From Vulcanococcus sp. Clear-D1 (GTDB taxonomy: Bacteria; Cyanobacteriota; Cyanobacteriia; PCC-6307; Cyanobiaceae): a stretch of DNA of 64,000 nucleotides. Shown here piece by piece: positions 1-64,000 of this stretch. A program made the position numbers and the translations under genes. Each line of letters begins with the position of its first letter. The stretch's first letter is position 1. The notes under the pieces were generated by a model. That model was not told where the DNA came from and searched no databases. It saw nothing but the letters and a program-made list of their open reading frames with translations. Location of the stretch: NCBI RefSeq assembly GCF_014654725.1, contig NZ_JACVZV010000018.1, positions 248,001 through 312,000 on the forward strand, read 5' to 3'.

Positions 1-2189
1 TTCTCGCCCTGGCCTTCCAGCACCGTGGCGGCGGCGCGGTAGTGGCCGATGTTGGTCATGCAGGAGCCGATGAACACCTCATCGATGCGATCGCCCGCCA
101 CCTCGCTCAGCGTCTTCACGTTGTCGGGGTCGTTGGGGCAGGCCAGGATCGGCTCGGTGATCTCGTCGAGGTTGATCTCGATCACGGCGGCGTATTCGGC
201 GTCGGCGTCGGCCTCCATCAGCACCGGGTTCTCGAGCCAGGCTTCCATCGCCTTGATGCGGCGGGCCAGGGTGCGCTCATCGCTGTAGCCGCGGGCAATC
301 ATGTTCTTGAGCAGCGCCACGTTGCTGCGCAGGTATTCGCTCACCGTTTCCACGGAGAGCTTGATGGTGCTGCCGGCGCAGGAGCGCTCGGCGGTGGCAT
401 CGGTGAGCTCAAAGGCTTGCTCGAGCTTGAGATCGGGCAGCCCTTCGATCTCCATGATCCGGCCGCTGAAGATGTTCTTCTTGCCGGCTTTCTCCACGGT
501 GAGCAGCCCCTGCTGGATCGCCACGTAGGGAATCGCGTTCACCACATCGCGCAGGGTCACACCCGGCTGCAGCGAGCCGGAGAACTTCACCAGTACCGAT
601 TCGGGCATGTCCAGCGGCATGGCGCCGATGGCGGCCGCGAAAGCCACCAGGCCCGAGCCGGCGGGGAAGGAGATGCCCAGGGGGAAGCGGGTGTGGCTGT
701 CGCCGCCGGTGCCCACGGTGTCGGGCAGGAGCATGCGGTTGAGCCAGCTGTGGATGATGCCGTCGCCGGGGCGCAGGGCCACGCCGCCGCGGGAGCTGAT
801 GAAGTCGGGCAGTTCAGCGTGGGTTTTGAGGTCCACGGGCTTGGGATAGGCCGCGGTGTGGCAGAAGCTCTGCATCACCAGATCGGCGGAGAAGCCCAGG
901 CAGGCCAGCTCCTTCATCTCATCGCGGGTCATCGGCCCGGTGGTGTCCTGGGAGCCCACGGTGGTCATCAGCGGCTCGCAGCTGGTCCCCGGGCGCACAC
1001 CCGCCAGGCCGCAGGCCTTGCCCACCATCTTCTGGGCCAGGGTGAAGCCCTTGCCGCTGTCGGCCGGGGCCGTGGGGCGGATGAACAGATCGCTGGCGGG
1101 GAGGCCCAGCTGGGCGCGCACCTTGTCTGTCAGCGAGCGGCCGATCAGCAGGGGGATGCGGCCGCCGGCGCGCACCTCATCGGTGATCGTGCTGGGCTTG
1201 AGCTCGAAGCGGGCCACGATCTCGCCGGCGGCCGGCTCCCCGGCGGCGCGCTCGATCGTGCCGGCGTAGGGGCGGATCGTGATCACATCGCCCGAGTTGA
1301 GGGCGGTCACGTCGCATTCGATCGGCAGGGCGCCGGAGTCTTCGGCGGTGTTGAAGAAGATGGGCGCGATCTTGCCGCCGAGCACCACGCCGCCGCTGCG
1401 CTTGTTGGGCACATGGGGGATGTCGGTGCCGGTGTGCCAGAGCACCGAGTTGATGGCGGATTTGCGGGAGCTGCCGGTGCCCACCACATCACCCACGTAG
1501 GCCACGGGGTGGCCCTTCTGCTTCAGCTCGGCGATCAGATCCAGGCCGCCGGGCATGCGGGTTTCCAGCATCGCCGTGGCGTGCAGGGGGATGTCGGGGC
1601 GGGTGGTGGCGTGGGTGGCCGGCGACAGATCGTCGGTGTTGGTTTCGCCCTCCACCTTGAACACCGTCACGGTGATCTCCGCGGGCAGCTCCGGCTTGGC
1701 GGTGAACCACTCGGCATTGGCCCAGCTGTCGATCACCCGCTTGGCGTACGGGTTGCTGGAGGCCAGCTCCAGCACATCGTTGTAAGCGTCGTAAACGAGC
1801 AGGGTGCGGCTGAGGCCCGTGGCGGCGGCCTCGGCGATGGCGGTATCACTGCTCGAGAGCAGCTCGATCAGTGCGCCCACGTTGTAGCCGCCGATCATGG
1901 TGGCGAGCAGGTTCACCGCCTCTACAGGGCTCACCAGCGGGCTGGTGGTCTTGCCCTGGGCCACGGCGCTCAGCCAGTCCGCCTTCACGTAGGCGGCTTC
2001 ATCCACACCGGGTGGGATGCGCTCGGAGAGCAGGTGCAGCAGGAAGGCCTCTTCGCCGGTGGGCGGTGCCTGCAGCAGCTCCGTGAGGTCCTGGCACTGG
2101 GCGGCCGTGAGCGGCAGGGCCGGGATTCCCAGGGCTTCACGTTCCGCAGCGGCGGCGCGGTACTCGGCAAGGAAGCTGCTGGCAACCAT
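1..2189 (-). CDS. acnB: Aconitate hydratase B, 3' end cut off by window edge
   Basis: TCA-cycle enzyme interconverting citrate and isocitrate in the cytosol; AcnB proteins can also act on 2-methylisocitrate. Read on the minus strand from the ATG at 2187-2189, the product begins [20 protein letters not shown] and continues with the AcnB N-terminal pattern ([13 protein letters not shown], then [16 protein letters not shown]), which is typical of AcnB and not AcnA. About 729 codons are visible out of a usual 860 or so, so the C-terminal end lies beyond base 1. The gene is divergent from the DAHP synthase gene, with about 140 bases between the starts. An open frame of 724 codons on the opposite strand is an antisense shadow. 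Confidence 0.93.
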
Positions 2190-2329
2190 CGGCGTAAGGG
2201 GCCCCTGCGGACCTGACGAACTGTGACGTGACACCCATTGTTCTTTGCCGCCTTGCCTTGCTCTGGTGGCAACGGCTGCAATCGGGCTTTTAGGCTTCCC
2301 TATCCCCCTGCCCCTGCGCGGCTGCCGGC

Positions 2330-3403
2330 ATGATCTCCACCTCTGATCTCCACGTGGTGGAAACCAGGCCCCTGGTGGCGCCGGCGCTGCTGCACCGCGA
2401 GCTGCCCCTGGGTGATGGAGCGGCGGCCACGGTGCGTGAGGCGCGCGAGCGGATCAAGGCGATCCTCCGGGGCGACGACCAGCGCTTGCTGGTGATCGTG
2501 GGCCCCTGCTCGGTGCACGACGTGGACGCCGCCAAGGAGTACGCGGCCGCCATTGCCCAAGAGCACGAGCGCCACCGCGATCAGCTGGAGGTGGTGATGC
2601 GTGTGTATTTCGAGAAGCCCCGCACCACCGTGGGTTGGAAGGGGCTGATCAATGACCCCCACCTCGATGGCAGCTACGACATCAACACCGGCCTGAAGTT
2701 GGCCCGCGGCCTGCTGCTGCATCTGGCGGAGATGGGCCTGCCGGCCGCCACGGAGTTGCTGGATCCGGTGGTGCCCCAATACATCGCTGATCTGATCAGT
2801 TGGACTGCGATTGGTGCACGCACCACCGAGAGCCAGACCCACCGCGAAATGGCCTCGGGGCTCTCGATGCCGATTGGCTTCAAAAACGGCACCGATGGCA
2901 GCGCCAGCACCGCCATCAATGCGATGGAGGCTGCTGCACGCCCCCACCATTTCCTGGGCATAAACAAAGAAGGCAGCGCCGCGATTGTGACCACCACCGG
3001 CAACCCCGATGGCCACCTGGTGCTGCGGGGCGGTAAGCAGGGCACCAACTTCCACACGGAAGCGATCGAAGCGGCGGCGGCGGCCCTGGAGAAAGACGGC
3101 CTACCCGCCCGGGTGATGGTGGATTGCAGCCACGGCAACTCCAACAAGGACTACCGCCGTCAGGGCGAGGTGGCCGCGGCGGTGGCGGAGCAGCTGCGCG
3201 CTGGCTCACCCCATGTGATGGGCGTGATGATCGAGAGCCATCTGGTGGCTGGTAACCAGAAGATCCCGGCGGATCTCTCGCAGCTCACGTACGGCCAGAG
3301 CATCACCGATGCCTGCATCGATCTGGGCTCCACCCGTGAGGTGCTGGCGGAGCTGGCTGGGGCGGTTGCGCAGGCGAAAAGCAAGTTTGCAGCACTGGTT
3401 TGA
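2330..3403 (+). CDS. aroF: 3-deoxy-7-phosphoheptulonate synthase (DAHP synthase), AroG/AroF type
   Basis: First step of the shikimate pathway: condenses phosphoenolpyruvate and erythrose 4-phosphate. The 357-residue product is close to the roughly 350 residues of the E. coli AroG/F/H class. Visible class motifs include [13 protein letters not shown] (phosphoenolpyruvate site), [30 protein letters not shown] and [13 protein letters not shown]. The start is the ATG at 2330; no strong Shine-Dalgarno is seen. Which amino acid inhibits it cannot be told from sequence alone, so the aroF/aroG choice of symbol is loose. A CIRCE operator follows only 12 bases after the stop but belongs to the next gene. 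Confidence 0.93.
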
Positions 3404-3415
3404 GCATGTGCCGAG

Positions 3416-3452
3416 GTGAATTAGCACTCGCTTGTTGGGAGTGCTAATTCAC
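3416..3452. promoter_or_regulatory. CIRCE operator (HrcA binding site)
   Basis: A perfect match to the CIRCE consensus TTAGCACTC-N9-GAGTGCTAA lies at 3421-3447. The palindrome continues outward without mismatch to give two 14-base arms (GTGAATTAGCACTC and its exact reverse complement) around the 9-base spacer GCTTGTTGG. CIRCE is bound by the heat-shock repressor HrcA and usually precedes groESL or dnaK operons. Here it lies 86 bases upstream of a small gene of unknown function, with no chaperonin nearby. It could in principle double as a hairpin after the DAHP synthase gene, but no T-run follows. Confidence 0.9.
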
Positions 3453-3537
3453 AGCGAAGTTTCAAACTGTTTGGCGTGAACAGCGCCCTGATCGGCGCTG
3501 CGTAGCTTTGATTCAGTCGCAATCAGGAGGTCTGCTG

Positions 3538-3876
3538 ATGACCTATCTCCTGCAGTTCTGTGGCGTGTCTGATCCCTTGCAGCTCTTCTATCTCGAGCAG
3601 AGCAGTGCGAGCGATGGGCAGGGGCCTGCCTTTGCGGGCTTTCGCCCCTTCCAGCTCGATGCGTTGCTCGGCTGGGCGCTGGATACGGCCCGGGGGCGTG
3701 GTTGGGAGCTTGATCTGATCCACACCACCGTGGTGGATGTGTGGTTGGAGCGCGCTGAAGCGATCCGTCAGTGGCAGTTGCGCCTGTTGGCGGAGCCCGA
3801 TGACCGCCGCTTGGTGGCTGGTCTGGGCACCCAGCACGACTGGGAGCGGCGCTGCGAGGCGATGCTTTTGGCCTGA
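3538..3876 (+). CDS. Hypothetical protein of 112 aa behind a CIRCE element
   Basis: No family recognised. The ATG at 3538 is chosen over an upstream in-frame TTG at 3508 because a strong Shine-Dalgarno (AGGAGG, 3525-3530) precedes it by 7 bases. The product is small, soluble-looking and mixed in charge, with aromatic residues near the N-terminus (LQFCGVSDPLQLFYLEQ) and an amphipathic stretch VVDVWLERAEAIRQWQLRLL that looks helical. There is no signal peptide or membrane segment. The CIRCE operator directly upstream predicts heat-shock control by HrcA, so a role in protein quality control is a reasonable guess, but only a guess. It converges on the kinase-like gene with 8 bases between them. 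Confidence 0.75.
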   Translation: MTYLLQFCGVSDPLQLFYLEQSSASDGQGPAFAGFRPFQLDALLGWALDTARGRGWELDLIHTTVVDVWLERAEAIRQWQLRLLAEPDDRRLVAGLGTQHDWERRCEAMLLA

Positions 3877-3884
3877 GTCCGGCG

Positions 3885-4562
3885 TCAGTGCGCCCAGTGC
3901 TGCCAGAGCAAGCCGGCGCTGAGGGGGACACTGAGGTTGTCGATGCCGAAACTGCTGCCTTGCTCGAGGGCCGTGGCCAGCAGTGCGATCGCGATGAGCT
4001 GGGGCCAGGCCGGCGCGGCGATGCCCTGGCTATGGGCCATCAGCTGCAACAGGATCAGCACCGCCAGTGCTCCCCCACCCATGGCCAGGGTGCCGGCCAG
4101 GGATTTGCCTTGACCCAGCACGCGCCAGCGGGGTGAGCGCAGCTGAGGCCCAACCAGCCCGGCCAGGCCATCGCCAATCGCCATCACCAGCACGCCGGCG
4201 GCGACGGCCAGGGGCTGATGCGGCCAGAACAGCGCGAGCAGGATCGCGATCGAAGCGCCGTAGGCAACCGTGCCGTAGCTGTGCCGATCGACATCCTCCA
4301 CCGCGGCCAGCAGCCTGAAACGGTGATTCAGAGCCGTGGCCAGGGTGACCGCGATGGCGGCGGGCAGTGCCACCCAGCGAGCGATTCCAAGCCCCCAGGC
4401 CAGCAACACCACTGGGCCTGTGCCGATGTGCACCACCTTGCGGCTCCATTCCCGTTGCTCGGGAAAGCGATGGCGCACAGCAAGAGCAGTAGCCACCACA
4501 ACGGCGAGCCACAGAAGCACCCCGACGATGCCAGTGAGCTGTTGAATCAGAACCGGGGTCAA
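3885..4562 (-). CDS. Phytol/polyprenol kinase family membrane protein (VTE5/dolichol kinase-like)
   Basis: A 225-residue protein with about six hydrophobic segments. It carries features of the CTP-dependent phytol/dolichol kinase family: EWSRKVVHIGTGPVVLL early, LVMAIGDGLAGLVG in the middle (conserved Asp-Gly) and GQGKSLAGTLAMGGGAL (Gly-Lys-Ser region). Cyanobacterial relatives phosphorylate phytol released from chlorophyll so that it can be reused for tocopherol or phylloquinone; that role here is inferred from family. The start appears to be the TTG at 4562, 10 bases after the sigma-factor stop, with no clear ribosome-binding site, so translational coupling or a later start is possible. Co-transcription with the sigma gene is likely. 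Confidence 0.8.
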   Translation of the reverse strand: MTPVLIQQLTGIVGVLLWLAVVVATALAVRHRFPEQREWSRKVVHIGTGPVVLLAWGLGIARWVALPAAIAVTLATALNHRFRLLAAVEDVDRHSYGTVAYGASIAILLALFWPHQPLAVAAGVLVMAIGDGLAGLVGPQLRSPRWRVLGQGKSLAGTLAMGGGALAVLILLQLMAHSQGIAAPAWPQLIAIALLATALEQGSSFGIDNLSVPLSAGLLWQHWAH

Positions 4563-4572
4563 GGGCGCAGGC

Positions 4573-5607
4573 TCAGGCAGCCTGCTGATAATTGGTCATC
4601 ATGCGCAGCTTGAGAATGGCCTTGGCTTCCAGCTGCCGCACCCGCTCGCGCGACACGTTGATCTGACGGCCGATTTCAGCGAGGGTGAGCGGCTCATGGC
4701 CCTCGAGGCCGAAGCGCAGCTCGATGATGCGCCGCTCCCGCTCATTGAGCTGCGACAGCCAGGTGCCGAGGTGCTCCTTCTGCAGGTTGCGGTCCATGGA
4801 ATCCATGGACTCGTTGCTGTTGGGATCGGCGATCAGCTCGCCCAGAGTGCTGCGGTCGTCGTCGCCGCGGGCATGGGCGTCGAGGGAGGCGCAGGGCGCG
4901 CTCTGGGAGATCAGATCTTCGAGTTCTTCGGGAGCCATGCCCATGGCATGGGCGAGCTCGAGCCGATTGGGTTGCCGGCCGAAACGGTGCGAGAGCTCCC
5001 GGGTGATCCTCCGCATCTTGGAGAGCTTTTCGCTCACATGGATCGGTAGACGAATGGTGCGGGCGCTGTTGTCGATGGCGCGCGTCATCCCCTGCCGGAT
5101 CCACCAGTAGGCGTAGGTGGAAAATTTGTAGCCCATGGCGGGGTCGAATTTGTCGACCGCGCGCTCCAGGCCGATGGCACCTTCCTGCACCAGATCAAGC
5201 AGTTCGAGGCCCTGGTTCTGATACTTCTTCGCCACGCTCACCACCAAGCGCAGGTTGGCGGCCATCATCCGATCGCGAGCTCGGCAGCCCATGCGGATCT
5301 GGTGCTTCTGGCGCGGTGTGAGTTGATCGCTGGGCAGCTCCTGCAGCTGCTTCATCGCTTGCACGTGATGGGCTAGTTCGATCTCTTCGGCGGGGGTGAG
5401 CAGCGGCACGCGGCCGATGTTGCTCAGATACCAGCCGATCGAATCAGCACTGAGCCGACCTCCCTGGCGTGAGGCGCCGTTTCGGGTGGTTGTTCTGTTG
5501 CTCGTCGGCCCGGAAGCTGTGGCGTTGTTGGCATCCATGGCGTCGAAACCAGCGGCGTTGGGCTGGGCAGTGGAGGGAGGTTGAGGTCTGTTGGAGTGGC
5601 GAGACAT
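4573..5607 (-). CDS. RNA polymerase sigma factor, RpoD-like group 2
   Basis: Alternative sigma factor of the sigma-70 family (344 residues). Region 1.2 is near residues 54-86 (SADSIGWYLSNIGRVPLL), region 2 near 112-182 with the core-binding and -10 recognition segment (ANLRLVVSVAKKY, LVQEGAIGLERAVDKFD, YAYWWIRQGMTRAI), region 3 near 190-265, and region 4 near 283-336 with the -35 helix-turn-helix (LTLAEIGRQINVSRERVRQ). The length and lack of a long acidic region 1.1 place it in group 2 (SigB/C/D/E class), not the primary sigma. The first 50 residues are low-complexity and rich in Asn, Thr and Ser. Its stop is 10 bases from the kinase-like gene. Which stress or light signal it serves cannot be read here. 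Confidence 0.92.
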   Translation of the reverse strand: MSRHSNRPQPPSTAQPNAAGFDAMDANNATASGPTSNRTTTRNGASRQGGRLSADSIGWYLSNIGRVPLLTPAEEIELAHHVQAMKQLQELPSDQLTPRQKHQIRMGCRARDRMMAANLRLVVSVAKKYQNQGLELLDLVQEGAIGLERAVDKFDPAMGYKFSTYAYWWIRQGMTRAIDNSARTIRLPIHVSEKLSKMRRITRELSHRFGRQPNRLELAHAMGMAPEELEDLISQSAPCASLDAHARGDDDRSTLGELIADPNSNESMDSMDRNLQKEHLGTWLSQLNERERRIIELRFGLEGHEPLTLAEIGRQINVSRERVRQLEAKAILKLRMMTNYQQAA

Positions 5608-5738
5608 GCTCTTTGCTCCGACCTCGAATTGATTTGGCCGGAATGTAGCAGGTTTGCTAACTCGAGTCTGCCGCGAATCGGAAGACTTACTGCAGCATTT
5701 TCGTTGGAATTTCTTCTTGTTTGTATCGGTGTTTACAG
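5608..5738 (-). promoter_or_regulatory. Upstream region of the sigma-factor gene
   Basis: This 131-base gap lies between the sigma-factor start and the ppk1 stop and must carry the sigma-gene promoter. On the minus strand it contains TTAGCAAACCTGCTA, whose ends (TAGCA/TGCTA) form a short palindrome, followed by TACATT, which resembles a -10 box. It is clearly more AT-rich than the surrounding genes. The promoter assignment is an inference. Confidence 0.35.
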
Positions 5739-7877
5739 CTAGGTGTCGCTGCCGGATGCGTTGCGGTGCCAGCCATCGATCAAGCCTGCCTGAACGGCCA
5801 CGTTCTCCTCGTCGGGGATGCGGCGCACGAAGCTGCCGTCGGGCTGCATGTCCCAGGCGGTGCAGTTGTCCGCCAGATAGGCGTCGATCAGGTTGAGGAG
5901 CTTCTGGTGGAGGGTGGCCTCTTCAATCGGCACCACAGCTTCTACCCGGCGATCGAGGTTGCGCCCCATCCAGTCGGCACTGCCGATGTAGGCCTCGTCG
6001 TTGCCGCCATTGGCGAACCAGAAGAGGCGTGAGTGTTCGAGAAAGCGACCGATCACGCTCGACACGCGGATGTTGTCGCTGACGCCTTCCACGCCAGGGC
6101 GCAGGCTGCACATGCCGCGCACCACCAGATCGATCTGCACCCCGGCTTGGGAGGCCTCATACAGCAGGCCGATGATGCGCGGATCCACCAAGGCGTTCAT
6201 CTTGGCCTTGATCCCGGCGGGTCTGCCGGCACGGGCGTGTTCGGTTTCGCGTTGGATCAGCTCCTGCATGCGCCGCCGCAACGTGACCGGTGCCACCAGC
6301 AGCCGGCGGAATTCCTGCTGCTTGGAGAAGCCGGTGAGGTAGTTGAACAGCTCGGCGAGGTCTTGGCCCAGTTCAGGCCGCGCCGAAAGCAGCCCGAGAT
6401 CGGTGTAAAGGGTTGAGGTGCGGGAGTTGTAGTTGCCGGTGGCGATGTGGCAGTAGCTGCGCAACTTCTCCTTTTCTTTGCGCACCACCAGGGTGATTTT
6501 GGTGTGGGTCTTCAGCCCGATCACGCCATACACCACGTGCACGCCGGAGCGCTCCAGCTGCCGGGCCCACTGAATGTTGTTGTCTTCATCGAAGCGAGCT
6601 TTGAGCTCCACCAGGGCCATCACCTGTTTGCCGTTTTCGGCGGCGCGGATCAGGGCCGCGATGATCGGCGAATCCTTCGACACCCGGTAGAGCGTCATCT
6701 TGATGGCGAGCACCGAGGGGTCGTCGGCGGCCTGGTTGATGAACTCCTCCACAGAGGTGGAGAACAGATCAAAGGGGTGATGCAGCAGCACATCGCCGCG
6801 GCGCAGCACCGAGAAGATGCTCTCGAATTCTTCAGCCTTGATGGAGCCGTCTTCCAAGAGGCCCTTCTGGGCGCGGGCCAGAACGGCTGGGGTGCGGCCG
6901 CGATGGGGCTTGTCCTTGAGCTTGGGCAGCGGCACGCTCATCAGGCTCATCAGGTCGTCGAGGCCGAGCGGGCCATTCACCCGATAGAGGTCGGCCGGCT
7001 CCACACCTGTGCCCTCCAGCAGCAGATCCACCACGTCCTGCGGCATCTCATCGGCCACTTCCAGGCGCACCACCTCACCGCCCATGCGCCGCTTGCGCAG
7101 GCCCTGTTGCAGGGCCTCCATCAGATCGTCGGCTTCGAGGTCGCGCAGTTCCAGGTCGGCGTCGCGGGTGACACGGAAGAAGTAGTGGCCTTCCACGGTC
7201 ATGCCGGGGAAGAGCAGCTGCAGGTTGAACGCCACCACCTGCTCCAGCGGCACCGCGGTGTACACCGGTGTGGGGGCGTGGTCGCTCAGCTCCACCGGCA
7301 GTTGGACGAAGCGCGGCAGGTTTTTCTGCGGCACCTTCACCCGTGCGAACTGCTGTTGGCCTGATTCGGGATCACGAATCAGCGCCGCAATGTTGAGGCT
7401 GAGGTTGCTGATGAAGGGGAAGGGATGGGCCGGGTCGACCGCCAGTGGGGTGAGCACCGGGAAGATGGCGTTCTGGAAGTAGGTGTTGATCCACGCCTGC
7501 TGCTTCTTGTTGAGCTTCGCGTAGTCGATCAGGTGCACCCCAGCTTCAGCCAGTTGGTGCTTGAGGTAATGGCGGTAATGGGCTTGCTGCTGGCTGAGCA
7601 GCGGTGCCAGGGCCTCGCGCACCTTCACCAGCTGTTGGCTGGGTGTGAGGCCGTCGTCGCTGAGGGTTTGAACGCCGGCTTCGATCTGTGACTTCAATGA
7701 AGCCACACGCACCATGAAGAATTCGTCGAGGTTGTTGCTGAAAATGGCGCTGAATTTCGCCTGCTCCAGCAGTGGCGTGTGTTCGCTCAGCGCCTGGGCC
7801 AGCACCCGTTGGTTGAAGGCCACCCAGCTGAGCTCCCGGTTGATGTAAAGCTCGGGAGCCACTGCGGGTTCAGCCAT
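5739..7877 (-). CDS. ppk1: Polyphosphate kinase 1
   Basis: Makes inorganic polyphosphate reversibly from ATP, giving the cell a phosphate and energy store. The 712-residue product has the normal length for Ppk1. It opens with ELYINRELSWVAFNQRVLAQ (N-terminal domain), and the catalytic half carries LKARFDEDNN, GLKTHTKITLVVR and YCHIATGNYNSRTSTLYTD; the His of the KTHTK and HIATGNYN segments matches the conserved phosphorylated-His region. The start is the ATG at 7875-7877. The next gene upstream on the same strand is an MFS transporter 35 bases away, with a perfect palindrome in between. No clear Pho box was seen. Confidence 0.95.
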   Translation of the reverse strand: MAEPAVAPELYINRELSWVAFNQRVLAQALSEHTPLLEQAKFSAIFSNNLDEFFMVRVASLKSQIEAGVQTLSDDGLTPSQQLVKVREALAPLLSQQQAHYRHYLKHQLAEAGVHLIDYAKLNKKQQAWINTYFQNAIFPVLTPLAVDPAHPFPFISNLSLNIAALIRDPESGQQQFARVKVPQKNLPRFVQLPVELSDHAPTPVYTAVPLEQVVAFNLQLLFPGMTVEGHYFFRVTRDADLELRDLEADDLMEALQQGLRKRRMGGEVVRLEVADEMPQDVVDLLLEGTGVEPADLYRVNGPLGLDDLMSLMSVPLPKLKDKPHRGRTPAVLARAQKGLLEDGSIKAEEFESIFSVLRRGDVLLHHPFDLFSTSVEEFINQAADDPSVLAIKMTLYRVSKDSPIIAALIRAAENGKQVMALVELKARFDEDNNIQWARQLERSGVHVVYGVIGLKTHTKITLVVRKEKEKLRSYCHIATGNYNSRTSTLYTDLGLLSARPELGQDLAELFNYLTGFSKQQEFRRLLVAPVTLRRRMQELIQRETEHARAGRPAGIKAKMNALVDPRIIGLLYEASQAGVQIDLVVRGMCSLRPGVEGVSDNIRVSSVIGRFLEHSRLFWFANGGNDEAYIGSADWMGRNLDRRVEAVVPIEEATLHQKLLNLIDAYLADNCTAWDMQPDGSFVRRIPDEENVAVQAGLIDGWHRNASGSDT

Positions 7878-7888
7878 TCAGCACCGAT

Positions 7889-7920
7889 CAACCTGATTGA
7901 GCAAATTAGCAATCAGGTTG
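7889..7920. repeat. Perfect 11-bp inverted repeat between MFS and ppk1 genes
   Basis: CAACCTGATTG at 7889-7899 and its exact reverse complement at 7910-7920 flank a 10-base AT-rich spacer. The outer arm overlaps the stop codon of the MFS gene and the inner arm ends 11 bases from the ppk1 start. No run of T follows in the minus-strand direction, so a simple intrinsic terminator is not obvious. An operator or an mRNA hairpin at the ppk1 translation start are alternatives. Confidence 0.6.
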
Positions 7921-9169
7921 GGCTGTTTTGCGTGCCCTCGCCACTTGACGGCAGGCCTCCTGCCACCAGCGATGCCACGCCCATCAGCAAGGCGATGCCG
8001 AGCCAGAAGGGGCTGCGCTGGCCGAGCAGGTCGTAGCTGAAGCCGGCCAGCGGTGGGCCGATGAAGCTGCCCAGGCTTTGCAGACCCTGCAGGCTGCCCA
8101 GGGCTGCGCCCTGGCCGCTGTCTCCCAGCCGGCGGGACACCAGCGCCCGCAGGCTCGGCGTGACCAGACCGGTGCCCAGGGCCAGGATCGCCACGGCGCT
8201 GAACACCACGGCAGCGGCGTTGTCGGCGCGGGCCAGGGGGATCAGCAGGCAGCCCACGATCACAAAGCCCAGCCCCGCCAGGGTGAGCCTGTATTCACCG
8301 AACCGCTTGACCAGTGGGCCGATCAGGCCGCCCTGCACCACCGTGGCCACCACGCCCACCACCAGGAACGCGGTGGTGGCCAGCCCAGGCCCCCAGTTGA
8401 ACACCTGTTTGAAATAGAGCACCAACACGGCGGTGAAGCCGTTGAACGCCAGGAAGAAGAGGAAAAAGGCAGCGCAGAGGCGGCGGACCTGCGGGTTCGT
8501 GAACACCCGCTTGAGGGCAACCAAGGGATTGAGATCCCGTTTGCGCGGCATCGCCTGACGGGCCTCCGGCGGATGGGTTTCCGGCAGCACGGTGAGCACC
8601 AGCACCAGGTTCATCAGCGCAAAACCGGTGGCCACCCACACCGGCAGGGTGACGCTGAAGCCCGCGAGCAACCCGCCGAAGGCTGGCCCGAGGATGAAAC
8701 CCAGCCCGAAGGCCACGCCGATCAGGCCAAAGGCCTTGGCCCTGTTCTCTGGGGTGGAGATGTCGGCCAGCACGGCGCCGGCGGTGGCGGCGGTGCCGCC
8801 GCTCACCCCGTCGATTAGACGGCCCCCAAACAACAGGGCCAGGGGGATCAGGCTGCCGGCGGCCCAGGGGATGGCCTGCCAATCGATGCTGAGGGTGATG
8901 GCGAACAGCCCGAGCCCAAGCACGGATCCAGCCACGCAGGCGGCGATCACCGGTTTGCGGCCGTAGCGGTCGCTCAGGGCGCCGATCAGGGGAGTGAAGG
9001 CGAACTGCGCCAGGGCGTAGCTGCCCGCCAGCAGGCCCAGGGTCCGGCCGTTGCTGGTGAAGCTCGCCAGCAGAAACGGCAGCAGCGGAAACACGATGCT
9101 CTCCCCCAGCCGATCGTTCAGCAGCGTGACGAACGCGCAGAGGCTGGTGGAGGGGCGGCTCCAGCGCAT
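7913..9169 (-). CDS. MFS transporter, TetA-like drug/metabolite exporter family
   Basis: A 418-residue integral membrane protein with about twelve hydrophobic segments. The motif A signature of the major facilitator superfamily is visible in the first cytoplasmic loop ([15 protein letters not shown]), and the segment [20 protein letters not shown] plus [11 protein letters not shown] match the 12-TM drug:H+ antiporter-1 branch that includes TetA. Substrate is unknown. The start is the ATG at 9167-9169. A possible small gene lies 48 bases upstream on the same strand; ppk1 follows 35 bases downstream. Confidence 0.85.
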
Positions 9170-9217
9170 GGGGATGGGCCCGGGTGTGGGCTCACCATCC
9201 CATGCGGAATGCGGCGA

Positions 9218-9454
9218 CTATCGGAAGCGCTTGAGCAGCTGGTTCCACAGCAGCGCAAAGCCGGTGGTCTGCTGAGGGCGCTGACTGTGATGTTGCGGGG
9301 CGCTCATCACAAACCCACCCACCATCGAAAAGGAGCCGCTCCCGCTTTTTACAAGCATCTGACAACCCTCAAGGTGCTGGGAAAGGTAGAGCGGTTGCGG
9401 GGTTGCTTCCACCCGATACGGAAAGTCTTTGGTTTTCTCAGCAACGTGCTGCAA
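9218..9454 (-). CDS. Possible small hypothetical protein, ~78 aa
   Basis: This fills the 324-base gap between the MFS start and moaC. On the minus strand an open frame runs from a stop near 9492 to a stop at 9218; the first usable start seen is the TTG at 9452-9454. The product has an ordinary protein composition ([18 protein letters not shown], then [20 protein letters not shown]) unlike most antisense shadows. No family was recognised and there is no clear Shine-Dalgarno. It would lead into the MFS gene 48 bases downstream. It may be real, but a non-coding region is possible. Confidence 0.45.
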
Positions 9455-9493
9455 GCCGATCAGGATGGTGGGCGATTGCTTGCAGCCTCAGCT

Positions 9494-9991
9494 ATGCCGC
9501 CGGAGTTGCCGTCAACGTCCCTCAGCCATCTCAACGCCGCCGGCGAGGTGCACATGGTGGAGGTGGGAGAGCGGCCGGCCACCCGCCGCGAAGCGCGGGC
9601 TCAAGGGCTGATCGTGATGCGCCCGGAGGTGTTGGCTCTGGTGCTGGAGGGCCGTGCTCCCAAGGGGGATGTGTTGGCGGTGGCTCGGGTGGCGGCGATC
9701 CAGGCCGCCAAGCGCACCTGGGAGTTGATCCCCCTGTGCCACCCGATCGCCTTGAGCGGCGTGGAGGTGGCGATTGAGCCCAGCGCCGATGGCAGCGGCC
9801 TGCGCTTGGAGGCCAGCGCTCGCACCACCGGCAGCACTGGGGTGGAGATGGAGGCTCTGACGGCCGTCCAAGTGGGCTTGCTCACCCTCTACGACATGCT
9901 CAAATCCGCCGACCCGGCGATGACGATCAGCGGCGTGCGCTTGCTGAGCAAGAGCGGCGGCCGCCATGGCGACTGGCAGTGCGATGACTGA
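9494..9991 (+). CDS. moaC: Cyclic pyranopterin monophosphate synthase MoaC
   Basis: With MoaA, MoaC turns GTP into cyclic pyranopterin monophosphate, the first stable intermediate of molybdenum-cofactor synthesis. The 165-residue product has the expected length and motifs: [22 protein letters not shown] at the start, [21 protein letters not shown] (conserved LCHP) and [23 protein letters not shown] near the end. The ATG at 9494 is chosen because homology begins there; the frame stays open further upstream, but that stretch shows no family features. It overlaps moeA and must be translated with it. Confidence 0.94.
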
Positions 9992-11219
9992 GCCCTACGG
10001 CCGTGAAGGCCTGCCGCTGGAGCAGGCCCGCGCTCAGATCTTGGAAGCGTTGCAGCCCCTGGGGCTCGAGGAAACGCTGCCGCTCACGCAGGCCCTCGGC
10101 CGCACCACAGCGGCTCCCCTGGTGGCTGCCGCTGCGGTGCCCGGTTTTCGGGCCTCCATCATGGATGGGTATGCCATTGCCGGCGGGGCCCAGCCCGAGC
10201 CAGGCCAGCAGTGGCGGTTGGTGGGGGCCTCAGCCGCCGGCGCGCCCTATGGCAGGGCGCTGGCTGCCGGTGAAGCGGTGCGCATCCTCACCGGAGCGGT
10301 GGTGCCGGAGGGCAGTGAACGGGTGCTGCCCCAGGAGTTGGTGGCGCTGGAGGGTGAGCACCTCGCACTAGTGAAATCCTGCGGACCCAACGCCTGGATT
10401 CGTCAACCCAGCGAGGAGGCTGCCCCAGGCCAGGAGCTGGTGCCGGCGGGTCAGCGGCTGGGGGTGGCTGATCTAGGGCGCCTCGCCAGTTGCGGCGTGC
10501 AGCAGCTGCAGGCGACGCGCCGGCCACGATTGGGCCTGTTGATCAGCGGGGATGAATTGCTGCCGCCCGGTACGGAGCGTGGCCCGGGCCAGATCTGGGA
10601 GAGCAATTCGGCCTTGCTCACGGCGTTGCTGCAGCGGCTGGGATACACCGTTGCCGATCGGCGCGTGGTGGTGGATCAGCCGGAACCGTTGCGTGCTGCT
10701 TTGCGGGAGCTGGCGCAGGAGTGTGACGTGGTGGTGAGCACGGGTGGCGTGTCGGCCGGCGATAGCGATTGGATCCGGCCGCTGGTGGAGGAGTTGGGAG
10801 CGGTGCGCTTCTGGAAGCTGTTCCTGAAACCCGGACGGCCCTTTGCCTGGGGACAGGTGGCGGGGGTGCCCTTTTTGGGGCTGCCGGGCAACCCGGTGGC
10901 GGCAGCGATCACGGCGTTGCAACTGCTCTGGCCGGCGCTGCAACGGCTTGAGGGTGCTGAGCTGCAGCTGTTGCCGCGGCTGAAGGTGCGGCTGGAGGCC
11001 CCGCTGCGCCGTGGTGCCGGGAGGCCTGAGCTGGCCCGGGCTCAGTTGGCGGTGGCGGCCGATGGCGGGCTCTGGGCGCGCATTGAAGGCTCGCAGGCCT
11101 CCTCCCGCATCGGTTCGCTGCAGGGCGCTGATCTGCTGTTGGAGATCCCGGCGGAGCTGGGGGCCCTGGAGGCGGGCACGGAGCTGTGGGCGCAGCTGTT
11201 GCGTTTGCCTGTGTTTTGA
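9984..11219 (+). CDS. moeA: Molybdopterin molybdenumtransferase MoeA
   Basis: Inserts molybdate into adenylated molybdopterin, completing the basic cofactor. Key segments are [14 protein letters not shown] (conserved MDGYA), [32 protein letters not shown] and KPGRPFAWG with [11 protein letters not shown]. The ATG at 9984 overlaps the moaC stop (ATGACTGA) and gives 411 residues; an in-frame ATG at 9966 would add six residues and is equally possible. Two cytoplasmic genes, moaC and moeA, form one operon here. Confidence 0.93.
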
Positions 11220-11221
11220 GT

Positions 11222-11674
11222 TCAGAGCGGTGTGTTGCCGCTGAGCCATTCGCTGCTGCCGTCGGCGCGCCACTCGCGCTTCCAGAAGGGTGCGTGGTGT
11301 TTGAGGGCCTCCAGGAGTTCCTGGCAGCAGCGCTGGGCCGGGCCGCGGCGGTCGGCGCCGATGGCCACCAGCACGATCGCTTCGCCTGGGAGCACCCGGC
11401 CAATGCGGTGCTGCACCAGGCAGCTGATCACCCCATGGCGGTTGCAGCAATCGAGGGCGAGCCGCTCCAACTGCAGCTCGGTCATGCCGGGGTAGTGCTC
11501 GAGCTCGAGGGCTTCCAGCTCACGGCCATCCGCGGCTACGCCACGCACCCGGCCGATAAAGAAAGCCTCAGCGGCACTTTGAACGTTGCTTCTGTGCTGT
11601 TGCTCGTCCTGCCAACGCGTCAGCACAACGAGCGGCTCGAAGCCGGTGCTGTGGAGATCGATCCTGAGCTGCAT
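11222..11674 (-). CDS. moaE: Molybdopterin synthase catalytic subunit MoaE
   Basis: Large subunit of molybdopterin synthase: with MoaD it places two sulfurs on cyclic pyranopterin monophosphate. Motifs include FIGRVRG (usual FxGxVR), LELEHYPGMTE, HRIGRVLPGEAIVLVAIGADRR and FWKREW near the C-terminus, with the conserved Lys of the active site. The ATG at 11672-11674 yields 150 residues, normal for MoaE; an in-frame upstream start would run into the moaD coding end. The moaD stop lies 10 bases upstream, so the two subunits share an operon. It converges on moeA with only 2 bases between them. Confidence 0.92.
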   Translation of the reverse strand: MQLRIDLHSTGFEPLVVLTRWQDEQQHRSNVQSAAEAFFIGRVRGVAADGRELEALELEHYPGMTELQLERLALDCCNRHGVISCLVQHRIGRVLPGEAIVLVAIGADRRGPAQRCCQELLEALKHHAPFWKREWRADGSSEWLSGNTPL

Positions 11675-11684
11675 GGCTTCAGCC

Positions 11685-11948
11685 TCAGCCTCCGCTGATG
11701 GGTGGCAGAAAGGCGAGCTCATCGCCGGGCTGCAGGGGGGTGTCGGCGTCGGCGAATTGCCGGTTGATCGACACTCGGACCGCTTGATCGAGATCGCCGG
11801 GCAGCTGCAACTTCAACCACAGCTGACGGGGTGTGAGCCTGGCATCGTCGTTTGGGTTTGCCGGCCACTGTTGTTCAGCCCAGCCGGCCTGTTCGCAAAG
11901 CCCAGCGAACAGCAGGATCCGGATCTCTCCCGCACATGGTTCAGCCAT
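11685..11948 (-). CDS. moaD: Molybdopterin synthase sulfur carrier subunit MoaD
   Basis: Small ubiquitin-like subunit that carries the thiocarboxylate sulfur to MoaE. The product is 87 residues from the ATG at 11946-11948, with the beta-grasp pattern IRILLFAGLCEQAG and the diagnostic C-terminus ELAFLPPISGG ending in Gly-Gly. An in-frame ATG at 11964-11966 would add six residues. The divergent neighbour is moaB. The MoaD-activating enzyme (MoeB) is not in this window. Confidence 0.92.
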   Translation of the reverse strand: MAEPCAGEIRILLFAGLCEQAGWAEQQWPANPNDDARLTPRQLWLKLQLPGDLDQAVRVSINRQFADADTPLQPGDELAFLPPISGG

Positions 11949-12016
11949 GAACACAACGCTAACCATCGCTGCATCCGATCCCTTGCGAGCATGGCTTCTT
12001 CTCCTTCGCTGATGAC

Positions 12017-12523
12017 TTGAGCCTCACCATCGCTCTGCTCACGGTGTCCGACACCCGCACCCGGGCGGACGATCGCTCCGGTGATGCCCTGCAGCAGCGG
12101 CTCGAGGCGGGCGGCCACCGCCTTGTGGAGCGCTGCATCGTGCCCGATAACCGTTATCAGATCCGCGCTGAGCTGAGCCGCTGGATCGCCGACCCCGCTG
12201 TGCAGGTGGTGATCAGCAGCGGCGGCACTGGCCTCACCGGCCGCGACGGCACCCCTGAAGCCGTGGCACCCCTGCTCGATAAGACGATTGAGGGTTTTGG
12301 CGAGCTCTTTCGCGTTCTCTCCTTTGAAACAATCGGCACCAGCACCCTGCAGAGCCGCTGCTTGGCTGGCGTGGCCAATGGCACGGTGATTTTTGTGCTC
12401 CCGGGATCGCTGGATGCGGTGGAAACCGCCTGGGATCGCCTGATTTCAGCTCAGCTCAACGAAGCCACCCGCCCCTGCAACCTGGTGCAGCTGCTGCCCA
12501 GGCTCACGGAGCCGGCCGGGTGA
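12017..12523 (+). CDS. moaB: Molybdenum cofactor biosynthesis protein MoaB
   Basis: MoaB/MogA family protein, thought to adenylate molybdopterin before molybdenum insertion. It begins SLTIALLTVSDTRTRADDRS and carries ISSGGTGLTGRDGTPEAV (the molybdopterin-binding SGGTG motif) and IFVLPGSLDAVETAWD. No ATG lies in frame near the homology start, so the TTG at 12017 is taken; the frame is open for some codons before it. The 168-residue length fits the family. The stop overlaps the GTG of the HPP gene (GTGA), suggesting coupled translation. Confidence 0.9.
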   Translation: MSLTIALLTVSDTRTRADDRSGDALQQRLEAGGHRLVERCIVPDNRYQIRAELSRWIADPAVQVVISSGGTGLTGRDGTPEAVAPLLDKTIEGFGELFRVLSFETIGTSTLQSRCLAGVANGTVIFVLPGSLDAVETAWDRLISAQLNEATRPCNLVQLLPRLTEPAG

Positions 12524-13053
12524 GCCGTTGGCGTCGTCTGCATGTGGCAGCCCGGCGCGAACGCCGCCGCGGCCGGCGTTATCAGCCCCGTTTTCGGCTG
12601 AATCAGATCGGGGTCACCTCGCTGGCGGCGCTCTGTGCTGTGTTGTTGCTGGGCCTGCTCTCCCTGTGGAGCGGCCAGCTGTTGATCGTGGCGCCCTTGG
12701 GTGCGTCGTGCGTGCTCTTGTTTGGCTACCCCGCCAGCCCTCTGGCTCAACCGCGCAACATCGTGCTCGGCAATGGGATCGGTGGCTTGGTGGGTGTGGC
12801 CCTGGTCACGGCCGTTGGCCAGGGGCCGCTGGTGCTGGCCTTAGCCGTGGGCCTCACGATCCTGTTGGGTCAGCAGCTGCGCTGCCTGCATCCCCCCGCC
12901 GGTGGCATGGCCTTCCTGGCCGTGTATTTGAAGGTGGCCTGGGGCTTTCTGCTCTTTCCCGTGTTGAGCGGTTCGCTGCTGCTGGTGCTGTTGGCCTGGG
13001 CCTTCAGCCGTTGGGTGCCCGGTGCCTTTCCCTATCCCCAGCACTGGTTGTGA
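12520..13053 (+). CDS. HPP family integral membrane protein
   Basis: A 177-residue protein with a very basic N-terminus (RRERRRGRRYQPRFR) followed by four or five membrane segments. It contains the family-defining His-Pro-Pro motif in LRCLHPPAGGMAFLAVY, and PLGASCVLLFGYPASPLAQPRN, typical of HPP proteins. Some plant chloroplast and cyanobacterial HPP proteins have been reported as nitrite transporters, and the position inside a nitrate-assimilation locus agrees with this; the role here is an inference. It starts at the GTG overlapping the moaB stop. Confidence 0.85.
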   Translation: MSRWRRLHVAARRERRRGRRYQPRFRLNQIGVTSLAALCAVLLLGLLSLWSGQLLIVAPLGASCVLLFGYPASPLAQPRNIVLGNGIGGLVGVALVTAVGQGPLVLALAVGLTILLGQQLRCLHPPAGGMAFLAVYLKVAWGFLLFPVLSGSLLLVLLAWAFSRWVPGAFPYPQHWL

Positions 13054-13060
13054 TCGGCGC

Positions 13061-13219
13061 TCCGAATGGCTGCTGGTGCTGATTCCTGTGGGGCTTGCCG
13101 GGGCGATTGGTTCGCGCTTGGGCAGCCGCCATTGGCCCGTGGCCTGGATCCGCCGTTGCCTGGCGGTGGTGTTGCTGCTGGCCTCGTTGAAGCTGCTGGG
13201 GCTGGCTGCCTTGCTCTAG
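13061..13219 (+). pseudogene. Remnant of a TauE/SafE (TSUP) family permease, C-terminal end only
   Basis: The roughly 52 residues read here (from SEWLLVLIPVGLAGAIGSR to SLKLLGLAALL) look like the last two membrane helices of a TauE/SafE-type anion permease, including the small-residue GAIGSRLGSR turn and the RRCLAVVLLLASLKLL final helix. No matching N-terminal part lies upstream, where the HPP gene ends. The stop at 13217-13219 overlaps the moaA stop from the other strand. It is most simply the tail of a deleted gene; a short membrane peptide cannot be excluded. Confidence 0.5.
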
Positions 13220-14274
13220 CCGCCCAGATACGCCATCTCGGCATGGTGGTGGCCGCCAGGGCTGGCTTGGCGCTCTTCGCTATAGCGGTCGCGCCGGCTG
13301 TGCCACAGCTGGGTTAAGGCCTGCTCCAAGCCAGTGGGATCAGCGCTGGGCTGCAGCCAGGGCTGGAGGTCCAGGCCACTGCTCGGGGCTGCAAACAGGC
13401 AGGTGTAGGCCACCCCATCGGCGGTGACGCGCAGACGGTTGCAGTCGCCGCAGAAGGGCTCGCTCACGGACGCCACCACGGCGATCCCACCAGTGCCATC
13501 GCGGTAGCGCCAGCGGCGGGAGGTGCTGTGCAGATCCCGTTCAAACGCTTCCAGCGGCCAGCGGGAGCCGATGCGTTCGGTCATCTCGCTGGCGCTCACC
13601 ACGTCGGCCGGGCTCCAGCCGTTGCGGCTGCCCACATCCATGTATTCGATCAACCGCAGTTCCAGCCCTTGCCCGCGGCAGAGCTCGGCCAGGGGCAGGA
13701 GTTGATCGTCGTTGCGGCCGCGCTGGATCACGGCATTGAGCTTGAGGGCTCCCGCCGCCGGATCGAAGCCCGCATCCCGCGCATGCCCGATCGCGGCCTG
13801 CACCGCCGCCAGGGTGCGCTCGCCGGCTGTGGCATCGCTGAGGCCGGCCATCCGGGCCACGCTGGTGCCATCAGCGCCGTCGAGGCTGAGGGTGATGCGA
13901 TCGAGGCCCGCCGCCCGCAGAGCCCGGGCGCGCTTGGCGCTGAGCAGGGTGCCGTTGCTGGTGAGTGCAATGTCCCGCAGGCCCCGAGTCCGCAGCGGTT
14001 GCACCGCCTCAATCAGGCGCTCGAGCTGGGAATGTAGCAGGGGTTCTCCGCCAGTGAGCCGCAGGCTGTGGGCACCCAGAGCCACTGCCGCCTGCACCAC
14101 GGCGTGCCGTTGCTCGAGGCTGAGCAGGCCTGGGGGCTCCTGCTCATCCGGCAGGCAATAGGGGCAGGCCAGATTGCAGCGGGCCGTGAGCGAGAGCCGC
14201 AGCACGCCGAGCGGGCGGCCGAGCCCGTCGAGCGGTGGATCGCTGGATGTTGGGTTGGCCGCTGGGGTGGCCAT
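13216..14274 (-). CDS. moaA: GTP 3',8-cyclase MoaA (radical SAM)
   Basis: Radical S-adenosylmethionine enzyme that rearranges GTP in the first step of molybdenum-cofactor synthesis. The first cluster motif is CNLACPYC near residues 34-41, followed by LRLTGGEPLLH. The second 4Fe-4S cluster is bound by Cys in FCGDCNRLRVTADGVAYTCL, and the protein ends in the conserved Gly-Gly (AYLGG). The ATG at 14272-14274 gives 352 residues, in line with the family; a longer reading extends through mobA in another frame and is not credible. It starts 5 bases after the mobA stop, so the two form an operon. Confidence 0.94.
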   Translation of the reverse strand: MATPAANPTSSDPPLDGLGRPLGVLRLSLTARCNLACPYCLPDEQEPPGLLSLEQRHAVVQAAVALGAHSLRLTGGEPLLHSQLERLIEAVQPLRTRGLRDIALTSNGTLLSAKRARALRAAGLDRITLSLDGADGTSVARMAGLSDATAGERTLAAVQAAIGHARDAGFDPAAGALKLNAVIQRGRNDDQLLPLAELCRGQGLELRLIEYMDVGSRNGWSPADVVSASEMTERIGSRWPLEAFERDLHSTSRRWRYRDGTGGIAVVASVSEPFCGDCNRLRVTADGVAYTCLFAAPSSGLDLQPWLQPSADPTGLEQALTQLWHSRRDRYSEERQASPGGHHHAEMAYLGG

Positions 14275-14279
14275 GCGGG

Positions 14280-14876
14280 TCACAGCTCGGCAGGGCTGTT
14301 CACATTCCGGATCGTGGCAGCGGGGAGGTGCACGTGGTTGCAGGGTTGGCCGTCCAACCATCGCAGCAGCCGGCGCTCTCCGCTGCTGACGGCTTCGGCC
14401 AGGGCCCTGTGGATGGGCGCCTGGCTCGGGTAGACCCCCAGCAGGGGTTGGCTGCGGGCGCCGTCGTGGGCCAGATGGATGCGTTGCGGAGCCATGGCAG
14501 CGGCCGCGAGCAGGGTGTGCAGTGCGGCGGCGTTGAGATGCGGCATGTCCACCGGTGCCAGCAGGAGCCGGGCATCTGGATGCCGCTCCATCAGGCGATG
14601 CAACGCCAGCAAGGGCCCCTCCCAAGGTGGCAGCTCTGTCACGGCCTCCAGTTGCGGCAGTGCCAGTGCCTCCGCCTGCGCCAGGTGTTGCGGCCAGCGG
14701 CTCAGCAGCGTGATCGGTGCATCCAGCTCCGCCAGCAACTGCAAGGTGTGCTCCAGCCAATTGCCACCTGCGGGATGGGGCAGCAGCGCTTTGTCCTGCC
14801 CCATGCGCTGGCTGGCACCACCGCTGAGCAGGCAGCAGCGCAGAGCTGGGATGGGCTCGGGTTCCAGGGTTGGCAT
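14280..14876 (-). CDS. mobA: Molybdenum cofactor guanylyltransferase MobA
   Basis: Attaches GMP to Mo-molybdopterin to make the bis-MGD form needed by nitrate reductase NarB, whose gene is divergent and adjacent. The nucleotide-binding start LRCCLLSGGASQRMGQDKAL matches the LxGGxSxRMGxDKA signature, and LLLAPVDMPHL holds the conserved metal-binding Asp. The ATG at 14874-14876 (198 residues) is preferred; an upstream in-frame TTG at 14925-14927 would overlap the narB start codon and has no support. Confidence 0.9.
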   Translation of the reverse strand: MPTLEPEPIPALRCCLLSGGASQRMGQDKALLPHPAGGNWLEHTLQLLAELDAPITLLSRWPQHLAQAEALALPQLEAVTELPPWEGPLLALHRLMERHPDARLLLAPVDMPHLNAAALHTLLAAAAMAPQRIHLAHDGARSQPLLGVYPSQAPIHRALAEAVSSGERRLLRWLDGQPCNHVHLPAATIRNVNSPAEL

Positions 14877-14886
14877 CCCTGGTTTG

Positions 14887-14900
14887 GTAGCGGTCGTCAC
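14887..14900. promoter_or_regulatory. NtcA-like half-perfect site between mobA and narB
   Basis: GTAGCGGTCGTCAC fits GTA-N8-CAC, one base from the NtcA consensus GTA-N8-TAC, in the 50-base gap between divergent mobA and narB. Its spacing to either start codon is short for a classical NtcA-activated promoter (27 bases to narB), so it is a weak candidate and is reported mainly because similar sequences precede other nitrogen genes in the window. Confidence 0.22.
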
Positions 14901-14926
14901 AGGGTTGTGCCAGGCGCCTTGATCCA

Positions 14927-17113
14927 ATGGCAGCCGCGATTCCCGCCCCGCTGAACGCTCCTCACGTCGCCACGGCTGCTGTTGCCGCTGATCCTGGCTC
15001 CCAGACGGCCCGGGCGCAGTGCCCCTACTGCGGTGTGGGTTGCGGCCTGGAACTGAAGCCCCCCAAGGATCCCGGCGATCCGCAGTGGACAGCCCGCGGC
15101 GATCGCCACCATCCCTCTTCCCTCGGGCAGGTGTGCGTGAAGGGCGCCACGGTGGGTGAAACCCTCCACCACAACCGCCTCACCACACCGCTGTGGCGAG
15201 AGCGGCTTGATCAACCCTTCGCGCCGATCAGCTGGGAGAAGGCCTTTGGCCTGCTGGTGGAGCGCATCCGCGCCACGCTCGAGCAGCAGGGGCCCCAGGG
15301 TCTGGCGATCTATGGCTCCGGCCAGTTCCTCACCGAGGACTACTACGTGGCCAACAAGCTGCTCAAGGGTGCTTTGGGCAGCAACAACTTCGATGCCAAC
15401 TCCCGCCTGTGCATGAGCTCGGCGGTAGCCGGCTATGCCCGCAGCCTGGGTTCCGATGGCCCGCCCTGCTGCTACGACGATCTCGATACCGCCGATCTGG
15501 TGTTCCTGATCGGCACCAACACCGCCGAATGCCATCCGGTGTTGTTTCAACGGCTGCTGAAGCGCAAGCGCAAGCAGAAAGACGCGTTGCGGCTGGTGGT
15601 GGTAGACCCCCGCGCCACGGCCACCTCCGATCCGGCTGATCTGCATCTGGCGATCCGTCCGGGCAGCGATCTGGTGCTGCTCCAGGGCATCGGGCATCTG
15701 CTGCTGGAGCTGCAGGCGCTCGATGCGCGCTTCATCGCCGATCACACCGAGGGCTTCGCCGAGCTCAGGGAGCTGTGGCAGCAGTGGACGCCCCAGCGGG
15801 TGTGCGATCTCTGCGGCATCGCCGAAGCCGACCTGCGCCAACTGGCTCAGTGGTGGGCCGAAGCCGCCGGGGTGCTCAGCCTCTGGTCGATGGGGGTGAA
15901 CCAGAGCAGCGAGGGCACGGCCACCGTGGCCGGGATCATCAATTTGCATTTGGCTACCGGCCAGATTGGCCGCGCCGGCGCCGGCCCCTTTTCGCTCACC
16001 GGTCAGCCCAATGCGATGGGCGGCCGCGAGGCCGGAGGGCTGGCGCAGCTGCTGCCGGGCTATCGCTTTGTCGCCAATGCCGAGCACCGCGCCGAGGTAG
16101 AGCGCCACTGGGGGTTTGCGGCCGGCTCGATCGCCCCGGCTCCGGGCCTGGCGGTGTGGGATCAGATCGAAGCGATGGAGCGCGGTGAGCTGGGGTTGTG
16201 GTGGGTCGCCGCCACCAACCCGCTGGTGAGCATGCCGGCCCTGGATCGGGTGCGCGCTGCGGCCACCAATTGCCCAATGGTGGTGCTGAGCGAGGCCTAT
16301 GCCGGCACCGAAACCGCCGCGGTGGCCCATCTGCTGCTGCCGGCGGCCCAGTGGAGCGAGAAGAGCGGCGTGATGACCAACTCGGAGCGGCGCGTCACCC
16401 ACTGCCCGGCCTTCCGAGAGCCCCCCGGTGAGGCGCGGCCGGATTGGGCGATCTTTGCGGAGCTGGGCCGGCGGCTGGGTTTTGAGCAGCAGTTCAGCTA
16501 CGGCTCTGCTGAACAGGTGTATGCCGAGTTCACGGCGCTCACCGCCGGCCGGGTGTGTGACCTCAGCGGCCTCAGCCATGGCTTACTGGCTGAGCATGGA
16601 CCGCAGCAGTGGCCCTTCCCCGCCGGTACAGCACCCGGCGGTGGTCAGCCGCGCCTCTACGGCGACCATCAGTTCCCCACGCCAACCGGCAAAGCGCGCT
16701 TTTTAGCGGAGCAGCCCTTCGGTCTCGCCGAACCGCCCTGCGAGCAGTTTCCGCTCGTGCTCACCGTGGGCCGCTATCTGGGCCACTGGCACACCATGAC
16801 CCGCACGGCCCATGTGGCGCGGGTGAACCAGCAGCACCCTGAAGCTCTACTGGAGGTGCATCCCGCCGATGCAGCCGGGAACGGCCTGATGGATGGCGCT
16901 ACGGCAGAGGTGTGTTCCCGCCGCGGCAGCATCCACGCCAAGGTGGCGATCACCGATCGCATCCGCCAGGGCACGGTGTTCCTGCCGATGCACTGGGGGG
17001 CCAGTCAGGAGAACGCCTGCGAGGCCAATCGCCTGATGCATGAGCAGGCTTGCCAGCACTCCAAACAGCCGGAACTCAAGGCCGCGGCTGTTCAGGTGCG
17101 GCCTGTGCCGTGA
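14927..17113 (+). CDS. narB: Ferredoxin-dependent assimilatory nitrate reductase NarB
   Basis: Reduces nitrate to nitrite using reduced ferredoxin, with a Mo-bis-MGD cofactor and one 4Fe-4S cluster. The cluster motif CPYCGVGCGLEL is near residues 29-40, with the fourth Cys in QVCVKGATV. Typical molybdopterin oxidoreductase segments follow: NDFNSRLC-like NNFDANSRLCMSS, LIGTNTAECHPV, WSMGVNQSSEGT, TGQPNAMGGREAGGLA and the C-terminal molydopterin-binding part TVGRYLGHWHTMTRT. The 728-residue length is usual. The narB stop overlaps the GTG of a broken amidotransferase gene (GTGA), so both were once co-translated. Confidence 0.96.
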   Translation: MAAAIPAPLNAPHVATAAVAADPGSQTARAQCPYCGVGCGLELKPPKDPGDPQWTARGDRHHPSSLGQVCVKGATVGETLHHNRLTTPLWRERLDQPFAPISWEKAFGLLVERIRATLEQQGPQGLAIYGSGQFLTEDYYVANKLLKGALGSNNFDANSRLCMSSAVAGYARSLGSDGPPCCYDDLDTADLVFLIGTNTAECHPVLFQRLLKRKRKQKDALRLVVVDPRATATSDPADLHLAIRPGSDLVLLQGIGHLLLELQALDARFIADHTEGFAELRELWQQWTPQRVCDLCGIAEADLRQLAQWWAEAAGVLSLWSMGVNQSSEGTATVAGIINLHLATGQIGRAGAGPFSLTGQPNAMGGREAGGLAQLLPGYRFVANAEHRAEVERHWGFAAGSIAPAPGLAVWDQIEAMERGELGLWWVAATNPLVSMPALDRVRAAATNCPMVVLSEAYAGTETAAVAHLLLPAAQWSEKSGVMTNSERRVTHCPAFREPPGEARPDWAIFAELGRRLGFEQQFSYGSAEQVYAEFTALTAGRVCDLSGLSHGLLAEHGPQQWPFPAGTAPGGGQPRLYGDHQFPTPTGKARFLAEQPFGLAEPPCEQFPLVLTVGRYLGHWHTMTRTAHVARVNQQHPEALLEVHPADAAGNGLMDGATAEVCSRRGSIHAKVAITDRIRQGTVFLPMHWGASQENACEANRLMHEQACQHSKQPELKAAAVQVRPVP

Positions 17114-17766
17114 GGGCAGCTCTGAAGCGGTTGGTGGTGCTGCAGCACGTGGAGCGCGAAGGCCCAGGTTTGTTTGCGTTGGAGGCCTTGGCCCGGGGCT
17201 GGACGGTGCTCATCTCTCGCTTGGATCTGGGTGACCCGCTGCCGTAGCTGGGGAATGCGGATTGCTTGCTTGTGTTGGGCGGGCCCATGGGTGTGGCCGA
17301 TCTGGGCGATGCCGCCTACTCCTGGCTGCCGGTGGTACTGCCGTGCCGTTGCAGGTGGGTGATCCCCCCAGGCTCCTGCGGGAGGTGGGTTTGGGGCGGT
17401 CAGTTGGTGGCCCAAGCCGCAGCACAAGCCCTTGCTCCAGGGATTGGATCCCCATCAACTGGTTCTCCACTGGCACGGAGATCGCTGCCTGCTTCCTGCA
17501 AGCGCCCAGATCCTGGCCTTAAGCCTGCATTGCCCTGAACAGGCGTTTTGCTAGTCGCCATCAGCCTAGGCCTGCAGTTTCACATCGAGATCGACTCCTC
17601 CACCCTGGAGCGCTGGTTGGACGAGGACGCAGCGTTTGTGATTGGAGCTCTTGGGGAGAACGGGCCGGCGCGTATTCGTGAAGAAGCCCAGCAAAGGCTT
17701 CCGCTGTTGCGACAGCAAGGACGCCAACTGATTGCCAACTTGTACGACCAACTCAATGGCTTGTAG
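17110..17766 (+). pseudogene. Broken class I glutamine amidotransferase-like gene
   Basis: Remains of a GMP-synthase-like glutamine amidotransferase. From the GTG at 17110 the reading is LVVLQHVEREGPGLFALEAL, then a TAG stop at 17245-17247; the same frame continues with LVLGGPMGVADLGDAAYSW. Homology then jumps frame (QVGDPPRLLREVGLG), jumps again (GLDPHQLVLHWHGDRCLLP and SLHCPEQAF) and again (AISLGLQFHIEIDSSTLERW, through to the stop at 17766). The stretch that should carry the nucleophile Cys (GxCLGxQ) is missing, while the His of the FHIE motif survives. At least one nonsense change, several frameshifts and an internal deletion show decay. It was coupled to narB. Confidence 0.85.
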
Positions 17767-17858
17767 GGCTGACACTTGTCCTCGCTACCGTTGAGAGTTC
17801 AGGCTGTTACAAAGAATCGACCCGTGCTTTGCCAGGGTATAGCGACTGGGAGGCAGAC

Positions 17859-19361
17859 ATGTTTGCTGACTACAGGCAAGTCGATGGGTTTGATGAGTAT
17901 TTCTGCCCAGATGGCGAGGCCAGGCCGGGACTGGCCCCTTTGCTGGAGATGTTGGGTGCGATTCCGGAAAGCACACTGCGCCAACACCATGGGCGAGCGG
18001 CCGAGTTGTTGCTGCGACAAGGTGCGACGTTTCGGTTGAATAGTTCTTCGGCGGAGGTTGGTGAGCGCATCCTGCCCTTTGATCCGTTGCCGCGTTTGAT
18101 TCTGGCTCCGGAATGGCAGCGATTAGAGCAGGGTTTGATTCAGCGTATTGAAGCGATCGATCGCTTTCTCGCTGATGTCTATGGTCGGCAGCGCATTCTT
18201 TCTGATGGGGTGATTCCCCGCGAGGATGTGGAGAGCTCGCAGGGTTGGCGGCCTCAGATGCTGGATCTCGCGCCGCCTCGTGGTCGCTGGTGTCATATCT
18301 CTGGCCTGGATCTGGTGCGCGATGGTGAAGGCACCTGGCGGGTCTTGGAAGACAATCTGCGTTGTCCATCCGGCGTGTCGTATCACCTGGAAAATCGCAA
18401 GGTGATGAAGCGCACATTGCCGGGTCTCTTTGCCAGCCTGCGCGTGCGCTCCACCGAGGGCTATGCCTCACGGCTGCTTGAGGCTTTGCGTTCGCTCGCA
18501 CCTTGGACGCAGCAGCCCAAGGTGGTGCTGCTCACTCCTGGTGTTTACAACAGTGCGTATTTCGAGCACAGCTATCTCGCTACCCAGATGGGAATTGAGC
18601 TGGTGGAGGGCCGTGATCTCCGTTGCCACGATGGGCGGGTATGGATGCGTACCACCCAGGGGCTTGAGCCTGTGGATGTGATCTACCGGCGCATCGATGA
18701 TGACTTCCTCGATCCCACCGTTTTCCGCGCTGATTCGATGCTGGGCGTGCGTGGGCTGATGGAGGTGTACGCCAAGGGCCGAGTGGCCATCGCCAATGCT
18801 CCTGGCACGGGCGTGGCTGATGACAAGTTGATTTACACCTATGTGCCGGAAATGATTCGCTACTACCTCGGCGAGGAGGCGATTATCGAGAACGTGCCCA
18901 CATTCCGTTGTGGCATTCCTCTAGAGCGCGAGCATGTGCTGGCCCATCTTGATCAATTGGTGGTGAAGGCGGTATCAGAGGCTGGTGGCTACGGCATGTT
19001 GATTGGGCCGAGCAGCACAGAAGCGCAGCGCCAGGAATTTGCGGAGAAGATCCACGCCAATCCCCGCAACTACATCGCTCAACCCACGCTGGCGCTCTCG
19101 ACAGTGCCGTCATTGCTCGAGGACGGCATCGCCGCCTGCCATGTTGATCTACGGCCTTACATCGTGCGCGGTCAAGACACCTGGATCACCCCGGGTGGCT
19201 TGACCCGGGTAGCGCTGCGGCGCGGCTCGCTGGTGGTGAATTCGTCTCAAGGTGGTGGCAGCAAAGACACCTGGATCATTGAGACCCCAACTGGCGGCCG
19301 GGCAGATCTCGCAGGTTCGAGAGTGAGTGCTGGTGCGGATCGGGAGGTGAGCGCATGCTGA
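17859..19361 (+). CDS. Circularly permuted ATP-grasp protein, copy 1
   Basis: A 500-residue member of the circularly permuted ATP-grasp type 2 family (older names DUF404/DUF407). Conserved blocks: PFDPLPRLI near 80, ISGLDLVRDGEGTWRVLEDN, CPSGVSYHLENRKVMKR, LLTPGVYNSAYFEHSYLA, VIYRRIDDDFLDP, IANAPGTGVADDK and YVPEMIRYYLGEE. ATP-grasp enzymes of this type are predicted amidoligases that join an amino group to a carboxylate; the product is unknown. The ATG at 17859 follows GGGAGG by 5 bases. It overlaps the alpha-E gene by 7 bases. A close paralogue lies at 37825-39264. Its codons are visibly richer in A/T at third positions than those of its paralogue. Confidence 0.9.
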   Translation: MFADYRQVDGFDEYFCPDGEARPGLAPLLEMLGAIPESTLRQHHGRAAELLLRQGATFRLNSSSAEVGERILPFDPLPRLILAPEWQRLEQGLIQRIEAIDRFLADVYGRQRILSDGVIPREDVESSQGWRPQMLDLAPPRGRWCHISGLDLVRDGEGTWRVLEDNLRCPSGVSYHLENRKVMKRTLPGLFASLRVRSTEGYASRLLEALRSLAPWTQQPKVVLLTPGVYNSAYFEHSYLATQMGIELVEGRDLRCHDGRVWMRTTQGLEPVDVIYRRIDDDFLDPTVFRADSMLGVRGLMEVYAKGRVAIANAPGTGVADDKLIYTYVPEMIRYYLGEEAIIENVPTFRCGIPLEREHVLAHLDQLVVKAVSEAGGYGMLIGPSSTEAQRQEFAEKIHANPRNYIAQPTLALSTVPSLLEDGIAACHVDLRPYIVRGQDTWITPGGLTRVALRRGSLVVNSSQGGGSKDTWIIETPTGGRADLAGSRVSAGADREVSAC

Positions 19362-20455
19362 GCCGGGTTGCTGATTCCCTGTATTGGATCAACCGCTATG
19401 TGGAACGGGCAGACAATTTTGCTCGTTTTCTCGAAATCAGCATTGCGCTAGCCCTCGATAGTGGTGATGAGGTGCGCAATCTCTGGCAGCCGCTGCTTGA
19501 AACTAGCGGTGTCGCCGAGTTGTTTCGTGAGTGCTACCTGATCTGTAACGCTTCCAACTGTTGTGAGTTTCTGGCCCATCGCGTTGATAATCCCAGCAGC
19601 ATTACGAGCTGTTTGGCGGCTGCCCGTGAAAACGCTCGCCAGATTCGTGATCGCATCACCACAGAGGTGTGGGAGCAGCTCAACGAATTGCATTGGACGG
19701 TGCAGGACGCCAGTTTCTGGGAGCAGCCTCTGCAGGAAGCCTTGCGTGACATTCGCCGCGGCTGCGAATTGTTCTATGGCGTGATGGATGCCACCCAGAG
19801 TCGCGATCATGCCTGGGATTTTGGTCAGCTGGGTCGCTGGATGGAGCGGGCCGACAAGACCAGCCGTCTGCTGGATGCGAACTGGTTGCTCACCGAGATG
19901 CCGCATGCAGGATTGAGTTCGCCACTGCCGGAGCCTGTGATGGAAGAACTGCACTGGACCGGTGTGCTGCGCTGTCTGGGTGGGTATCAGATGTACCGGC
20001 AACAAGTCAGCGAGCCGATTGCTGCTGCGAGTGTCAGCGCTTATTTGCTCCTGGATGAGCGCTTCCCCCGATCGGTCGCCCACTGCATCGAGGCGATCAA
20101 CCGCGCCTTGCGAGGGCTTGTGGAGGATGCGCAGTGCTCCACGCAGTTGCAGCATCTTGACCAGTTGCTGGATCGCCTCAGCGATTCGGCCAATACACGC
20201 CAGCGTCTTTATCGCTTAGGTGCTGATCTGCCGCAACGGGCCCAAGAGCTATCGGCGCAGAGCCGTGTTGGGGAACTGGAGTGGCTGGCTGGCTTGTTGC
20301 AGGCCCGCTGGATGCATCTCTCGATGGCGGAAATGCTGAGCGATGGCATTCATGACTGCATCGATGAGTTGCAGGCTGATCTCAATCAGCTCGATGCACT
20401 GTTGCATCAGCGCTATTTGATGGCTGAGGACAACCTCGAACTGGCGGGTGTGTGA
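19355..20455 (+). CDS. Alpha-E domain protein, copy 1
   Basis: A 366-residue, mostly helical protein of the alpha-E family (formerly DUF403), which almost always pairs with the permuted ATP-grasp protein. It begins MLSRVADSLYWINRYVERAD, the family's most conserved segment, and carries ENARQIRDRITTEVWEQLNE and WDFGQLGRWMERADKTSRLLD. No catalytic residues can be assigned; a partner or scaffold role for the ATP-grasp enzyme is proposed in the literature on predicted amidoligases. Its start lies inside the end of the ATP-grasp gene. Unlike copy 2 (36794-37831) no transglutaminase gene follows; a Crp-family gene converges on it 15 bases later. Confidence 0.88.
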   Translation: MLSRVADSLYWINRYVERADNFARFLEISIALALDSGDEVRNLWQPLLETSGVAELFRECYLICNASNCCEFLAHRVDNPSSITSCLAAARENARQIRDRITTEVWEQLNELHWTVQDASFWEQPLQEALRDIRRGCELFYGVMDATQSRDHAWDFGQLGRWMERADKTSRLLDANWLLTEMPHAGLSSPLPEPVMEELHWTGVLRCLGGYQMYRQQVSEPIAAASVSAYLLLDERFPRSVAHCIEAINRALRGLVEDAQCSTQLQHLDQLLDRLSDSANTRQRLYRLGADLPQRAQELSAQSRVGELEWLAGLLQARWMHLSMAEMLSDGIHDCIDELQADLNQLDALLHQRYLMAEDNLELAGV

Positions 20456-20470
20456 GGAGGGTTGCTGGGT

Positions 20471-21055
20471 TCAGCCCTCTAGCAGCTCCGGCGCAATGCG
20501 CAGGGTCCGCTGGGGGCCCACGTCCTGTTCGATCAAGCCCAGATTGCGCAATTTGGAGAGCTGTTTGGTCACCGTGACCCGGGTATGGCCGCTGAGATCG
20601 GCCAGTTCGGCGTGGGTGAGGCGCAGCGGCAATTCGTACCAGGCGCCATTGCGCCGCCCGAGTCGCTCCACCAACAACTGCAGCAGGGCGCCGATCCGCT
20701 GCTCCGCGTCGTTGAGGTTCCGCAACAGCAGCAGCGATAGCGTCCACTCGTGCAGGTTGTTGCTGCCGACGGCCGGTTCCGCTGGGCAGCCCTCAATCAG
20801 CTGAGCGGTCTGGAGGGCCTCCAGATGCAAGCGGGTGGTGCGCAGCAGATCGAGGGGCAGCTGATCACCGGCCTGAAGAAAACCAAGGGTGACCGGCTCA
20901 GCTGTGAGGGCTTCCTGCTCCGGCCTGGAGGCAGACACCCTCACCAAGCCGGAGTGCACCGTGAGGCACTGGTTGCGCTCGAGGAGGCGTGCATCGAGCA
21001 ACAACGTGTTGCCCGCACGAATCGAGAGCGTCGCATCGGCTTCAGTCGTCGTCAT
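20471..21055 (-). CDS. Crp/Fnr-family transcriptional regulator
   Basis: About 194 residues with a cyclic-nucleotide-binding-like jelly roll (LSIRAGNTLLLDARLLERNQ, VHSGLVRVSA, GFLQAGDQLPLDLL) and a C-terminal winged helix (RLTHAELADLSGHTRVTVTKQLSKL) matching HTH_Crp. The phosphate-binding cassette of CAP is not recognisable, so cAMP control is unlikely. The ATG at 21053-21055 (or 21059-21061) falls inside the end of nrtD, so the gene is the last member of the nrtABCD operon. It is not NtcA-like at the DNA-recognition helix by eye. A role in nitrate-linked control is inferred from position only. Confidence 0.8.
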   Translation of the reverse strand: MTTTEADATLSIRAGNTLLLDARLLERNQCLTVHSGLVRVSASRPEQEALTAEPVTLGFLQAGDQLPLDLLRTTRLHLEALQTAQLIEGCPAEPAVGSNNLHEWTLSLLLLRNLNDAEQRIGALLQLLVERLGRRNGAWYELPLRLTHAELADLSGHTRVTVTKQLSKLRNLGLIEQDVGPQRTLRIAPELLEG

Positions 21056-21881
21056 GGGCATAACGGCGATAGAGGAAGTCGAGGGCGTGGTTGCGCAGCT
21101 GCCCGTAGCGCGGATCGTCTTGGATGGTTTCGAAACGGCGCGGGCGTTCAAACGGAACATCCATGATTTCGCCGATGGTGGCGGAGGGGCCGTTGGTCAT
21201 CATCACGATCCGATCGGAGAGGAAGAGGGCCTCATCGATGTCGTGGGTGATCATCAATACGGTGGGTTTGTGCTCGCGCCAGATGGCGAGCAGTTCCTCC
21301 TGAAGCTCTTCCTTGGTGATCGCATCAAGGGCGCCGAAGGGTTCATCGAGCACCAGCACTTCAGGCCGAACGGCCAGGGCTCGGGCAATGGCCACCCGCT
21401 GACGCATGCCGCCGGAAATCTGTGCAGGCCGCTTCTGGCGAGCCTCCATCAGGCCCACCATCTCCAGGTGGTGCTCCACGGTTTTGGCGCGGGCGGCAGC
21501 ATCCAGCTCAGGGCGAGCGGCTTTCACCGCCAGATCAACGTTCTGCTCCACTGTTTTCCAGGGCAGCAGCGAGTAGTTCTGAAACACCACCATCCGATCG
21601 GGGCCGGGCCGATCAATCGGTACGTCGTTCAGGGTCACGCTGCCGCTGCTCGGCTGCAGGAAGCCGGACACCATGTTGAGCAGCGTGGATTTACCGCAGC
21701 CGGAGTGGCCGATCACGCAGATGAATTCACCCTGGGCGACCTCCAGGTTGATCTCCTTGAGTGCCTCAAAGGGGCCTCGCTGGGTGTTGAACACTTGCCC
21801 CACATTGTTGAATGTGAGGTAGGCCTGCTTACGCGCCTCGGTGGTTGTGCTGAGGGGTGCACGGGTCATGGCACTGGTCAT
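21042..21881 (-). CDS. nrtD: Nitrate ABC transporter ATP-binding protein NrtD
   Basis: Second ATPase of the nitrate/nitrite importer. The 279-residue protein has Walker [10 protein letters not shown], the Q-loop [14 protein letters not shown], the signature [15 protein letters not shown], Walker [14 protein letters not shown] and switch His in MITHDIDEAL. Unlike NrtC it has no C-terminal binding domain. The start is the ATG at 21879-21881, next to the nrtC stop (TGAGATG), and its 3' end overlaps the regulator gene. Confidence 0.94.
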   Translation of the reverse strand: MTSAMTRAPLSTTTEARKQAYLTFNNVGQVFNTQRGPFEALKEINLEVAQGEFICVIGHSGCGKSTLLNMVSGFLQPSSGSVTLNDVPIDRPGPDRMVVFQNYSLLPWKTVEQNVDLAVKAARPELDAAARAKTVEHHLEMVGLMEARQKRPAQISGGMRQRVAIARALAVRPEVLVLDEPFGALDAITKEELQEELLAIWREHKPTVLMITHDIDEALFLSDRIVMMTNGPSATIGEIMDVPFERPRRFETIQDDPRYGQLRNHALDFLYRRYAHDDD

Positions 21882-21882
21882 C

Positions 21883-23889
21883 TCAGTGGGCAGCGATCGA
21901 ACGGGAGCTGGCGCCGGAGGGCAATGGAATGGATTCCAGGGCCGTGGCTCGGCTGAAGGGCAGCTGATTCAGGTAATCGAGAGGGTTGTCCTGGTCGAAG
22001 GCCACGCCATCCGCCAAGGCGAAGGGCTGACGCTCCGGCCGCAGGTCGGCAAAACCGGCGCGTTCCAGAGCACGGCTGCACAGGTCGCTCCGATACACCT
22101 GGCTGAGCAGCTCGAGGCGGTTGGAGGGGAAAGCGCTCCAGCCCCAACGGCTGAACTGGGTGAGGATCCAGCTGCCTTCGGCGGCGTTGGCCAGATGGGC
22201 GCGATCGCTGTGGAAGCGATTCAGGGGAAGCCGAACGCCGCTCGGTTCATCCGTCCCCAGATCGAACTGGCGCTGAAGCGCCAGAGCGGAGCCATTGCCC
22301 AACCACTGGGGAGCTCCCAGCAGTGACACCAACCCATCGTGCTCAGCCGGATCTTCGCAGAGCTGACCGCCGCGCATCAGGCCAGCGCAGAGATTGAGCA
22401 GGGCTTCCTGGTGGTTGAGCGCCCAGTCTTCATGGCAGGTGAGCACCTTTTCCGGATGGCCGCCCCAGATGTCGAGGTCGGTGGCGAGCACGGAGGTGAG
22501 GCCGGCTTCCACCGCCTTGGCCACCCGGTAGCGACCGGCGATGAAACCATCGATCTCGCCCGCCCGGAGCGTGGCTTCCATCGCCATCGGCGACAGCGCC
22601 AGCAATTCCACCTCGCGATCGGGATCGATGCCGCCGCTGGCCAGCCAGTGGCGCAGGAGCAGCTCCTGCATGTTGCCCTTCTGGGCGACCGCAAGGCGTA
22701 GCGGCCACTCCCGGCCCTTGAGGCGCTCAGCCAGGCTACTGAGGTTGTGGATGCCCAGATCGCTGAAGCGCCGTGCCAGGCAGAGGGCATTGCCACTGCG
22801 GGTCACCGTCATCGGCGTGATCGCCGGCCAGGCGGGCTGGCCATCGATGCCCAGGGTGAGGGCCAGCGGGGTGGTGGCGGAGGTGATCGCCACATCCAGC
22901 TCGCCTTTGCGCAGCTCCTCTTCGAGGCTCTGCCAGCGATCGAAGGCCACGGGCTTGAGCTCGATCCCGTGATCGCTGAGGAAACCGCGCTCCATCGCCA
23001 CCGCCAGGGGGGCAATATCGAGACCCGGGAGATAGCCAAGCCGCACGGTTTCCAACTCGGGCGTCGCCACCGGCACCACCGGGGTGATGCGCTGCTTGCG
23101 CTGTTTGAGGCGGCGCTGCTGTTGCAGGAACCCGATCAGTTCGCTGCGCAGGTGGTAGTAGTCCGGGTGATTCATCACCTCCAACCGCTCACGGGGCCGG
23201 GGCAACGGCACCTGCAGGATCTGGCCGATGCCGGCCTCCGGTCCGTTGGTGAGGCACACCACCCGATCAGAGAGCAGCAGCGCTTCATCCACGTCGTGGG
23301 TCACCATCACGGTGGTGACGCCGGCCTGCTGACAGATCTGCATCAGCTGCTGCTGCAGATTGCCGCGGGTGAGGGCATCGAGGGCCCCGAAGGGTTCATC
23401 GAGCAGCAGCAGCTTCGGGCGGATGGCCAGGGCGCGGGCGATGGCCACCCGTTGCTTCATGCCGCCGGAGAGTTCACCGGGGAACTTATCGGCTGCATGG
23501 CCGAGGCCCACCAGCTGAATGCTCTGCTCAATCCGCTCGCGTTGTTCGGCGGTGCTGGCACCGCTCATCACGTTGTTCACCGCCAGGGCGATGTTCTGGC
23601 GCACGGTCTGCCAGGGCAGCAGCGAATAGTTCTGGAACACCACCATCCGGTCGGGGCCGGGGTCGGTCACCTGGCGTCCGTCCATCAAGATGCCGCCGCT
23701 GCTGGCCTGGGTGAGGCCAGCCATCAGGTTGAGCAGGGTGGATTTGCCGCAACCTGAGTGGCCGATCAGTGAGACGAATTCACCTTCGCTGATGCTGAGG
23801 TCGATGTCCTTCAGGGCTACATAACGGCCGCCGTCATCGAGGGGAAAAACCTGAGTGACGTCGTCAACCGTGAGAAAGGCAATGGACAT
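21883..23889 (-). CDS. nrtC: Nitrate ABC transporter NrtC, ATPase fused to binding domain
   Basis: A 668-residue two-domain subunit. Residues 1 to about 265 form an ABC ATPase ([64 protein letters not shown]). Residues from about 280 on ([21 protein letters not shown] onward) form an NrtA-like substrate-binding domain on the cytoplasmic side. In studied cyanobacteria this domain mediates ammonium or N-state inhibition of nitrate uptake. The ATG is at 23887-23889, two bases after the nrtB stop, within an nrtABCD operon. Confidence 0.95.
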
Positions 23890-23891
23890 CG

Positions 23892-24734
23892 TCAGTTGCC
23901 TCCCTTGGCGACGCGGCTGCCTACATAGGCCACAAGCCGGTCAAGTGCCAGGCCCACAACGCCCACATAGACGATGGCCAGAATGATCTGGCTGGAGCTG
24001 GAATCGCCGCCGGCGTTGTAGGCGTCCCAGATGAAGTAGCCGATGCCGCCGTCAGCTTTGAGCATTTCTGCCGCCACGATCGCCAGCCAGGCCAGACCCA
24101 CCGAGATCCGCAGACCGGTGAACACATAAGGCACCGTGGCCGGGATCACGATGTTGCGGATATAGGCACCTTTGCGCAGACGCAGCACCCGCGCCACGTT
24201 GGTGTAGTCCTGCGGGATTTCGCGGATACCCACTGCGGTGTTGATGATGATCGGCCAGATGGCGGTGATGAAGATCACGAAGATCGCCGACGTGTTGGCG
24301 TCCTGAAAAACCATCAGGGAGATCGGGAACCAAGCCAGCGGAGGCACGGTGCGCAGCACCTGAATCACAGGATCCAGGCCTTTGCCGATGAAGCGATGCA
24401 GGCCCAGAACGCCGCCGATGGCGATGCCCACAATCGCGGCAAGGCCATAACCCATGGCCACGCGCTGCAGCGAGATCAGGATCTGCCAGCCAAGCCCTTT
24501 GCTGGTGCCGCCATCATCGAAGAATGGCTGGCTGATGTAGGGATCCCACGTTTCCACGATCACATTGATCGGACCCGGCAGCCGTGCAACCCCCAGCACC
24601 ATGGAGAGGATCTGCCAGGCGATCAGAAATCCGCCGATGCAGATCAGATAGGGCATCATGCTGCGCAGAGCCGGTTGCAGGCGGCGCGACTTGGCGGGCC
24701 GTCTGGAACGGGACGCAGGGGTGAGGGCGGTCAT
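23892..24734 (-). CDS. nrtB: Nitrate ABC transporter permease NrtB
   Basis: Inner-membrane permease of the nitrate/nitrite ABC importer, 280 residues from the ATG at 24732-24734, matching the family length; an in-frame longer reading has no family support. About six membrane segments (first near YLICIGGFLIAWQILSMV), with the ABC permease EAA loop recognisable as GIREIPQDYTNVARVLRLRKG. SBP, two ATPases and permease are together in the order nrtABCD, all minus strand. A 118-base gap separates it from nrtA. Confidence 0.94.
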   Translation of the reverse strand: MTALTPASRSRRPAKSRRLQPALRSMMPYLICIGGFLIAWQILSMVLGVARLPGPINVIVETWDPYISQPFFDDGGTSKGLGWQILISLQRVAMGYGLAAIVGIAIGGVLGLHRFIGKGLDPVIQVLRTVPPLAWFPISLMVFQDANTSAIFVIFITAIWPIIINTAVGIREIPQDYTNVARVLRLRKGAYIRNIVIPATVPYVFTGLRISVGLAWLAIVAAEMLKADGGIGYFIWDAYNAGGDSSSSQIILAIVYVGVVGLALDRLVAYVGSRVAKGGN

Positions 24735-24852
24735 CGTGAACGTGAGAAAAGACAGGGCATCTGCAGCGGCCGCTACATGAACGGTCGTTGAGGTGGTGAT
24801 GTGCGGCAACTGATGGGCTGAGGCGGGGAGCCCGAAGGCTCCCCAGCGAGCC

Positions 24853-26157
24853 TCAGCTCATCGCTTTGATCTTGAGGCTGTCGAGATAGGCCTTCGGGTT
24901 CTCGGGGTCGAACACCACGCCGTCGAAGAAGGTTTCCTTGCCACGGGAGTCGCTGCCGGGGATGGCGGCTTGCTGGCCGATGGCGGTGGCGGCTTCCTTC
25001 CAGAGGTCGGCCCGGTTCACCTTATTCACCAGGGCGTCAATGTCGGTGTTGGCCGGTAGGTAGCCCCAGCGCATGTCCTCGGTCACGAACCACTTGTCGT
25101 GGCTCTTGTAGGGGAAGGAGGCGTTCTCGCTCCAGAAGCGCATCTTCAGGGGGCTGTTCTTCACCACCCGACCATCTCCGTAGTCGATATCGCCGGCCAG
25201 GCGGGGCTTGATGTCAGCCACGCTTGCCTTGAAATACTTGTCCTTCGAGGTGATCTCGCAAAGCTCGTTCAGGTTGGCAGGGTCTTCGCACCACATCTGG
25301 GCTTCCTGCACGGCCATCAGCAGCGCCTTGGCGGCCTTGGGGTTCTTATCCACCCAGTCGGCGCGCATGGAGAAGGCTTTCTCTGGGTGGAACTTCCAGA
25401 GCTCGCCGGTCACAGCCGCTGTGTAGCCCAGTTTCTTGTTCACCAGGCGCTGGTTCCAGGGTTCACCCACGCAGAAGGTGTCCATGGTTCCGGTCTGCAT
25501 GTTGGCCACCATCTGCGGCGGGGGAACCACCACGAGGTCTGCATCTTTGTTCGGGTTGATGCCGTTGGCGGCCAGCCAGTAGCGCATCCACAGGTCGTGT
25601 GTGCCGCCGGGGAAGGTCACGGCCGCCTTGAACTTCTTGCCCTTGCCGCTGGCTTGCTGAGCAGCCTTGTTGAGGCCTGCTTTGTTGTCGATGGTGAGCT
25701 TGTCGCTCAGGAACTCTTTCGACACCGACAGGCCTTGGCCCTGCAGATTGAGCCGCGCCAGGGTGTACATCGGCAGCGGCTGCTTGCTCTTGGTGATCGT
25801 GCCTGCGGTGAGCAGCAGCGGCATGGGCGAGAGGATGTGAGCGCCGTCAATCCCGCCCTTGGCGCTGCCGAGCTCGAGGTTGTCGCGGGTCACGGCCCAG
25901 GAGGTCTGCTTCACCACGTTCACGTCGGGCATGCCGTGCTTGGCGAAGAAGCCTTTCTCCTTCGCGATGATCAGCGGGGCAGCGTCGGTGAGGGCAATGA
26001 AGCCCAGGGTGGCGCCAGGAACTTCCGGGGCGTCAGCGCCCGTGGCCGTGCTGGCGGTTGGAGCTTTCTTGTTGCTGCCACAGGCGGCCAGCCACATGGC
26101 ACCGGCCGCAGAGCCGGCGGCGGTGATCAGAAATTTGCGGCGCGACAGGTTGGACAT
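24853..26157 (-). CDS. nrtA: Nitrate-binding lipoprotein NrtA
   Basis: Substrate-binding protein of the nitrate/nitrite ABC transporter, 434 residues. The N-terminus MSNLSRRKFLITAAGSAAG has a twin-arginine-type signal (SRRKFL) and a lipobox ending in Cys26 (WLAAC), so it is exported and lipid-anchored. Mature segments such as LGFIALTDAAPLIIAKEKG, HILSPMPLLLTAGTITKS and FPGGTHDLWMRYWLAANGINP are typical of NrtA/CmpA. The ATG at 26155-26157 is chosen because the Tat signal begins there. The upstream gap of 178 bases carries an NtcA-like site. Use of NrtABCD instead of NrtP points to a freshwater-type lineage. Confidence 0.95.
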   Translation of the reverse strand: MSNLSRRKFLITAAGSAAGAMWLAACGSNKKAPTASTATGADAPEVPGATLGFIALTDAAPLIIAKEKGFFAKHGMPDVNVVKQTSWAVTRDNLELGSAKGGIDGAHILSPMPLLLTAGTITKSKQPLPMYTLARLNLQGQGLSVSKEFLSDKLTIDNKAGLNKAAQQASGKGKKFKAAVTFPGGTHDLWMRYWLAANGINPNKDADLVVVPPPQMVANMQTGTMDTFCVGEPWNQRLVNKKLGYTAAVTGELWKFHPEKAFSMRADWVDKNPKAAKALLMAVQEAQMWCEDPANLNELCEITSKDKYFKASVADIKPRLAGDIDYGDGRVVKNSPLKMRFWSENASFPYKSHDKWFVTEDMRWGYLPANTDIDALVNKVNRADLWKEAATAIGQQAAIPGSDSRGKETFFDGVVFDPENPKAYLDSLKIKAMS

Positions 26158-26325
26158 GGGCGCTAGGTAAGCGAGCGGAATAACGGACGCCAAAAGCCTG
26201 CGGCGGCGTGGCAGCCGTGACCCAGAAGACGCTCACAACAACGGCAGTCGTCCGGAAGCAATAACGAGGTTGGCGCCAATGCTGACCAACGGATCTAAGA
26301 GATCACGCGCGGTCGACGTGCGCCG

Positions 26326-26339
26326 GTGCCCGTTGCTAC
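26326..26339 (-). promoter_or_regulatory. NtcA-like site upstream of nrtA
   Basis: On the minus strand the sequence reads GTAGCAACGGGCAC, i.e. GTA-N8-CAC, one base off the NtcA consensus GTA-N8-TAC. It lies 168 bases before the nrtA start, over the narM stop. About 20 bases downstream is TGATCT, a possible weak -10 box at the spacing seen in NtcA-activated promoters. nrt operons are classic NtcA targets, which supports the call. Confidence 0.42.
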
Positions 26340-26863
26340 GAAATGTCGGGTTGCGTTGCGTTCTGGTGCCCTGGCGAACCATTGGAAGGTGCGCGTTGCG
26401 GCAGCAGCTCCGCAAAAGCGGCCCCGAGATTGTGATGGTCGTGCCCTGGGCGCGCCAGTTTGCAGAGGGCGAAGCGCTCTAGTTCATCCAGCGCAGCCCA
26501 CTGATCGCTGCCCAGGCTCACCTCCCGTTGCCTTGCAGCCCGCTGCACCTCATCCGGCACTGGCTCTAGCCGTTGCCACGGTTCAGCTACGGCCAGCGGA
26601 AGGGGCTTGGCTTCGCCGTCGGCCAGGGTTCGCGTCCATGCCAGCAGTTGTTCGCGCAGTTCCTGCAGCGTATTGGTCTGATCCGGCCAGTCCACCAGCT
26701 CTTGCCGCTGAGCCTGGCTCAGCTCCAGCCAGTGGCTGAGCTTGAGCTTGAGCCCGATCAGATCGAGCTTGCGGCGTACGCACAGAGGAATGCAACGCCA
26801 GGAGCCAACGAAATCCTGCTCAAAGGCAAAGCAGTGGCTGGCTTGATCCCGTTGCGACTGCAT
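26336..26863 (-). CDS. narM: Nitrate reductase-associated protein NarM
   Basis: A 175-residue cyanobacterial protein of the nitrate-reductase-associated family; in Synechococcus elongatus NarM is needed for active NarB. The diagnostic stretch is CFAFEQDFVGSWRCIPLCVR followed by KLDLIGLKLKLSHWLELSQAQR. The start is the ATG at 26861-26863; two preceding in-frame GTG codons are not needed. It lies 7 bases after the TrpD-like gene on the same strand and ends just before the nrtA promoter region. Confidence 0.88.
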   Translation of the reverse strand: MQSQRDQASHCFAFEQDFVGSWRCIPLCVRRKLDLIGLKLKLSHWLELSQAQRQELVDWPDQTNTLQELREQLLAWTRTLADGEAKPLPLAVAEPWQRLEPVPDEVQRAARQREVSLGSDQWAALDELERFALCKLARPGHDHHNLGAAFAELLPQRAPSNGSPGHQNATQPDIS

Positions 26864-26869
26864 CACCAC

Positions 26870-27949
26870 TCAACTCAGTAGCTGTCGCATCTGCTCGAGT
26901 TGCCGCAGGGCAGCGCCGCTTTGCAGCAAGGCTTCGGCCTGCTCCACGCCGGCTTGCAGGTTCGAGGACATACCGGCCTGCCAGAGGTAAGTGCCGGCGT
27001 TCCAGCGCAGCGAATCCGCCAGCAGGCCCTGCCCGCCCAGGGCTGCCAGGGCCTGCTGGCTCCAATGCTCGAGGGTCTGCCATGCGGGATCGGCGCCGTA
27101 GCAACCGTGATCGCGGGGATGCAGCACCAGTCGCTCAGGCTCCCGATCCGGCTGCACGCGGCCGGTCACACAGGCGCGGCTGATGGGCAGGTCGGTGCTG
27201 CCTTCCAGGCCCTTCACCGTGAACAGGTTGGTTTCACCGGCGAGGTGCAGGGCTTTCCAGGCCCGGGTTTCGGTGGGCGGATGCACGAATCCACTCACCA
27301 GCAGATGCGCGCCGTGGTGGGCCGTCCACATCAACTCCAGGCTGGCCAGGGGCGGCCGTTTGCCGATCTCGTCGCGATACGGGATCAGCTGTTCCGCGGC
27401 TGGGAAATGGTCTGGCTGGTGCACCAGCGCCAGGTTGTAGCGATCCAGGCTCGATTGCACCCAATCCAGGCTGTGGCCGGTGAGCGACAGGCCAAGGCTG
27501 GCAAACAGTTCGGCGCTGGTCACGCCGTATTTCACCGGCATCCGGCCGGAGCCATGCAGCAGCACCGGGATGTTGGCCGCGGCCAACACCAGAGCGGTGA
27601 GCGGGTAGATCGGTGCGGTGCGGCTGCGCCCGTCGAAGGGCATGCCGAAGCAAAGGGCGGGTGTGCGGCTGGTGAGCACCGGCCCACGCTGCCGGTACAC
27701 ATCCAGCATCCCCGTGAGCTCCTGGGGTTCAGGCCTGCGGATCCGATGGGCGATCAGAAACGCGCCGATCTGGGCCGGTGTGGCGATGCCATCGAGCATC
27801 AGCTCCATCGCTTCGGCGGCTTCCTCTCGGCTCAGACCGCTGCTGGTGTGCTCGCCGCTGCCCACCTTGCCCAGATAGGTGCGAAAGCGGGCGCGGAGCT
27901 CGCTGGCTGACTCGGCGGACCCTGGCTTTGCGGAGAGCGTCGCCACCAT
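26870..27949 (-). CDS. Anthranilate phosphoribosyltransferase-like protein (TrpD2/YbiB type)
   Basis: A 359-residue relative of TrpD with N-terminal helical domain ([28 protein letters not shown]) and a glycosyltransferase family 3 core ([34 protein letters not shown]). The strict TrpD substrate motif GTGGD is replaced by FDGRSR, as in the TrpD2 branch, so it is probably not the tryptophan enzyme. TrpD2 proteins bind nucleic acid in E. coli; their role in nitrogen loci is unknown. The ATG at 27947-27949 is chosen. It is upstream of narM and probably co-transcribed; it is divergent from cynS. Confidence 0.8.
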
Positions 27950-28099
27950 GTAGCCCGCTGTGTACAACGAGTCTCAATTCTGAATCACGGCTTGTGGGGC
28001 CCTCCCCGCGTAGCCGAGGCACTCTCGGTCTGTAGCAAGCGTTGCTCCTGGCGCTGCTGCGTCCGCGGAGGGTGGCGCAGTTGCTCCTCAGCCTCCGCC

Positions 28100-28546
28100 A
28101 TGACCCAGGCCTCCTCCCTCACCGCCATCTTGATGGCGGCCAAGCGCGCCAAAGGCCTGAGCTTTGCGGATCTTGAGGCGGCCATGGGCCGCGATGAGGT
28201 GTGGATCGCGTCGCTGTTCTATGGACAGTCCACGGCCTCAGCGCAGGAGGCCCAGCAGCTCGCCACGCTCTTAGGCCTTGATGGCTCGATCGCCGAGGCG
28301 CTGCAGGCCTATCCCACGAAGGGCTGTCTGGATCCGGTGATCCCCACTGATCCCTTGATCTACCGCTTCTACGAAATCATTCAGGTGTATGGGATGGCCC
28401 TGAAAGATGTGATCCAGGAGAAGTTCGGCGACGGCATCATGAGTGCCATCGACTTCAGTTTGGATGTCGACAAAGTGGTTGACCCCGCGGGCGATCGCGT
28501 GAAGGTGACCATGTGCGGCAAGTTTCTGGCTTACAAAAAGTGGTGA
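28100..28546 (+). CDS. cynS: Cyanate hydratase (cyanase)
   Basis: Converts cyanate and bicarbonate to ammonia and CO2 in the cytosol, giving another nitrogen source. The 148-residue product fits the family. The N-terminal helical half includes [22 protein letters not shown]; the catalytic half has [12 protein letters not shown] (conserved Arg and Glu) and [12 protein letters not shown] (conserved Ser). The ATG at 28100-28102 marks the homology start. No cyanate transporter genes (cynABD) are present beside it. It precedes nirA by 103 bases. Confidence 0.95.
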
Positions 28547-28580
28547 ACACGCGGCCCTGACGCCCAGGAACACTGGTTTG

Positions 28581-28594
28581 GTAGCGACGGCGAC
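28581..28594 (+). promoter_or_regulatory. NtcA-like site upstream of nirA
   Basis: GTAGCGACGGCGAC fits GTA-N8-GAC, one base off the NtcA consensus, centred about 62 bases before the nirA ATG. It runs directly into the segment CGACACAGAC, which is also found next to the NtcA-like site upstream of urtA (47781-47791). The shared GTAGCRAC...CGACACAGAC arrangement makes common control plausible. Confidence 0.35.
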
Positions 28595-28613
28595 ACAGAC
28601 AGTCCCTGTCTGT
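28595..28613. repeat. Inverted repeat before nirA
   Basis: ACAGACAG and its exact reverse complement CTGTCTGT are separated by TCC, forming a 19-base palindrome in the cynS-nirA gap. It may be a regulator operator (NtcB-like regulators bind dyads near nitrite genes) or a small hairpin. No T-run follows, so a terminator is less likely. Confidence 0.5.
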
Positions 28614-28649
28614 TGAGCACCCTGTGGCCTCCCACACCAGGACGCCGCC

Positions 28650-30164
28650 ATGGCCGCCACCCTGAGCAAGATCGAGCAGGCCAAGGCTGAGCTTTGCGGC
28701 CTTGAGCTGGCGCCTCGCTTGGGCGATCTGGCGGCCCAGGGGTGGGACAAGCTCGATGAGGCCACCCTCACCATCCGCCTCAAGTGGCTGGGGATCTTCT
28801 TCCGGCCGGTGACGCCAGGGCGCTTCATGGTGCGGCTGCGGCTGCCGAACGGCGTCATCACTGCCAATCAGCTCGAGGTGCTGGCCGACGCGGTGGATCG
28901 CTGCGGTGAGCACGGCTCCGCCGACATCACCACCCGCCAGAACCTGCAGCTGCGCGGCTTGCTCCTGGAAGATATGGCGCCCCTGATGGAGGCGATGCAG
29001 GCTGTGGGGCTCACCAGCCAGCAGTCTGGCCACGACAACCCCCGCAACATCACCGGGAACCCCCTGGCAGGCATCGATCCAGAGGAGATCGTGGATACAC
29101 GCCCCCTGGTGGAGGCGATTCAGCAGCGCCTGCTGGCTGCCGATGCGCCCCGCAACTTGCCCCGCAAGTTCAACATCGCCGTGGGTGGTGCTCCCGACAG
29201 CTTTCTGCTGCACAACGACCTGGCCTTCCTGCCGGCCGATCACAACGGTGAGCTCGGCTTCACCGTGATGGTGGGGGGGTTCTTCTCCGCCCAGCGCAAT
29301 GAGCTGGCCATCCCCCTGGGGCTGTGGCTGCGTGCCGATCAGCTGGCCAACTACAGCCTGGCCACCCTGCGCCACTTTGAGCGCTGCGGCAATCGCCAGG
29401 CCCGCAACAAGAGCCGCCTGATGTATCTGGTGGATGAGCTGGGCCTGGAGGGGTACCGCGAGGCGGTGCTCGAAGAGCTGGTGGCGCTGGGGGGAGAGGC
29501 TGTTCCCCACAGCGGCCAGCACCATGTGAACCGTTCCCCGCGCTCTGGCCTGGGGGTGCAACCTCAGAAGCAGGAGGGGCTGAACTGGGTGGGCCTGGGC
29601 GTGCCGGTGGGTCGCCTTGATGCGGCCTCCATGGCGGAGCTGGCGGCGGTGGCTCGCCGCCATGGCAGCGGTGAATTGCGCTTCACCGAAGCCCAGAACG
29701 TGTTGATCGTGAATGTGCCCGCTGAGGGGGTTGAGGCCCTGCTGGCTGAGCCTCTACTGCAGCGCTTCCAGCCCGAGCCCGGCGCCCTGATGGCCGAGGC
29801 CGTGAGCTGCACGGGCAATCGCTATTGCAGCTTTGCCCTGATCCCCACCAAAACCACGGCGCAGGCGGTGGTGGAGGAGTTGGAGCGCCGCCTGGAGCTG
29901 CCCCATGCGGTGCGCAGCCACTGGACCGGTTGCCCCAATGCCTGCGGTCAGCCCTACATGGGGGAGATCGGCTTGATGGGCGCAAAGGCCCGCCACGAGG
30001 GCCAGATGGTGGAGGCGGTGAAGATCTTCCTGGGGGGCGACATGGGTGCTGATCCCAAGTTGGCCGAACTGCACGACAAGGGCGTGCCCCTGGTCCTGCT
30101 GCCCGATGTGCTCGAGGAGCTGCTGGTGGAGCACTTCGGGGCGCGGCGCCGCGCAGCGGCCTGA
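28650..30164 (+). CDS. nirA: Ferredoxin-nitrite reductase NirA
   Basis: Six-electron reduction of nitrite to ammonium using reduced ferredoxin, siroheme and a 4Fe-4S cluster. The cluster/siroheme ligands are the two Cys pairs in SCTGNRYCSFALIPTKTTAQ and GCPNACGQPYMGEIGL. The N-terminal part shows the tandem ferrodoxin-like pattern (FMVRLRLPNGVITANQLEVL, DITTRQNLQLRGL, NPRNITGNPLAGIDPEEIVD). At 504 residues it is the short ferredoxin-only form with no plant-type ferredoxin extension. It leads a run nirA, chelatase-like gene, cobA that supplies its own siroheme. Confidence 0.96.
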   Translation: MAATLSKIEQAKAELCGLELAPRLGDLAAQGWDKLDEATLTIRLKWLGIFFRPVTPGRFMVRLRLPNGVITANQLEVLADAVDRCGEHGSADITTRQNLQLRGLLLEDMAPLMEAMQAVGLTSQQSGHDNPRNITGNPLAGIDPEEIVDTRPLVEAIQQRLLAADAPRNLPRKFNIAVGGAPDSFLLHNDLAFLPADHNGELGFTVMVGGFFSAQRNELAIPLGLWLRADQLANYSLATLRHFERCGNRQARNKSRLMYLVDELGLEGYREAVLEELVALGGEAVPHSGQHHVNRSPRSGLGVQPQKQEGLNWVGLGVPVGRLDAASMAELAAVARRHGSGELRFTEAQNVLIVNVPAEGVEALLAEPLLQRFQPEPGALMAEAVSCTGNRYCSFALIPTKTTAQAVVEELERRLELPHAVRSHWTGCPNACGQPYMGEIGLMGAKARHEGQMVEAVKIFLGGDMGADPKLAELHDKGVPLVLLPDVLEELLVEHFGARRRAAA

Positions 30165-30191
30165 GGCCTTGCCGAACCAAGACCTGCCAGG

Positions 30192-31616
30192 GTGGAGACC
30201 ACAGTGATCTCTGCGCTTTTGGAGCTGAGCGACTCCACAGATCGCTGGCAGCACCTGCAGCTGTTGCGGCGTGGCCGTCTGCCGGCGCAGCCCTGGCTCG
30301 AGCAGATCGAACAGGGAGAGATCTGCGCCACCGCTGATGTGCTGGCAGCGTTGCTGGGCCAGCTCAACCGGGCCGGTGTGGAGCGGTTGTTGCGGGGCCC
30401 GGTGGGCCGCGATCCCGCTGCGCTGCTGGAGGCGGCCCGGCGGGAGTTGCCGTCGATGGCCAGTGCGCTTGAGGTGCAACAGGCCTGGGTGGAGCCCCTG
30501 CTCGCTCAGCCGCCCACGGCGCCCTGGCTGGAATTGATCGGTTTGTTCCGCGATCCACGGGGTGCTGCTCGTCTGCGGATGGCGCTTGAGGCTGCAGATC
30601 CCGCCGATCCAGCCCAGGCCAATGCCCAGCGGTTGCTTCCCCTATTGGGTCGGCAGCGCCAACCCCAGGATGCGGCGCTGCTGCTGGAGCTGGCGTTAGC
30701 GCCGGTGCCCCTGGCTTGGCGGCGTGCCGCCTTGGAAGGACTGGCTGTCGGTCTGTCGGCCTGGCCGCTCCAGCCCTTGGCGGATGGGCTGCAGCAGCTG
30801 AGCCTGGATCTCGATCCCGGCCTCGCGGCCCAGGCGGTGGATCTCTTGGCCCGGCTTCCTGATGGCCAGCGCCAGCTGCGCCAGCTGCAGGGCAAGACCC
30901 TGGCGCCGAGCGTGGTGGACCGTTGGCGCCGCCGGCTGCAGCGCGCTCCGTTAGTGCTGGTGGTGCATGGCCGTCAGGCCGGTGTGATTCCGGAGGTGTT
31001 GCAGCAGCTGGCGGCTGACTTGGAACAGAGCCGTTCGGCGCCGGTTTTGGTGCAAGCCCTCACGGCCACCTCCCCTGAGGCGGATGAACGCTTCTGGTGG
31101 GCGGCGCGCCGGGCCGGGGCGATCAGCCTGGTGCCGTTACTGCTGTTGCCCGGCGACCATGCCCGCAGCGATGTGCCCGCCATCGCCCGCCATTGGCGGC
31201 AGCGCGCCGCAGCGGCAATGTTGGGGGATGTTGTGGTTCGGCGCCGGCCTTTCCTGGGGGCCTGGCCGCAATGGCAGCACCTGCTCGCGGATCTGTTGGC
31301 GGAGCGGGCTGGTGATCGCCCGCTGGCGTGGCTGCATCACCCGTTGCAGGGTGCCTTGAGCGCTCGCTACCTCAGCCATCTGGCGGCGGTGCTCGGCCAC
31401 CCCGGTGTGGCCACCGCCTACAGCGATCCCCAGGCCGCCCTGGCGGCCCAGCCCCAACCACCGGCAGTGCTGGCCCCCCTCACCCTGGCCCCCAATCGGC
31501 TCAGTGAATCCCTCAACATGGGCGGATGCTCGGCAACGGCTGAGGTGCTTCCCCCGCTGCTGACCTTGCCGACCGTGCACAGATTTCTGCTCGCTCAGCT
31601 GGAGGCACTGCCATGA
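30192..31616 (+). CDS. Two-part protein: HEAT-like N-terminus plus CbiX/SirB-like chelatase domain
   Basis: A 474-residue protein between nirA and cobA. Residues 1 to about 245 are Leu/Ala-rich helical repeats resembling HEAT-type repeats. From about residue 255 a chelatase-like fold appears: PLVLVVHGRQAGVIPEVLQQ has the His-Gly of the CbiX/SirB active site, and LVPLLLLPGDHARSDVPAIA is the second conserved block. A second half-domain follows (VLAPLTLAPNRLSESLNM). It is probably a sirohydrochlorin ferrochelatase or related helper completing siroheme for NirA; similar genes beside nirA in picocyanobacteria have been called nirX. The start at 30192 is taken as GTG (GTGGAGACC); its stop overlaps cobA (ATGA). 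Confidence 0.75.
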   Translation: METTVISALLELSDSTDRWQHLQLLRRGRLPAQPWLEQIEQGEICATADVLAALLGQLNRAGVERLLRGPVGRDPAALLEAARRELPSMASALEVQQAWVEPLLAQPPTAPWLELIGLFRDPRGAARLRMALEAADPADPAQANAQRLLPLLGRQRQPQDAALLLELALAPVPLAWRRAALEGLAVGLSAWPLQPLADGLQQLSLDLDPGLAAQAVDLLARLPDGQRQLRQLQGKTLAPSVVDRWRRRLQRAPLVLVVHGRQAGVIPEVLQQLAADLEQSRSAPVLVQALTATSPEADERFWWAARRAGAISLVPLLLLPGDHARSDVPAIARHWRQRAAAAMLGDVVVRRRPFLGAWPQWQHLLADLLAERAGDRPLAWLHHPLQGALSARYLSHLAAVLGHPGVATAYSDPQAALAAQPQPPAVLAPLTLAPNRLSESLNMGGCSATAEVLPPLLTLPTVHRFLLAQLEALP

Positions 31617-32413
31617 GCCCTCCGCTTGAGGCCCCCGGCAAGGTGTATCTGGTGGGAGCTGGTCCCGGAGATCCCGACCTGCTCACCGTGAAGGCCCATC
31701 GGCTGCTCAGCTGTTGCGATGCCCTGGTGTACGACTCGCTCGTGCCGCGCGAGGTGTTGGCTCTGGTGCCGGAGGCAGCCGAGAAGCACTTTGTGGGCAA
31801 GCGCCGGGGCCACCATTCCGTGCCGCAACCCAGCACCAATGCGGTGCTGGTGGACCTGGCGGGCCGCCACCGCTGTGTGGTGCGGCTCAAGGGTGGTGAT
31901 CCTTTCCTGTTTGGCCGCGGCGGCGAGGAAGCCGCTCATCTGGAGTGTCACGGTGTGGCGGTGGAGGTGGTGCCCGGCGTGACCGCCGGTATTGCCGCGC
32001 CCGCCTACGTGGGCATTCCGGTCACGCACCGCCGCGCCGGCAGTTCCGTCACCTTCGTGACCGGCCACGAAGAGATCGATAAGGGCCGCCCGAACGTGGA
32101 TTGGCGGGCCCTGGCCCGCAGCAGCGATGGGCTGGTGATCTACATGGGGCTGCACAACCTGCCCCACATCTGTGAGGAGCTGATCGCCGGCGGGTTGGCA
32201 GCCACCACGCCGGCCGCAGCGGTGCAGCAGGGCACGGTGCGAGGCCAACGTGCAGTGATTGCTGATCTCCAGGGATTGGCTGCGGCTGTGCGCGAGGCCG
32301 AACTGGCGTCTCCCTCGATCGTGGTGATCGGCGAGGTGGTGAATCAGCGCGTGGCGAGCTGCGCGCCAGAGCCGGCGGCTGTGGAGATGCCGATTCCGCT
32401 CAAACAGGGCTGA
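31613..32413 (+). CDS. cobA: Uroporphyrinogen-III C-methyltransferase
   Basis: Adds two methyl groups to uroporphyrinogen III to make precorrin-2, the branch point to siroheme and cobalamin. The 266-residue product starts with the SAM-binding motif VYLVGAGPGDPDLLTVKAHR and contains VRLKGGDPFLFGRGGEEA and VVPGVTAGIAAPAYVGIPVTHR, standard for SUMT enzymes. It is the single-domain form without siroheme oxidase/chelatase, so those steps must be elsewhere or in the preceding CbiX-like protein. The ATG overlaps the upstream stop, making nirA-chelatase-cobA one transcription unit. Confidence 0.95.
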   Translation: MSPPLEAPGKVYLVGAGPGDPDLLTVKAHRLLSCCDALVYDSLVPREVLALVPEAAEKHFVGKRRGHHSVPQPSTNAVLVDLAGRHRCVVRLKGGDPFLFGRGGEEAAHLECHGVAVEVVPGVTAGIAAPAYVGIPVTHRRAGSSVTFVTGHEEIDKGRPNVDWRALARSSDGLVIYMGLHNLPHICEELIAGGLAATTPAAAVQQGTVRGQRAVIADLQGLAAAVREAELASPSIVVIGEVVNQRVASCAPEPAAVEMPIPLKQG

Positions 32414-32780
32414 GGGCCGTCGCCGGCCGCTGAGCGAGGCGGCGGCGGTGCAGTTGTTGGAGTCCCCAGCGGCGCTGGGGTGCATTTGCTTTGAGGCGGA
32501 TCCAGGCATCGTCAGCCGCCATCAGGCTGCCGCGGTCGCTGCCGTCGAGGCCGCTGTACATCAGGTGCACGATCCGATCCGGATCGATCTCCAGGGCCGC
32601 CGCTTCCTGCCAGAGCCGATCAGTGCCGCTGCGATCGGCGCGTTGGAACTGTGTCTCCATCAACTGTTGAGCCAACAGCACCACGAGGGCTTGCTGTTTG
32701 CGTGCACTGAAGGCGGCGCTGGTCACCCCAGAGCGCCAGGCCTGATGGGTGCAGCTGCTCGCTGGAGCCGTCATCACCAT
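32400..32780 (-). CDS. Hypothetical protein, ~126 aa
   Basis: Not recognised. From the ATG at 32778-32780 (alternative ATG at 32772-32774) it encodes a soluble protein with a helical central part (SARKQQALVVLLAQQLMETQ, then DRLWQEAAALEIDPDRIVHL) and a basic tail (RRWGLQQLHRRRLAQRP). No signal peptide or membrane segment. It converges with cobA, overlapping its end by 14 bases, and is divergent from the cupin gene. A perfect GTA-N8-TAC site lies 13 bases before its start. A nitrogen-linked role is possible from context only. Confidence 0.65.
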   Translation of the reverse strand: MVMTAPASSCTHQAWRSGVTSAAFSARKQQALVVLLAQQLMETQFQRADRSGTDRLWQEAAALEIDPDRIVHLMYSGLDGSDRGSLMAADDAWIRLKANAPQRRWGLQQLHRRRLAQRPATALSPV

Positions 32781-32792
32781 CGATGCAAACAC

Positions 32793-32806
32793 GTAACCAA
32801 TGCTAC
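32793..32806. promoter_or_regulatory. Perfect NtcA consensus between two small genes
   Basis: GTAACCAATGCTAC matches GTA-N8-TAC exactly in an intergenic region that is AT-rich for this genome. It lies 13 bases from the start of the minus-strand hypothetical and about 200 bases from the cupin gene. The distance to the first is short for activation and would fit repression, or activation of the plus-strand gene. A six-base pattern can occur by chance, so this needs binding evidence. Confidence 0.45.
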
Positions 32807-33008
32807 GAACGCAAAAATCACCTAACGCACTGGTCTGTGGAAACAATGATTACGTAGTGCTGCGAACCTTTAAGTGCCGGGTTGTGCGGTTCATTGGCCA
32901 ATCCAACGCCTCCGCCCTTGCCTCGCCATGGCAGCTCTGCCCCTGCAGCAAGACTCCCTCGATCGCGAAAGTCGATCCCACGAGCCCATCGCATCAGAAC
33001 GGGCTCCG

Positions 33009-33485
33009 ATGTTTGAGCTCATTCCTTATGAGAAGTTCCGCGATACCCCGGCGGTGCGTTTCTTCGACATCACGGTCGCGGAGTCGAACGCCCGCGATCT
33101 GGTGATCCACTCGGGGCCGGCCGTGAGCCCCCCTGATGAGGAGAAAACCGGGGCCTGGCAGTTTTATCTGCACCCTCACCAAGAAGACAACCTCCTCGCC
33201 TTGCATGGAGGTCGCACCTTCTATCTGGTGAACTTCGGTTGGAATTACCCGTACCACATTGTGCGCTTGGAAACGGGCGGCGACATCCTGCGTATCCCGC
33301 CCGGCACCTTCCACCGCTCCGTGTCGGATCCGGATGGATCGGTGGTGCTGAATCAGGCCGTTCGTGAGGAGGGTGCCAGTGTGGTGCGCGAGTTTCGCGT
33401 GTACAACAGTCGCCTGATTCCGCGGCTGTTTGCCACCACCTTCAAGACAGCGCCGCTGCCCAAGCTGCATGGGGTGAGCTGGTAA
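33009..33485 (+). CDS. Cupin-fold protein of unknown function
   Basis: About 158 residues from the ATG at 33009; an in-frame ATG at 32928 would add 27 low-complexity residues. The core looks like a cupin barrel: FYLHPHQEDNLLALHGGRTF corresponds to cupin motif 1, and GDILRIPPGTFHRSVSDPDG to motif 2 with the usual P-P-G-x-x-H pattern. Metal-binding His residues are present in both. The substrate is unknown. It stands alone on the plus strand after cobA. Confidence 0.65.
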   Translation: MFELIPYEKFRDTPAVRFFDITVAESNARDLVIHSGPAVSPPDEEKTGAWQFYLHPHQEDNLLALHGGRTFYLVNFGWNYPYHIVRLETGGDILRIPPGTFHRSVSDPDGSVVLNQAVREEGASVVREFRVYNSRLIPRLFATTFKTAPLPKLHGVSW

Positions 33486-33494
33486 GGCTCCGCC

Positions 33495-33698
33495 TCAGGC
33501 CTGTTCGCGGCGGCGGGGCAGGGGCACCACATCGCGCTGGTTAAAGCGCTCGCAAACGGCATAGGCAGCGGGCAGATTGGCGACCCGCTGCCAGGCGCCT
33601 TCCACCTCGGCATGGTTCACCACATAGCCGCCGGCGCCGTCGCGTGCAATCCGGCATCCATCGCCTGTGAGCCCGACAAGGTGCAGCTGGCCGCCCAT
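33495..33698 (-). CDS. Small hypothetical protein, 67 aa
   Basis: Starts at the ATG 33696-33698 and begins MGGQLHLVGLTGDGCRIARD, ending in basic residues (PLPRRREQA). The composition and regular beta-like N-terminus look like a real small cytosolic protein, but no family was recognised. It converges with the cupin gene, with 9 bases between the stops. The frame could extend further upstream, but that part is rich in Arg and unconvincing. Confidence 0.5.
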   Translation of the reverse strand: MGGQLHLVGLTGDGCRIARDGAGGYVVNHAEVEGAWQRVANLPAAYAVCERFNQRDVVPLPRRREQA

Positions 33699-33786
33699 GG
33701 ATCTGCTCCGTACTGATCTGTTTCTACGTCTGCTGAAGGCGGGGTGGCATGTGTGTTTTTGCCCACGCAATCAATCTTGAGGCTTG

Positions 33787-33808
33787 GGAAAAAAAGCTGA
33801 AAGCAGCA
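33787..33808 (-). terminator. Weak intrinsic terminator after the DUF2126 gene
   Basis: In the minus direction, about 30 bases past the stop, GCTG-CTTT-CAGC is followed by seven T residues. The stem is only four base pairs, so strength is doubtful, but the T-run stands out in this high-GC sequence. Confidence 0.35.
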
Positions 33809-33835
33809 CCCGATTCCTTTTCGATTTCAACGGAT

Positions 33836-35881
33836 TCATAGGCGTAGATCCACTGTGCTGCAGTGCTTCCCAGCCCCGCGTAGAGGCGCTGCGATGTGCT
33901 GCGCGCGTGGCGTCGGCGTTGTGGCTGTATCGCGGCCTTCGGTGAGGAGCTCAAAACCGCTGGACTCATTCCACATTTGCCAGCTCGCCACCCGCTCGTT
34001 GTTCGCTGCCCCGACCACGTCCAGCTGCAGGGGCACATCCACCGGCAGGCACGGGTGCAGGCAGGGGAACAGGGCCTCCTGGCGGAAGCGCACCGCGATG
34101 GGTTGCTCTGGGTCGCTGGGCCAGACCAGGGGGCGCCCTTGGATGGCCAGCGTGTAGCTGCGACGGAAAGCGGGGTTGGCGATCAGCTCGAAGCGCCGCA
34201 GGGAGCTGTCCACAAAGCGGCTGGTGCTGCCGCCCTCCACCGGCGTGTCGCACAGCAGCGGCCACGGTTCGAGCGCCTGGCGGATGCAGAGCTCCGCCTC
34301 TCCGGCTTGCCAATGCAGCAATTCCGGGAAGCGCCACTGCCAGATGGCCCGCAGTGGTTCTGGATCCAGCGGCAGCCCATCGGCGGCCAGGTCGGCCAGT
34401 GCCTGCTCCAGATCCGCCCAGAGGGCGCTGGGCAACATCGCTCGATCATGCAAGTCGTTGCCCCAGGTCCGCAGCCCGTTGGGTCGGTGCTCCGGGTTGA
34501 GCTGCCGCACCGCCAGCGCCCGAAACAACAGGGCCACGGCGTTGGTCCAGCGGCGATCCGGCAGCGATTCCAGGGCGCGGAATTCCAGCAGTCCTTGGCA
34601 GCCGGCGGTCCAGGCGGGGTTCCAGAACTTGTCGAGGCTGATCTCGCTGCGGTGGGTGTTGCCACTGCGGTCGGCGTGCAGGTGGCGCAGGGTTTCACCG
34701 ATGGCCACGCGCTGGTCACCGGGCGGCAGTTGCTCGAGGGCCCGGTGGGCCAGCTCCAGATCCAGCCGGCTGGCGCTGCCCTCATCAGGCCGCGGCGCCT
34801 GGGAGGCGGGGCCCACGCTGCGACCGCTGAACAGATAGGCCAGGCAGGGGTGGTGTTGCCAGTAGCGCAGCAGCCCCACCAGCCAGGCCGGCCGCTCGAA
34901 GAACGGGTGCGCCTCCAGGCTGGGCCCGCCCAGCAGTAGGTGATTGCCGCCGCCGGTGCCTTCCGCGCGTGAACCTTGTTGCTTCCAGCTGCGTAAGCCC
35001 ACCGCCGCGCCGGCCTCTTCCAGCAGCTGGATCCAGCTGGCGTACGCGTGCCAGGTGTGGCACACCGGCAGGTTCACCTCGAGCACGCCGGGATCGGCTG
35101 TGAGGCCCAGCACCTGCCAGTGGGCGTAGGCATCCCAGGGCAGCACCCCGCTCAGCTCAGGCTCCTTCCAGCCGGGGCTGTGGGCAGCGAGCCGTTGCAG
35201 CAACACCTCCAGGGGCTCTCGCTCCAGGGGTGGCAGAAACAAGGCCCAGCCATGGGGATCACGCTCGAGGGTGAGCACCTGGCGCAGTTCGCCGCTGGGG
35301 AAGTGTTGGAGCGGCAGGCGCAGGCCGGCGGGGCCAGGGGCTCCGCTCAGCTCGCGCAGCTCCTCTTGCAGTGGCCAGTCCACTGAACGCCACTGCCCGT
35401 CTTGGCAGCTGAGCGGAATGGCCCACACCTGCCGGTTGTCTTGGAGCGGATCCCGCAGGGGCAGGGCCTCCAAGGTGCAGCTCAGATCACGGCCCACGGC
35501 CTCGATCAGGGTTTGCAGCTCGGCGGGGCTGGGGATGTGGTCGCCCGCGGGGGTGATCGGCACCAGCGGTTGGCCGTTCTGGCCTGTGATCAGCCGCAGC
35601 GCCCAGCGTGGGTTGACTTCGCCGTCGTATTGCTTGCCCGGGCAATAGAGAAGGGTGCTGCCCGGCCAGGCGCGGCGCTGCAATTCCGCGGCTAGTTGGC
35701 GGGCATAGCGGAGCTTGGTGGGGCCATCGGCGGCCACGCTCCACTCAGCCCCCTGGGGATCGATGGGCACCAGCGTGGGCTCGCCGCCCATGGTGAGCTC
35801 GATACCGGCTTGTTGTAGCCGCGCTTCAACTGCAGCAGCCGTGGCCGCATTCAGCTCAGGGACGTGGGTGACGGTGGACAC
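33836..35881 (-). CDS. DUF2126 family protein (stand-alone)
   Basis: A 681-residue protein of the DUF2126 family. The hallmark start ELTMGGEPTLVPIDPQGAEW appears near residue 29, then LLYCPGKQYDGEVNPRWALR. In many bacteria this domain is fused behind a transglutaminase domain in proteins of about 1100 residues; here it stands alone and the transglutaminase is encoded just upstream. Members travel with permuted ATP-grasp and alpha-E proteins. Biochemical role unknown; a peptide-ligase or maturation role has been predicted. The start is a GTG at 35879-35881. It is the last gene of the four-gene operon. Confidence 0.85.
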   Translation of the reverse strand: MSTVTHVPELNAATAAAVEARLQQAGIELTMGGEPTLVPIDPQGAEWSVAADGPTKLRYARQLAAELQRRAWPGSTLLYCPGKQYDGEVNPRWALRLITGQNGQPLVPITPAGDHIPSPAELQTLIEAVGRDLSCTLEALPLRDPLQDNRQVWAIPLSCQDGQWRSVDWPLQEELRELSGAPGPAGLRLPLQHFPSGELRQVLTLERDPHGWALFLPPLEREPLEVLLQRLAAHSPGWKEPELSGVLPWDAYAHWQVLGLTADPGVLEVNLPVCHTWHAYASWIQLLEEAGAAVGLRSWKQQGSRAEGTGGGNHLLLGGPSLEAHPFFERPAWLVGLLRYWQHHPCLAYLFSGRSVGPASQAPRPDEGSASRLDLELAHRALEQLPPGDQRVAIGETLRHLHADRSGNTHRSEISLDKFWNPAWTAGCQGLLEFRALESLPDRRWTNAVALLFRALAVRQLNPEHRPNGLRTWGNDLHDRAMLPSALWADLEQALADLAADGLPLDPEPLRAIWQWRFPELLHWQAGEAELCIRQALEPWPLLCDTPVEGGSTSRFVDSSLRRFELIANPAFRRSYTLAIQGRPLVWPSDPEQPIAVRFRQEALFPCLHPCLPVDVPLQLDVVGAANNERVASWQMWNESSGFELLTEGRDTATTPTPRAQHIAAPLRGAGKHCSTVDLRL

Positions 35882-35939
35882 GGCTAGCTGTTGTTGATGC
35901 TGTCCTCGCGCGCCTGCGCCGATCCGGCAGCACCAACGG

Positions 35940-36809
35940 CTACAGCAATGCGGAACTGAGGATCTCGGCGCTGATCTCCCACTCCAGCTCGCTCTCCACC
36001 CCGGGGGGGCCGGAGAAGGTGCCGCTCACTGCAGCGGTGAGATCGGAGCGCGACGACGTGGCCACCGGGATGTAGCGGTCGTCCACGGCACCTTTGCCGC
36101 TGGGGTCAAAGCCGCGCCAGCCGGCCCCCTGCAGATACACCTCTGCCCAGGCGTGCAGGTCGTAGCGCTCGGGTTTGGGCTCCACCAGGTGGTAGCCGCT
36201 CACGAAGCGGGCGGGCAGGCCCACGCTGCGGCAGCACTCGATCATCAGCATCGCCAGATCGCGGCAGGATCCAACCCGCTCCTTCAGGGTGCGGCCAGCG
36301 GGCCAGGCGGGGCCCACGTGGCGTTGGGTGTACTTCACCCGGTCTTGGATCACCTCCACCAGCTGTTGCAGGAAGTTGAGGCTGCGGCCATCGCTGCCCA
36401 TCAGCGCTTCCTGGGCCACATCCACGGCGGCACCATCGTGCTGGCCATTGGGCAGCCAGCCCTGCAGGTTGCTGAGCAGATCGGGGTTGAGCTTGCCGAT
36501 CTGCACCGGTAGCTGCGCCATCTGCTCATCGAGGCAGGCCTCCAGCAGGGGCGGACTGAAGGTCTCCACCTCGCTGGTGGCGATCACCGTGAGCCGATCG
36601 GTCTCCCCCAGGAAGCGGGCGCGGGTGATCGTGTCGCCACCGGCGGCCATCAGCTCATAGAGCTGGCTGGGGTCGGGTGAGACCTCCAGGCGGTAGTCGA
36701 TCAACCGCTGAAATCCGTGGGGCCGTGGCCGCAGGCAGAAGCGATGCGGCCCCAGCAGCACGGGTTTGGTGTAGCGGTACTCGAACCGATGGATCAGGCG
36801 GGCGCGCAT
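35940..36809 (-). CDS. Transglutaminase-like cysteine peptidase family protein
   Basis: A 289-residue protein with a bacterial transglutaminase N-terminal domain (ARLIHRFEYRYTKPVLLGPH) and a transglutaminase core. The Cys-His-Asp triad is visible: Cys in ERVGSCRDLAMLMIECCRS, His in YDLHAWAEVYL and Asp in GWRGFDPSGKG. Such proteins likely cleave or transfer amide bonds. The ATG at 36807-36809 overlaps the end of the alpha-E gene by 16 bases. Together with the ATP-grasp, alpha-E and DUF2126 genes it makes a complete predicted amide-bond-forming and -processing operon. Confidence 0.9.
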   Translation of the reverse strand: MRARLIHRFEYRYTKPVLLGPHRFCLRPRPHGFQRLIDYRLEVSPDPSQLYELMAAGGDTITRARFLGETDRLTVIATSEVETFSPPLLEACLDEQMAQLPVQIGKLNPDLLSNLQGWLPNGQHDGAAVDVAQEALMGSDGRSLNFLQQLVEVIQDRVKYTQRHVGPAWPAGRTLKERVGSCRDLAMLMIECCRSVGLPARFVSGYHLVEPKPERYDLHAWAEVYLQGAGWRGFDPSGKGAVDDRYIPVATSSRSDLTAAVSGTFSGPPGVESELEWEISAEILSSALL

Positions 36810-37831
36810 GCCAGGTCGTGACTGGTGGCGGTAACGGAGACGGAAGCCTGCGCTGGGGGAACAGCAGCTGGCTCTTCTGCTGCGGCCAGGCTCGGCAACA
36901 CGAAGTAGCGCGCGTGGATCAGCTCATGAAGGTTATTGAGATCTTGCTGAAGCGCGTCGATCGCTTCGTGCAGCCCGCCGGCGATCAGCTCATCGATCCC
37001 CGTGTAGCTCCAGCGGGCGCGGGTGAGGCCGCTGAGGCACTCGAGTGCATCGGGGTTGCCGGGCACCGGGCTGGCCGCCACCACCTGCAGGGTTTCGTGG
37101 ATGCGATCGAGGCAGTAGCGCACCGAGCGGGGGAAGCTGGGATCCAGAAGCAGGAAGGCCGCCACGGCCCGCGGGGTGATCACCCCCTGCTGCGATTGGC
37201 GGAACATCTGATAGGCCCCCGCCGTGCGCAGCAGGGAGATCCACTGCAGTTCATCGAGCACGCCGCCCACCTCTTCGGGGCTGGGGAGCAGCAGGAAATA
37301 CTTCACGTCAAGGATCCGCGTCGTCTTGTCGGCGCGTTCGATCAGCCGGCCCAGGCGACTGAACTGCCAGGACAGATCGCGGCTCAAGGTGGCATCGGTG
37401 ATGCCATAGAAGAGTTGGCAGCCGCGGCGGATCTCCCGGAGCTGCTCCTGGGGTGGCTGGTGCCAGAAGCTGTCGCTCTCCAGCAGGGTCCAATACAGAT
37501 CGTTGATCTGCTCCCACATCTCCGTGGTGATCACATCGCGGATCTGACGCGCGTTCTCGCGCGCCAGGGCGATGCAGTTCACGATGCTGCTGGGGTTGGC
37601 CTCAGCTTTCACCAGAAACTCCACCACCTGGTCGGGGCCACCGCCTGGGTAGAGCTGGTCGAACAGTTCGCGATCACCGCTGGCGTCGATCAGCGGTTGC
37701 CAGGGCTCGGCGCTGCCCGGGGGGCAGTCGAGCGCCATGGCTTCGCTCACCTCAACGAAGCGCGAGAGGTTCTCGGCGCGCTCCACATAGCGATTGATCC
37801 AGTAGAGCGAATCAGCAACGCGGCTCAGCAT
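36794..37831 (-). CDS. Alpha-E domain protein, copy 2
   Basis: A 345-residue paralogue of the protein at 19355-20455. It begins MLSRVADSLYWINRYVERAE and has ENARQIRDVITTEMWEQIND and WQFSRLGRLIERADKTTRIL at matching positions. The C-terminal tail is longer in Ala/Pro-rich sequence (AAEEPAAVPPAQASVSVTAT). The ATG at 37829-37831 overlaps the ATP-grasp stop (ATGCTGA), a coupling also present in copy 1. It sits second in the four-gene operon. Confidence 0.9.
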   Translation of the reverse strand: MLSRVADSLYWINRYVERAENLSRFVEVSEAMALDCPPGSAEPWQPLIDASGDRELFDQLYPGGGPDQVVEFLVKAEANPSSIVNCIALARENARQIRDVITTEMWEQINDLYWTLLESDSFWHQPPQEQLREIRRGCQLFYGITDATLSRDLSWQFSRLGRLIERADKTTRILDVKYFLLLPSPEEVGGVLDELQWISLLRTAGAYQMFRQSQQGVITPRAVAAFLLLDPSFPRSVRYCLDRIHETLQVVAASPVPGNPDALECLSGLTRARWSYTGIDELIAGGLHEAIDALQQDLNNLHELIHARYFVLPSLAAAEEPAAVPPAQASVSVTATSHDLACAPA

Positions 37832-39264
37832 GCGCTTTCCTCCACGATCCAAGTGTCTTTGCAGCCGCCGCCCTGCGACGAATTCACCACCAGTGACCCC
37901 CGCTTGAGGGCCACGCGGGTGAGGCCGCCCGGAGTGACCCAGGCGTCCTTGCCTCGCAGCACATAGGGCCGCAGATCCACGTGGCAGGGGTAGAGCTCTC
38001 CCTCGCTGAGAGAGGGCACCGTGGAGAGCTCAAGCGTGGGCTGAGCGATGAAATTGCGCGGGTCAGCTTTGATCTTCTCGGCGAACTCGAGGATCTCGGC
38101 CTGGCTGGCATGGGGGCCGATGAGCATGCCGTAGCCACCCGCTTCGGATACCGCCTTCACCACCAGCTCGTTCAGGTGGGCCAGCACGTAGGCCTGATCG
38201 TCGGGCCGTGAGCAGAGATAGGTGGGCACGTTCTCGATGATCGGCTCTTCGCCCAGGTAGTACCGCACCATCTCGGGCACATAGGCGTAGATGAGCTTGT
38301 CGTCGGCCACGCCGGTGCCGGGTGCGTTGGCAATCGCCACTCGGCCCTGGGCGTACACCTCCATCAGGCCCCGCACCCCGAGCATCGAATCGGCGCGGAA
38401 CACGGCCGGATCGAGGAAGTCATCGTCGATGCGGCGGTAGATCACATCCACCGGCTCGAGGCCCTGGGTGGTGCGCATCCAGACCCGCCCGTCCTGGCAA
38501 GCCAGATCGCGGCCTTCCACCAGGGAGATGCCCATTTGCTGGGCGAGGTAGCTGTGCTCGAAGTAGGCGCTGTTGAACACCCCCGGTGTGAGCAGCACCA
38601 CCCGCGGCGCTTCGGTCCAGGGGGCCAGATCCCGCAGGGTTTGCAGGAGCTGGGAGGGATAGCTGTCGATCGGCTGCACGGTGCGGCCGCTGAACAGGCT
38701 CGGGAACATGCGCTTCATCACGCGCCGGTTCTCGAGGAAGTAGGCCACGCCTGAGGGGCAGCGCAGGTTGTCTTCCAGCACGCGCCAAGTGCCCAGGCCA
38801 TCGCGGATCAGATCGAGGCCGGAGATCTGGCACCACTTGCCCAGCGGTGGCCGGAAGCCGCGCAGCTGCGGCCGCCAGCCCTGGGAGGTCTCCACGTCTT
38901 CGCGGGGGATCACCCCATCGCGAAGGATGGCCTGATCGCCATACACATCCGCCAGGAACAGATCGATCGCTTCGAGTCGCTGGATCAGGCCGCGCTGCAG
39001 CAGGTCCCAATCGCTGGCGCCGATCAGGCGGGGCAGCGGATCAAAGGGAAGGATGCGCTCGCCGCCGCGCTTGCCGGAATCGTTGAGGCGGAAGGTGGCC
39101 CCCAGCCGCTTCAGCAGCATGCCGGCCGCAGCGTGGTTGCGGTTGAGCTGCTCTAGCCCCAGAGCGCCCAAGGAGGAGAGCAGTGGCTGCAGCGCGCTGC
39201 GGGGCTCTTCGCTGGCGCTGAAATATTCGTCGTAGCCCTTGCTGGGCCGGTAGTCGGTGAACAT
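37825..39264 (-). CDS. Circularly permuted ATP-grasp protein, copy 2
   Basis: A 479-residue paralogue of the protein at 17859-19361, with near-identical blocks: MFTDYRPSKGYDEYF, PFDPLPRLIGASDWD, ISGLDLIRDGLGTWRVLEDN, CPSGVAYFLENRRVMKR, RTTQGLEPVDVIYRRIDDDF and APGTGVADDKLIYAYVPEM. ATP and metal ligands expected of the family appear intact in both copies. The two differ mostly at the N-terminal 40 residues and at the C-terminal end. It leads an operon with alpha-E, transglutaminase and DUF2126 genes. The start is the ATG at 39262-39264; an NtcA-like sequence lies 50-63 bases upstream. Confidence 0.92.
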   Translation of the reverse strand: MFTDYRPSKGYDEYFSASEEPRSALQPLLSSLGALGLEQLNRNHAAAGMLLKRLGATFRLNDSGKRGGERILPFDPLPRLIGASDWDLLQRGLIQRLEAIDLFLADVYGDQAILRDGVIPREDVETSQGWRPQLRGFRPPLGKWCQISGLDLIRDGLGTWRVLEDNLRCPSGVAYFLENRRVMKRMFPSLFSGRTVQPIDSYPSQLLQTLRDLAPWTEAPRVVLLTPGVFNSAYFEHSYLAQQMGISLVEGRDLACQDGRVWMRTTQGLEPVDVIYRRIDDDFLDPAVFRADSMLGVRGLMEVYAQGRVAIANAPGTGVADDKLIYAYVPEMVRYYLGEEPIIENVPTYLCSRPDDQAYVLAHLNELVVKAVSEAGGYGMLIGPHASQAEILEFAEKIKADPRNFIAQPTLELSTVPSLSEGELYPCHVDLRPYVLRGKDAWVTPGGLTRVALKRGSLVVNSSQGGGCKDTWIVEESAC

Positions 39265-39313
39265 CGCCGAGCCTGCGGTGGCGTGATCATGCAGAGCTGT
39301 CGGCCCCCCTCAG

Positions 39314-39327
39314 GTGGCTGTTGCTAC
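39314..39327 (-). promoter_or_regulatory. NtcA-like site upstream of the ATP-grasp/alpha-E operon
   Basis: Minus-strand GTAGCAACAGCCAC fits GTA-N8-CAC and shares GTAGCAAC with the sites upstream of nrtA and urtA. Its centre is about 56 bases before the ATG of ATP-grasp copy 2; a promoter with NtcA at -41.5 would start about 15 bases before the gene. CATGAT, a partial -10 match, lies about 22 bases downstream of the site. Confidence 0.32.
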
Positions 39328-39376
39328 GGAAGTGCAGGGTTGCCCGGCTCCGGCAGGCCCCCCTAGCGTTTGGGCT

Positions 39377-39775
39377 ATGGCCAGCCCCTTCCCACCGCTG
39401 GATCAACCCCTCTGGGATCAGGCGGGCCAGGCGCTCAATCGCCGCCGCGAGCAGCGGCTGGAGGTGGGCAGTGTGTTGCCGGTCCAGCTGCGAGCGGTGC
39501 CATCCGGTCAGGCTCCCGGAGCCTGGTTCAGTGCCGACATCCTCGACATCAGCCATGGCGGCCTAGCGCTGCTGCTCTCGGCCAGCGCTGCCTTGCCGCC
39601 GCGGGTGCCGTTGTTGCTGGATGTGAGCAACCATCCCGGCTTCGGCCGGGTGCGGCTGGCGGCCACCCTGCGCTGGAGTGCTGCTGCCGATGGCCTGGGG
39701 GCCTTGCAGGTGATCGGCGTGCAGCTCGATCAGCCCCTACCGCTGGTGCCGCCCCTGGTTCAGAGCAGGAAATAG
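39377..39775 (+). CDS. PilZ domain protein
   Basis: A 132-residue, single-domain PilZ protein, a probable c-di-GMP receptor. Both ligand motifs are visible: the RxxxR-type [12 protein letters not shown] near residues 22-33 and [14 protein letters not shown] (D-x-S-x-x-G) near 56-69. The ATG at 39377 is preferred because the frame before it lacks domain features. It is a lone plus-strand gene whose last 16 bases overlap the end of ureC. The output it controls is unknown. Confidence 0.82.
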
Positions 39776-41472
39776 CGCTGGGCCATCGGCAGCACCTCAG
39801 CTGGCTCGCAGGTGAGCAGCTCGCCGTCGGCGAACACCTCGTAGGTCTGCGGGTCCACCTCCACCTTGGGCAGGGCGGTGTTGTTTTTCATCGAGGCCTT
39901 GTTGATGCCGCCGCGGGTGTTCTGCACCGGCACGCACAGCCGCTCCAGGCCGAGGCGGCGGGGCACGTCGTCGTCGAGGGCGGCCTGGCTCACGAAGGTG
40001 AGGCAGCTCGGGGCGAGCGCCTTGCCGAAGGCGGCGAACATTGGCCGGCCGTGCACCGGGCCGGGGGTGGGGATCGAGGCGTTGGCATCACCCATCTGGG
40101 CCCACACGATCGAGCCGCCCTTGATCACCATCTCGGGCTTCACCCCGAAGAACCCGGGCTTCCACAGCACCAGATCCGCCAGCTTGCCCACTTCAACTGA
40201 GCCCACCTGGTGATCGATGCCGTGCACGATCGCCGGGTTGATCGTCACCTTGGCGATGTAGCGCTTGAGGCGGGTGTTGTCGTTGCGTTCTGAGTCGCCC
40301 GGTAGGACGCCGCGCTGCACCTTCATCTTGTGGGCGGTTTGGAAGGTGCGGGTGATCACCTCGCCCACCCGGCCCATGGCCTGGGAATCGCTGGCGATCA
40401 GCGAGAAGGCGCCGATGTCGTGAAGGATGTCTTCGGCGGCGATGGTTTCGCGGCGGATCCGCGATTCGGCGAAGGCCACGTCTTCCGGGATGCGTGGATC
40501 GAGGTGGTGGCACACCATCAGCATGTCGAGGTGTTCCTCGAGCGTGTTGCGGGTGTAGGGGCGCGTGGGGTTGGTGGAGCTGGGCAGCACATTGGCTTCC
40601 CCGCAGATCCGGATGATGTCGGGCGCATGGCCGCCGCCGGCCCCTTCGGTGTGGAAGGTGTGGATCGTGCGGCCGCCGATGGCGCGGATCGTGTCTTCCA
40701 CGAACCCGGCTTCGTTGAGGGTGTCGGAGTGGATCGCCACCTGGATGTCGAAGCGATCCGCCACCGACAGGCAGCAGTCGATCGCCGCGGGTGTGGTGCC
40801 CCAGTCTTCGTGGAGCTTGAGGGTGATGGCGCCGGCGCGGATCTGCTCTTCGAGCGCTTCAGGGGTGCTGGCGTTGCCCTTGCCGAAGAAGCCGAGGTTC
40901 ATTGGCAGCCCTTCGGCGGCCTGCAGCATCCGCGCCATGTGGAAGGCGCCGGGGGTGCAGGTGGTGGCGTTGGAGCCGGTGGCTGGGCCGGTGCCGCCGC
41001 CGAGCATCGTGGTCACCCCGCTGGCCAGGGCGGTTTCCACCTGCTGGGGGCAGATGAAGTGGATGTGGGTGTCGATGGCACCGGCGGTGAGGATGTGGCC
41101 CTCGCCGGCGATCGCCTCAGTGCCCGGGCCCACCACGATGTCCACACCGGCTTGGGTGTCGGGGTTGCCGGCTTTGCCGATCGCCACGATGCGGCCGTCG
41201 CGTAGGCCGATGTCGGCCTTCACGATCCCCCACCAATCGAGGATCAGGGCATTGGTGATCACCGTGTCCACCGCGCCGTCGGCGCGGGTGGTCTGGGCCT
41301 GACCCATCCCGTCGCGGATCACCTTGCCGCCGCCGAACTTCACCTCATCGCCGTAAACGGTGAAGTCCTTCTCCACCTCCAGGATCAGCTCGGTGTCGGC
41401 CAGCCGCAGGCGATCGCCTGTGGTGGGGCCGTAGGTCTCGGCGTAGGCGCGGCGGGAGATCCGGTAAGGCAT
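39760..41472 (-). CDS. ureC: Urease subunit alpha
   Basis: Catalytic, nickel-containing subunit of urease, splitting urea to ammonia and carbamate. The 570-residue length is standard. Nickel and active-site segments are present: [14 protein letters not shown] (two His), [15 protein letters not shown] (the Lys that is carbamylated), [29 protein letters not shown] and the mobile flap [19 protein letters not shown]. The ATG is at 41470-41472. The gene order ureA-ureB-ureC with ureD in front is all on the minus strand. Confidence 0.97.
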
Positions 41473-41497
41473 GGCTGGCGGGTGGTGGGGCGGTTGG

Positions 41498-41815
41498 TCA
41501 GTCGAGGGGGCCGTTCACCAGGCCGTTGAATCCGAAGATGCGCCGGTTGCCGGCGAAGGGAACCAGCTGCACCTCGCGGCTGTCGCCGGGCTCAAAGCGC
41601 ACGGCTGTGCCGGCGGGGATATCCAGCCGCAGGCCGCGGGCGGCTTCACGGTTGAACTCCAGTGCTGCATTCACTTCAAAGAAGTGGAAATGGGATCCCA
41701 CCTGCACTGGGCGATCGCCGGTGTTGGCCACCAGCACGGTGGTGACGGGCCGGCCAGCGTTGAGTTCGAGCTCGCCGGGTTCGGGGATCAGTTCGCCGGG
41801 GATGAGCGGTGCCAT
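41498..41815 (-). CDS. ureB: Urease subunit beta
   Basis: Structural subunit of urease, 105 residues. The start [20 protein letters not shown] and the segments [13 protein letters not shown] and [20 protein letters not shown] are typical. It starts at the ATG 41813-41815 and is followed by ureC 25 bases later. Separate ureA and ureB genes are the usual bacterial arrangement. Confidence 0.96.
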
Positions 41816-41837
41816 GGGGATGGTGCGGCGTGGGTGG

Positions 41838-42140
41838 TCAGCGAATCGGGTCGTGGAGGGTCACGAGCTTGGTGCCATCGGGAAACACCGCTTCGATCTG
41901 CACCTCATGCACCAGCTCGGGGATGCCCTCCATCACCTGCTCGCGGCTGAGCCAGGTGGTGCCTTCCTGCATCAGCTCGGCCACGCTTTTGCCATCGCGG
42001 GCCCCTTCCAACACTTGAAAACTGAGCCAGGCCACCGCTTCCGGGTGGTTGAGCTTGAGGCCGCGGTTGAGGCGCCGTTCCGCCAGCAGGGCCGCGGTCA
42101 CGATCAGGAGCTTGTCCTTCTCCTGAGGGGTCAGGTGCAT
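41838..42140 (-). CDS. ureA: Urease subunit gamma
   Basis: Smallest urease subunit, 100 residues from the ATG at 42138-42140. [36 protein letters not shown] and [11 protein letters not shown]-like [20 protein letters not shown] are family hallmarks. A longer reading adds eight residues without similarity and is rejected. It lies 72 bases after ureD on the same strand. Confidence 0.96.
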
Positions 42141-42212
42141 GGCGAGGGAGCAGCTGGAGCGCAAAACCCAGTCAAGTCCCTCACTCTGATCGGCGCCACG
42201 GGGCAGCCATGT

Positions 42213-43178
42213 TCAGGCTGAACAGTTCGCGTCCTGCCTGTTGCTCGCCTTGGACGGAACCCAGGGGTCTTCCTGGAACGGCCACACCCGTGGCAGCTGT
42301 GGTGGCGCCTGCCCGCGCGTCTGGCGGATCAGAGCCCAAAGCCGGCAGAACCAGTAGCGCGCCGCCTGGCTGGAAGGACCGCGGTAGCGAGCCACCAGGC
42401 CCTGCTCAAGGGCCCCGCAGGCCATCGTTCCTTCCAGGCCGCTGCGGGCGGCGCGGGCTTCGGCCAGCAGCTGCTGCAGCGCCTCAGCCCCTAAGGGCTG
42501 CGGTGCCGCCCACACGAGCGAACCAAACACCGGCTGGCCCGCCATGCCGTGTTCGCCCGTGAGCCCATCGCCGTTCAGCTGCAGCCGGTCCACCAGTTCC
42601 CAGCGGGGGGGCTGGCCGTTGGATCCCTCGCGGCGGATGTGCAGGCTGGAGCGCCAGCAGCCGGCGTCCAGCCCTTCGCCAGCGGCGGTGCGCCCCAGGC
42701 GCACCACCTCCATCGCCAGGAAGCTGGCGTTATCGGCCAGGGTTACCTCCAGATCCTGCTGATAGAGGGCATCGGCGTAGAGCACCAGCTCCTGGGGGAG
42801 CCATTCCAGGTCGCTCCCCTCCGCCAGGTGGAACTGAAGCTGCTGTTGGGCCCAGCGCCCCTGCGGGTGGCAGCGGGAGCGCCGCACGCTGCCATACACC
42901 TTCTGCGCGGCCACGCTGGTGATCAGGGCGCGGCTGCCGCGCTCCAGCTCCGCCTGCAGTTGCAGTTGATCGCCGCCCACCAGGCCGCCGGCGGTGTGCA
43001 GCAGGGGCAGTTCGCAGTGGCCGCTGGCCTGGGGGAAGGCCCGCATCAACTTCAAGGGCGCAGTGGCCCCGCCCTGATGGTGGGTGATGCCGCCCCGTTC
43101 GCTGAACCGCAGGGTGGCGCCTGCCTGCCAGCCCGATGGCTCGGCCGCTGGGGATGGGGCCGCCGGGGTTGCGCTCAT
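42213..43178 (-). CDS. ureD: Urease accessory protein UreD
   Basis: Scaffold chaperone that with UreF and UreG inserts nickel into apo-urease. The 321-residue product has TAPLKLMRAFPQASGHCELP, LLHTAGGLVGGDQLQLQAEL and VAAQKVYGS, all typical of UreD. The ATG is at 43176-43178. It heads the ureDABC operon and is divergent from ureEFG, with a perfect NtcA box between them. Confidence 0.93.
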   Translation of the reverse strand: MSATPAAPSPAAEPSGWQAGATLRFSERGGITHHQGGATAPLKLMRAFPQASGHCELPLLHTAGGLVGGDQLQLQAELERGSRALITSVAAQKVYGSVRRSRCHPQGRWAQQQLQFHLAEGSDLEWLPQELVLYADALYQQDLEVTLADNASFLAMEVVRLGRTAAGEGLDAGCWRSSLHIRREGSNGQPPRWELVDRLQLNGDGLTGEHGMAGQPVFGSLVWAAPQPLGAEALQQLLAEARAARSGLEGTMACGALEQGLVARYRGPSSQAARYWFCRLWALIRQTRGQAPPQLPRVWPFQEDPWVPSKASNRQDANCSA

Positions 43179-43212
43179 CGCTGCATGCTCAGCGCCGCCG
43201 AGGCGCCCTTGG

Positions 43213-43226
43213 GTAGCCGTGGCTAC
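43213..43226. promoter_or_regulatory. NtcA binding site in the ureD/ureE divergent promoter
   Basis: GTAGCCGTGGCTAC is an exact and nearly fully palindromic match to GTA-N8-TAC, in the 102-base gap between ureD (minus) and ureE (plus). It lies 35 bases from the ureD start and 55 from the ureE start, so one NtcA dimer could serve both. NtcA control of urease and urea transport genes is known in other cyanobacteria. Confidence 0.62.
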
Positions 43227-43280
43227 AGAGTGGCACCCGGGCGCCCGTCAGGGTGACTCAAATCAGCCCGCGCAACCCTG

Positions 43281-43769
43281 ATGCCGCAACACGCCGCGCC
43301 CCTGCTGGTGGAGCGCCTGTCGCCCACGGAGGCTTTGGCTCTGCCGGCGCCGTTGCGGCTGCCCCTTGATGCGGATCAGCGCACCAGCCTGCGGGGCCAT
43401 CGCCGCTCCGCTTGCGGGCGCGATCTGGTGTTGCAACTGCCCCGGGGCGCGGCCTTGCAACCCGGTGAGCTGTTGCGCAGCAACGATGGCGCCGTGCTGG
43501 TGCAGGTGGAGGCAGCGGCCGAGCCGGTGATGGAGGTGCGCAGCGCAGATCCCCTGGCGCTGCTCCAGGCCGCCTATCACCTGGGCAACCGCCACGTGGC
43601 GATGGAGCTGCATGTCGATCGCCTGGTGCTGCTTCAGGACAGCGTGTTGGCGGATCTGTTGCGGCAGCGGGGCTTGCAGGTGGAGTTGCTGCAGCTGCCC
43701 TTTCAGCCGGAGGCCGGGGCCTACGAAGGCCTAGGCCATCACCATGGCGACCACGGCCATCTCCACTGA
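43281..43769 (+). CDS. ureE: Urease accessory protein UreE (nickel metallochaperone)
   Basis: Delivers nickel to the UreDFG complex. The 162-residue product has the UreE N-terminal domain (LRLPLDADQRTSLRGHRRSA, ATPase-free peptide-binding fold) and the metal-binding C-terminal domain with YHLGNRHVAMELHVDRLVL (conserved His). It ends with a His-rich tail GHHHGDHGHLH that binds nickel. The ATG is at 43281. ureF follows after 9 bases. Confidence 0.93.
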   Translation: MPQHAAPLLVERLSPTEALALPAPLRLPLDADQRTSLRGHRRSACGRDLVLQLPRGAALQPGELLRSNDGAVLVQVEAAAEPVMEVRSADPLALLQAAYHLGNRHVAMELHVDRLVLLQDSVLADLLRQRGLQVELLQLPFQPEAGAYEGLGHHHGDHGHLH

Positions 43770-43778
43770 GGTTGCGCT

Positions 43779-44456
43779 GTGGATCACGCCGCGCGCCTGA
43801 GGCTGTTTCAGCTGGTGAGTCCGGCCCTGCCGGTGGGGGCGTTCAGCTATTCGGAAGGTTTGGAGCTGCTGGTGCAGCGCGGCGCCATCACGGGGGTTGA
43901 GGCCCTGGAAACCTGGCTGGTGGCTGAGTTGCAGCGCGGCGCGGTGGCGATCGAGACCGCAGCCCTGGCCCCCCTGGCAACCGCCTGGCGGCAGTGGCAG
44001 CAAGGGGTTGCCGATGCCCGTGCTCTTGAGAGCCTGGATGGCTGGCTGTTGGTGCAGCGGGAGGCGCCCGAGTTGCGGGCCCAACAGCGACAGATGGGGC
44101 AGTCGCTGTTGCAGCTGCTCGCCGATCTGGGCTGGCCGTTGCCCGGCCCAGTCGCACCGTTGGCCTGGCCCGCAGCCTTTGCTTGGGCGGCGGTCTGCCT
44201 CGAGCTGGACTCTCCCGCCATGGAGGAGGCCTACCTCTATGGCTGGGTCGCCAATCAGATCAGTGCCGCCGTGCGCCTGGTGCCCTTGGGCCCGACCCAG
44301 GGGCAGCGGCTGCAGCTCGCGCTGGCTCCGCTGATGGCTGAGCGGGCTATCCATCTGGCCGCAGCCGACCCCCATCAGCTCTGGAACGGAGGCGTTGGGG
44401 CTGGCCTGGCTCAGCTGCAGCACGCCGAGCTCTATTCCCGCCTGTTTCGCAGTTGA
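43779..44456 (+). CDS. ureF: Urease accessory protein UreF
   Basis: All-helical urease maturation factor, 225 residues, that regulates UreG GTPase action. LRLFQLVSPALPVGAFSYSE is the classic UreF start, and YLYGWVANQISAAVRLVPLG matches its conserved C-terminal part. It starts at the GTG 43779-43781. An ABC transporter operon begins 43 bases after its stop and separates it from ureG. Confidence 0.93.
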   Translation: MDHAARLRLFQLVSPALPVGAFSYSEGLELLVQRGAITGVEALETWLVAELQRGAVAIETAALAPLATAWRQWQQGVADARALESLDGWLLVQREAPELRAQQRQMGQSLLQLLADLGWPLPGPVAPLAWPAAFAWAAVCLELDSPAMEEAYLYGWVANQISAAVRLVPLGPTQGQRLQLALAPLMAERAIHLAAADPHQLWNGGVGAGLAQLQHAELYSRLFRS

Positions 44457-44499
44457 GCCTGAGGCTGGCCCGCCGACTCAGCGCCGCCATGATGCGCCG

Positions 44500-45360
44500 A
44501 TGCTCTCCATCTGGATCGGTGCCATCGACCAGGGCCTGGCCTACGCCGGTCTGGCTCTCGGCGTGTATCTCACCCTGCGCGTGCTGAATTTCGCCGATAT
44601 CACGGTGGATGGCTCCTTCGCCCTCGGTGGTGGCAGTGCTGCGCTGCTGCTCACCCAACAGGTGGCGCCGCCGTTGGCGTTGTTGGTGGCGGCCGGGCTG
44701 GGTGCGCTGGCTGGTCTGGTCACCGGGTTGATCCACACCCGACTGGGGGTGAACGATCTGTTCGCCGGCATCCTCACCACCACCGGCCTCTACTCGATCA
44801 CCCTGCGGCTGATGGGCCGCTCCAACATCCCCCTCACCAACGTGCCGCTGGGCCTGGGCAGTGATGGTCAGTGGCTGATCGCTCTGCTGTTGGCCATGGG
44901 TGGTCTGATCGTGTTGCTGGCGCTGTTGCTGCGCACAGACCTGGGCCTGGCCTTGCGGGCGATCGGCAACAACCCGGTGATGGCGCGCGCCAATGGCATC
45001 AGCACCCGCCGGGGTCTCTGCCTGGGCATCGCCGCCGGCAACGCCCTCGTGGCTCTGGCCGGAGCGCTGGTGGCGCTTTATCAGGGCTTCGCCGACGTGA
45101 CCATGGGCATCGGCTCGCTGATCCTCGGTCTCGGGGCAGTGATCGTGGGCGAATCGGTGCTGCGGCCGCGCAGCGTCACCTGGGCGCTGCTGGCGGTGGT
45201 GGTGGGGTCTGTGCTGTTCCGGGCGATGATCGCTCTGGCTCTGCAGCTCGGCATGGATCCGGTGGATCTGAAGCTGGCCACGGCCCTGCTGTTGCTGGCG
45301 GCCTTGGGCCTGGGGCGGCTGCGCCTGCCAGGCCTGTCGGCGCCGGGGGGTGAGCGGTGA
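44500..45360 (+). CDS. ABC transporter permease (TrpXYZ-like family)
   Basis: A 286-residue inner-membrane permease with about eight hydrophobic segments. LTLRVLNFADITVDGSFALG and GLYSITLRLMGRSNIPLTNV are hallmarks of the permease family annotated as putative tryptophan/tyrosine or unknown-substrate transporters (distantly related to branched-chain permeases). The ATG at 44500 is chosen because homology begins there. It overlaps the ATPase gene by 4 bases (GTGA). Its place between ureF and ureG suggests a link with urease or nitrogen, for example uptake of an N-containing solute; substrate unknown. Confidence 0.88.
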   Translation: MLSIWIGAIDQGLAYAGLALGVYLTLRVLNFADITVDGSFALGGGSAALLLTQQVAPPLALLVAAGLGALAGLVTGLIHTRLGVNDLFAGILTTTGLYSITLRLMGRSNIPLTNVPLGLGSDGQWLIALLLAMGGLIVLLALLLRTDLGLALRAIGNNPVMARANGISTRRGLCLGIAAGNALVALAGALVALYQGFADVTMGIGSLILGLGAVIVGESVLRPRSVTWALLAVVVGSVLFRAMIALALQLGMDPVDLKLATALLLLAALGLGRLRLPGLSAPGGER

Positions 45361-46160
45361 GCCTGGAGATCGAGGGGCTGTCCTGGGGGCATGCATTGCC
45401 CGGGGGTGGTTGGCGTCAGTTGTTTGACGGCTTCAACCTGCACTGCCCCGGCGGGCAGTTCGTGGTGCTGATCGGCAGCAATGGCTCCGGCAAGTCGACG
45501 TTGCTCAACCTGATCGCTGGCAGCATCCCGGCGGCCACGGGTTCGGTGCGCCTGGAGGGGAGAGAGCTGTTGCGCCTGCAGGCTCATCGCCGTGCCCGCA
45601 GCATCGGTCGGGTGATGCAGAACCCTCTCGATGGCACGGCTCCTGGGCTCACCATCGCTGAAAACCTGCGCCTGGCGGAATGTCGGCGTCGCTCGCTGCT
45701 GCAACCGCAGGCGCTCTTGGGTCTGCATCCCGGCCGCGGCGATCGTCGCCGCTATGCCGCCCTGCTCGAGGAGTTGGGCCTGCCGTTGGCCGATCGGCTC
45801 GAGACCCCCGTGGGCCAGCTCTCCGGCGGACAGCGCCAGACCATCAGCCTGGTGATGGTCTGCCTGGGGGCGCCGCGATTGTTGCTGCTGGATGAGCACA
45901 CGGCCGCCCTAGATCCGCGGGCGGAAGACAGCGTGATGCGGCTCACGCAGCAGCTCGTGCAGCGCCTTGGCACCACCACGTTGATGGTGACCCACAGCCT
46001 CGAGCAGGCCTTGGGCTATGGCGATCGGCTGCTGATGTTGCAGGACGGCGCCTTGATTGGCGATTGGAGCGCCGCCGAGCGGCAACAGTTCACCCCCGCC
46101 GCATTGCAGGCCCTCTACGGCAGCGCCACAGTGCCGGAGGAACACATCTCACGGTCATGA
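45357..46160 (+). CDS. ABC transporter ATP-binding protein (TrpXYZ-like family)
   Basis: A 267-residue ABC ATPase: Walker A GSNGSGKSTLLN, signature GQLSGGQRQTISLVM, Walker B RLLLLDEHTAALDP (with His after Glu, typical of this subfamily) and switch region TLMVTHSLEQALGYGD. The Glu-His-Thr variation DEHTA fits the COG1101-type ATPases. It starts at a GTG overlapping the permease stop and ends in an ATGA overlap with the binding-protein gene, so the three proteins are coordinately made. Confidence 0.9.
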   Translation: MSLEIEGLSWGHALPGGGWRQLFDGFNLHCPGGQFVVLIGSNGSGKSTLLNLIAGSIPAATGSVRLEGRELLRLQAHRRARSIGRVMQNPLDGTAPGLTIAENLRLAECRRRSLLQPQALLGLHPGRGDRRRYAALLEELGLPLADRLETPVGQLSGGQRQTISLVMVCLGAPRLLLLDEHTAALDPRAEDSVMRLTQQLVQRLGTTTLMVTHSLEQALGYGDRLLMLQDGALIGDWSAAERQQFTPAALQALYGSATVPEEHISRS

Positions 46161-47158
46161 TCCTGCGCCGTCGCCAGTTTCTGGCTCTTTCAGGAGGATC
46201 ACTGCTGCTGGCCGCCTGCGGGCGCCTCGGCAGCAACACACCGCGTAAGGGCCCGCTGATCGGGATGCTCCAGATGGTGGATGCCCCGCCCCCGAATCTG
46301 ACCCGCGAGGGCTTTGAGCAGGCTCTGGCCGCCGCCGGCTACCGCAACGGCGAGACCGTCACCTTCCTGCAGAAGGATGCGGCCGGCGAACTGCCGAACA
46401 CCACCTTGGTGATGCAGCAGTTCCTCAGCGAGAAGGTGGACATGGTGTTGGCGGTGGGGACGCCGCCGCTGCAGGCGGCGATGAAGGTGATGCCCCAGAG
46501 CGTGCCCGTGATCTTCTGCTATTGCTCCAATCCCTGGGGCGCCGGAGCCGGCACGCCGCCCGGTGGGGTGGGCCAGCATCGCCCCAATGTGGTGGGCACC
46601 GTGGGCACCAACCCCGTGGGCAAGGAGTTGGATCTGGCCCGTGAGATCAACCCCCAGCTCAAGCGGGTGGGATTGATTTTCAATCCGGGCGAGCCCAACT
46701 CCGACTACGAGGCCAAGATCCTGCGGCGCGAGGCCCAACAGCGTGGTCTGGAGCTGGTGGAACAGTCGGTGGCCAACTCCGGCGAGGTGCTGCAGGCCGC
46801 TAAGGCCCTGGCCGCCAAGGAGGTGGAGGCGTTTGTGAAGATCGGCGATTACGCCACCATTCAGGCCTTCGCCTCGATCTGCAAGGTGGGCCTCGAGCAC
46901 CGGATCCCGGTGTATTCCGTGGATCCCCCCGACATTCAGCTGCCGGGTTGCCTGGCGGTGATCGGTTGGAACTACCGCGATGACGGCATGGCGGCTGGTC
47001 AGCTCGCCGTGCGGGTGCTCAAAGGCGAGTCGCCATCGCAGATGGCCTTTGAACCCCTCAAGACCACGGATCTGCTGGTGAGCCTGGCCACCGCCAAGGC
47101 GATCGGTGTGACGGTGCCGCAGGATCTGGTGGAGCGAGCTGATCAGGTGGTGCGTTGA
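46157..47158 (+). CDS. ABC transporter substrate-binding lipoprotein (TrpX-like family)
   Basis: A 333-residue solute-binding protein. [20 protein letters not shown] is a signal with twin Arg and a lipobox ending at Cys21 (LLAAC). The mature part ([54 protein letters not shown]) fits the type 1 periplasmic fold of the family annotated as ABC substrate-binding, TrpX-like. An IRG-like aromatic-binding site could not be judged. Its stop overlaps the ureG start (TGATG), so this transporter is translationally joined to a urease maturation gene. Confidence 0.88.
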
Positions 47159-47763
47159 TGGCGGCCAGTCGTCTGCGGGTGGGGGTGGCCGGACCGGTGG
47201 GCTCCGGCAAGACCGCTCTCGTGGAAGCCCTGTGCAGGCGGCTCCGCGATCGCCTGCAGCTGGCGGTGGTGACCAATGACATCTATACCCAGGAGGACGC
47301 CCAGTTCCTCACCCGTGCCGGTGCGCTGGAGCCCGGGCGGATTCGCGGCGTGGAAACCGGAGGCTGCCCCCACACCGCCATCCGCGAAGACTGCTCCATC
47401 AACCGTGCGGCGGTGGCCGAGCTGGAGGCGGCCTATCCCGGTTTGGATTTGGTGCTGGTGGAAAGCGGTGGCGACAACCTGGCCGCCAGCTTCAGCCCGG
47501 AGCTGGTGGATCTGTGCATCTATGTGATTGACGTGGCCGCCGGCGACAAGATCCCGCGCAAGGGAGGCCCTGGGATCACCCGCTCCGATCTGCTGGTGAT
47601 CAACAAGATCGATCTGGCTCCGATGGTGGGCGCCAGCCTGGAGGTGATGCAACGCGATACCGAGCGGATGCGCCCGGGCCGGCCGTGGTGTTTCACCAAT
47701 CTCCACTCCGGTGAGGGGCTCGAACAGGTGGAGGCGTTTGTGTTGCAGCAACTGCCCAGCTGA
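47158..47763 (+). CDS. ureG: Urease accessory GTPase UreG
   Basis: GTPase that drives nickel insertion into urease. 201 residues with P-loop [17 protein letters not shown], metal-binding Cys-Pro-His in [32 protein letters not shown] and [11 protein letters not shown] (NKxD). The ATG at 47158-47160 overlaps the stop of the ABC binding-protein gene. It ends 181 bases before urtA. Confidence 0.95.
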
Positions 47764-47773
47764 CGCACTTTTC

Positions 47774-47787
47774 GTAGCAACCGACAC
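47774..47787 (+). promoter_or_regulatory. NtcA-like site upstream of urtA
   Basis: GTAGCAACCGACAC fits GTA-N8-CAC, one base from the NtcA consensus, 158 bases before the urtA start. TAGCCT (a TAN3T -10 match) occurs 16 bases downstream, somewhat closer than the usual 20-24. It shares GTAGCAAC with the nrtA site and CGACACAGAC with the nirA site. urtA promoters are known NtcA targets in other cyanobacteria. Confidence 0.42.
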
Positions 47788-47824
47788 AGACGCAATCTTT
47801 CCTTAGCCTGCCCGAGATCCCTTG

Positions 47825-47841
47825 TGAGACCTTGAGTCTCA
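47825..47841. repeat. Short inverted repeat in the urtA leader
   Basis: TGAGAC-CTTGA-GTCTCA is a perfect 6-base-arm palindrome about 100 bases before urtA. It could be a small mRNA stem or an operator; it is too short to decide. Confidence 0.3.
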
Positions 47842-47944
47842 TGGGTTTGTCAAACGGTGCTTTTCGATACCAAAGGCGGACTGCTCACGCCGATACGTTC
47901 CGCTCACCGCTGACCGGCGGCAGCTCTTTTGTGACTTTCCTTAC

Positions 47945-49237
47945 ATGACGTCCCCTTCGATGCGAAAGACTTCGCTGCGTCTGCTGGGCGGTGCCACAGC
48001 GCTCGCCACTTCGCTCACGCTGGTGGCCTGCAGCGGTGGCGACAAAGCTGGTGGCGATTTTGACGGCGAAGTGAAGGTGGGCATCCTTCACAGCCGCTCC
48101 GGCACCATGGCCATCTCCGAGAACACGGTGGCCGAAGCCGAGCTGATGGCGATCGATGAGATCAACGCCAAGGGCGGCATCACCATCGATGGCAAGAAGC
48201 TGAAGATCGTTCCCGTTGAAGAGGACGGCGCTTCGGATTGGCCCACCTTCGCCGAGAAGGCCACCAAGCTGATCGATCAGGACAAGGTTGCCGTTGTCTT
48301 CGGTGGCTGGACCTCTGCCAGCCGCAAGGCCATGCTGCCGGTCTTCGAGGCCAAGGATCACTTCCTCTTCTACCCGATTCAGTACGAAGGTCAGGAGTGC
48401 TCCAAGAACATCTTCTACAGCGGTGCTGCTCCCAACCAGCAGGCAGAGCCTGCCGTGGATTGGCTGCTGCAGAACAAGGGCAAAGACTTCTTCCTGGTGG
48501 GTTCGGACTACGTGTATCCACGTACCGCGAACACCATCATGCGTGAGCAGCTGAAAGCCAATGGTGGCAAGGTGGTGGGTGAGGATTACCTGCCCCTGGG
48601 TAACACTGAGGTCGCTCCGATCATCGCCAAGATCAAGCAGGCGATGCCCAAGGGTGGTGTGATCGTCAACACCCTCAATGGCGACAGCAACGTTGCCTTC
48701 TTCAAGCAGATGAAGGCTGCCGGCATCACCCCGGCCAACGGCTACTCGATCATGAGCTTCTCGATCGCCGAAGAGGAGATCGCCGCCATCGGTCCTGAGT
48801 ACCTCGAAGGCACTTATGCCGCCTGGAACTTCTTCCAGAGCCTCGATACCCCCGCCTCCAAGGAGTTCACCAAGAACTTCAAGGCCAAGTACGGCGACAA
48901 GCGCGTGACCAGCGACCCCGCTGAAGCCGCTTACATGATGGTGTACCTGTGGGCCGCTGCTGCCGAGAAGGCCAACAGCGTCGACGACAACAAGGTGCGT
49001 GAAGCCCTGATCGGCGTGAGCTTCGATGCTCCCGAAGGCAAGGTGACCGTGATGCCCAACCACCACGTGGAGAAGCGCGTGCTGATCGGCGAGGTGCAGA
49101 AGGATGGCATGTTCAAGATCCTCGAGGACAAGGGCTTCGTGAAGCCTGTGGCCTGGAACCAGTACGTGCCTGAAACCAAGGGCTACACCTGCGACTGGAC
49201 CCAGGACCGTCCCGACGCCGGCAAGTACAAGATGTGA
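47945..49237 (+). CDS. urtA: Urea ABC transporter substrate-binding protein UrtA
   Basis: Periplasmic urea receptor, 430 residues. It has a lipoprotein-type signal with the lipobox ending at Cys29 (LTLVAC) and the UrtA body: VKVGILHSRSGTMAISENTV, DQDKVAVVFGGWTSASRKA, FYPIQYEGQECSKNIFY and YMMVYLWAAAAEKA. The start at 47945 is used; the second ATG at 47960 would still leave a full signal. A strong hairpin terminator separates it from urtB, so more of UrtA than of the membrane parts is probably made. Confidence 0.95.
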   Translation: MTSPSMRKTSLRLLGGATALATSLTLVACSGGDKAGGDFDGEVKVGILHSRSGTMAISENTVAEAELMAIDEINAKGGITIDGKKLKIVPVEEDGASDWPTFAEKATKLIDQDKVAVVFGGWTSASRKAMLPVFEAKDHFLFYPIQYEGQECSKNIFYSGAAPNQQAEPAVDWLLQNKGKDFFLVGSDYVYPRTANTIMREQLKANGGKVVGEDYLPLGNTEVAPIIAKIKQAMPKGGVIVNTLNGDSNVAFFKQMKAAGITPANGYSIMSFSIAEEEIAAIGPEYLEGTYAAWNFFQSLDTPASKEFTKNFKAKYGDKRVTSDPAEAAYMMVYLWAAAAEKANSVDDNKVREALIGVSFDAPEGKVTVMPNHHVEKRVLIGEVQKDGMFKILEDKGFVKPVAWNQYVPETKGYTCDWTQDRPDAGKYKM

Positions 49238-49295
49238 TCCAAATGGGTGATCGCCAAGACGCGTTCACCCCTCGATCTGGCATCCATTGAGGGTT

Positions 49296-49322
49296 GGGGG
49301 GAGAGTGATCTCCCCCCTTTTT
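49296..49322 (+). terminator. Hairpin terminator/attenuator between urtA and urtB
   Basis: GGGGGGAGA-GTGA-TCTCCCCCC forms a perfect nine-base-pair stem with a four-base loop, followed at once by five T residues. It lies 58 bases after the urtA stop and 50 before the urtB start. It looks like a partial terminator that lowers transcription of urtBCDE relative to urtA. Confidence 0.88.
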
Positions 49323-49371
49323 GCTTCCCTCGAATCTCTTTTCTCTTTGCCTGAGACCCCAGCTGGTCGCG

Positions 49372-50529
49372 ATGGATCTTCTCTACGACACACTCTTCAA
49401 CGGCCTGGCCATTGGCTCGGTTCTGGTGCTGGCTGCACTGGGCCTGGCGGTGGTATTTGGCTTGATGGGTGTCATCAATATGGCCCACGGCGAGTTGATG
49501 ATGCTCGGTGCCTACACCACCTTCGTGGTGCAGAACATTTTCAAGGCGGTGCTGCCGGAAGCCTTGTTCCCGATTTACATCCTGGTAGCCCTGCCCCTGG
49601 CCTTTGTGGTGAGTGGTCTGGCGGGTTTACTGCTGGAGAAAACGGTGATCCGGCGCCTCTACGGGCGCCCGCTGGAAACGCTGCTGGCCACCTGGGGCGT
49701 GAGCCTGATCCTGCAGCAGTTCGTGCGCTCCGTTTCGAGCGCCTTTGCCATTGGCCTGGTGGTGGCTGTGGTGGCCGGGATCCTCGTGCCACGGTTCACA
49801 CCGAAGGTGTGGTGGCAGCAGCGCTGGACGCCCCTTCTGGGCACCGGCAGTTGGATCGTCACCGGCCTGGTGGGTGTGGTGATCGCTTCGGTGCTCGGCG
49901 AGCAACGGGTGTTTGATCAGCCTTGGTTCAGCGCTCGCAACATCGACGTGACGGCGCCGGTGTGGCTGCGGGGATCGATTGATGTGGGGGTTGTGAATAT
50001 GCCGGCCGCCCGTCTGTTCATCATCGCCCTCACCGTGGTGGCGCTGCTGCTGGTGAACTGGTTTCTTCAGAAGAGTGTGTGGGGGATGCGCATTCGTGCG
50101 GTCACCCAGAACCGCACGATGAGTGATTGCCTCGGCATTCCCACCGAGAAGGTCGATGCGCTCACCTTTTTGATCGGCTCCGGTCTGGCCGGTGTGGCCG
50201 GCGTGGCGGTGACACTGCTCGGTTCGGTGGGCCCCAACCTCGGCGGGAATTACATCGTGGATTGCTTCATGGTGGTGGTGCTCGGCGGCGTGGGCAAGCT
50301 CGCCGGCACGGTGCTGGCGGCCCTCGGCATCGGCATCCTCAGTTATGTGGTGGGCTCCGGTTCCCTGCTTCTGGTGTGGCCCGCCATGCCGGAAGGGCTG
50401 AATGCAGTGATCACCTTCTTTGCCACCACCTCGATGGCGAAAGTGTTGGTGTTCGCTTTGATTGTGGTGTTCCTGCAGATCAGACCGGCCGGTCTGTTCC
50501 CGCAGAAAGGCCGCATGGTTGAGGCCTGA
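49372..50529 (+). CDS. urtB: Urea ABC transporter permease UrtB
   Basis: Branched-chain-type permease of the urea transporter, 385 residues from the ATG at 49372. Membrane segments begin at DTLFNGLAIGSVLVLAALGL; FGLMGVINMAHGELMMLGAY is the family signature, and IVDCFMVVVLGGVGKLAGTV is near the end. urtC follows 3 bases later. Confidence 0.95.
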   Translation: MDLLYDTLFNGLAIGSVLVLAALGLAVVFGLMGVINMAHGELMMLGAYTTFVVQNIFKAVLPEALFPIYILVALPLAFVVSGLAGLLLEKTVIRRLYGRPLETLLATWGVSLILQQFVRSVSSAFAIGLVVAVVAGILVPRFTPKVWWQQRWTPLLGTGSWIVTGLVGVVIASVLGEQRVFDQPWFSARNIDVTAPVWLRGSIDVGVVNMPAARLFIIALTVVALLLVNWFLQKSVWGMRIRAVTQNRTMSDCLGIPTEKVDALTFLIGSGLAGVAGVAVTLLGSVGPNLGGNYIVDCFMVVVLGGVGKLAGTVLAALGIGILSYVVGSGSLLLVWPAMPEGLNAVITFFATTSMAKVLVFALIVVFLQIRPAGLFPQKGRMVEA

Positions 50530-50532
50530 TCG

Positions 50533-51687
50533 ATGGCAGATCTGCTCTCCTCCCGCAACCTGCGGCGTTGGCTGCCTTGGGCCTTGATCGTGCTGGTGGC
50601 CTTGGTGTTGCCGGTGGTCTTGCCGCCGTTCCGTCTGAATCTGCTGGGTCGTTTTCTCTCCCTGGGCATCGTGGCCCTGGGTGTGGATCTGATCTGGGGC
50701 TACACCGGCATGCTCAGCCTCGGGCAAGGCATCTTCTTCGCTCTGGGTGGCTACGCCCTCGCGATGTATCTGCAGCTCAATGAGCTCAAGCCCGGTGAAC
50801 TGCCTGAATTTTTCTCGCTCTATGGCGTGAAGAGTCTGCCGGCGTTCTGGCAACCCTTCAATTCACCGCTCTTCACCCTCGTGGCCATCTGGGTGATTCC
50901 GGCTGTGGTGGCGGGATTGCTTGGTTATCTGGTTTTCCGCAACCGCATCAAGGGGGTCTATTTCTCGATTCTCACCCAGGCGGCCCTGCTGGTGTTCTTC
51001 AACTTCTTCAACGGTCAGCAGAAGTTGATCAACGGCACCAACGGCCTCAAAACATCCACCGCACGCATCTTCGGTGAGCTGATCGGCAGCGACGCGATGC
51101 AGCGCAATCTGTTCTGGCTCACGGTGGTGATCACGGTGGCGGCCTTTCTGCTCTGCCGCTGGCTCACCCATGGTCGCTTCGGTGATGCCCTGATCGCCAT
51201 CCGCGACGATGAACCACGGCTGCGCTTCACCGGTTACAACCCCACCGCCTACAAAACCGTGGTGTTCGCCGTGGCCGGCGCGTTGGCGGGGATCAGCGGT
51301 GCGCTGTACACCGTGCAGTCCGGCATCGTCTCGCCGCAATACATGGCGGTTCCCTTCTCGATCGAGATGGTGATCTGGGTGGCGGTGGGCGGCCGCGGCA
51401 CCTTGATCGGCGCCCTGCTGGGTGCGGTGCTGATCAACTACGCCAAGAGCCTGGTGAGTGAAGCGCTCCCGGAAACCTGGCTGTTCATCCAGGGCGGCTT
51501 GTTCTTGTTGGTGGTGCTCGTCTTGCCCGATGGGCTCGTGGGCTGGTGGCGCCAGGGTGGCCCTGGCCGCTTGATCGCCATGGTGGGCTGGCCGCCACGC
51601 ACAGCCACGTATCCCGCGCTCGATCTCGATCCGCAGGTGGTGGCGGAGCAGGACCAACTCGAGCGTAGCGGCGGAGGCCAGGGTTGA
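50533..51687 (+). CDS. urtC: Urea ABC transporter permease UrtC
   Basis: Second permease, 384 residues. Typical segments are FLSLGIVALGVDLIWGYTGM with LSLGQGIFFALGGYALAMYL, RFTGYNPTAYKTVVFAVAGA and GGRGTLIGALLGAVLINYAK. It starts at the ATG 50533 and ends within the urtD start (TGATG). About ten membrane segments. Confidence 0.95.
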   Translation: MADLLSSRNLRRWLPWALIVLVALVLPVVLPPFRLNLLGRFLSLGIVALGVDLIWGYTGMLSLGQGIFFALGGYALAMYLQLNELKPGELPEFFSLYGVKSLPAFWQPFNSPLFTLVAIWVIPAVVAGLLGYLVFRNRIKGVYFSILTQAALLVFFNFFNGQQKLINGTNGLKTSTARIFGELIGSDAMQRNLFWLTVVITVAAFLLCRWLTHGRFGDALIAIRDDEPRLRFTGYNPTAYKTVVFAVAGALAGISGALYTVQSGIVSPQYMAVPFSIEMVIWVAVGGRGTLIGALLGAVLINYAKSLVSEALPETWLFIQGGLFLLVVLVLPDGLVGWWRQGGPGRLIAMVGWPPRTATYPALDLDPQVVAEQDQLERSGGGQG

Positions 51688-52472
51688 TGACCAGCACGCC
51701 AATGTCTCGTCCATCGTCGATGAATCTGCTTGAACTGCAGGGCGTGACCGTCAGCTTCGACGGGTTTCTGGCCCTGAACGATCTCAACCTCCAGCTCGCC
51801 CCCGGTGAACTGCGGGCGGTGATTGGCCCGAATGGTGCCGGCAAAACCACGTTCCTCGATGTGATCACCGGCAAGGTGAAGCCCACTCGCGGTGACGTGG
51901 TCTTTCGCGGACGGTCGATCGTGGGCCGCAGCGAGCACCACATCTCCCGCCTGGGGATTGGCCGCAAGTTCCAGACACCGCGGGTGTATCAGAACCTCAG
52001 CCCGCGCCGCAATTTGGAGCTTGCGGTGCGCGGACCCCATGGTCCGGCGGCGCTGCTGTTCGGCAGCCTGAGTAGCGAGCAACGCGACCGGGTGCAGCAC
52101 TTGCTCTCGGTGGTGGGGCTCGAGCGCCAGGCGCAACAGCCGGCTGGTGGCCTCTCCCACGGCCAGAAGCAGTGGCTGGAGATCGCGATGCTGGTGGCTC
52201 AAGATCCCGAGCTGCTGCTGGTGGATGAACCGGTGGCGGGCCTCACCGATGAGGAAACGGCGCGCACCGCGGATCTGCTCAAGCAGTTGGCCGGCGACCA
52301 CACCGTGCTGGTGATTGAGCACGACATGGAGTTCATCCGCGATCTGCAGGCCCCGGTCACGGTGCTGCATGAAGGGCATGTGCTCTGTGAAGGATCGATG
52401 GATCAGGTGCAGAACGATCCACGGGTGATCGAGGTGTATCTCGGCAGTGAAACTCAGGAGGATGCGGCGTGA
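51687..52472 (+). CDS. urtD: Urea ABC transporter ATP-binding protein UrtD
   Basis: LivG-type ATPase, 261 residues: Walker A GPNGAGKTTFLDVITG, FQTPRVYQNLSPRRNLELAV, signature GGLSHGQKQWLEIAML, Walker B LLLVDEPVAGLTDEE and switch VLVIEHDMEFIRDL. The SHGQKQ form of the signature is typical of UrtD. The ATG at 51687 overlaps the urtC stop; another in-frame ATG lies 33 bases on. Confidence 0.95.
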   Translation: MTSTPMSRPSSMNLLELQGVTVSFDGFLALNDLNLQLAPGELRAVIGPNGAGKTTFLDVITGKVKPTRGDVVFRGRSIVGRSEHHISRLGIGRKFQTPRVYQNLSPRRNLELAVRGPHGPAALLFGSLSSEQRDRVQHLLSVVGLERQAQQPAGGLSHGQKQWLEIAMLVAQDPELLLVDEPVAGLTDEETARTADLLKQLAGDHTVLVIEHDMEFIRDLQAPVTVLHEGHVLCEGSMDQVQNDPRVIEVYLGSETQEDAA

Positions 52473-53176
52473 CCCTGCTCGATATTCGAGGTCTCAACGT
52501 CTATTACGGCGAGAGTCACATCCTGCGGGACGTCGACCTCAACGTCGCTGCCGGCGAGATGGTTTGCCTGATCGGCCGCAATGGCGTGGGTAAGACCACT
52601 CTGCTCAAAACCGTGATTGGTTTGCTGCAGCAGCGCAGCGGTGATCTCCAGCTGGAGGGCCGCGAGCTCACGGGCCGGCCGCCCCATGCCCGGGCTCGCG
52701 TGGGGGTTGGCTATGTGCCCCAAGGGCGGGAGATCATTCCTCAGCTCACCGTTCGCGAGAACCTGCTGCTGGGGTTGGAGGCCTTGCCTGGTGGTCTAGC
52801 CAAGAACCGCCACATCGATCCGCTGGTGTTTGAGCTGTTCCCGATCCTTGAGAAGTTCCTCGCCCGCCGCGGCGGCGACCTCTCCGGTGGTCAACAGCAA
52901 CAGTTGGCGATCGCCAGGGCCCTGCTCGGCAAACCCAAGCTGCTGTTGCTCGATGAGCCCACGGAAGGCATTCAGCCGTCGGTGGTGCTGGACATTGAGC
53001 GGGCCGTGCGGCGGATCATCGAGGCCACCGGCATCAGCGTGCTGCTGGTGGAGCAGCACCTGCACTTCGTGCGCCAGGCCGATCGCTACTACGCCATGCA
53101 GCGCGGCGGCATCGTGGCCAGTGGTCCCACCAGCGAGCTGAGCAAAGACGTGGTGGATCGTTTCCTCACGGTGTGA
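52469..53176 (+). CDS. urtE: Urea ABC transporter ATP-binding protein UrtE
   Basis: LivF-type ATPase, 235 residues, starting at a GTG that overlaps the urtD stop. Walker A GRNGVGKTTLLKTVIG, signature LSGGQQQQLAIARAL, Walker B LLLLDEPTEGIQPSV and VLLVEQHLHFVRQAD. Its 3' end overlaps the convergent permease gene by 11 bases. Confidence 0.95.
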   Translation: MTLLDIRGLNVYYGESHILRDVDLNVAAGEMVCLIGRNGVGKTTLLKTVIGLLQQRSGDLQLEGRELTGRPPHARARVGVGYVPQGREIIPQLTVRENLLLGLEALPGGLAKNRHIDPLVFELFPILEKFLARRGGDLSGGQQQQLAIARALLGKPKLLLLDEPTEGIQPSVVLDIERAVRRIIEATGISVLLVEQHLHFVRQADRYYAMQRGGIVASGPTSELSKDVVDRFLTV

Positions 53177-54785
53177 GCTCCACGCCCACCTGGGCCTCGC
53201 TCGAGGCCCGGGGTAGCCGTGCGCGCACCGCGATCGGGAAGATCACCAGGGCAAAAGCAGCCGTGATCAGCAGCTGCCCGGCATCGCCTCCTGGCAGCGG
53301 CCCTTGCGCACCACTGAGCTCGGCGATCAGCAGTAGTCCCCCCAGGTAGGCGAACCACCAGCTGCCGCAGCCGGCGTGGAGCGTGCGTCTGCGCTGGCGC
53401 TGCTGCCACCCGAACAGCAGCGCTGGAACCACCACCAGGCCTATGGCGCCCTCCAGGGCACTGCGGCCGCACCACTGCACGGCCCAACTCGCTGCCATAA
53501 AGGTGAGCGGGCAGAGCAGCTCAGCCATCGGCAATCGAAACGCCCGTGGAGCGCGTGGTAGCTGATGGCGCAGGGCCATCAAGCTCACGGGTCCCACCGC
53601 CAGGGCGATCACCAGCGTGGCGGTGAGGAAGCTCACCACCCGCTGCCAGCTGGGGCCGCCCAGCAACATCACCACGCCGATCCCCAGGCTCCAGAGCAGA
53701 GCCACCGCTGGCACCGCCTGGCGGTTGAGCCGCGCCAGGGCCTCCGGCAACAGTTCCAACCGGCCCATCATCCAGGCCACCCGGGCTGAAACACCCATGT
53801 AGGTCATGGCGGTGGCGCCTGGCGAGATCACGGCGTCGCTGAGCAGCAGGGTCGCCACCCAGCCCAGGCCCAGGCCCATGGCAATCGCCACCAGGGGACC
53901 GCCATGGTTGCTGAGCTGCAGCACCGCCCAACCCTGGCTGAGCGCTTGGGGCGGCACCGCCACCAGAAAGCTCAACTGCAGCAGCAGATAGATCGCCAGG
54001 GAGATGCCCAGTCCCAAGCCCATGGCGATGGGAACGTTGCGCTGGGGGTTGCGCGCTTCGCCCGCCAGATCCATGGCGGTGCGAAACCCCAACAGGCTGA
54101 ACAGGATGCCGCCCCCGCCGATGGCACTCACCACTCCGGCGAGTTCGGCGCCCTGGCCTGCGTCATGCAGGCTGAGATTGCTCCAATGCCCCGCCGTGAG
54201 CATCAGGGTCAGCGATACCAGCAGCGGCACCACCAGCTTCCAGCTGGTGAGCCCATCGATCCAGCGGGCCAGCCAGCTCACGCCGGCCAAATTGATCCAC
54301 GTCATCAGCACCAGCAGCACGACCGCCACGCCAAGCCCCGTTGCACTGAGCACCTGCCCCTGGCCGCCATCGGCCGTGAGCCAGGGCAGGCTGCTGGAGA
54401 GGTATTGCACCATCGCCAGCACTTCAATCGTGGGCAGCGTGAGGTAGGCGATCCAGGCACACCAGCCACCGATGAATCCCGCCCAGCGGCCATGGCTGAG
54501 CAGCGGGATCTGGGCCAGCGCTCCGGAACTCGGCACGAGTGAGCCGAGTTCGGCGAACACCAGAGCCAGGCCGAAGGCCATCACGCCACCCACCAGCCAA
54601 GCCAGCAGACTGGCGGGCCCGGCAAAGCGAGCCGCATAGAGCGGTGCGAATAGCCAGCCTGAGCCGATGGTGCTCGTCACCACCGCCAGGGTGAGGCTGC
54701 GCAATCCCAGGCTGCGCCGCAACGTGTCCGGGGGCGTGGCTGGAGCGTTGGTTGACGTCAACAACCGATCGAGAGCTGTATCCAC
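53166..54785 (-). CDS. APC-family amino acid permease
   Basis: About 539 residues with twelve or more membrane segments. LRSLTLAVVTSTIGSGWLFA is the glycine-rich first helix of APC transporters, and AELGSLVPSSGALAQIPLLS and FSLLGFRTAMDLAGEARNPQ are further family hallmarks. The substrate (amino acid or polyamine) is not deducible. No ATG fits the homology start; the GTG at 54783-54785 is taken, leaving a 49-base gap to the divergent secreted-protein gene. Placed next to urtE it may add another nitrogen source. Confidence 0.8.
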   Translation of the reverse strand: MDTALDRLLTSTNAPATPPDTLRRSLGLRSLTLAVVTSTIGSGWLFAPLYAARFAGPASLLAWLVGGVMAFGLALVFAELGSLVPSSGALAQIPLLSHGRWAGFIGGWCAWIAYLTLPTIEVLAMVQYLSSSLPWLTADGGQGQVLSATGLGVAVVLLVLMTWINLAGVSWLARWIDGLTSWKLVVPLLVSLTLMLTAGHWSNLSLHDAGQGAELAGVVSAIGGGGILFSLLGFRTAMDLAGEARNPQRNVPIAMGLGLGISLAIYLLLQLSFLVAVPPQALSQGWAVLQLSNHGGPLVAIAMGLGLGWVATLLLSDAVISPGATAMTYMGVSARVAWMMGRLELLPEALARLNRQAVPAVALLWSLGIGVVMLLGGPSWQRVVSFLTATLVIALAVGPVSLMALRHQLPRAPRAFRLPMAELLCPLTFMAASWAVQWCGRSALEGAIGLVVVPALLFGWQQRQRRRTLHAGCGSWWFAYLGGLLLIAELSGAQGPLPGGDAGQLLITAAFALVIFPIAVRARLPRASSEAQVGVELTP

Positions 54786-54834
54786 TGTCTGGGATTCAGT
54801 GCACAATCGGGGATGAAGTTCATCAATCCTGCTG

Positions 54835-55317
54835 ATGTCGGTATCCCTGCGCTCCCTCGCCCGCGTTGCCGTGGTCTGCGCCAGTGGCTGCCTCCTCACT
54901 GCCGCAGCCCCCGCCTCGGCTCAGAGCTGCCAGTTCCTGGCACCCGTGGGCGGTAACGGTGTCACCGACATCGTGACCAAGACCATCGGTGCCGGTAATC
55001 CGCTGCCCTTCAGCCGCCCTAACTGGAACACGGATTTCTTCGTGACCCAGCCCTACAGCTCCTACAAGCTGTTCTTCACCGCCAATTCCTCGGTGAGCGC
55101 CACCTATCCGATCCAGGGCTATCTCAAGTTCACCGATGGTTCCAACCTGCAGGTGATCAATGAGTCGTATGCCCCTCAGGTGGGAACCGGCCGTCAGTGG
55201 AATGTGCAGGCTGTGCCCGGTAAAACCGTGAGCCAGGTGAACTTCAAGATCGGTGCCAGCGCTGATCAGGCCGCCACTGGCTTCACCTATCGCATCTCCG
55301 TGCAGGGCTGCAACTGA
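54835..55317 (+). CDS. Secreted hypothetical protein, 160 aa
   Basis: Has a clear Sec signal peptide (basic start, hydrophobic core ARVAVVCASGCLLTAAA, cleavage near Ala29 in ASAQS). The mature part is rich in Ser, Thr, Asn and aromatic residues and has beta-strand character (FFVTQPYSSYKLFFTANSSV); two Cys (SCQFL near its start and GCN at the very end) could form a disulfide. No family recognised. It is transcribed alone, divergent from the APC permease. Confidence 0.8.
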   Translation: MSVSLRSLARVAVVCASGCLLTAAAPASAQSCQFLAPVGGNGVTDIVTKTIGAGNPLPFSRPNWNTDFFVTQPYSSYKLFFTANSSVSATYPIQGYLKFTDGSNLQVINESYAPQVGTGRQWNVQAVPGKTVSQVNFKIGASADQAATGFTYRISVQGCN

Positions 55318-55329
55318 GGCACGAACCGC

Positions 55330-56145
55330 TCACAGCAGGCTCCGCCACAGCGCTTCGGCGTTGGGGTGGAGCTCCAGTGGATCCTCATCCACGCGGCTGA
55401 TGGGACGGCATCCCAGGCTGTTGATCAACAGCCAGGCATCCCCGGCCTGTGGTTCCGGGGATAGGTCGGCTTCTACGGCCAGGCCCCGTTCGATCAGCTG
55501 AGCGCGCATGACCCCCGGCAGGCAACCACTGCCCAACGCTGGGGTGAGCCAACGGCCCTGGCGCTGAATCAGCAGGTTCGCAGTGGTGCCGCAGCACAGC
55601 TCACCGCCGTTGGCCAACAGCAGTGCCTCATCGGCGCCAGCGCGGCGCGCCTCGAGCCGCGCCTGGATCGCCTGGCCGTAGGCAAACGTCTTGCAACGGC
55701 TCAGCAGGCTGTTGCTGTTGCGCCGTTCCTGGCGACTCACGATCGCCGTCTGAGGGCTGAAGCTGGGCCGGTGTGCACTGAGCTGCAGCCAGAAGCGATG
55801 CGCAGCTGCGGGGGCCGGCAGCTCGATGCCGCGCCCGCCGCTGTCGCCGCGGCTCCAGTTCAGGCGCAGGGCACCGCTGCCTTGCGGGAGCTCCGCTCGG
55901 CGGATCGCTGCCTCGATCAAGGGATGCAGGGTGGCCGCATCTGGTGGTGGCGCCATGGCCAGCAGCTCGGCGCTGCGCTGCCAGCGCTGTAGGTGGGCCT
56001 CCAGCAGTTTCGGCTGTCCGTCGAGCACCAGCACCGTTTCAAAGAGCCCATCGGCCAGCTGCAGGCCGCGATCGCTCAGCGGCAGCTGGAGCTGCTGCGG
56101 TTCGCCCCAGTGGCCGTCGAACCAGGCGATGCTGCGGGGGGTCAT
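55330..56145 (-). CDS. pabC: Aminotransferase class IV, probable 4-amino-4-deoxychorismate lyase
   Basis: PLP-dependent fold-type IV enzyme, 271 residues. The likely PLP Lys is in CKTFAYGQAIQARLEARRAG, and ADEALLLANGGELCCGTTAN is the cofactor-binding region. Located directly after pabB (ATGA overlap), it most likely releases p-aminobenzoate and pyruvate from aminodeoxychorismate for folate. Branched-chain or D-amino-acid transaminase activity is a less likely alternative. Confidence 0.85.
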   Translation of the reverse strand: MTPRSIAWFDGHWGEPQQLQLPLSDRGLQLADGLFETVLVLDGQPKLLEAHLQRWQRSAELLAMAPPPDAATLHPLIEAAIRRAELPQGSGALRLNWSRGDSGGRGIELPAPAAAHRFWLQLSAHRPSFSPQTAIVSRQERRNSNSLLSRCKTFAYGQAIQARLEARRAGADEALLLANGGELCCGTTANLLIQRQGRWLTPALGSGCLPGVMRAQLIERGLAVEADLSPEPQAGDAWLLINSLGCRPISRVDEDPLELHPNAEALWRSLL

Positions 56146-57473
56146 GCCAGGGCTTCCAGCAGGGGGTTGAGCTTCCAGCCCAGTTCGCTGGCTTCAGCGC
56201 TGGGATCGGAGTCGGCCACGATGCCGCAGCCCGCGTGGCCGCGCAGCTGCTCGCCTTGCAGCAGCAGGGTGCGAATCAGGATGCTGCTGTCGAAGCTGCC
56301 GTCGAAGTCTTGCCGGATCAGCGATCCGCAGTAGGGGCCGCGGGCCACGGGTTCGAGGTCCGCCAGGCGCTGGCAGGCCCGCAGCTTCGGGGCGCCGCTG
56401 ATCGATCCCCCCGGCCACCCCGCCCGCAGCAGATCCACCCAGCTGAGTCCGGGCTGCAACTGGCCGCACACCACCGAGGTCAGGTGGTGCACCTGGGCAT
56501 AGCTCTCCAGCCCCACCAGCTGGGGCACATGGATCGAGCCGGGCACGCAGGCGCGGCCCAAGTCGTTGCGCAGCAGATCCACGATCATCACGTTCTCGGC
56601 CCTGTCCTTGCTGCTGCACACCAGCTCCGCCGCCTGATCGGCATCGCGCTGTGGATCGCTGTGGCGTGGGCGGGTGCCCTTGATCGGCCGGGTTTCCACG
56701 CCGCCATCGGGGCTGACCTGCAGAAAGCGTTCAGGAGAGGCCGAGATCACCGCTTCTCCGGTGGCGGCGCCGGCCGCCACCACCAATCCGGCAAAGGGAG
56801 CGGGGCACCGCTCGCGCAGCCGCGCAAACAACGCCAGGCCTATGCCGGGCTCGGTGTGCGGCAGGGTTGTGCTGCAGCAGGCCGTGAGATTGGCCTGAAA
56901 GAGATCACCGCAGGCGATCAGTTCACGGATGTGCTCCACGCCGCGGCTGAATGCGGCTGACGTGGTGTGCCACTGCCAGCTCTCCACCGGCAGTTGGGGC
57001 GTTGGGCTGGCTCCCCCGCCGTTCCCCAGGTGAGCGGCGGGCAGAGCCTCCAGCCAACGCGCCATGGCCTGCAACCGTTCGGGATCCAGGCCCTCCAGCC
57101 AGAGCTGCTGCTCCACCAGATCGAAGCGCAGCACGGGATCGTGGCGGGCGATCCACAGGCTGGCCATGGTGTCTGGCTTCCAGGGATTGCCCGGCTCCAC
57201 CCAGGCGGCGGCTTCGTAGCTGAGCCAGCCGCACCAATGGCCCGGGCCCAGATCAGCTAAGGCTGCAAAGGGATCGCTAGCGCCGGCTTCGCCGGGAAGC
57301 CCGCGGCAACAGCGCTGCTCGAGTGGATCCACCGCCAGAGTGGCCCAGCGGCCCAGATCGGTGCCATCGCCGTCGAGCCAGATCAGACCCTCATGGCCCC
57401 AGCGCGCCGCCAGCAGGGGCGCCAGGCTGGCGGGCGATCGCCAGGCCACCGGCACGCGCGTGCAGCTCGGCAT
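56142..57473 (-). CDS. pabB: Aminodeoxychorismate/anthranilate synthase component I
   Basis: Chorismate-binding enzyme, 443 residues. Motifs: SRGVEHIRELIACGDLFQAN, ISASPERFLQVSPDGGVETR, PIKGTRPR, ENVMIVDLLRNDLGRACVPG and GSISGAPKLRACQRLADLEP. The presence of pabC beside it favours the folate role over tryptophan synthesis. The ATG at 57471-57473 overlaps the queC stop; a longer frame upstream is a shadow of queC. The glutaminase partner (PabA/TrpG) is not in the window. Confidence 0.9.
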   Translation of the reverse strand: MPSCTRVPVAWRSPASLAPLLAARWGHEGLIWLDGDGTDLGRWATLAVDPLEQRCCRGLPGEAGASDPFAALADLGPGHWCGWLSYEAAAWVEPGNPWKPDTMASLWIARHDPVLRFDLVEQQLWLEGLDPERLQAMARWLEALPAAHLGNGGGASPTPQLPVESWQWHTTSAAFSRGVEHIRELIACGDLFQANLTACCSTTLPHTEPGIGLALFARLRERCPAPFAGLVVAAGAATGEAVISASPERFLQVSPDGGVETRPIKGTRPRHSDPQRDADQAAELVCSSKDRAENVMIVDLLRNDLGRACVPGSIHVPQLVGLESYAQVHHLTSVVCGQLQPGLSWVDLLRAGWPGGSISGAPKLRACQRLADLEPVARGPYCGSLIRQDFDGSFDSSILIRTLLLQGEQLRGHAGCGIVADSDPSAEASELGWKLNPLLEALA

Positions 57474-58150
57474 CAGCGCTGAGCCGCTGGGCTGGCCAGG
57501 TCGGGCCGGCCGGCTTCGATCAAGGCGGCATCGCGGATGCGGCAGCTGTCGCACACGCCGCAGGGTTGGTCGCCGCCGCTGTAGCAACTCCAGGTGTCGG
57601 CGATCGGCACGCCTAGGCGCAGGGCCTCCTGCACGATCCGGGTTTTGCTCCATTCCACTAGGGGTGCCCAGAGCTGGCTGCCGTGGCCTTCACGGCCGGC
57701 TTTGCTGGCCAGGTCAGCCAGCCGTTGAAAGGCCTCGAGATAATCCGGCCGGCAGTCGGGGTAGCCGGAGTAATCCACGGCGTTCACCCCCAGCACGAGC
57801 CGCTCGGCGCCGCGCGCTTCCGCGAGGCTGAGGCCGATGGCGATAAACACCGTGTTGCGGCCGGGTACGTAGGTGCTGGGAATCACATCGGCCTGCACGC
57901 CATCGCGCGGCACAGCGATGCGGCTGTCGGTGAGAGCCGAGCCCCCCCAGGCCGCCAGGTTCACGCTGATGGTGTGGTGCTCCGCCAAGCCGAGCTGCGC
58001 GGCGATGCGGGCCGCGGCTTCGAGTTCACGCCGATGCCGCTGGCCGTAATCAAAGGAGAGGCCGATCACTCGCTGCCCTGCTTCCAGGGCGAGGGCCGCG
58101 GCGGTGGCGGAGTCGAGACCGCCGGAGAGCAGGGCAATGGCGGTGGACAA
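57473..58150 (-). CDS. queC: 7-cyano-7-deazaguanine synthase QueC
   Basis: ATP-dependent formation of preQ0 for queuosine-modified tRNA. 225 residues with the PP-loop [30 protein letters not shown]-like [20 protein letters not shown] and the zinc Cys cluster [19 protein letters not shown] near the C-terminus. The start is a TTG at 58148-58150; a stop lies 12 bases upstream in frame, so no alternative exists. Confidence 0.94.
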
Positions 58151-58197
58151 GGCAGGGGATCAGGCGCCGAATCCATGATGCCGAGCAGCCTGCACCC

Positions 58198-58830
58198 TCA
58201 GCGCACCCCCAGCCATTTGTGGCTCTGCAGGCTCAGGCGCCAGTAGGGATGGCTGCGCACGTAATCAATCGCGAGCTGCTGGCCTTCTGCGCTCTGCCAG
58301 CCGGGTTGCAGCAGCAGGTGTGGCGCGGGCTGATCGCTCCTGCGCCCCTGGCTGGCGGCAGCGGCCATCGCTTCGGCGAAGCTGAGATCACCGGCCTCGT
58401 GCACCACCACCTTGAGCTCATGGCAGGCCGCCAGCACCTCCGGTTCAGGCGGTCGGTGCGGCTTGGGGGAGAGGGTGATCCAGGCAAAGGTGCCCGTGAG
58501 CGTGCCGACACCGCTGGTTTCAAGGTGCAGGGGAGCACCCAATGTCTGGAGAGCGTCACAGAGGGGACCGAGATGGTGCTCCAGTGGTTCGCCGCCGGTG
58601 ATCACCACGAAGGCAGCGCCGTTGGCGACGGCAGTTTGGACCTTCTGCTGAAGGGCCTCGAGCGATAGCAGGGGATGCACGTCTTGTGGCCAGGAGTGCT
58701 TGGTATCGCACCAGCTGCAGCCCACGCTGCAGCCGCCCAGGCGGATGAACAAAGCGCTGCGGCCGCTGTGGAGTCCCTCGCCTTGCAGGGAATGGAAGGT
58801 TTCCACCACCGGCAGGGTTGGTTGAGGCAT
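58198..58830 (-). CDS. queE: 7-carboxy-7-deazaguanine synthase QueE
   Basis: Radical SAM enzyme making the deazaguanine ring in the same pathway as QueC. 210 residues: LPVVETFHSLQGEGLHSGRS is the QueE start, RLGGCSVGCSWCDTKHSW holds the cluster cysteines, and FVVITGGEPLEH is the SAM-binding GGEP. It ends 47 bases before queC, so the two likely form an operon with pabB and pabC. QueD and QueF lie elsewhere. Confidence 0.93.
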   Translation of the reverse strand: MPQPTLPVVETFHSLQGEGLHSGRSALFIRLGGCSVGCSWCDTKHSWPQDVHPLLSLEALQQKVQTAVANGAAFVVITGGEPLEHHLGPLCDALQTLGAPLHLETSGVGTLTGTFAWITLSPKPHRPPEPEVLAACHELKVVVHEAGDLSFAEAMAAAASQGRRSDQPAPHLLLQPGWQSAEGQQLAIDYVRSHPYWRLSLQSHKWLGVR

Positions 58831-58955
58831 GCAAGGGGGTTGCTTTGGCCCCCATGATCTGTCGCGGGCAGGGCAGCAGACTGATGCACAGGAGCCGTCG
58901 CAGTGTGCTGCGGGCCTTTTGCCCCTAAGTTGCCTGGGAGCTTTGGGTCGCTTCT

Positions 58956-59693
58956 TTGATTTCCGGTGGGTCCTCCAGGTTGCTCGATCTCGATCAGGTT
59001 GAGCTTCTGGCTCAACATCGGATGATCAAGCCGCTGCTTCGGCAGATGGTGATCGCCGAGTTGGCGGCACAGGTACCGATACCTGACGAGGCTGGTGGTC
59101 AGGCCCTTGCTGCGTTCATGCAAGAGCAAGGTATTGAAAATGAGGAGCAGCTCAACACGTTCCTGCGCCTTAATCTGCTGCGTCGCCAGGAACTGGAACA
59201 GCAGTTGATCCAACCACTGCGTCTACAGCGCTTCGTAGCAGACCGCTTCCTGCCCAAGGCGGAGGCCCGTTTTCTGCAGCGCAAGACCCAGCTGGATCGG
59301 GTTGTGTACAGCCTGCTGCGGCTGGAGGATGCCGGCCTAGCTCGAGAGCTGTATCTACGTATCAACGAGGGTGAATCTGATTTCGCCGAGCTTGCGGCGC
59401 GCTATGCGGAAGGTCCGGAACGAACAACGCGCGGCGTCGTGGGCCCAGTGCCCCTGATGCAGGCGCATCCTGTCCTGGCAGAGCGTCTTCGCACGGCTAC
59501 TCCTGGTGTGCTGATGGAGCCATTTCGGATTGAGAAGTGGTGGCTGGTGGTGCGGTTGGAGACCTATTCCCCTGCCACCCTTGATGAAGACACGGCTCAG
59601 CAGATGGCCCGCGAACTCTTCGAAGAGTCTGTAGAAGAGGCCGTGCAGCTTCGCATCAATGATTTGATCTCTCTGCGCTTTCCCGAAGCATGA
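58956..59693 (+). CDS. Peptidylprolyl isomerase-like protein (SurA/PpiC type) of a secretion operon
   Basis: A 245-residue protein. The N-terminal helical part (MIKPLLRQMVIAELAAQVPI, ENEEQLNTFLRLNLLRRQEL) resembles SurA/foldase N-domains; the C-terminal part (FAELAARYAEGPERTTRGVV, then GPVPLMQAHPVLAERLR) matches a parvulin (PpiC) domain. No signal peptide is visible. It overlaps the ABC transporter gene (ATGA), so it likely helps fold or guide the secreted substrate. The start is uncertain: a TTG at 58956 is used; an ATG at about 59022 is an alternative. Confidence 0.72.
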   Translation: MISGGSSRLLDLDQVELLAQHRMIKPLLRQMVIAELAAQVPIPDEAGGQALAAFMQEQGIENEEQLNTFLRLNLLRRQELEQQLIQPLRLQRFVADRFLPKAEARFLQRKTQLDRVVYSLLRLEDAGLARELYLRINEGESDFAELAARYAEGPERTTRGVVGPVPLMQAHPVLAERLRTATPGVLMEPFRIEKWWLVVRLETYSPATLDEDTAQQMARELFEESVEEAVQLRINDLISLRFPEA

Positions 59694-62638
59694 CTCAGGT
59701 TGTGTCCGACAGCCTTCTGGCTACGCACCCTGCTCTTGCTGAGTTGCCACCGGCTCGCCTTGAGCAGCTCGTTGGGCAGCTTCAGGAGCGCTCGTTCCGC
59801 ATTGGCCAGCCGCTATGCCACCGGGATCTGGTGCCCAAGGAGGTGCTTCTGATTCTCGAAGGGGAAGCGAGGGTTTTGGTTCAGGAGCACGACCGCACTG
59901 TCACCCTGTGCAAGCTCGCGCCGGGAGATTGGGTGGGTCTGGCGTCCTTCCTGCGGGTGAAGGGCTGCGAGGAGGTTGCGGCGGCATCGGATGTCCGGGC
60001 CGCGGCTCTGGCGGACGTCCATCTCCTGGAGCTGTTGCAGGAGGAGCCCAGCTTCCGTGCCTGGTGCAGCGCGCAGCTCTGGCCTGCGGAGCTGGTGGAT
60101 CTGCTCACTCCGGTGCTCGAGCGCCATCCCACCGCCCGCATCGGCCTTCGTGATCTGGCACGTGATCTGCTGCCCCATGCCCGAGCAGTGGGGCCGAGTG
60201 CAGCCGCGTTGGGCTCGGTGCGGGCCAATGAGCAGTTGATGGTCGCCAGTAACAACCTGGCAGATCACGAGCTCGGTGCCCTGCTCGACCCTGCTGCCGG
60301 GGTGCCTCAGGCCCATGCTCCGCTGCCGCCTCGCCTGCTCGCTTGGCAGCGGGAACCCCTGGAGGTGCTGCTGGGGGGTGGACTCGAGCCCAGCCTCGAT
60401 GCGGTGGTGGCGTCTTCGGCTCTCGTGGCGGCTGAACCGGAACTGCCGGCGGCGCCGTTGCAGTCCGGCCTGGATCTGGGCAGTCGCGATCGCGCACGCT
60501 TCACGCTGGTTCGGGCCAGCGGTCCTCTGGATGAGGTGCTGGCCTGCTTCCAGATGCTGGCAGCTGAGCTGAAGCTGCCCTTCCGGCGCGATGCGGTGGA
60601 GCGGATTCTGCGGGAAGGCCTGAACCGTGGTCGCCAACCGAACCTGCAGTTGTGCGGGAGCCTCGGCGCGATGCTCGGCCTGCACGTGAGCGGCGTGCGC
60701 GTGCCGTCCAGCCAGGGCACCCGCCTCGAGACGCCGGGTCTGGTGAGCTGGAAGGGCAGCTTCGCGATCGTCCAGCTCAGCAATGCCCAGGGCATTGTGC
60801 TGGCTTCACCCCGCGAGGGCTGGGTGGAGCTCAGCCCCGAGCAGATCCAGGAGGAGTTCCCGGAGGGGATTGAGATGTTGTTGCTGGAGCGCAGCAGCAG
60901 CACCCCGGAGCAGCGCTTCGGCTTCTCCTGGTTCTGGCCGGCGCTGCGTCGCTACCGCGGTCTCTTGATCCAGGTTCTGCTGGCCTCGTTTGTGGTGCAG
61001 CTGTTCAGCCTGGCCAATCCTCTGCTGATCCAGGTGATCATCGACAAGGTGATCAGCCAGCGCAGCTTGGACACGCTGCAGGTGCTCGGAATTGCGCTGG
61101 TGGTGGTCACCCTGATGGAAGGGGTGATCGGGTCGTTGCGCACGTTCCTGTTTTCAGAGACCACCAATCGCATCGATCTGCGACTGGGTGCCGAGGTGAT
61201 CGACCATCTCCTGCGCCTGCCCCTCAGCTATTTCGATCGGCGGCCTGTGGGTGAACTCGGCACGCGGATTGCCGAGATGGAGAAGATCCGCAATTTCCTC
61301 ACCGGTCAGGCGCTCACCACCGTTCTCGATGCCGCCTTCTCGGTGATTTATGTGGTCGTGATGGTGATGTACAGCTGGGTGCTCACCCTAATCGCCCTCT
61401 GCGTGCTGCCGATTCAGGTGGGACTCACCCTTTTAGGGGCTCCATTATTCCGGCGCCAGTATCGCGACGCGGCCAACCAGAACGCCCGTACCCAGAGTCA
61501 TTTGGTGGAGGTGCTCAGTGGCATCCAGACAGTGAAGGCCCAGAACGTCGAAATGATCAGTCGCTGGAAATGGCAGGACTTCTACAGCCAGTATATTGCT
61601 CGAACTTTTGAGAAAACGATCACGGGGACAGCACTCACAGAAACCAGCCAGGTCTTGCAAAAGCTCTCACAGCTTCTGGTGCTTTGGGTGGGTGCGAGTT
61701 TGGTGCTTAAGGGAGAAATGAGCTTGGGCCAGCTGATCGCCTTTCGAATCATCTCAGGTTATGTGACCCAGCCGATGCTGAGGTTGTCTGGCATCTGGCA
61801 GAACATCCAAGAGCTTAAGGTGTCCTTTGAACGCCTGGCTGATGTTGTAGATACTCCGGAGGAGTCTAATGAAGACGACAAGAAGAAAATCCCTCTTCCG
61901 CCTTTGGATGGACGTGTTGTGTTTGAGGGCGTGAGCTTCACATTCCCAGGCACTTCTGCGGCGGTGCTTAACAATATCAATCTTGATGTTGCGCCAGGCA
62001 CTTTTGTAGGGATCGTGGGCCAGAGCGGTAGCGGTAAGAGCACGCTGACCAAGCTGCTATCGCGGCTGTATGCACCTGGTCAGGGACGAGTTTTGATCGA
62101 CGGCTACGACATCGATAAGGTGGAGCTGTATTCACTGCGCCGGCAGATCGGCATCGTGCCCCAGGAGCCGCTGCTGTTCTCCGGCAGCGTGGCTGAGAAT
62201 ATTGCTCTCACCGATCCCGACGCCACCAGCGATTCGATTGTGGAGGCGGCATCGCTGGCCTGTGCCCATGAATTCATCATGGAGCTGCCCTCCGGCTACA
62301 GCACCAATGTGGGCGAGCGCGGTGCAGGCCTGTCCGGTGGCCAGCGCCAGCGCATCGCCCTGGCGCGCACCCTGCTCAGCCGTCCCAAGATGCTGGTGCT
62401 CGATGAAGCCACCAGTGCGCTGGATTACGACACGGAGCGGCGCGTGTGCAACAACCTGCTTGAGAATCTGGAGCACTGCACGGTGTTCTTCATCACCCAC
62501 CGTCTGTCCACGATTCGCCGGGCTGATCTGATCGTGATGATGCACCAGGGCGCCGTGGTGGAAACCGGCACCCACGACGAATTGATTGCCCGCAAGGGTC
62601 GCTATTTCGCTCTCTATCGCCAGCAGGAGGCAAACTGA
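59690..62638 (+). CDS. Type I secretion ABC exporter with N-terminal cNMP-like domain
   Basis: A 982-residue HlyB-type exporter. Residues about 25-125 form a cyclic-nucleotide-binding-like domain (EVLLILEGEARVLVQEHDRT, LAPGDWVGLASFLRVKGCEE) whose phosphate-binding cassette lacks the usual Glu and Arg. Residues about 275-415 look like a degenerate C39 peptidase domain (VSWKGSFAIVQLSNAQGIVL, where the catalytic His of HxxxHF is replaced by Ser), so it probably does not cleave leader peptides. A six-helix membrane domain and an ABC ATPase follow (GQSGSGKSTLTKLLSRL, GAGLSGGQRQRIALARTLLS, MLVLDEATSALD, FFITHRLSTIRRAD). It sits between the PpiC-like protein and the HlyD adaptor. Confidence 0.9.
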   Translation: MTQVVSDSLLATHPALAELPPARLEQLVGQLQERSFRIGQPLCHRDLVPKEVLLILEGEARVLVQEHDRTVTLCKLAPGDWVGLASFLRVKGCEEVAAASDVRAAALADVHLLELLQEEPSFRAWCSAQLWPAELVDLLTPVLERHPTARIGLRDLARDLLPHARAVGPSAAALGSVRANEQLMVASNNLADHELGALLDPAAGVPQAHAPLPPRLLAWQREPLEVLLGGGLEPSLDAVVASSALVAAEPELPAAPLQSGLDLGSRDRARFTLVRASGPLDEVLACFQMLAAELKLPFRRDAVERILREGLNRGRQPNLQLCGSLGAMLGLHVSGVRVPSSQGTRLETPGLVSWKGSFAIVQLSNAQGIVLASPREGWVELSPEQIQEEFPEGIEMLLLERSSSTPEQRFGFSWFWPALRRYRGLLIQVLLASFVVQLFSLANPLLIQVIIDKVISQRSLDTLQVLGIALVVVTLMEGVIGSLRTFLFSETTNRIDLRLGAEVIDHLLRLPLSYFDRRPVGELGTRIAEMEKIRNFLTGQALTTVLDAAFSVIYVVVMVMYSWVLTLIALCVLPIQVGLTLLGAPLFRRQYRDAANQNARTQSHLVEVLSGIQTVKAQNVEMISRWKWQDFYSQYIARTFEKTITGTALTETSQVLQKLSQLLVLWVGASLVLKGEMSLGQLIAFRIISGYVTQPMLRLSGIWQNIQELKVSFERLADVVDTPEESNEDDKKKIPLPPLDGRVVFEGVSFTFPGTSAAVLNNINLDVAPGTFVGIVGQSGSGKSTLTKLLSRLYAPGQGRVLIDGYDIDKVELYSLRRQIGIVPQEPLLFSGSVAENIALTDPDATSDSIVEAASLACAHEFIMELPSGYSTNVGERGAGLSGGQRQRIALARTLLSRPKMLVLDEATSALDYDTERRVCNNLLENLEHCTVFFITHRLSTIRRADLIVMMHQGAVVETGTHDELIARKGRYFALYRQQEAN

Positions 62639-63819
62639 TGTCGGATCTGGTTCCTCGTCGCAAGTCGGTTCAGCCCGGAGCACTGGTGCGTGCCGCGCAG
62701 AACGCCATCGAGCGTCGTGTGCAGAGCAGCCACGATCAGATGGGGCTGCAGCAGTCGCGGGTGCTGGCCCGAGCGCTCACCTGGACCTTGATCGGTTGCT
62801 CCGGATTCGGTGTGCTCTGGCTCACTTTCGCGCAGACGGAAGAGGTGGTGGTGGCACCCGGGAAGCTGGAGCCCATCGGCGATGTGAAAACGATTCAGGT
62901 GCCGGTGGGTGGTGTGCTCGACGAGATGCTCGTGAAAGAAGGCGAGCGGGTGAGCAAAGGCCAGGTGCTGTTGCGGCTGGATAACGAAACCACCAAGGAT
63001 CGTGAAATCAGTCTGCAGAAAACGATCGCGGCCAAGCAGCAGCAACTCAACCTGAAGGAGGTGGAGCTGCAGCGTTATCTGAGCCTGAACGACACGGAGC
63101 AACGGGTCCTGCGTCAGAATCTGGTGCTCGAGCAGGAGATCCTGGATCGCTTCGCTGCGTTGCAACGCAATGGCGCCTCGGCGGAGCTGCAGGTGTTGCA
63201 GCAGCGCAACAAGGTGCGCGAGGTGCAGGGTGAGCTGGCAAAAACGATGATGGACCGCGAACGCCAGGTGGCGATCCTGCAGCAGGCCGTGCAGCAGCTG
63301 CGCGGCGAACTGGCCGATCTGCAGAGCAAGCTCACCGAGCTGCGGGTGAACATCCGCTATCAGGACATCCGCTCGCCGGTGGATGGCGTCGTGTTCGATC
63401 TCAAGCCCACAGGTCCTGGCTTCGTGGCCCAGGGCAGCGAACCGGTGATGAAGATCGTGCCCTACAACAACCTCAAGGCCAAGGTGGAGATCGACAGCAG
63501 CAAGATCGGCTTCGTGAAGGTGGGCAAGCCGGTGGATCTGAGCATCGATTCCTTCCCGTCGTCAGATTTCGGCGTGTTGCATGGCACGGTAAAGCGCATC
63601 GGATCCGATGCCTTGCCGCCCGATCAGCTGAAGCAAACCTACCGCTACCCTGCCGAGATCGAGCTCGCCTCCCAGCAGCTGCAGGTGAAGTCCGGCACGC
63701 AGCTTCCCCTGCAGGTGGGGATGTCGCTCACCGCGAACATCAAGCTGCGCAAGGTGAGCTACCTGCAACTCCTGCTCGGCGAATTCAAGGATAAGGCCGA
63801 ATCGCTGCGGCAGCTCTGA
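62638..63819 (+). CDS. HlyD-family membrane fusion protein
   Basis: A 393-residue periplasmic adaptor linking the ABC exporter to an outer-membrane TolC-like pore. One membrane segment (about 42-63, TWTLIGCSGFGVLWLTFA), a lipoyl half (VAPGKLEPIGDVKTIQVPVG), a long coiled coil (about residues 120-235) and a second lipoyl half (YQDIRSPVDGVVFDLKPTGP), the order of HlyD. The ATG overlaps the ABC gene stop (TGATG). The substrate gene and outer-membrane partner are not visible in the window. Confidence 0.93.
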   Translation: MSDLVPRRKSVQPGALVRAAQNAIERRVQSSHDQMGLQQSRVLARALTWTLIGCSGFGVLWLTFAQTEEVVVAPGKLEPIGDVKTIQVPVGGVLDEMLVKEGERVSKGQVLLRLDNETTKDREISLQKTIAAKQQQLNLKEVELQRYLSLNDTEQRVLRQNLVLEQEILDRFAALQRNGASAELQVLQQRNKVREVQGELAKTMMDRERQVAILQQAVQQLRGELADLQSKLTELRVNIRYQDIRSPVDGVVFDLKPTGPGFVAQGSEPVMKIVPYNNLKAKVEIDSSKIGFVKVGKPVDLSIDSFPSSDFGVLHGTVKRIGSDALPPDQLKQTYRYPAEIELASQQLQVKSGTQLPLQVGMSLTANIKLRKVSYLQLLLGEFKDKAESLRQL

Positions 63820-63925
63820 CCTTTTGCACTGCCCAGCTTCAAAAAGCGCTGCTGATCTGCTGATCAGCCCTGCCATTCCCACGAGACGAGCTGAATAGCT
63901 TGTTGGTGTAAGCCATCTTCTGGCT

Positions 63926-63953
63926 GCCTGCCGGTTGTGCATGTCCGGCAGGC
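63926..63953. repeat. Hairpin after the secretion operon
   Basis: GCCTGCCGG and its exact reverse complement are separated by ten bases (TTGTGCATGT), about 106 bases past the HlyD stop. No T-run follows on either strand, so it may be a transcript end stabiliser or a weak terminator. The rest of 63820-64000 shows nothing recognisable. Confidence 0.4.
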
Positions 63954-64000
63954 CTCGTCCTTGAGATCTGCGACTGGTCTGTCCCGCTCTGCTGCACCCT

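Follow-up and report, generated by a model that had tools for sequence, protein, structure and literature searches.

Genes and features at the locus

The window, i.e., the whole 64-kb stretch of DNA that was analyzed, harbors a DAHP synthase gene (2330-3403, forward strand; an ORF matching PF00793 with an E value of 8.6e-92), followed by a perfect palindrome (3416-3452, no strand), a predicted 5' leader extending from the operator to the start codon (3448-3537, forward strand), a small gene (3538-3876, forward strand), and a convergent ORF assigned to cluster C6 (3885-4562, reverse strand). Direct reading of the sequence bore out the first-pass annotation, which had described a perfect palindrome with 14-base arms containing an exact CIRCE element: the arms GTGAATTAGCACTC (3416-3429) and GAGTGCTAATTCAC (3439-3452) are exact reverse complements separated by a 9-base spacer (3430-3438), and the predicted HrcA operator within them, TTAGCACTC-N9-GAGTGCTAA (3421-3447, no strand), has 0 mismatches to the CIRCE consensus. 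This CIRCE is located 90 bp upstream of the start of the small gene and is the sole match with three or fewer mismatches in the 64 kb, where the chance expectation is 0.00.

The AGGAGG ribosome-binding site (3525-3530, forward strand) and the 112-residue gene that had been annotated behind the palindrome were likewise confirmed from the sequence and its translation, with the ATG at 3538 and the stop codon at 3874-3876. The dN/dS values against ten relatives (0.06 to 0.23, with third positions changing most) ruled out a spurious ORF and, together with the translation and the family alignment, indicate that this is a real, selected protein-coding gene. Two antisense frames are also open across it in the window, each of which contains stops in some relatives. 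Elsewhere in the window, a 724-codon frame (42-2216, forward strand) lies opposite a long reverse-strand gene, presumably aconitase-like, and has the appearance of a spurious antisense ORF such as arises in GC-rich DNA.

The convergent downstream neighbor, which we take to be dolichol/phytol kinase-like, had no Pfam match at an E value of 0.001, and its orientation leaves the small gene alone in its direction of transcription. On the other side, the DAHP synthase stop codon lies 17 bp upstream of the CIRCE and only 12 bp upstream of the palindrome, a plausible position for a terminator of that gene; the palindrome could then be a terminator, or else a chance repeat, unconnected with the small gene. 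However, it lacks a T run, no terminator-like match was detected, the CIRCE is exact, and a CIRCE-type site also precedes the gene where the DAHP synthase neighbor is missing. The terminator reading was rejected on the absence of a terminator-like match and the retention of the operator amid other neighbors, and we consider it, together with a chance palindrome, extremely improbable. The window leader yielded no sigma-70-like or terminator-like match, and -35/-10 blocks were not recognized around the aligned operator sites.

Conservation of the operator and of the protein family

A family profile built from 36 homologues (alignment A1) detected homologues in 103 of the 250 genomes of the window's taxonomic family and in 136 of the 290 genomes of the class, own genome included in both counts, with no homologue in 147 of the 250 family genomes (≥90% completeness). 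At the phylum level, 38 of 116 genomes (own included) possessed homologues, and all 38 belonged to the class; the small protein family was thus found only in cyanobacteria in the searches made. The earlier designation as an orphan gene therefore fails with regard to lineage, since the family spans the cyanobacterial class, although Pfam and NCBIfam provided no family model for the window protein at E values up to 1. The closest named relative found was the protein of a Vulcanococcus MAG (95% identical), members from other families shared 28 to 32% identity with the window protein, and eight residues were invariant in A1 (G9, L14, G29, L40, D41, W56, W69, and W79). A phage or plasmid origin was also considered and rejected, as tblastn gave no match in phage or plasmid collections and no relatives were confirmed in viral contigs. 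In one genome (G057; L238, 3897-4193), a perfect CIRCE precedes a shortened gene copy of 65 residues, and a genome with the same genus code (G424) carries a full-length copy with the same operator.

Operators were searched up to 350 bp upstream of each homologue and accepted if they deviated from YNRGCACTC-N9-GAGTGCYNR at no more than one position or from the consensus at no more than three. By this rule, orthologues devoid of CIRCE, which the first-pass annotation had named as evidence against its proposal, were rare within the window's family, where 94 of 103 homologues carry a CIRCE-type operator 85 to 118 bp ahead of the start codon, and common outside it, where 27 of the 85 scanned homologues carry one and 58 have no site within 350 bp. 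The same rule returned 0 of 188 reversed and 0 of 3,760 shuffled upstream regions. Among the nine members of the window's family without a site (G064, G094, G114, G070, G078, G180, G245, G216, and G253), the first three are all the scanned members of genus g41, G180 has a degenerate site with two mismatches to the degenerate pattern, and G216 and G253 were counted as misses with upstream stretches cut by contig ends. Outside the window's family, the operator was present in all scanned homologues of f32 (14/14), f22 (2/2), f37 (2/2), and f29 (1/1), in part of those of f19 (2/3), f31 (1/4), f2 (1/4), f15 (3/10), and f24 (1/10), and in none of the remaining families (e.g., 0/7 in f12). The matches in f15 and f24 are weak (three mismatches), and the third f19 member (G300) has its operator at 325 bp, just beyond the scan cut. 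On the protein tree, the operator trait requires at least 12 changes among 115 rows, and gain and loss are indistinguishable on this poorly resolved topology.

Across the 94 sites of the window's family, 11 of the 12 inner arm columns reach at least 1.8 bits and the six outer ones about 1.0 to 1.4 bits, while spacer and flank columns contain at most about 0.8 bits and mostly less than 0.4. The extended arms noted at first are accordingly present in the window and are not general: only 9-base arms are conserved across the family, and some extension beyond them occurs within the window's genus. The outer bases often change together, giving the familiar TTAG as well as TTGG, CTGG, and TCAG, and in a set of 77 distinct operators the three outer positions are variable, yet complementary in 59, 74, and 72 of them. 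Related forms, mostly with TTGG on at least one side, occur in the groESL operators of the same genomes. Moreover, HrcA profile scores are 85 to 120 bits in the window's family versus 160 to 201 in other families, and on account of these lower scores, repressor and operator may have drifted together in the window's family. In one f32 genome, the predicted operator of the homologue forms a tandem array of three identical copies spaced by 57 bp (G470:C12:138851-138991).

Symmetric changes of the arms would preserve pairing in RNA as well, so the inverted repeat could in principle act mainly as a hairpin or thermometer in the leader RNA rather than as a DNA operator. Several observations argue against this. 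In other families, half of the distinct operators (13 of 26) have C-A as their innermost pair; the Synechocystis groES transcription start lies within the CIRCE spacer according to the consulted part of a published study (PMC2662882), a position from which only one arm would be transcribed; and the window leader folded from the spacer onward is no more stable than shuffled sequences (z 0.01). In addition, the Rfam scan of the leader gave a single match, far below its gathering score, leaving a known RNA family or thermometer unsupported. We regard an RNA-based function of the repeat as very improbable, and the operator reading is retained below.

The predicted HrcA regulon and its gene neighborhoods

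The whole 2.96-Mb genome (G000) contains three CIRCE-like sites at up to three mismatches, one in the window and a second, with one mismatch, upstream of a GroES frame. The third (L003, 1501-1527; G000:C15:220685-220711) has three mismatches and lies, by eye, shortly upstream of a J-domain-like frame; it is probably a chance match. The genome also encodes HrcA (PF01628 at G000:C39:78575-79198, E value of 2.2e-28), which was detected in 55 of 60 genomes when this one is counted. Two near-complete genomes in which no HrcA was found (G027 and G033) possess neither a CIRCE nor the small gene.

A count of CIRCE-type sites, with up to one deviation from the degenerate pattern allowed, across 25 selected genomes from the window's family gave 52, comprising 25 upstream of groESL, 22 upstream of the small gene, and 5 elsewhere. 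The groESL-type sites lie 469 to 675 bp ahead of a Cpn60 gene, with enough space for groES, and no second Cpn60 gene had a CIRCE-type site at the cut used. The 16 chosen genomes of other families, by comparison, hold 48 sites, namely, 32 at 32 Cpn60 genes, 14 at the small gene, and 2 elsewhere. Because the second Cpn60 gene lacks a site in the window's family, unlike in these 16 genomes, groEL2 may have left the HrcA regulon there. Of 13 scanned f32 genomes, 12 show exactly three sites each; the remaining one, G470, reaches five through triplication of the operator of its small gene. One genome shows a one-mismatch CIRCE away from both Cpn60 and the small gene (G041:C62:25441-25467). Six genomes of the window's genus that lack a homologue (G001, G004, G007, G010, G014, and G022) contain a single CIRCE site apiece, three of these genomes being less than 90% complete; this single site proves little, since several gene-bearing genomes also show just one at that cut.

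Gene neighborhoods differ among loci, and no neighbor is common to all of them. In the window, G204, and G063, the small gene is flanked by a same-strand aroG and a convergent gene. Within the window's family, aroG, the convergent gene, and other neighbors recur, and the convergent gene is present in G046 as well. G312, G351, and G343 have a divergent EamA transporter gene in common, and sister genomes also share their neighbors. Neighbors differ in G028, G191, and other families, and the operator is kept in many of these. At six loci (the window, G204, G063, G389, G419, and G407), the upstream gene has the orientation of the small gene, which makes the small gene the sole target of the operator there. 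The flanking genes in G407 encode GAPDH and a phosphorylase-superfamily protein. At some loci outside the window's family, the CIRCE sits between the small gene and a divergent EamA transporter gene (L236, 2611-3594; L250, 2825-3697; L293, 3144-4076), these loci coming from two different families, while a pyridoxamine oxidase-like gene (G424 and G057) or an FGGY kinase gene (G501) shares the intergenic stretch divergently; at such loci, the site could serve either side.

Taken together, operator conservation, the null controls, the company of groESL among the sites, and the retention of the operator where neighbors differ make it very probable that the small gene belongs, as a conserved member, to the HrcA regulon, alongside groESL (and, in other families, groEL2). 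For the window itself, it is highly likely that the palindrome functions as an HrcA operator and that the regulon includes the small gene as a transcription unit of one gene. The proposal of a new HrcA-regulated gene is strongly supported by these comparisons (operator in 94/103 homologues, HrcA in 55/60 genomes, and 47/52 sites at groESL or the small gene). We infer from sequence that HrcA would bind this site and that the gene would be derepressed as follows. In the unstressed cell, GroEL would keep HrcA active, and HrcA on the CIRCE would block transcription; with GroEL occupied upon heat or protein misfolding, HrcA would fail, and the small gene would be derepressed along with groESL, its product then possibly acting with or beside GroEL/GroES, e.g., by serving a particular client as adaptor or modulator. 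Such a scheme agrees with the dependence of HrcA on GroEL and its release from CIRCE upon heat shock, as stated in the available part of a review (PMC7760821), which also mentions hrcA-mutant microarrays suggesting effects on some genes without CIRCE. Heat shock RNA-seq data exist for Synechococcus PCC 7002, as indicated in excerpts of the corresponding paper (PMC3468840).

Possible roles of the small protein and comparison with known systems

Domain and structure searches (Pfam, NCBIfam, AlphaFold, and Foldseek) provided no domain or fold evidence linking the small protein to chaperonins or speaking to the part of chaperonin helper or stress adaptor that the first-pass annotation had suggested for it. 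Two AlphaFold models of low confidence (mean pLDDT of 63.8 and 57.1) both predict a mainly helical C-terminal two-thirds, with the first 30 to 40 residues left without resolved structure; a Foldseek search with the former model (pLDDT 63.8) gave no PDB match at an E value of ≤0.001, and a PDB sequence search found no relatives (best E value of 0.36). Weak family matches of other members, including C2c1_helical (E value of 0.00027, two members), Csf3 (E value of 0.0014, four members), and still weaker ones, were dismissed as chance since they touch just one to four of the 36 members and point to unrelated families.

Cyanobacteria have duplicated GroEL genes, and their chaperonin clients include Rubisco. 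Considering the pairing of its operator with that of groESL, a role in helping or working with the chaperonin is our leading guess for the small protein, although one that falls somewhat short of probable. Equally likely is that HrcA controls the gene and that its product is a general heat protectant (of membrane, photosystem, or ribosome) sharing only the trigger with GroEL, with no physical link to it. Such an independent role is favored by the lack of a domain or fold tie to chaperonins, by 41 genomes in which the small gene and the Cpn60 genes are on separate contigs or separated by 39 kb or more, and by the six same-genus genomes (three of them <90% complete) in which the gene is absent while a groESL site is kept. 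The near-confinement of sites to groESL and the small gene in the 25 genomes of the window's family, with no second Cpn60 site, speaks against it and suggests a requirement linked to GroEL/GroES levels. More tentatively, the small protein could be a partner of GroEL/GroES that has so far gone undescribed in oxygenic cyanobacteria. It would then be an ancient third component of the regulon, alongside groESL and groEL2, with the window's family keeping the smallest regulon (groESL and the small gene) and the gene missing from many small genomes. The small protein appears to be under the switch of groESL, which in the window's family was observed at almost no further genes. This makes it a prime candidate for the role of a chaperonin cofactor, or of a protector of chaperonin clients, that has so far been missing from the picture in small freshwater and marine cyanobacteria.

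GroES, RbcX, and Raf1 are known small partners of the chaperonin system. The small protein resembles them in size and in its expected production with GroEL, but no Pfam or NCBIfam match among the 36 members points to any of them. Slr1674, a small heat-induced Synechocystis protein that affects the heat tolerance of photosystem II, is similar in being a heat-induced cyanobacterial protein without assigned function in the part of the report consulted (PMC2865547), but it belongs to an operon with spoU and hypA1, as given in excerpts of another study (PMC4759255). No HypA motif was detected when the 37 loci surrounding the small gene and its homologues were scanned, and a link with Slr1674, compared by gene context rather than by sequence, is unsupported.

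The consulted parts of three papers name groESL1 and groEL2 as cyanobacterial targets of CIRCE/HrcA (PMC4227741, PMC4390874, and PMC5381637). In searches of the open-access PMC literature, no report of the small gene or of a third cyanobacterial CIRCE target was found. The small gene would share with cyanobacterial groESL/groEL2 control the same operator, a repressor of the same family encoded in the genome, and the upstream placement of the site, but the targets there are chaperonins, whereas the small gene is not. The proposed regulation is well supported by sequence comparison, and it would bring an unstudied, class-wide protein family under the control that is known for the chaperonins.
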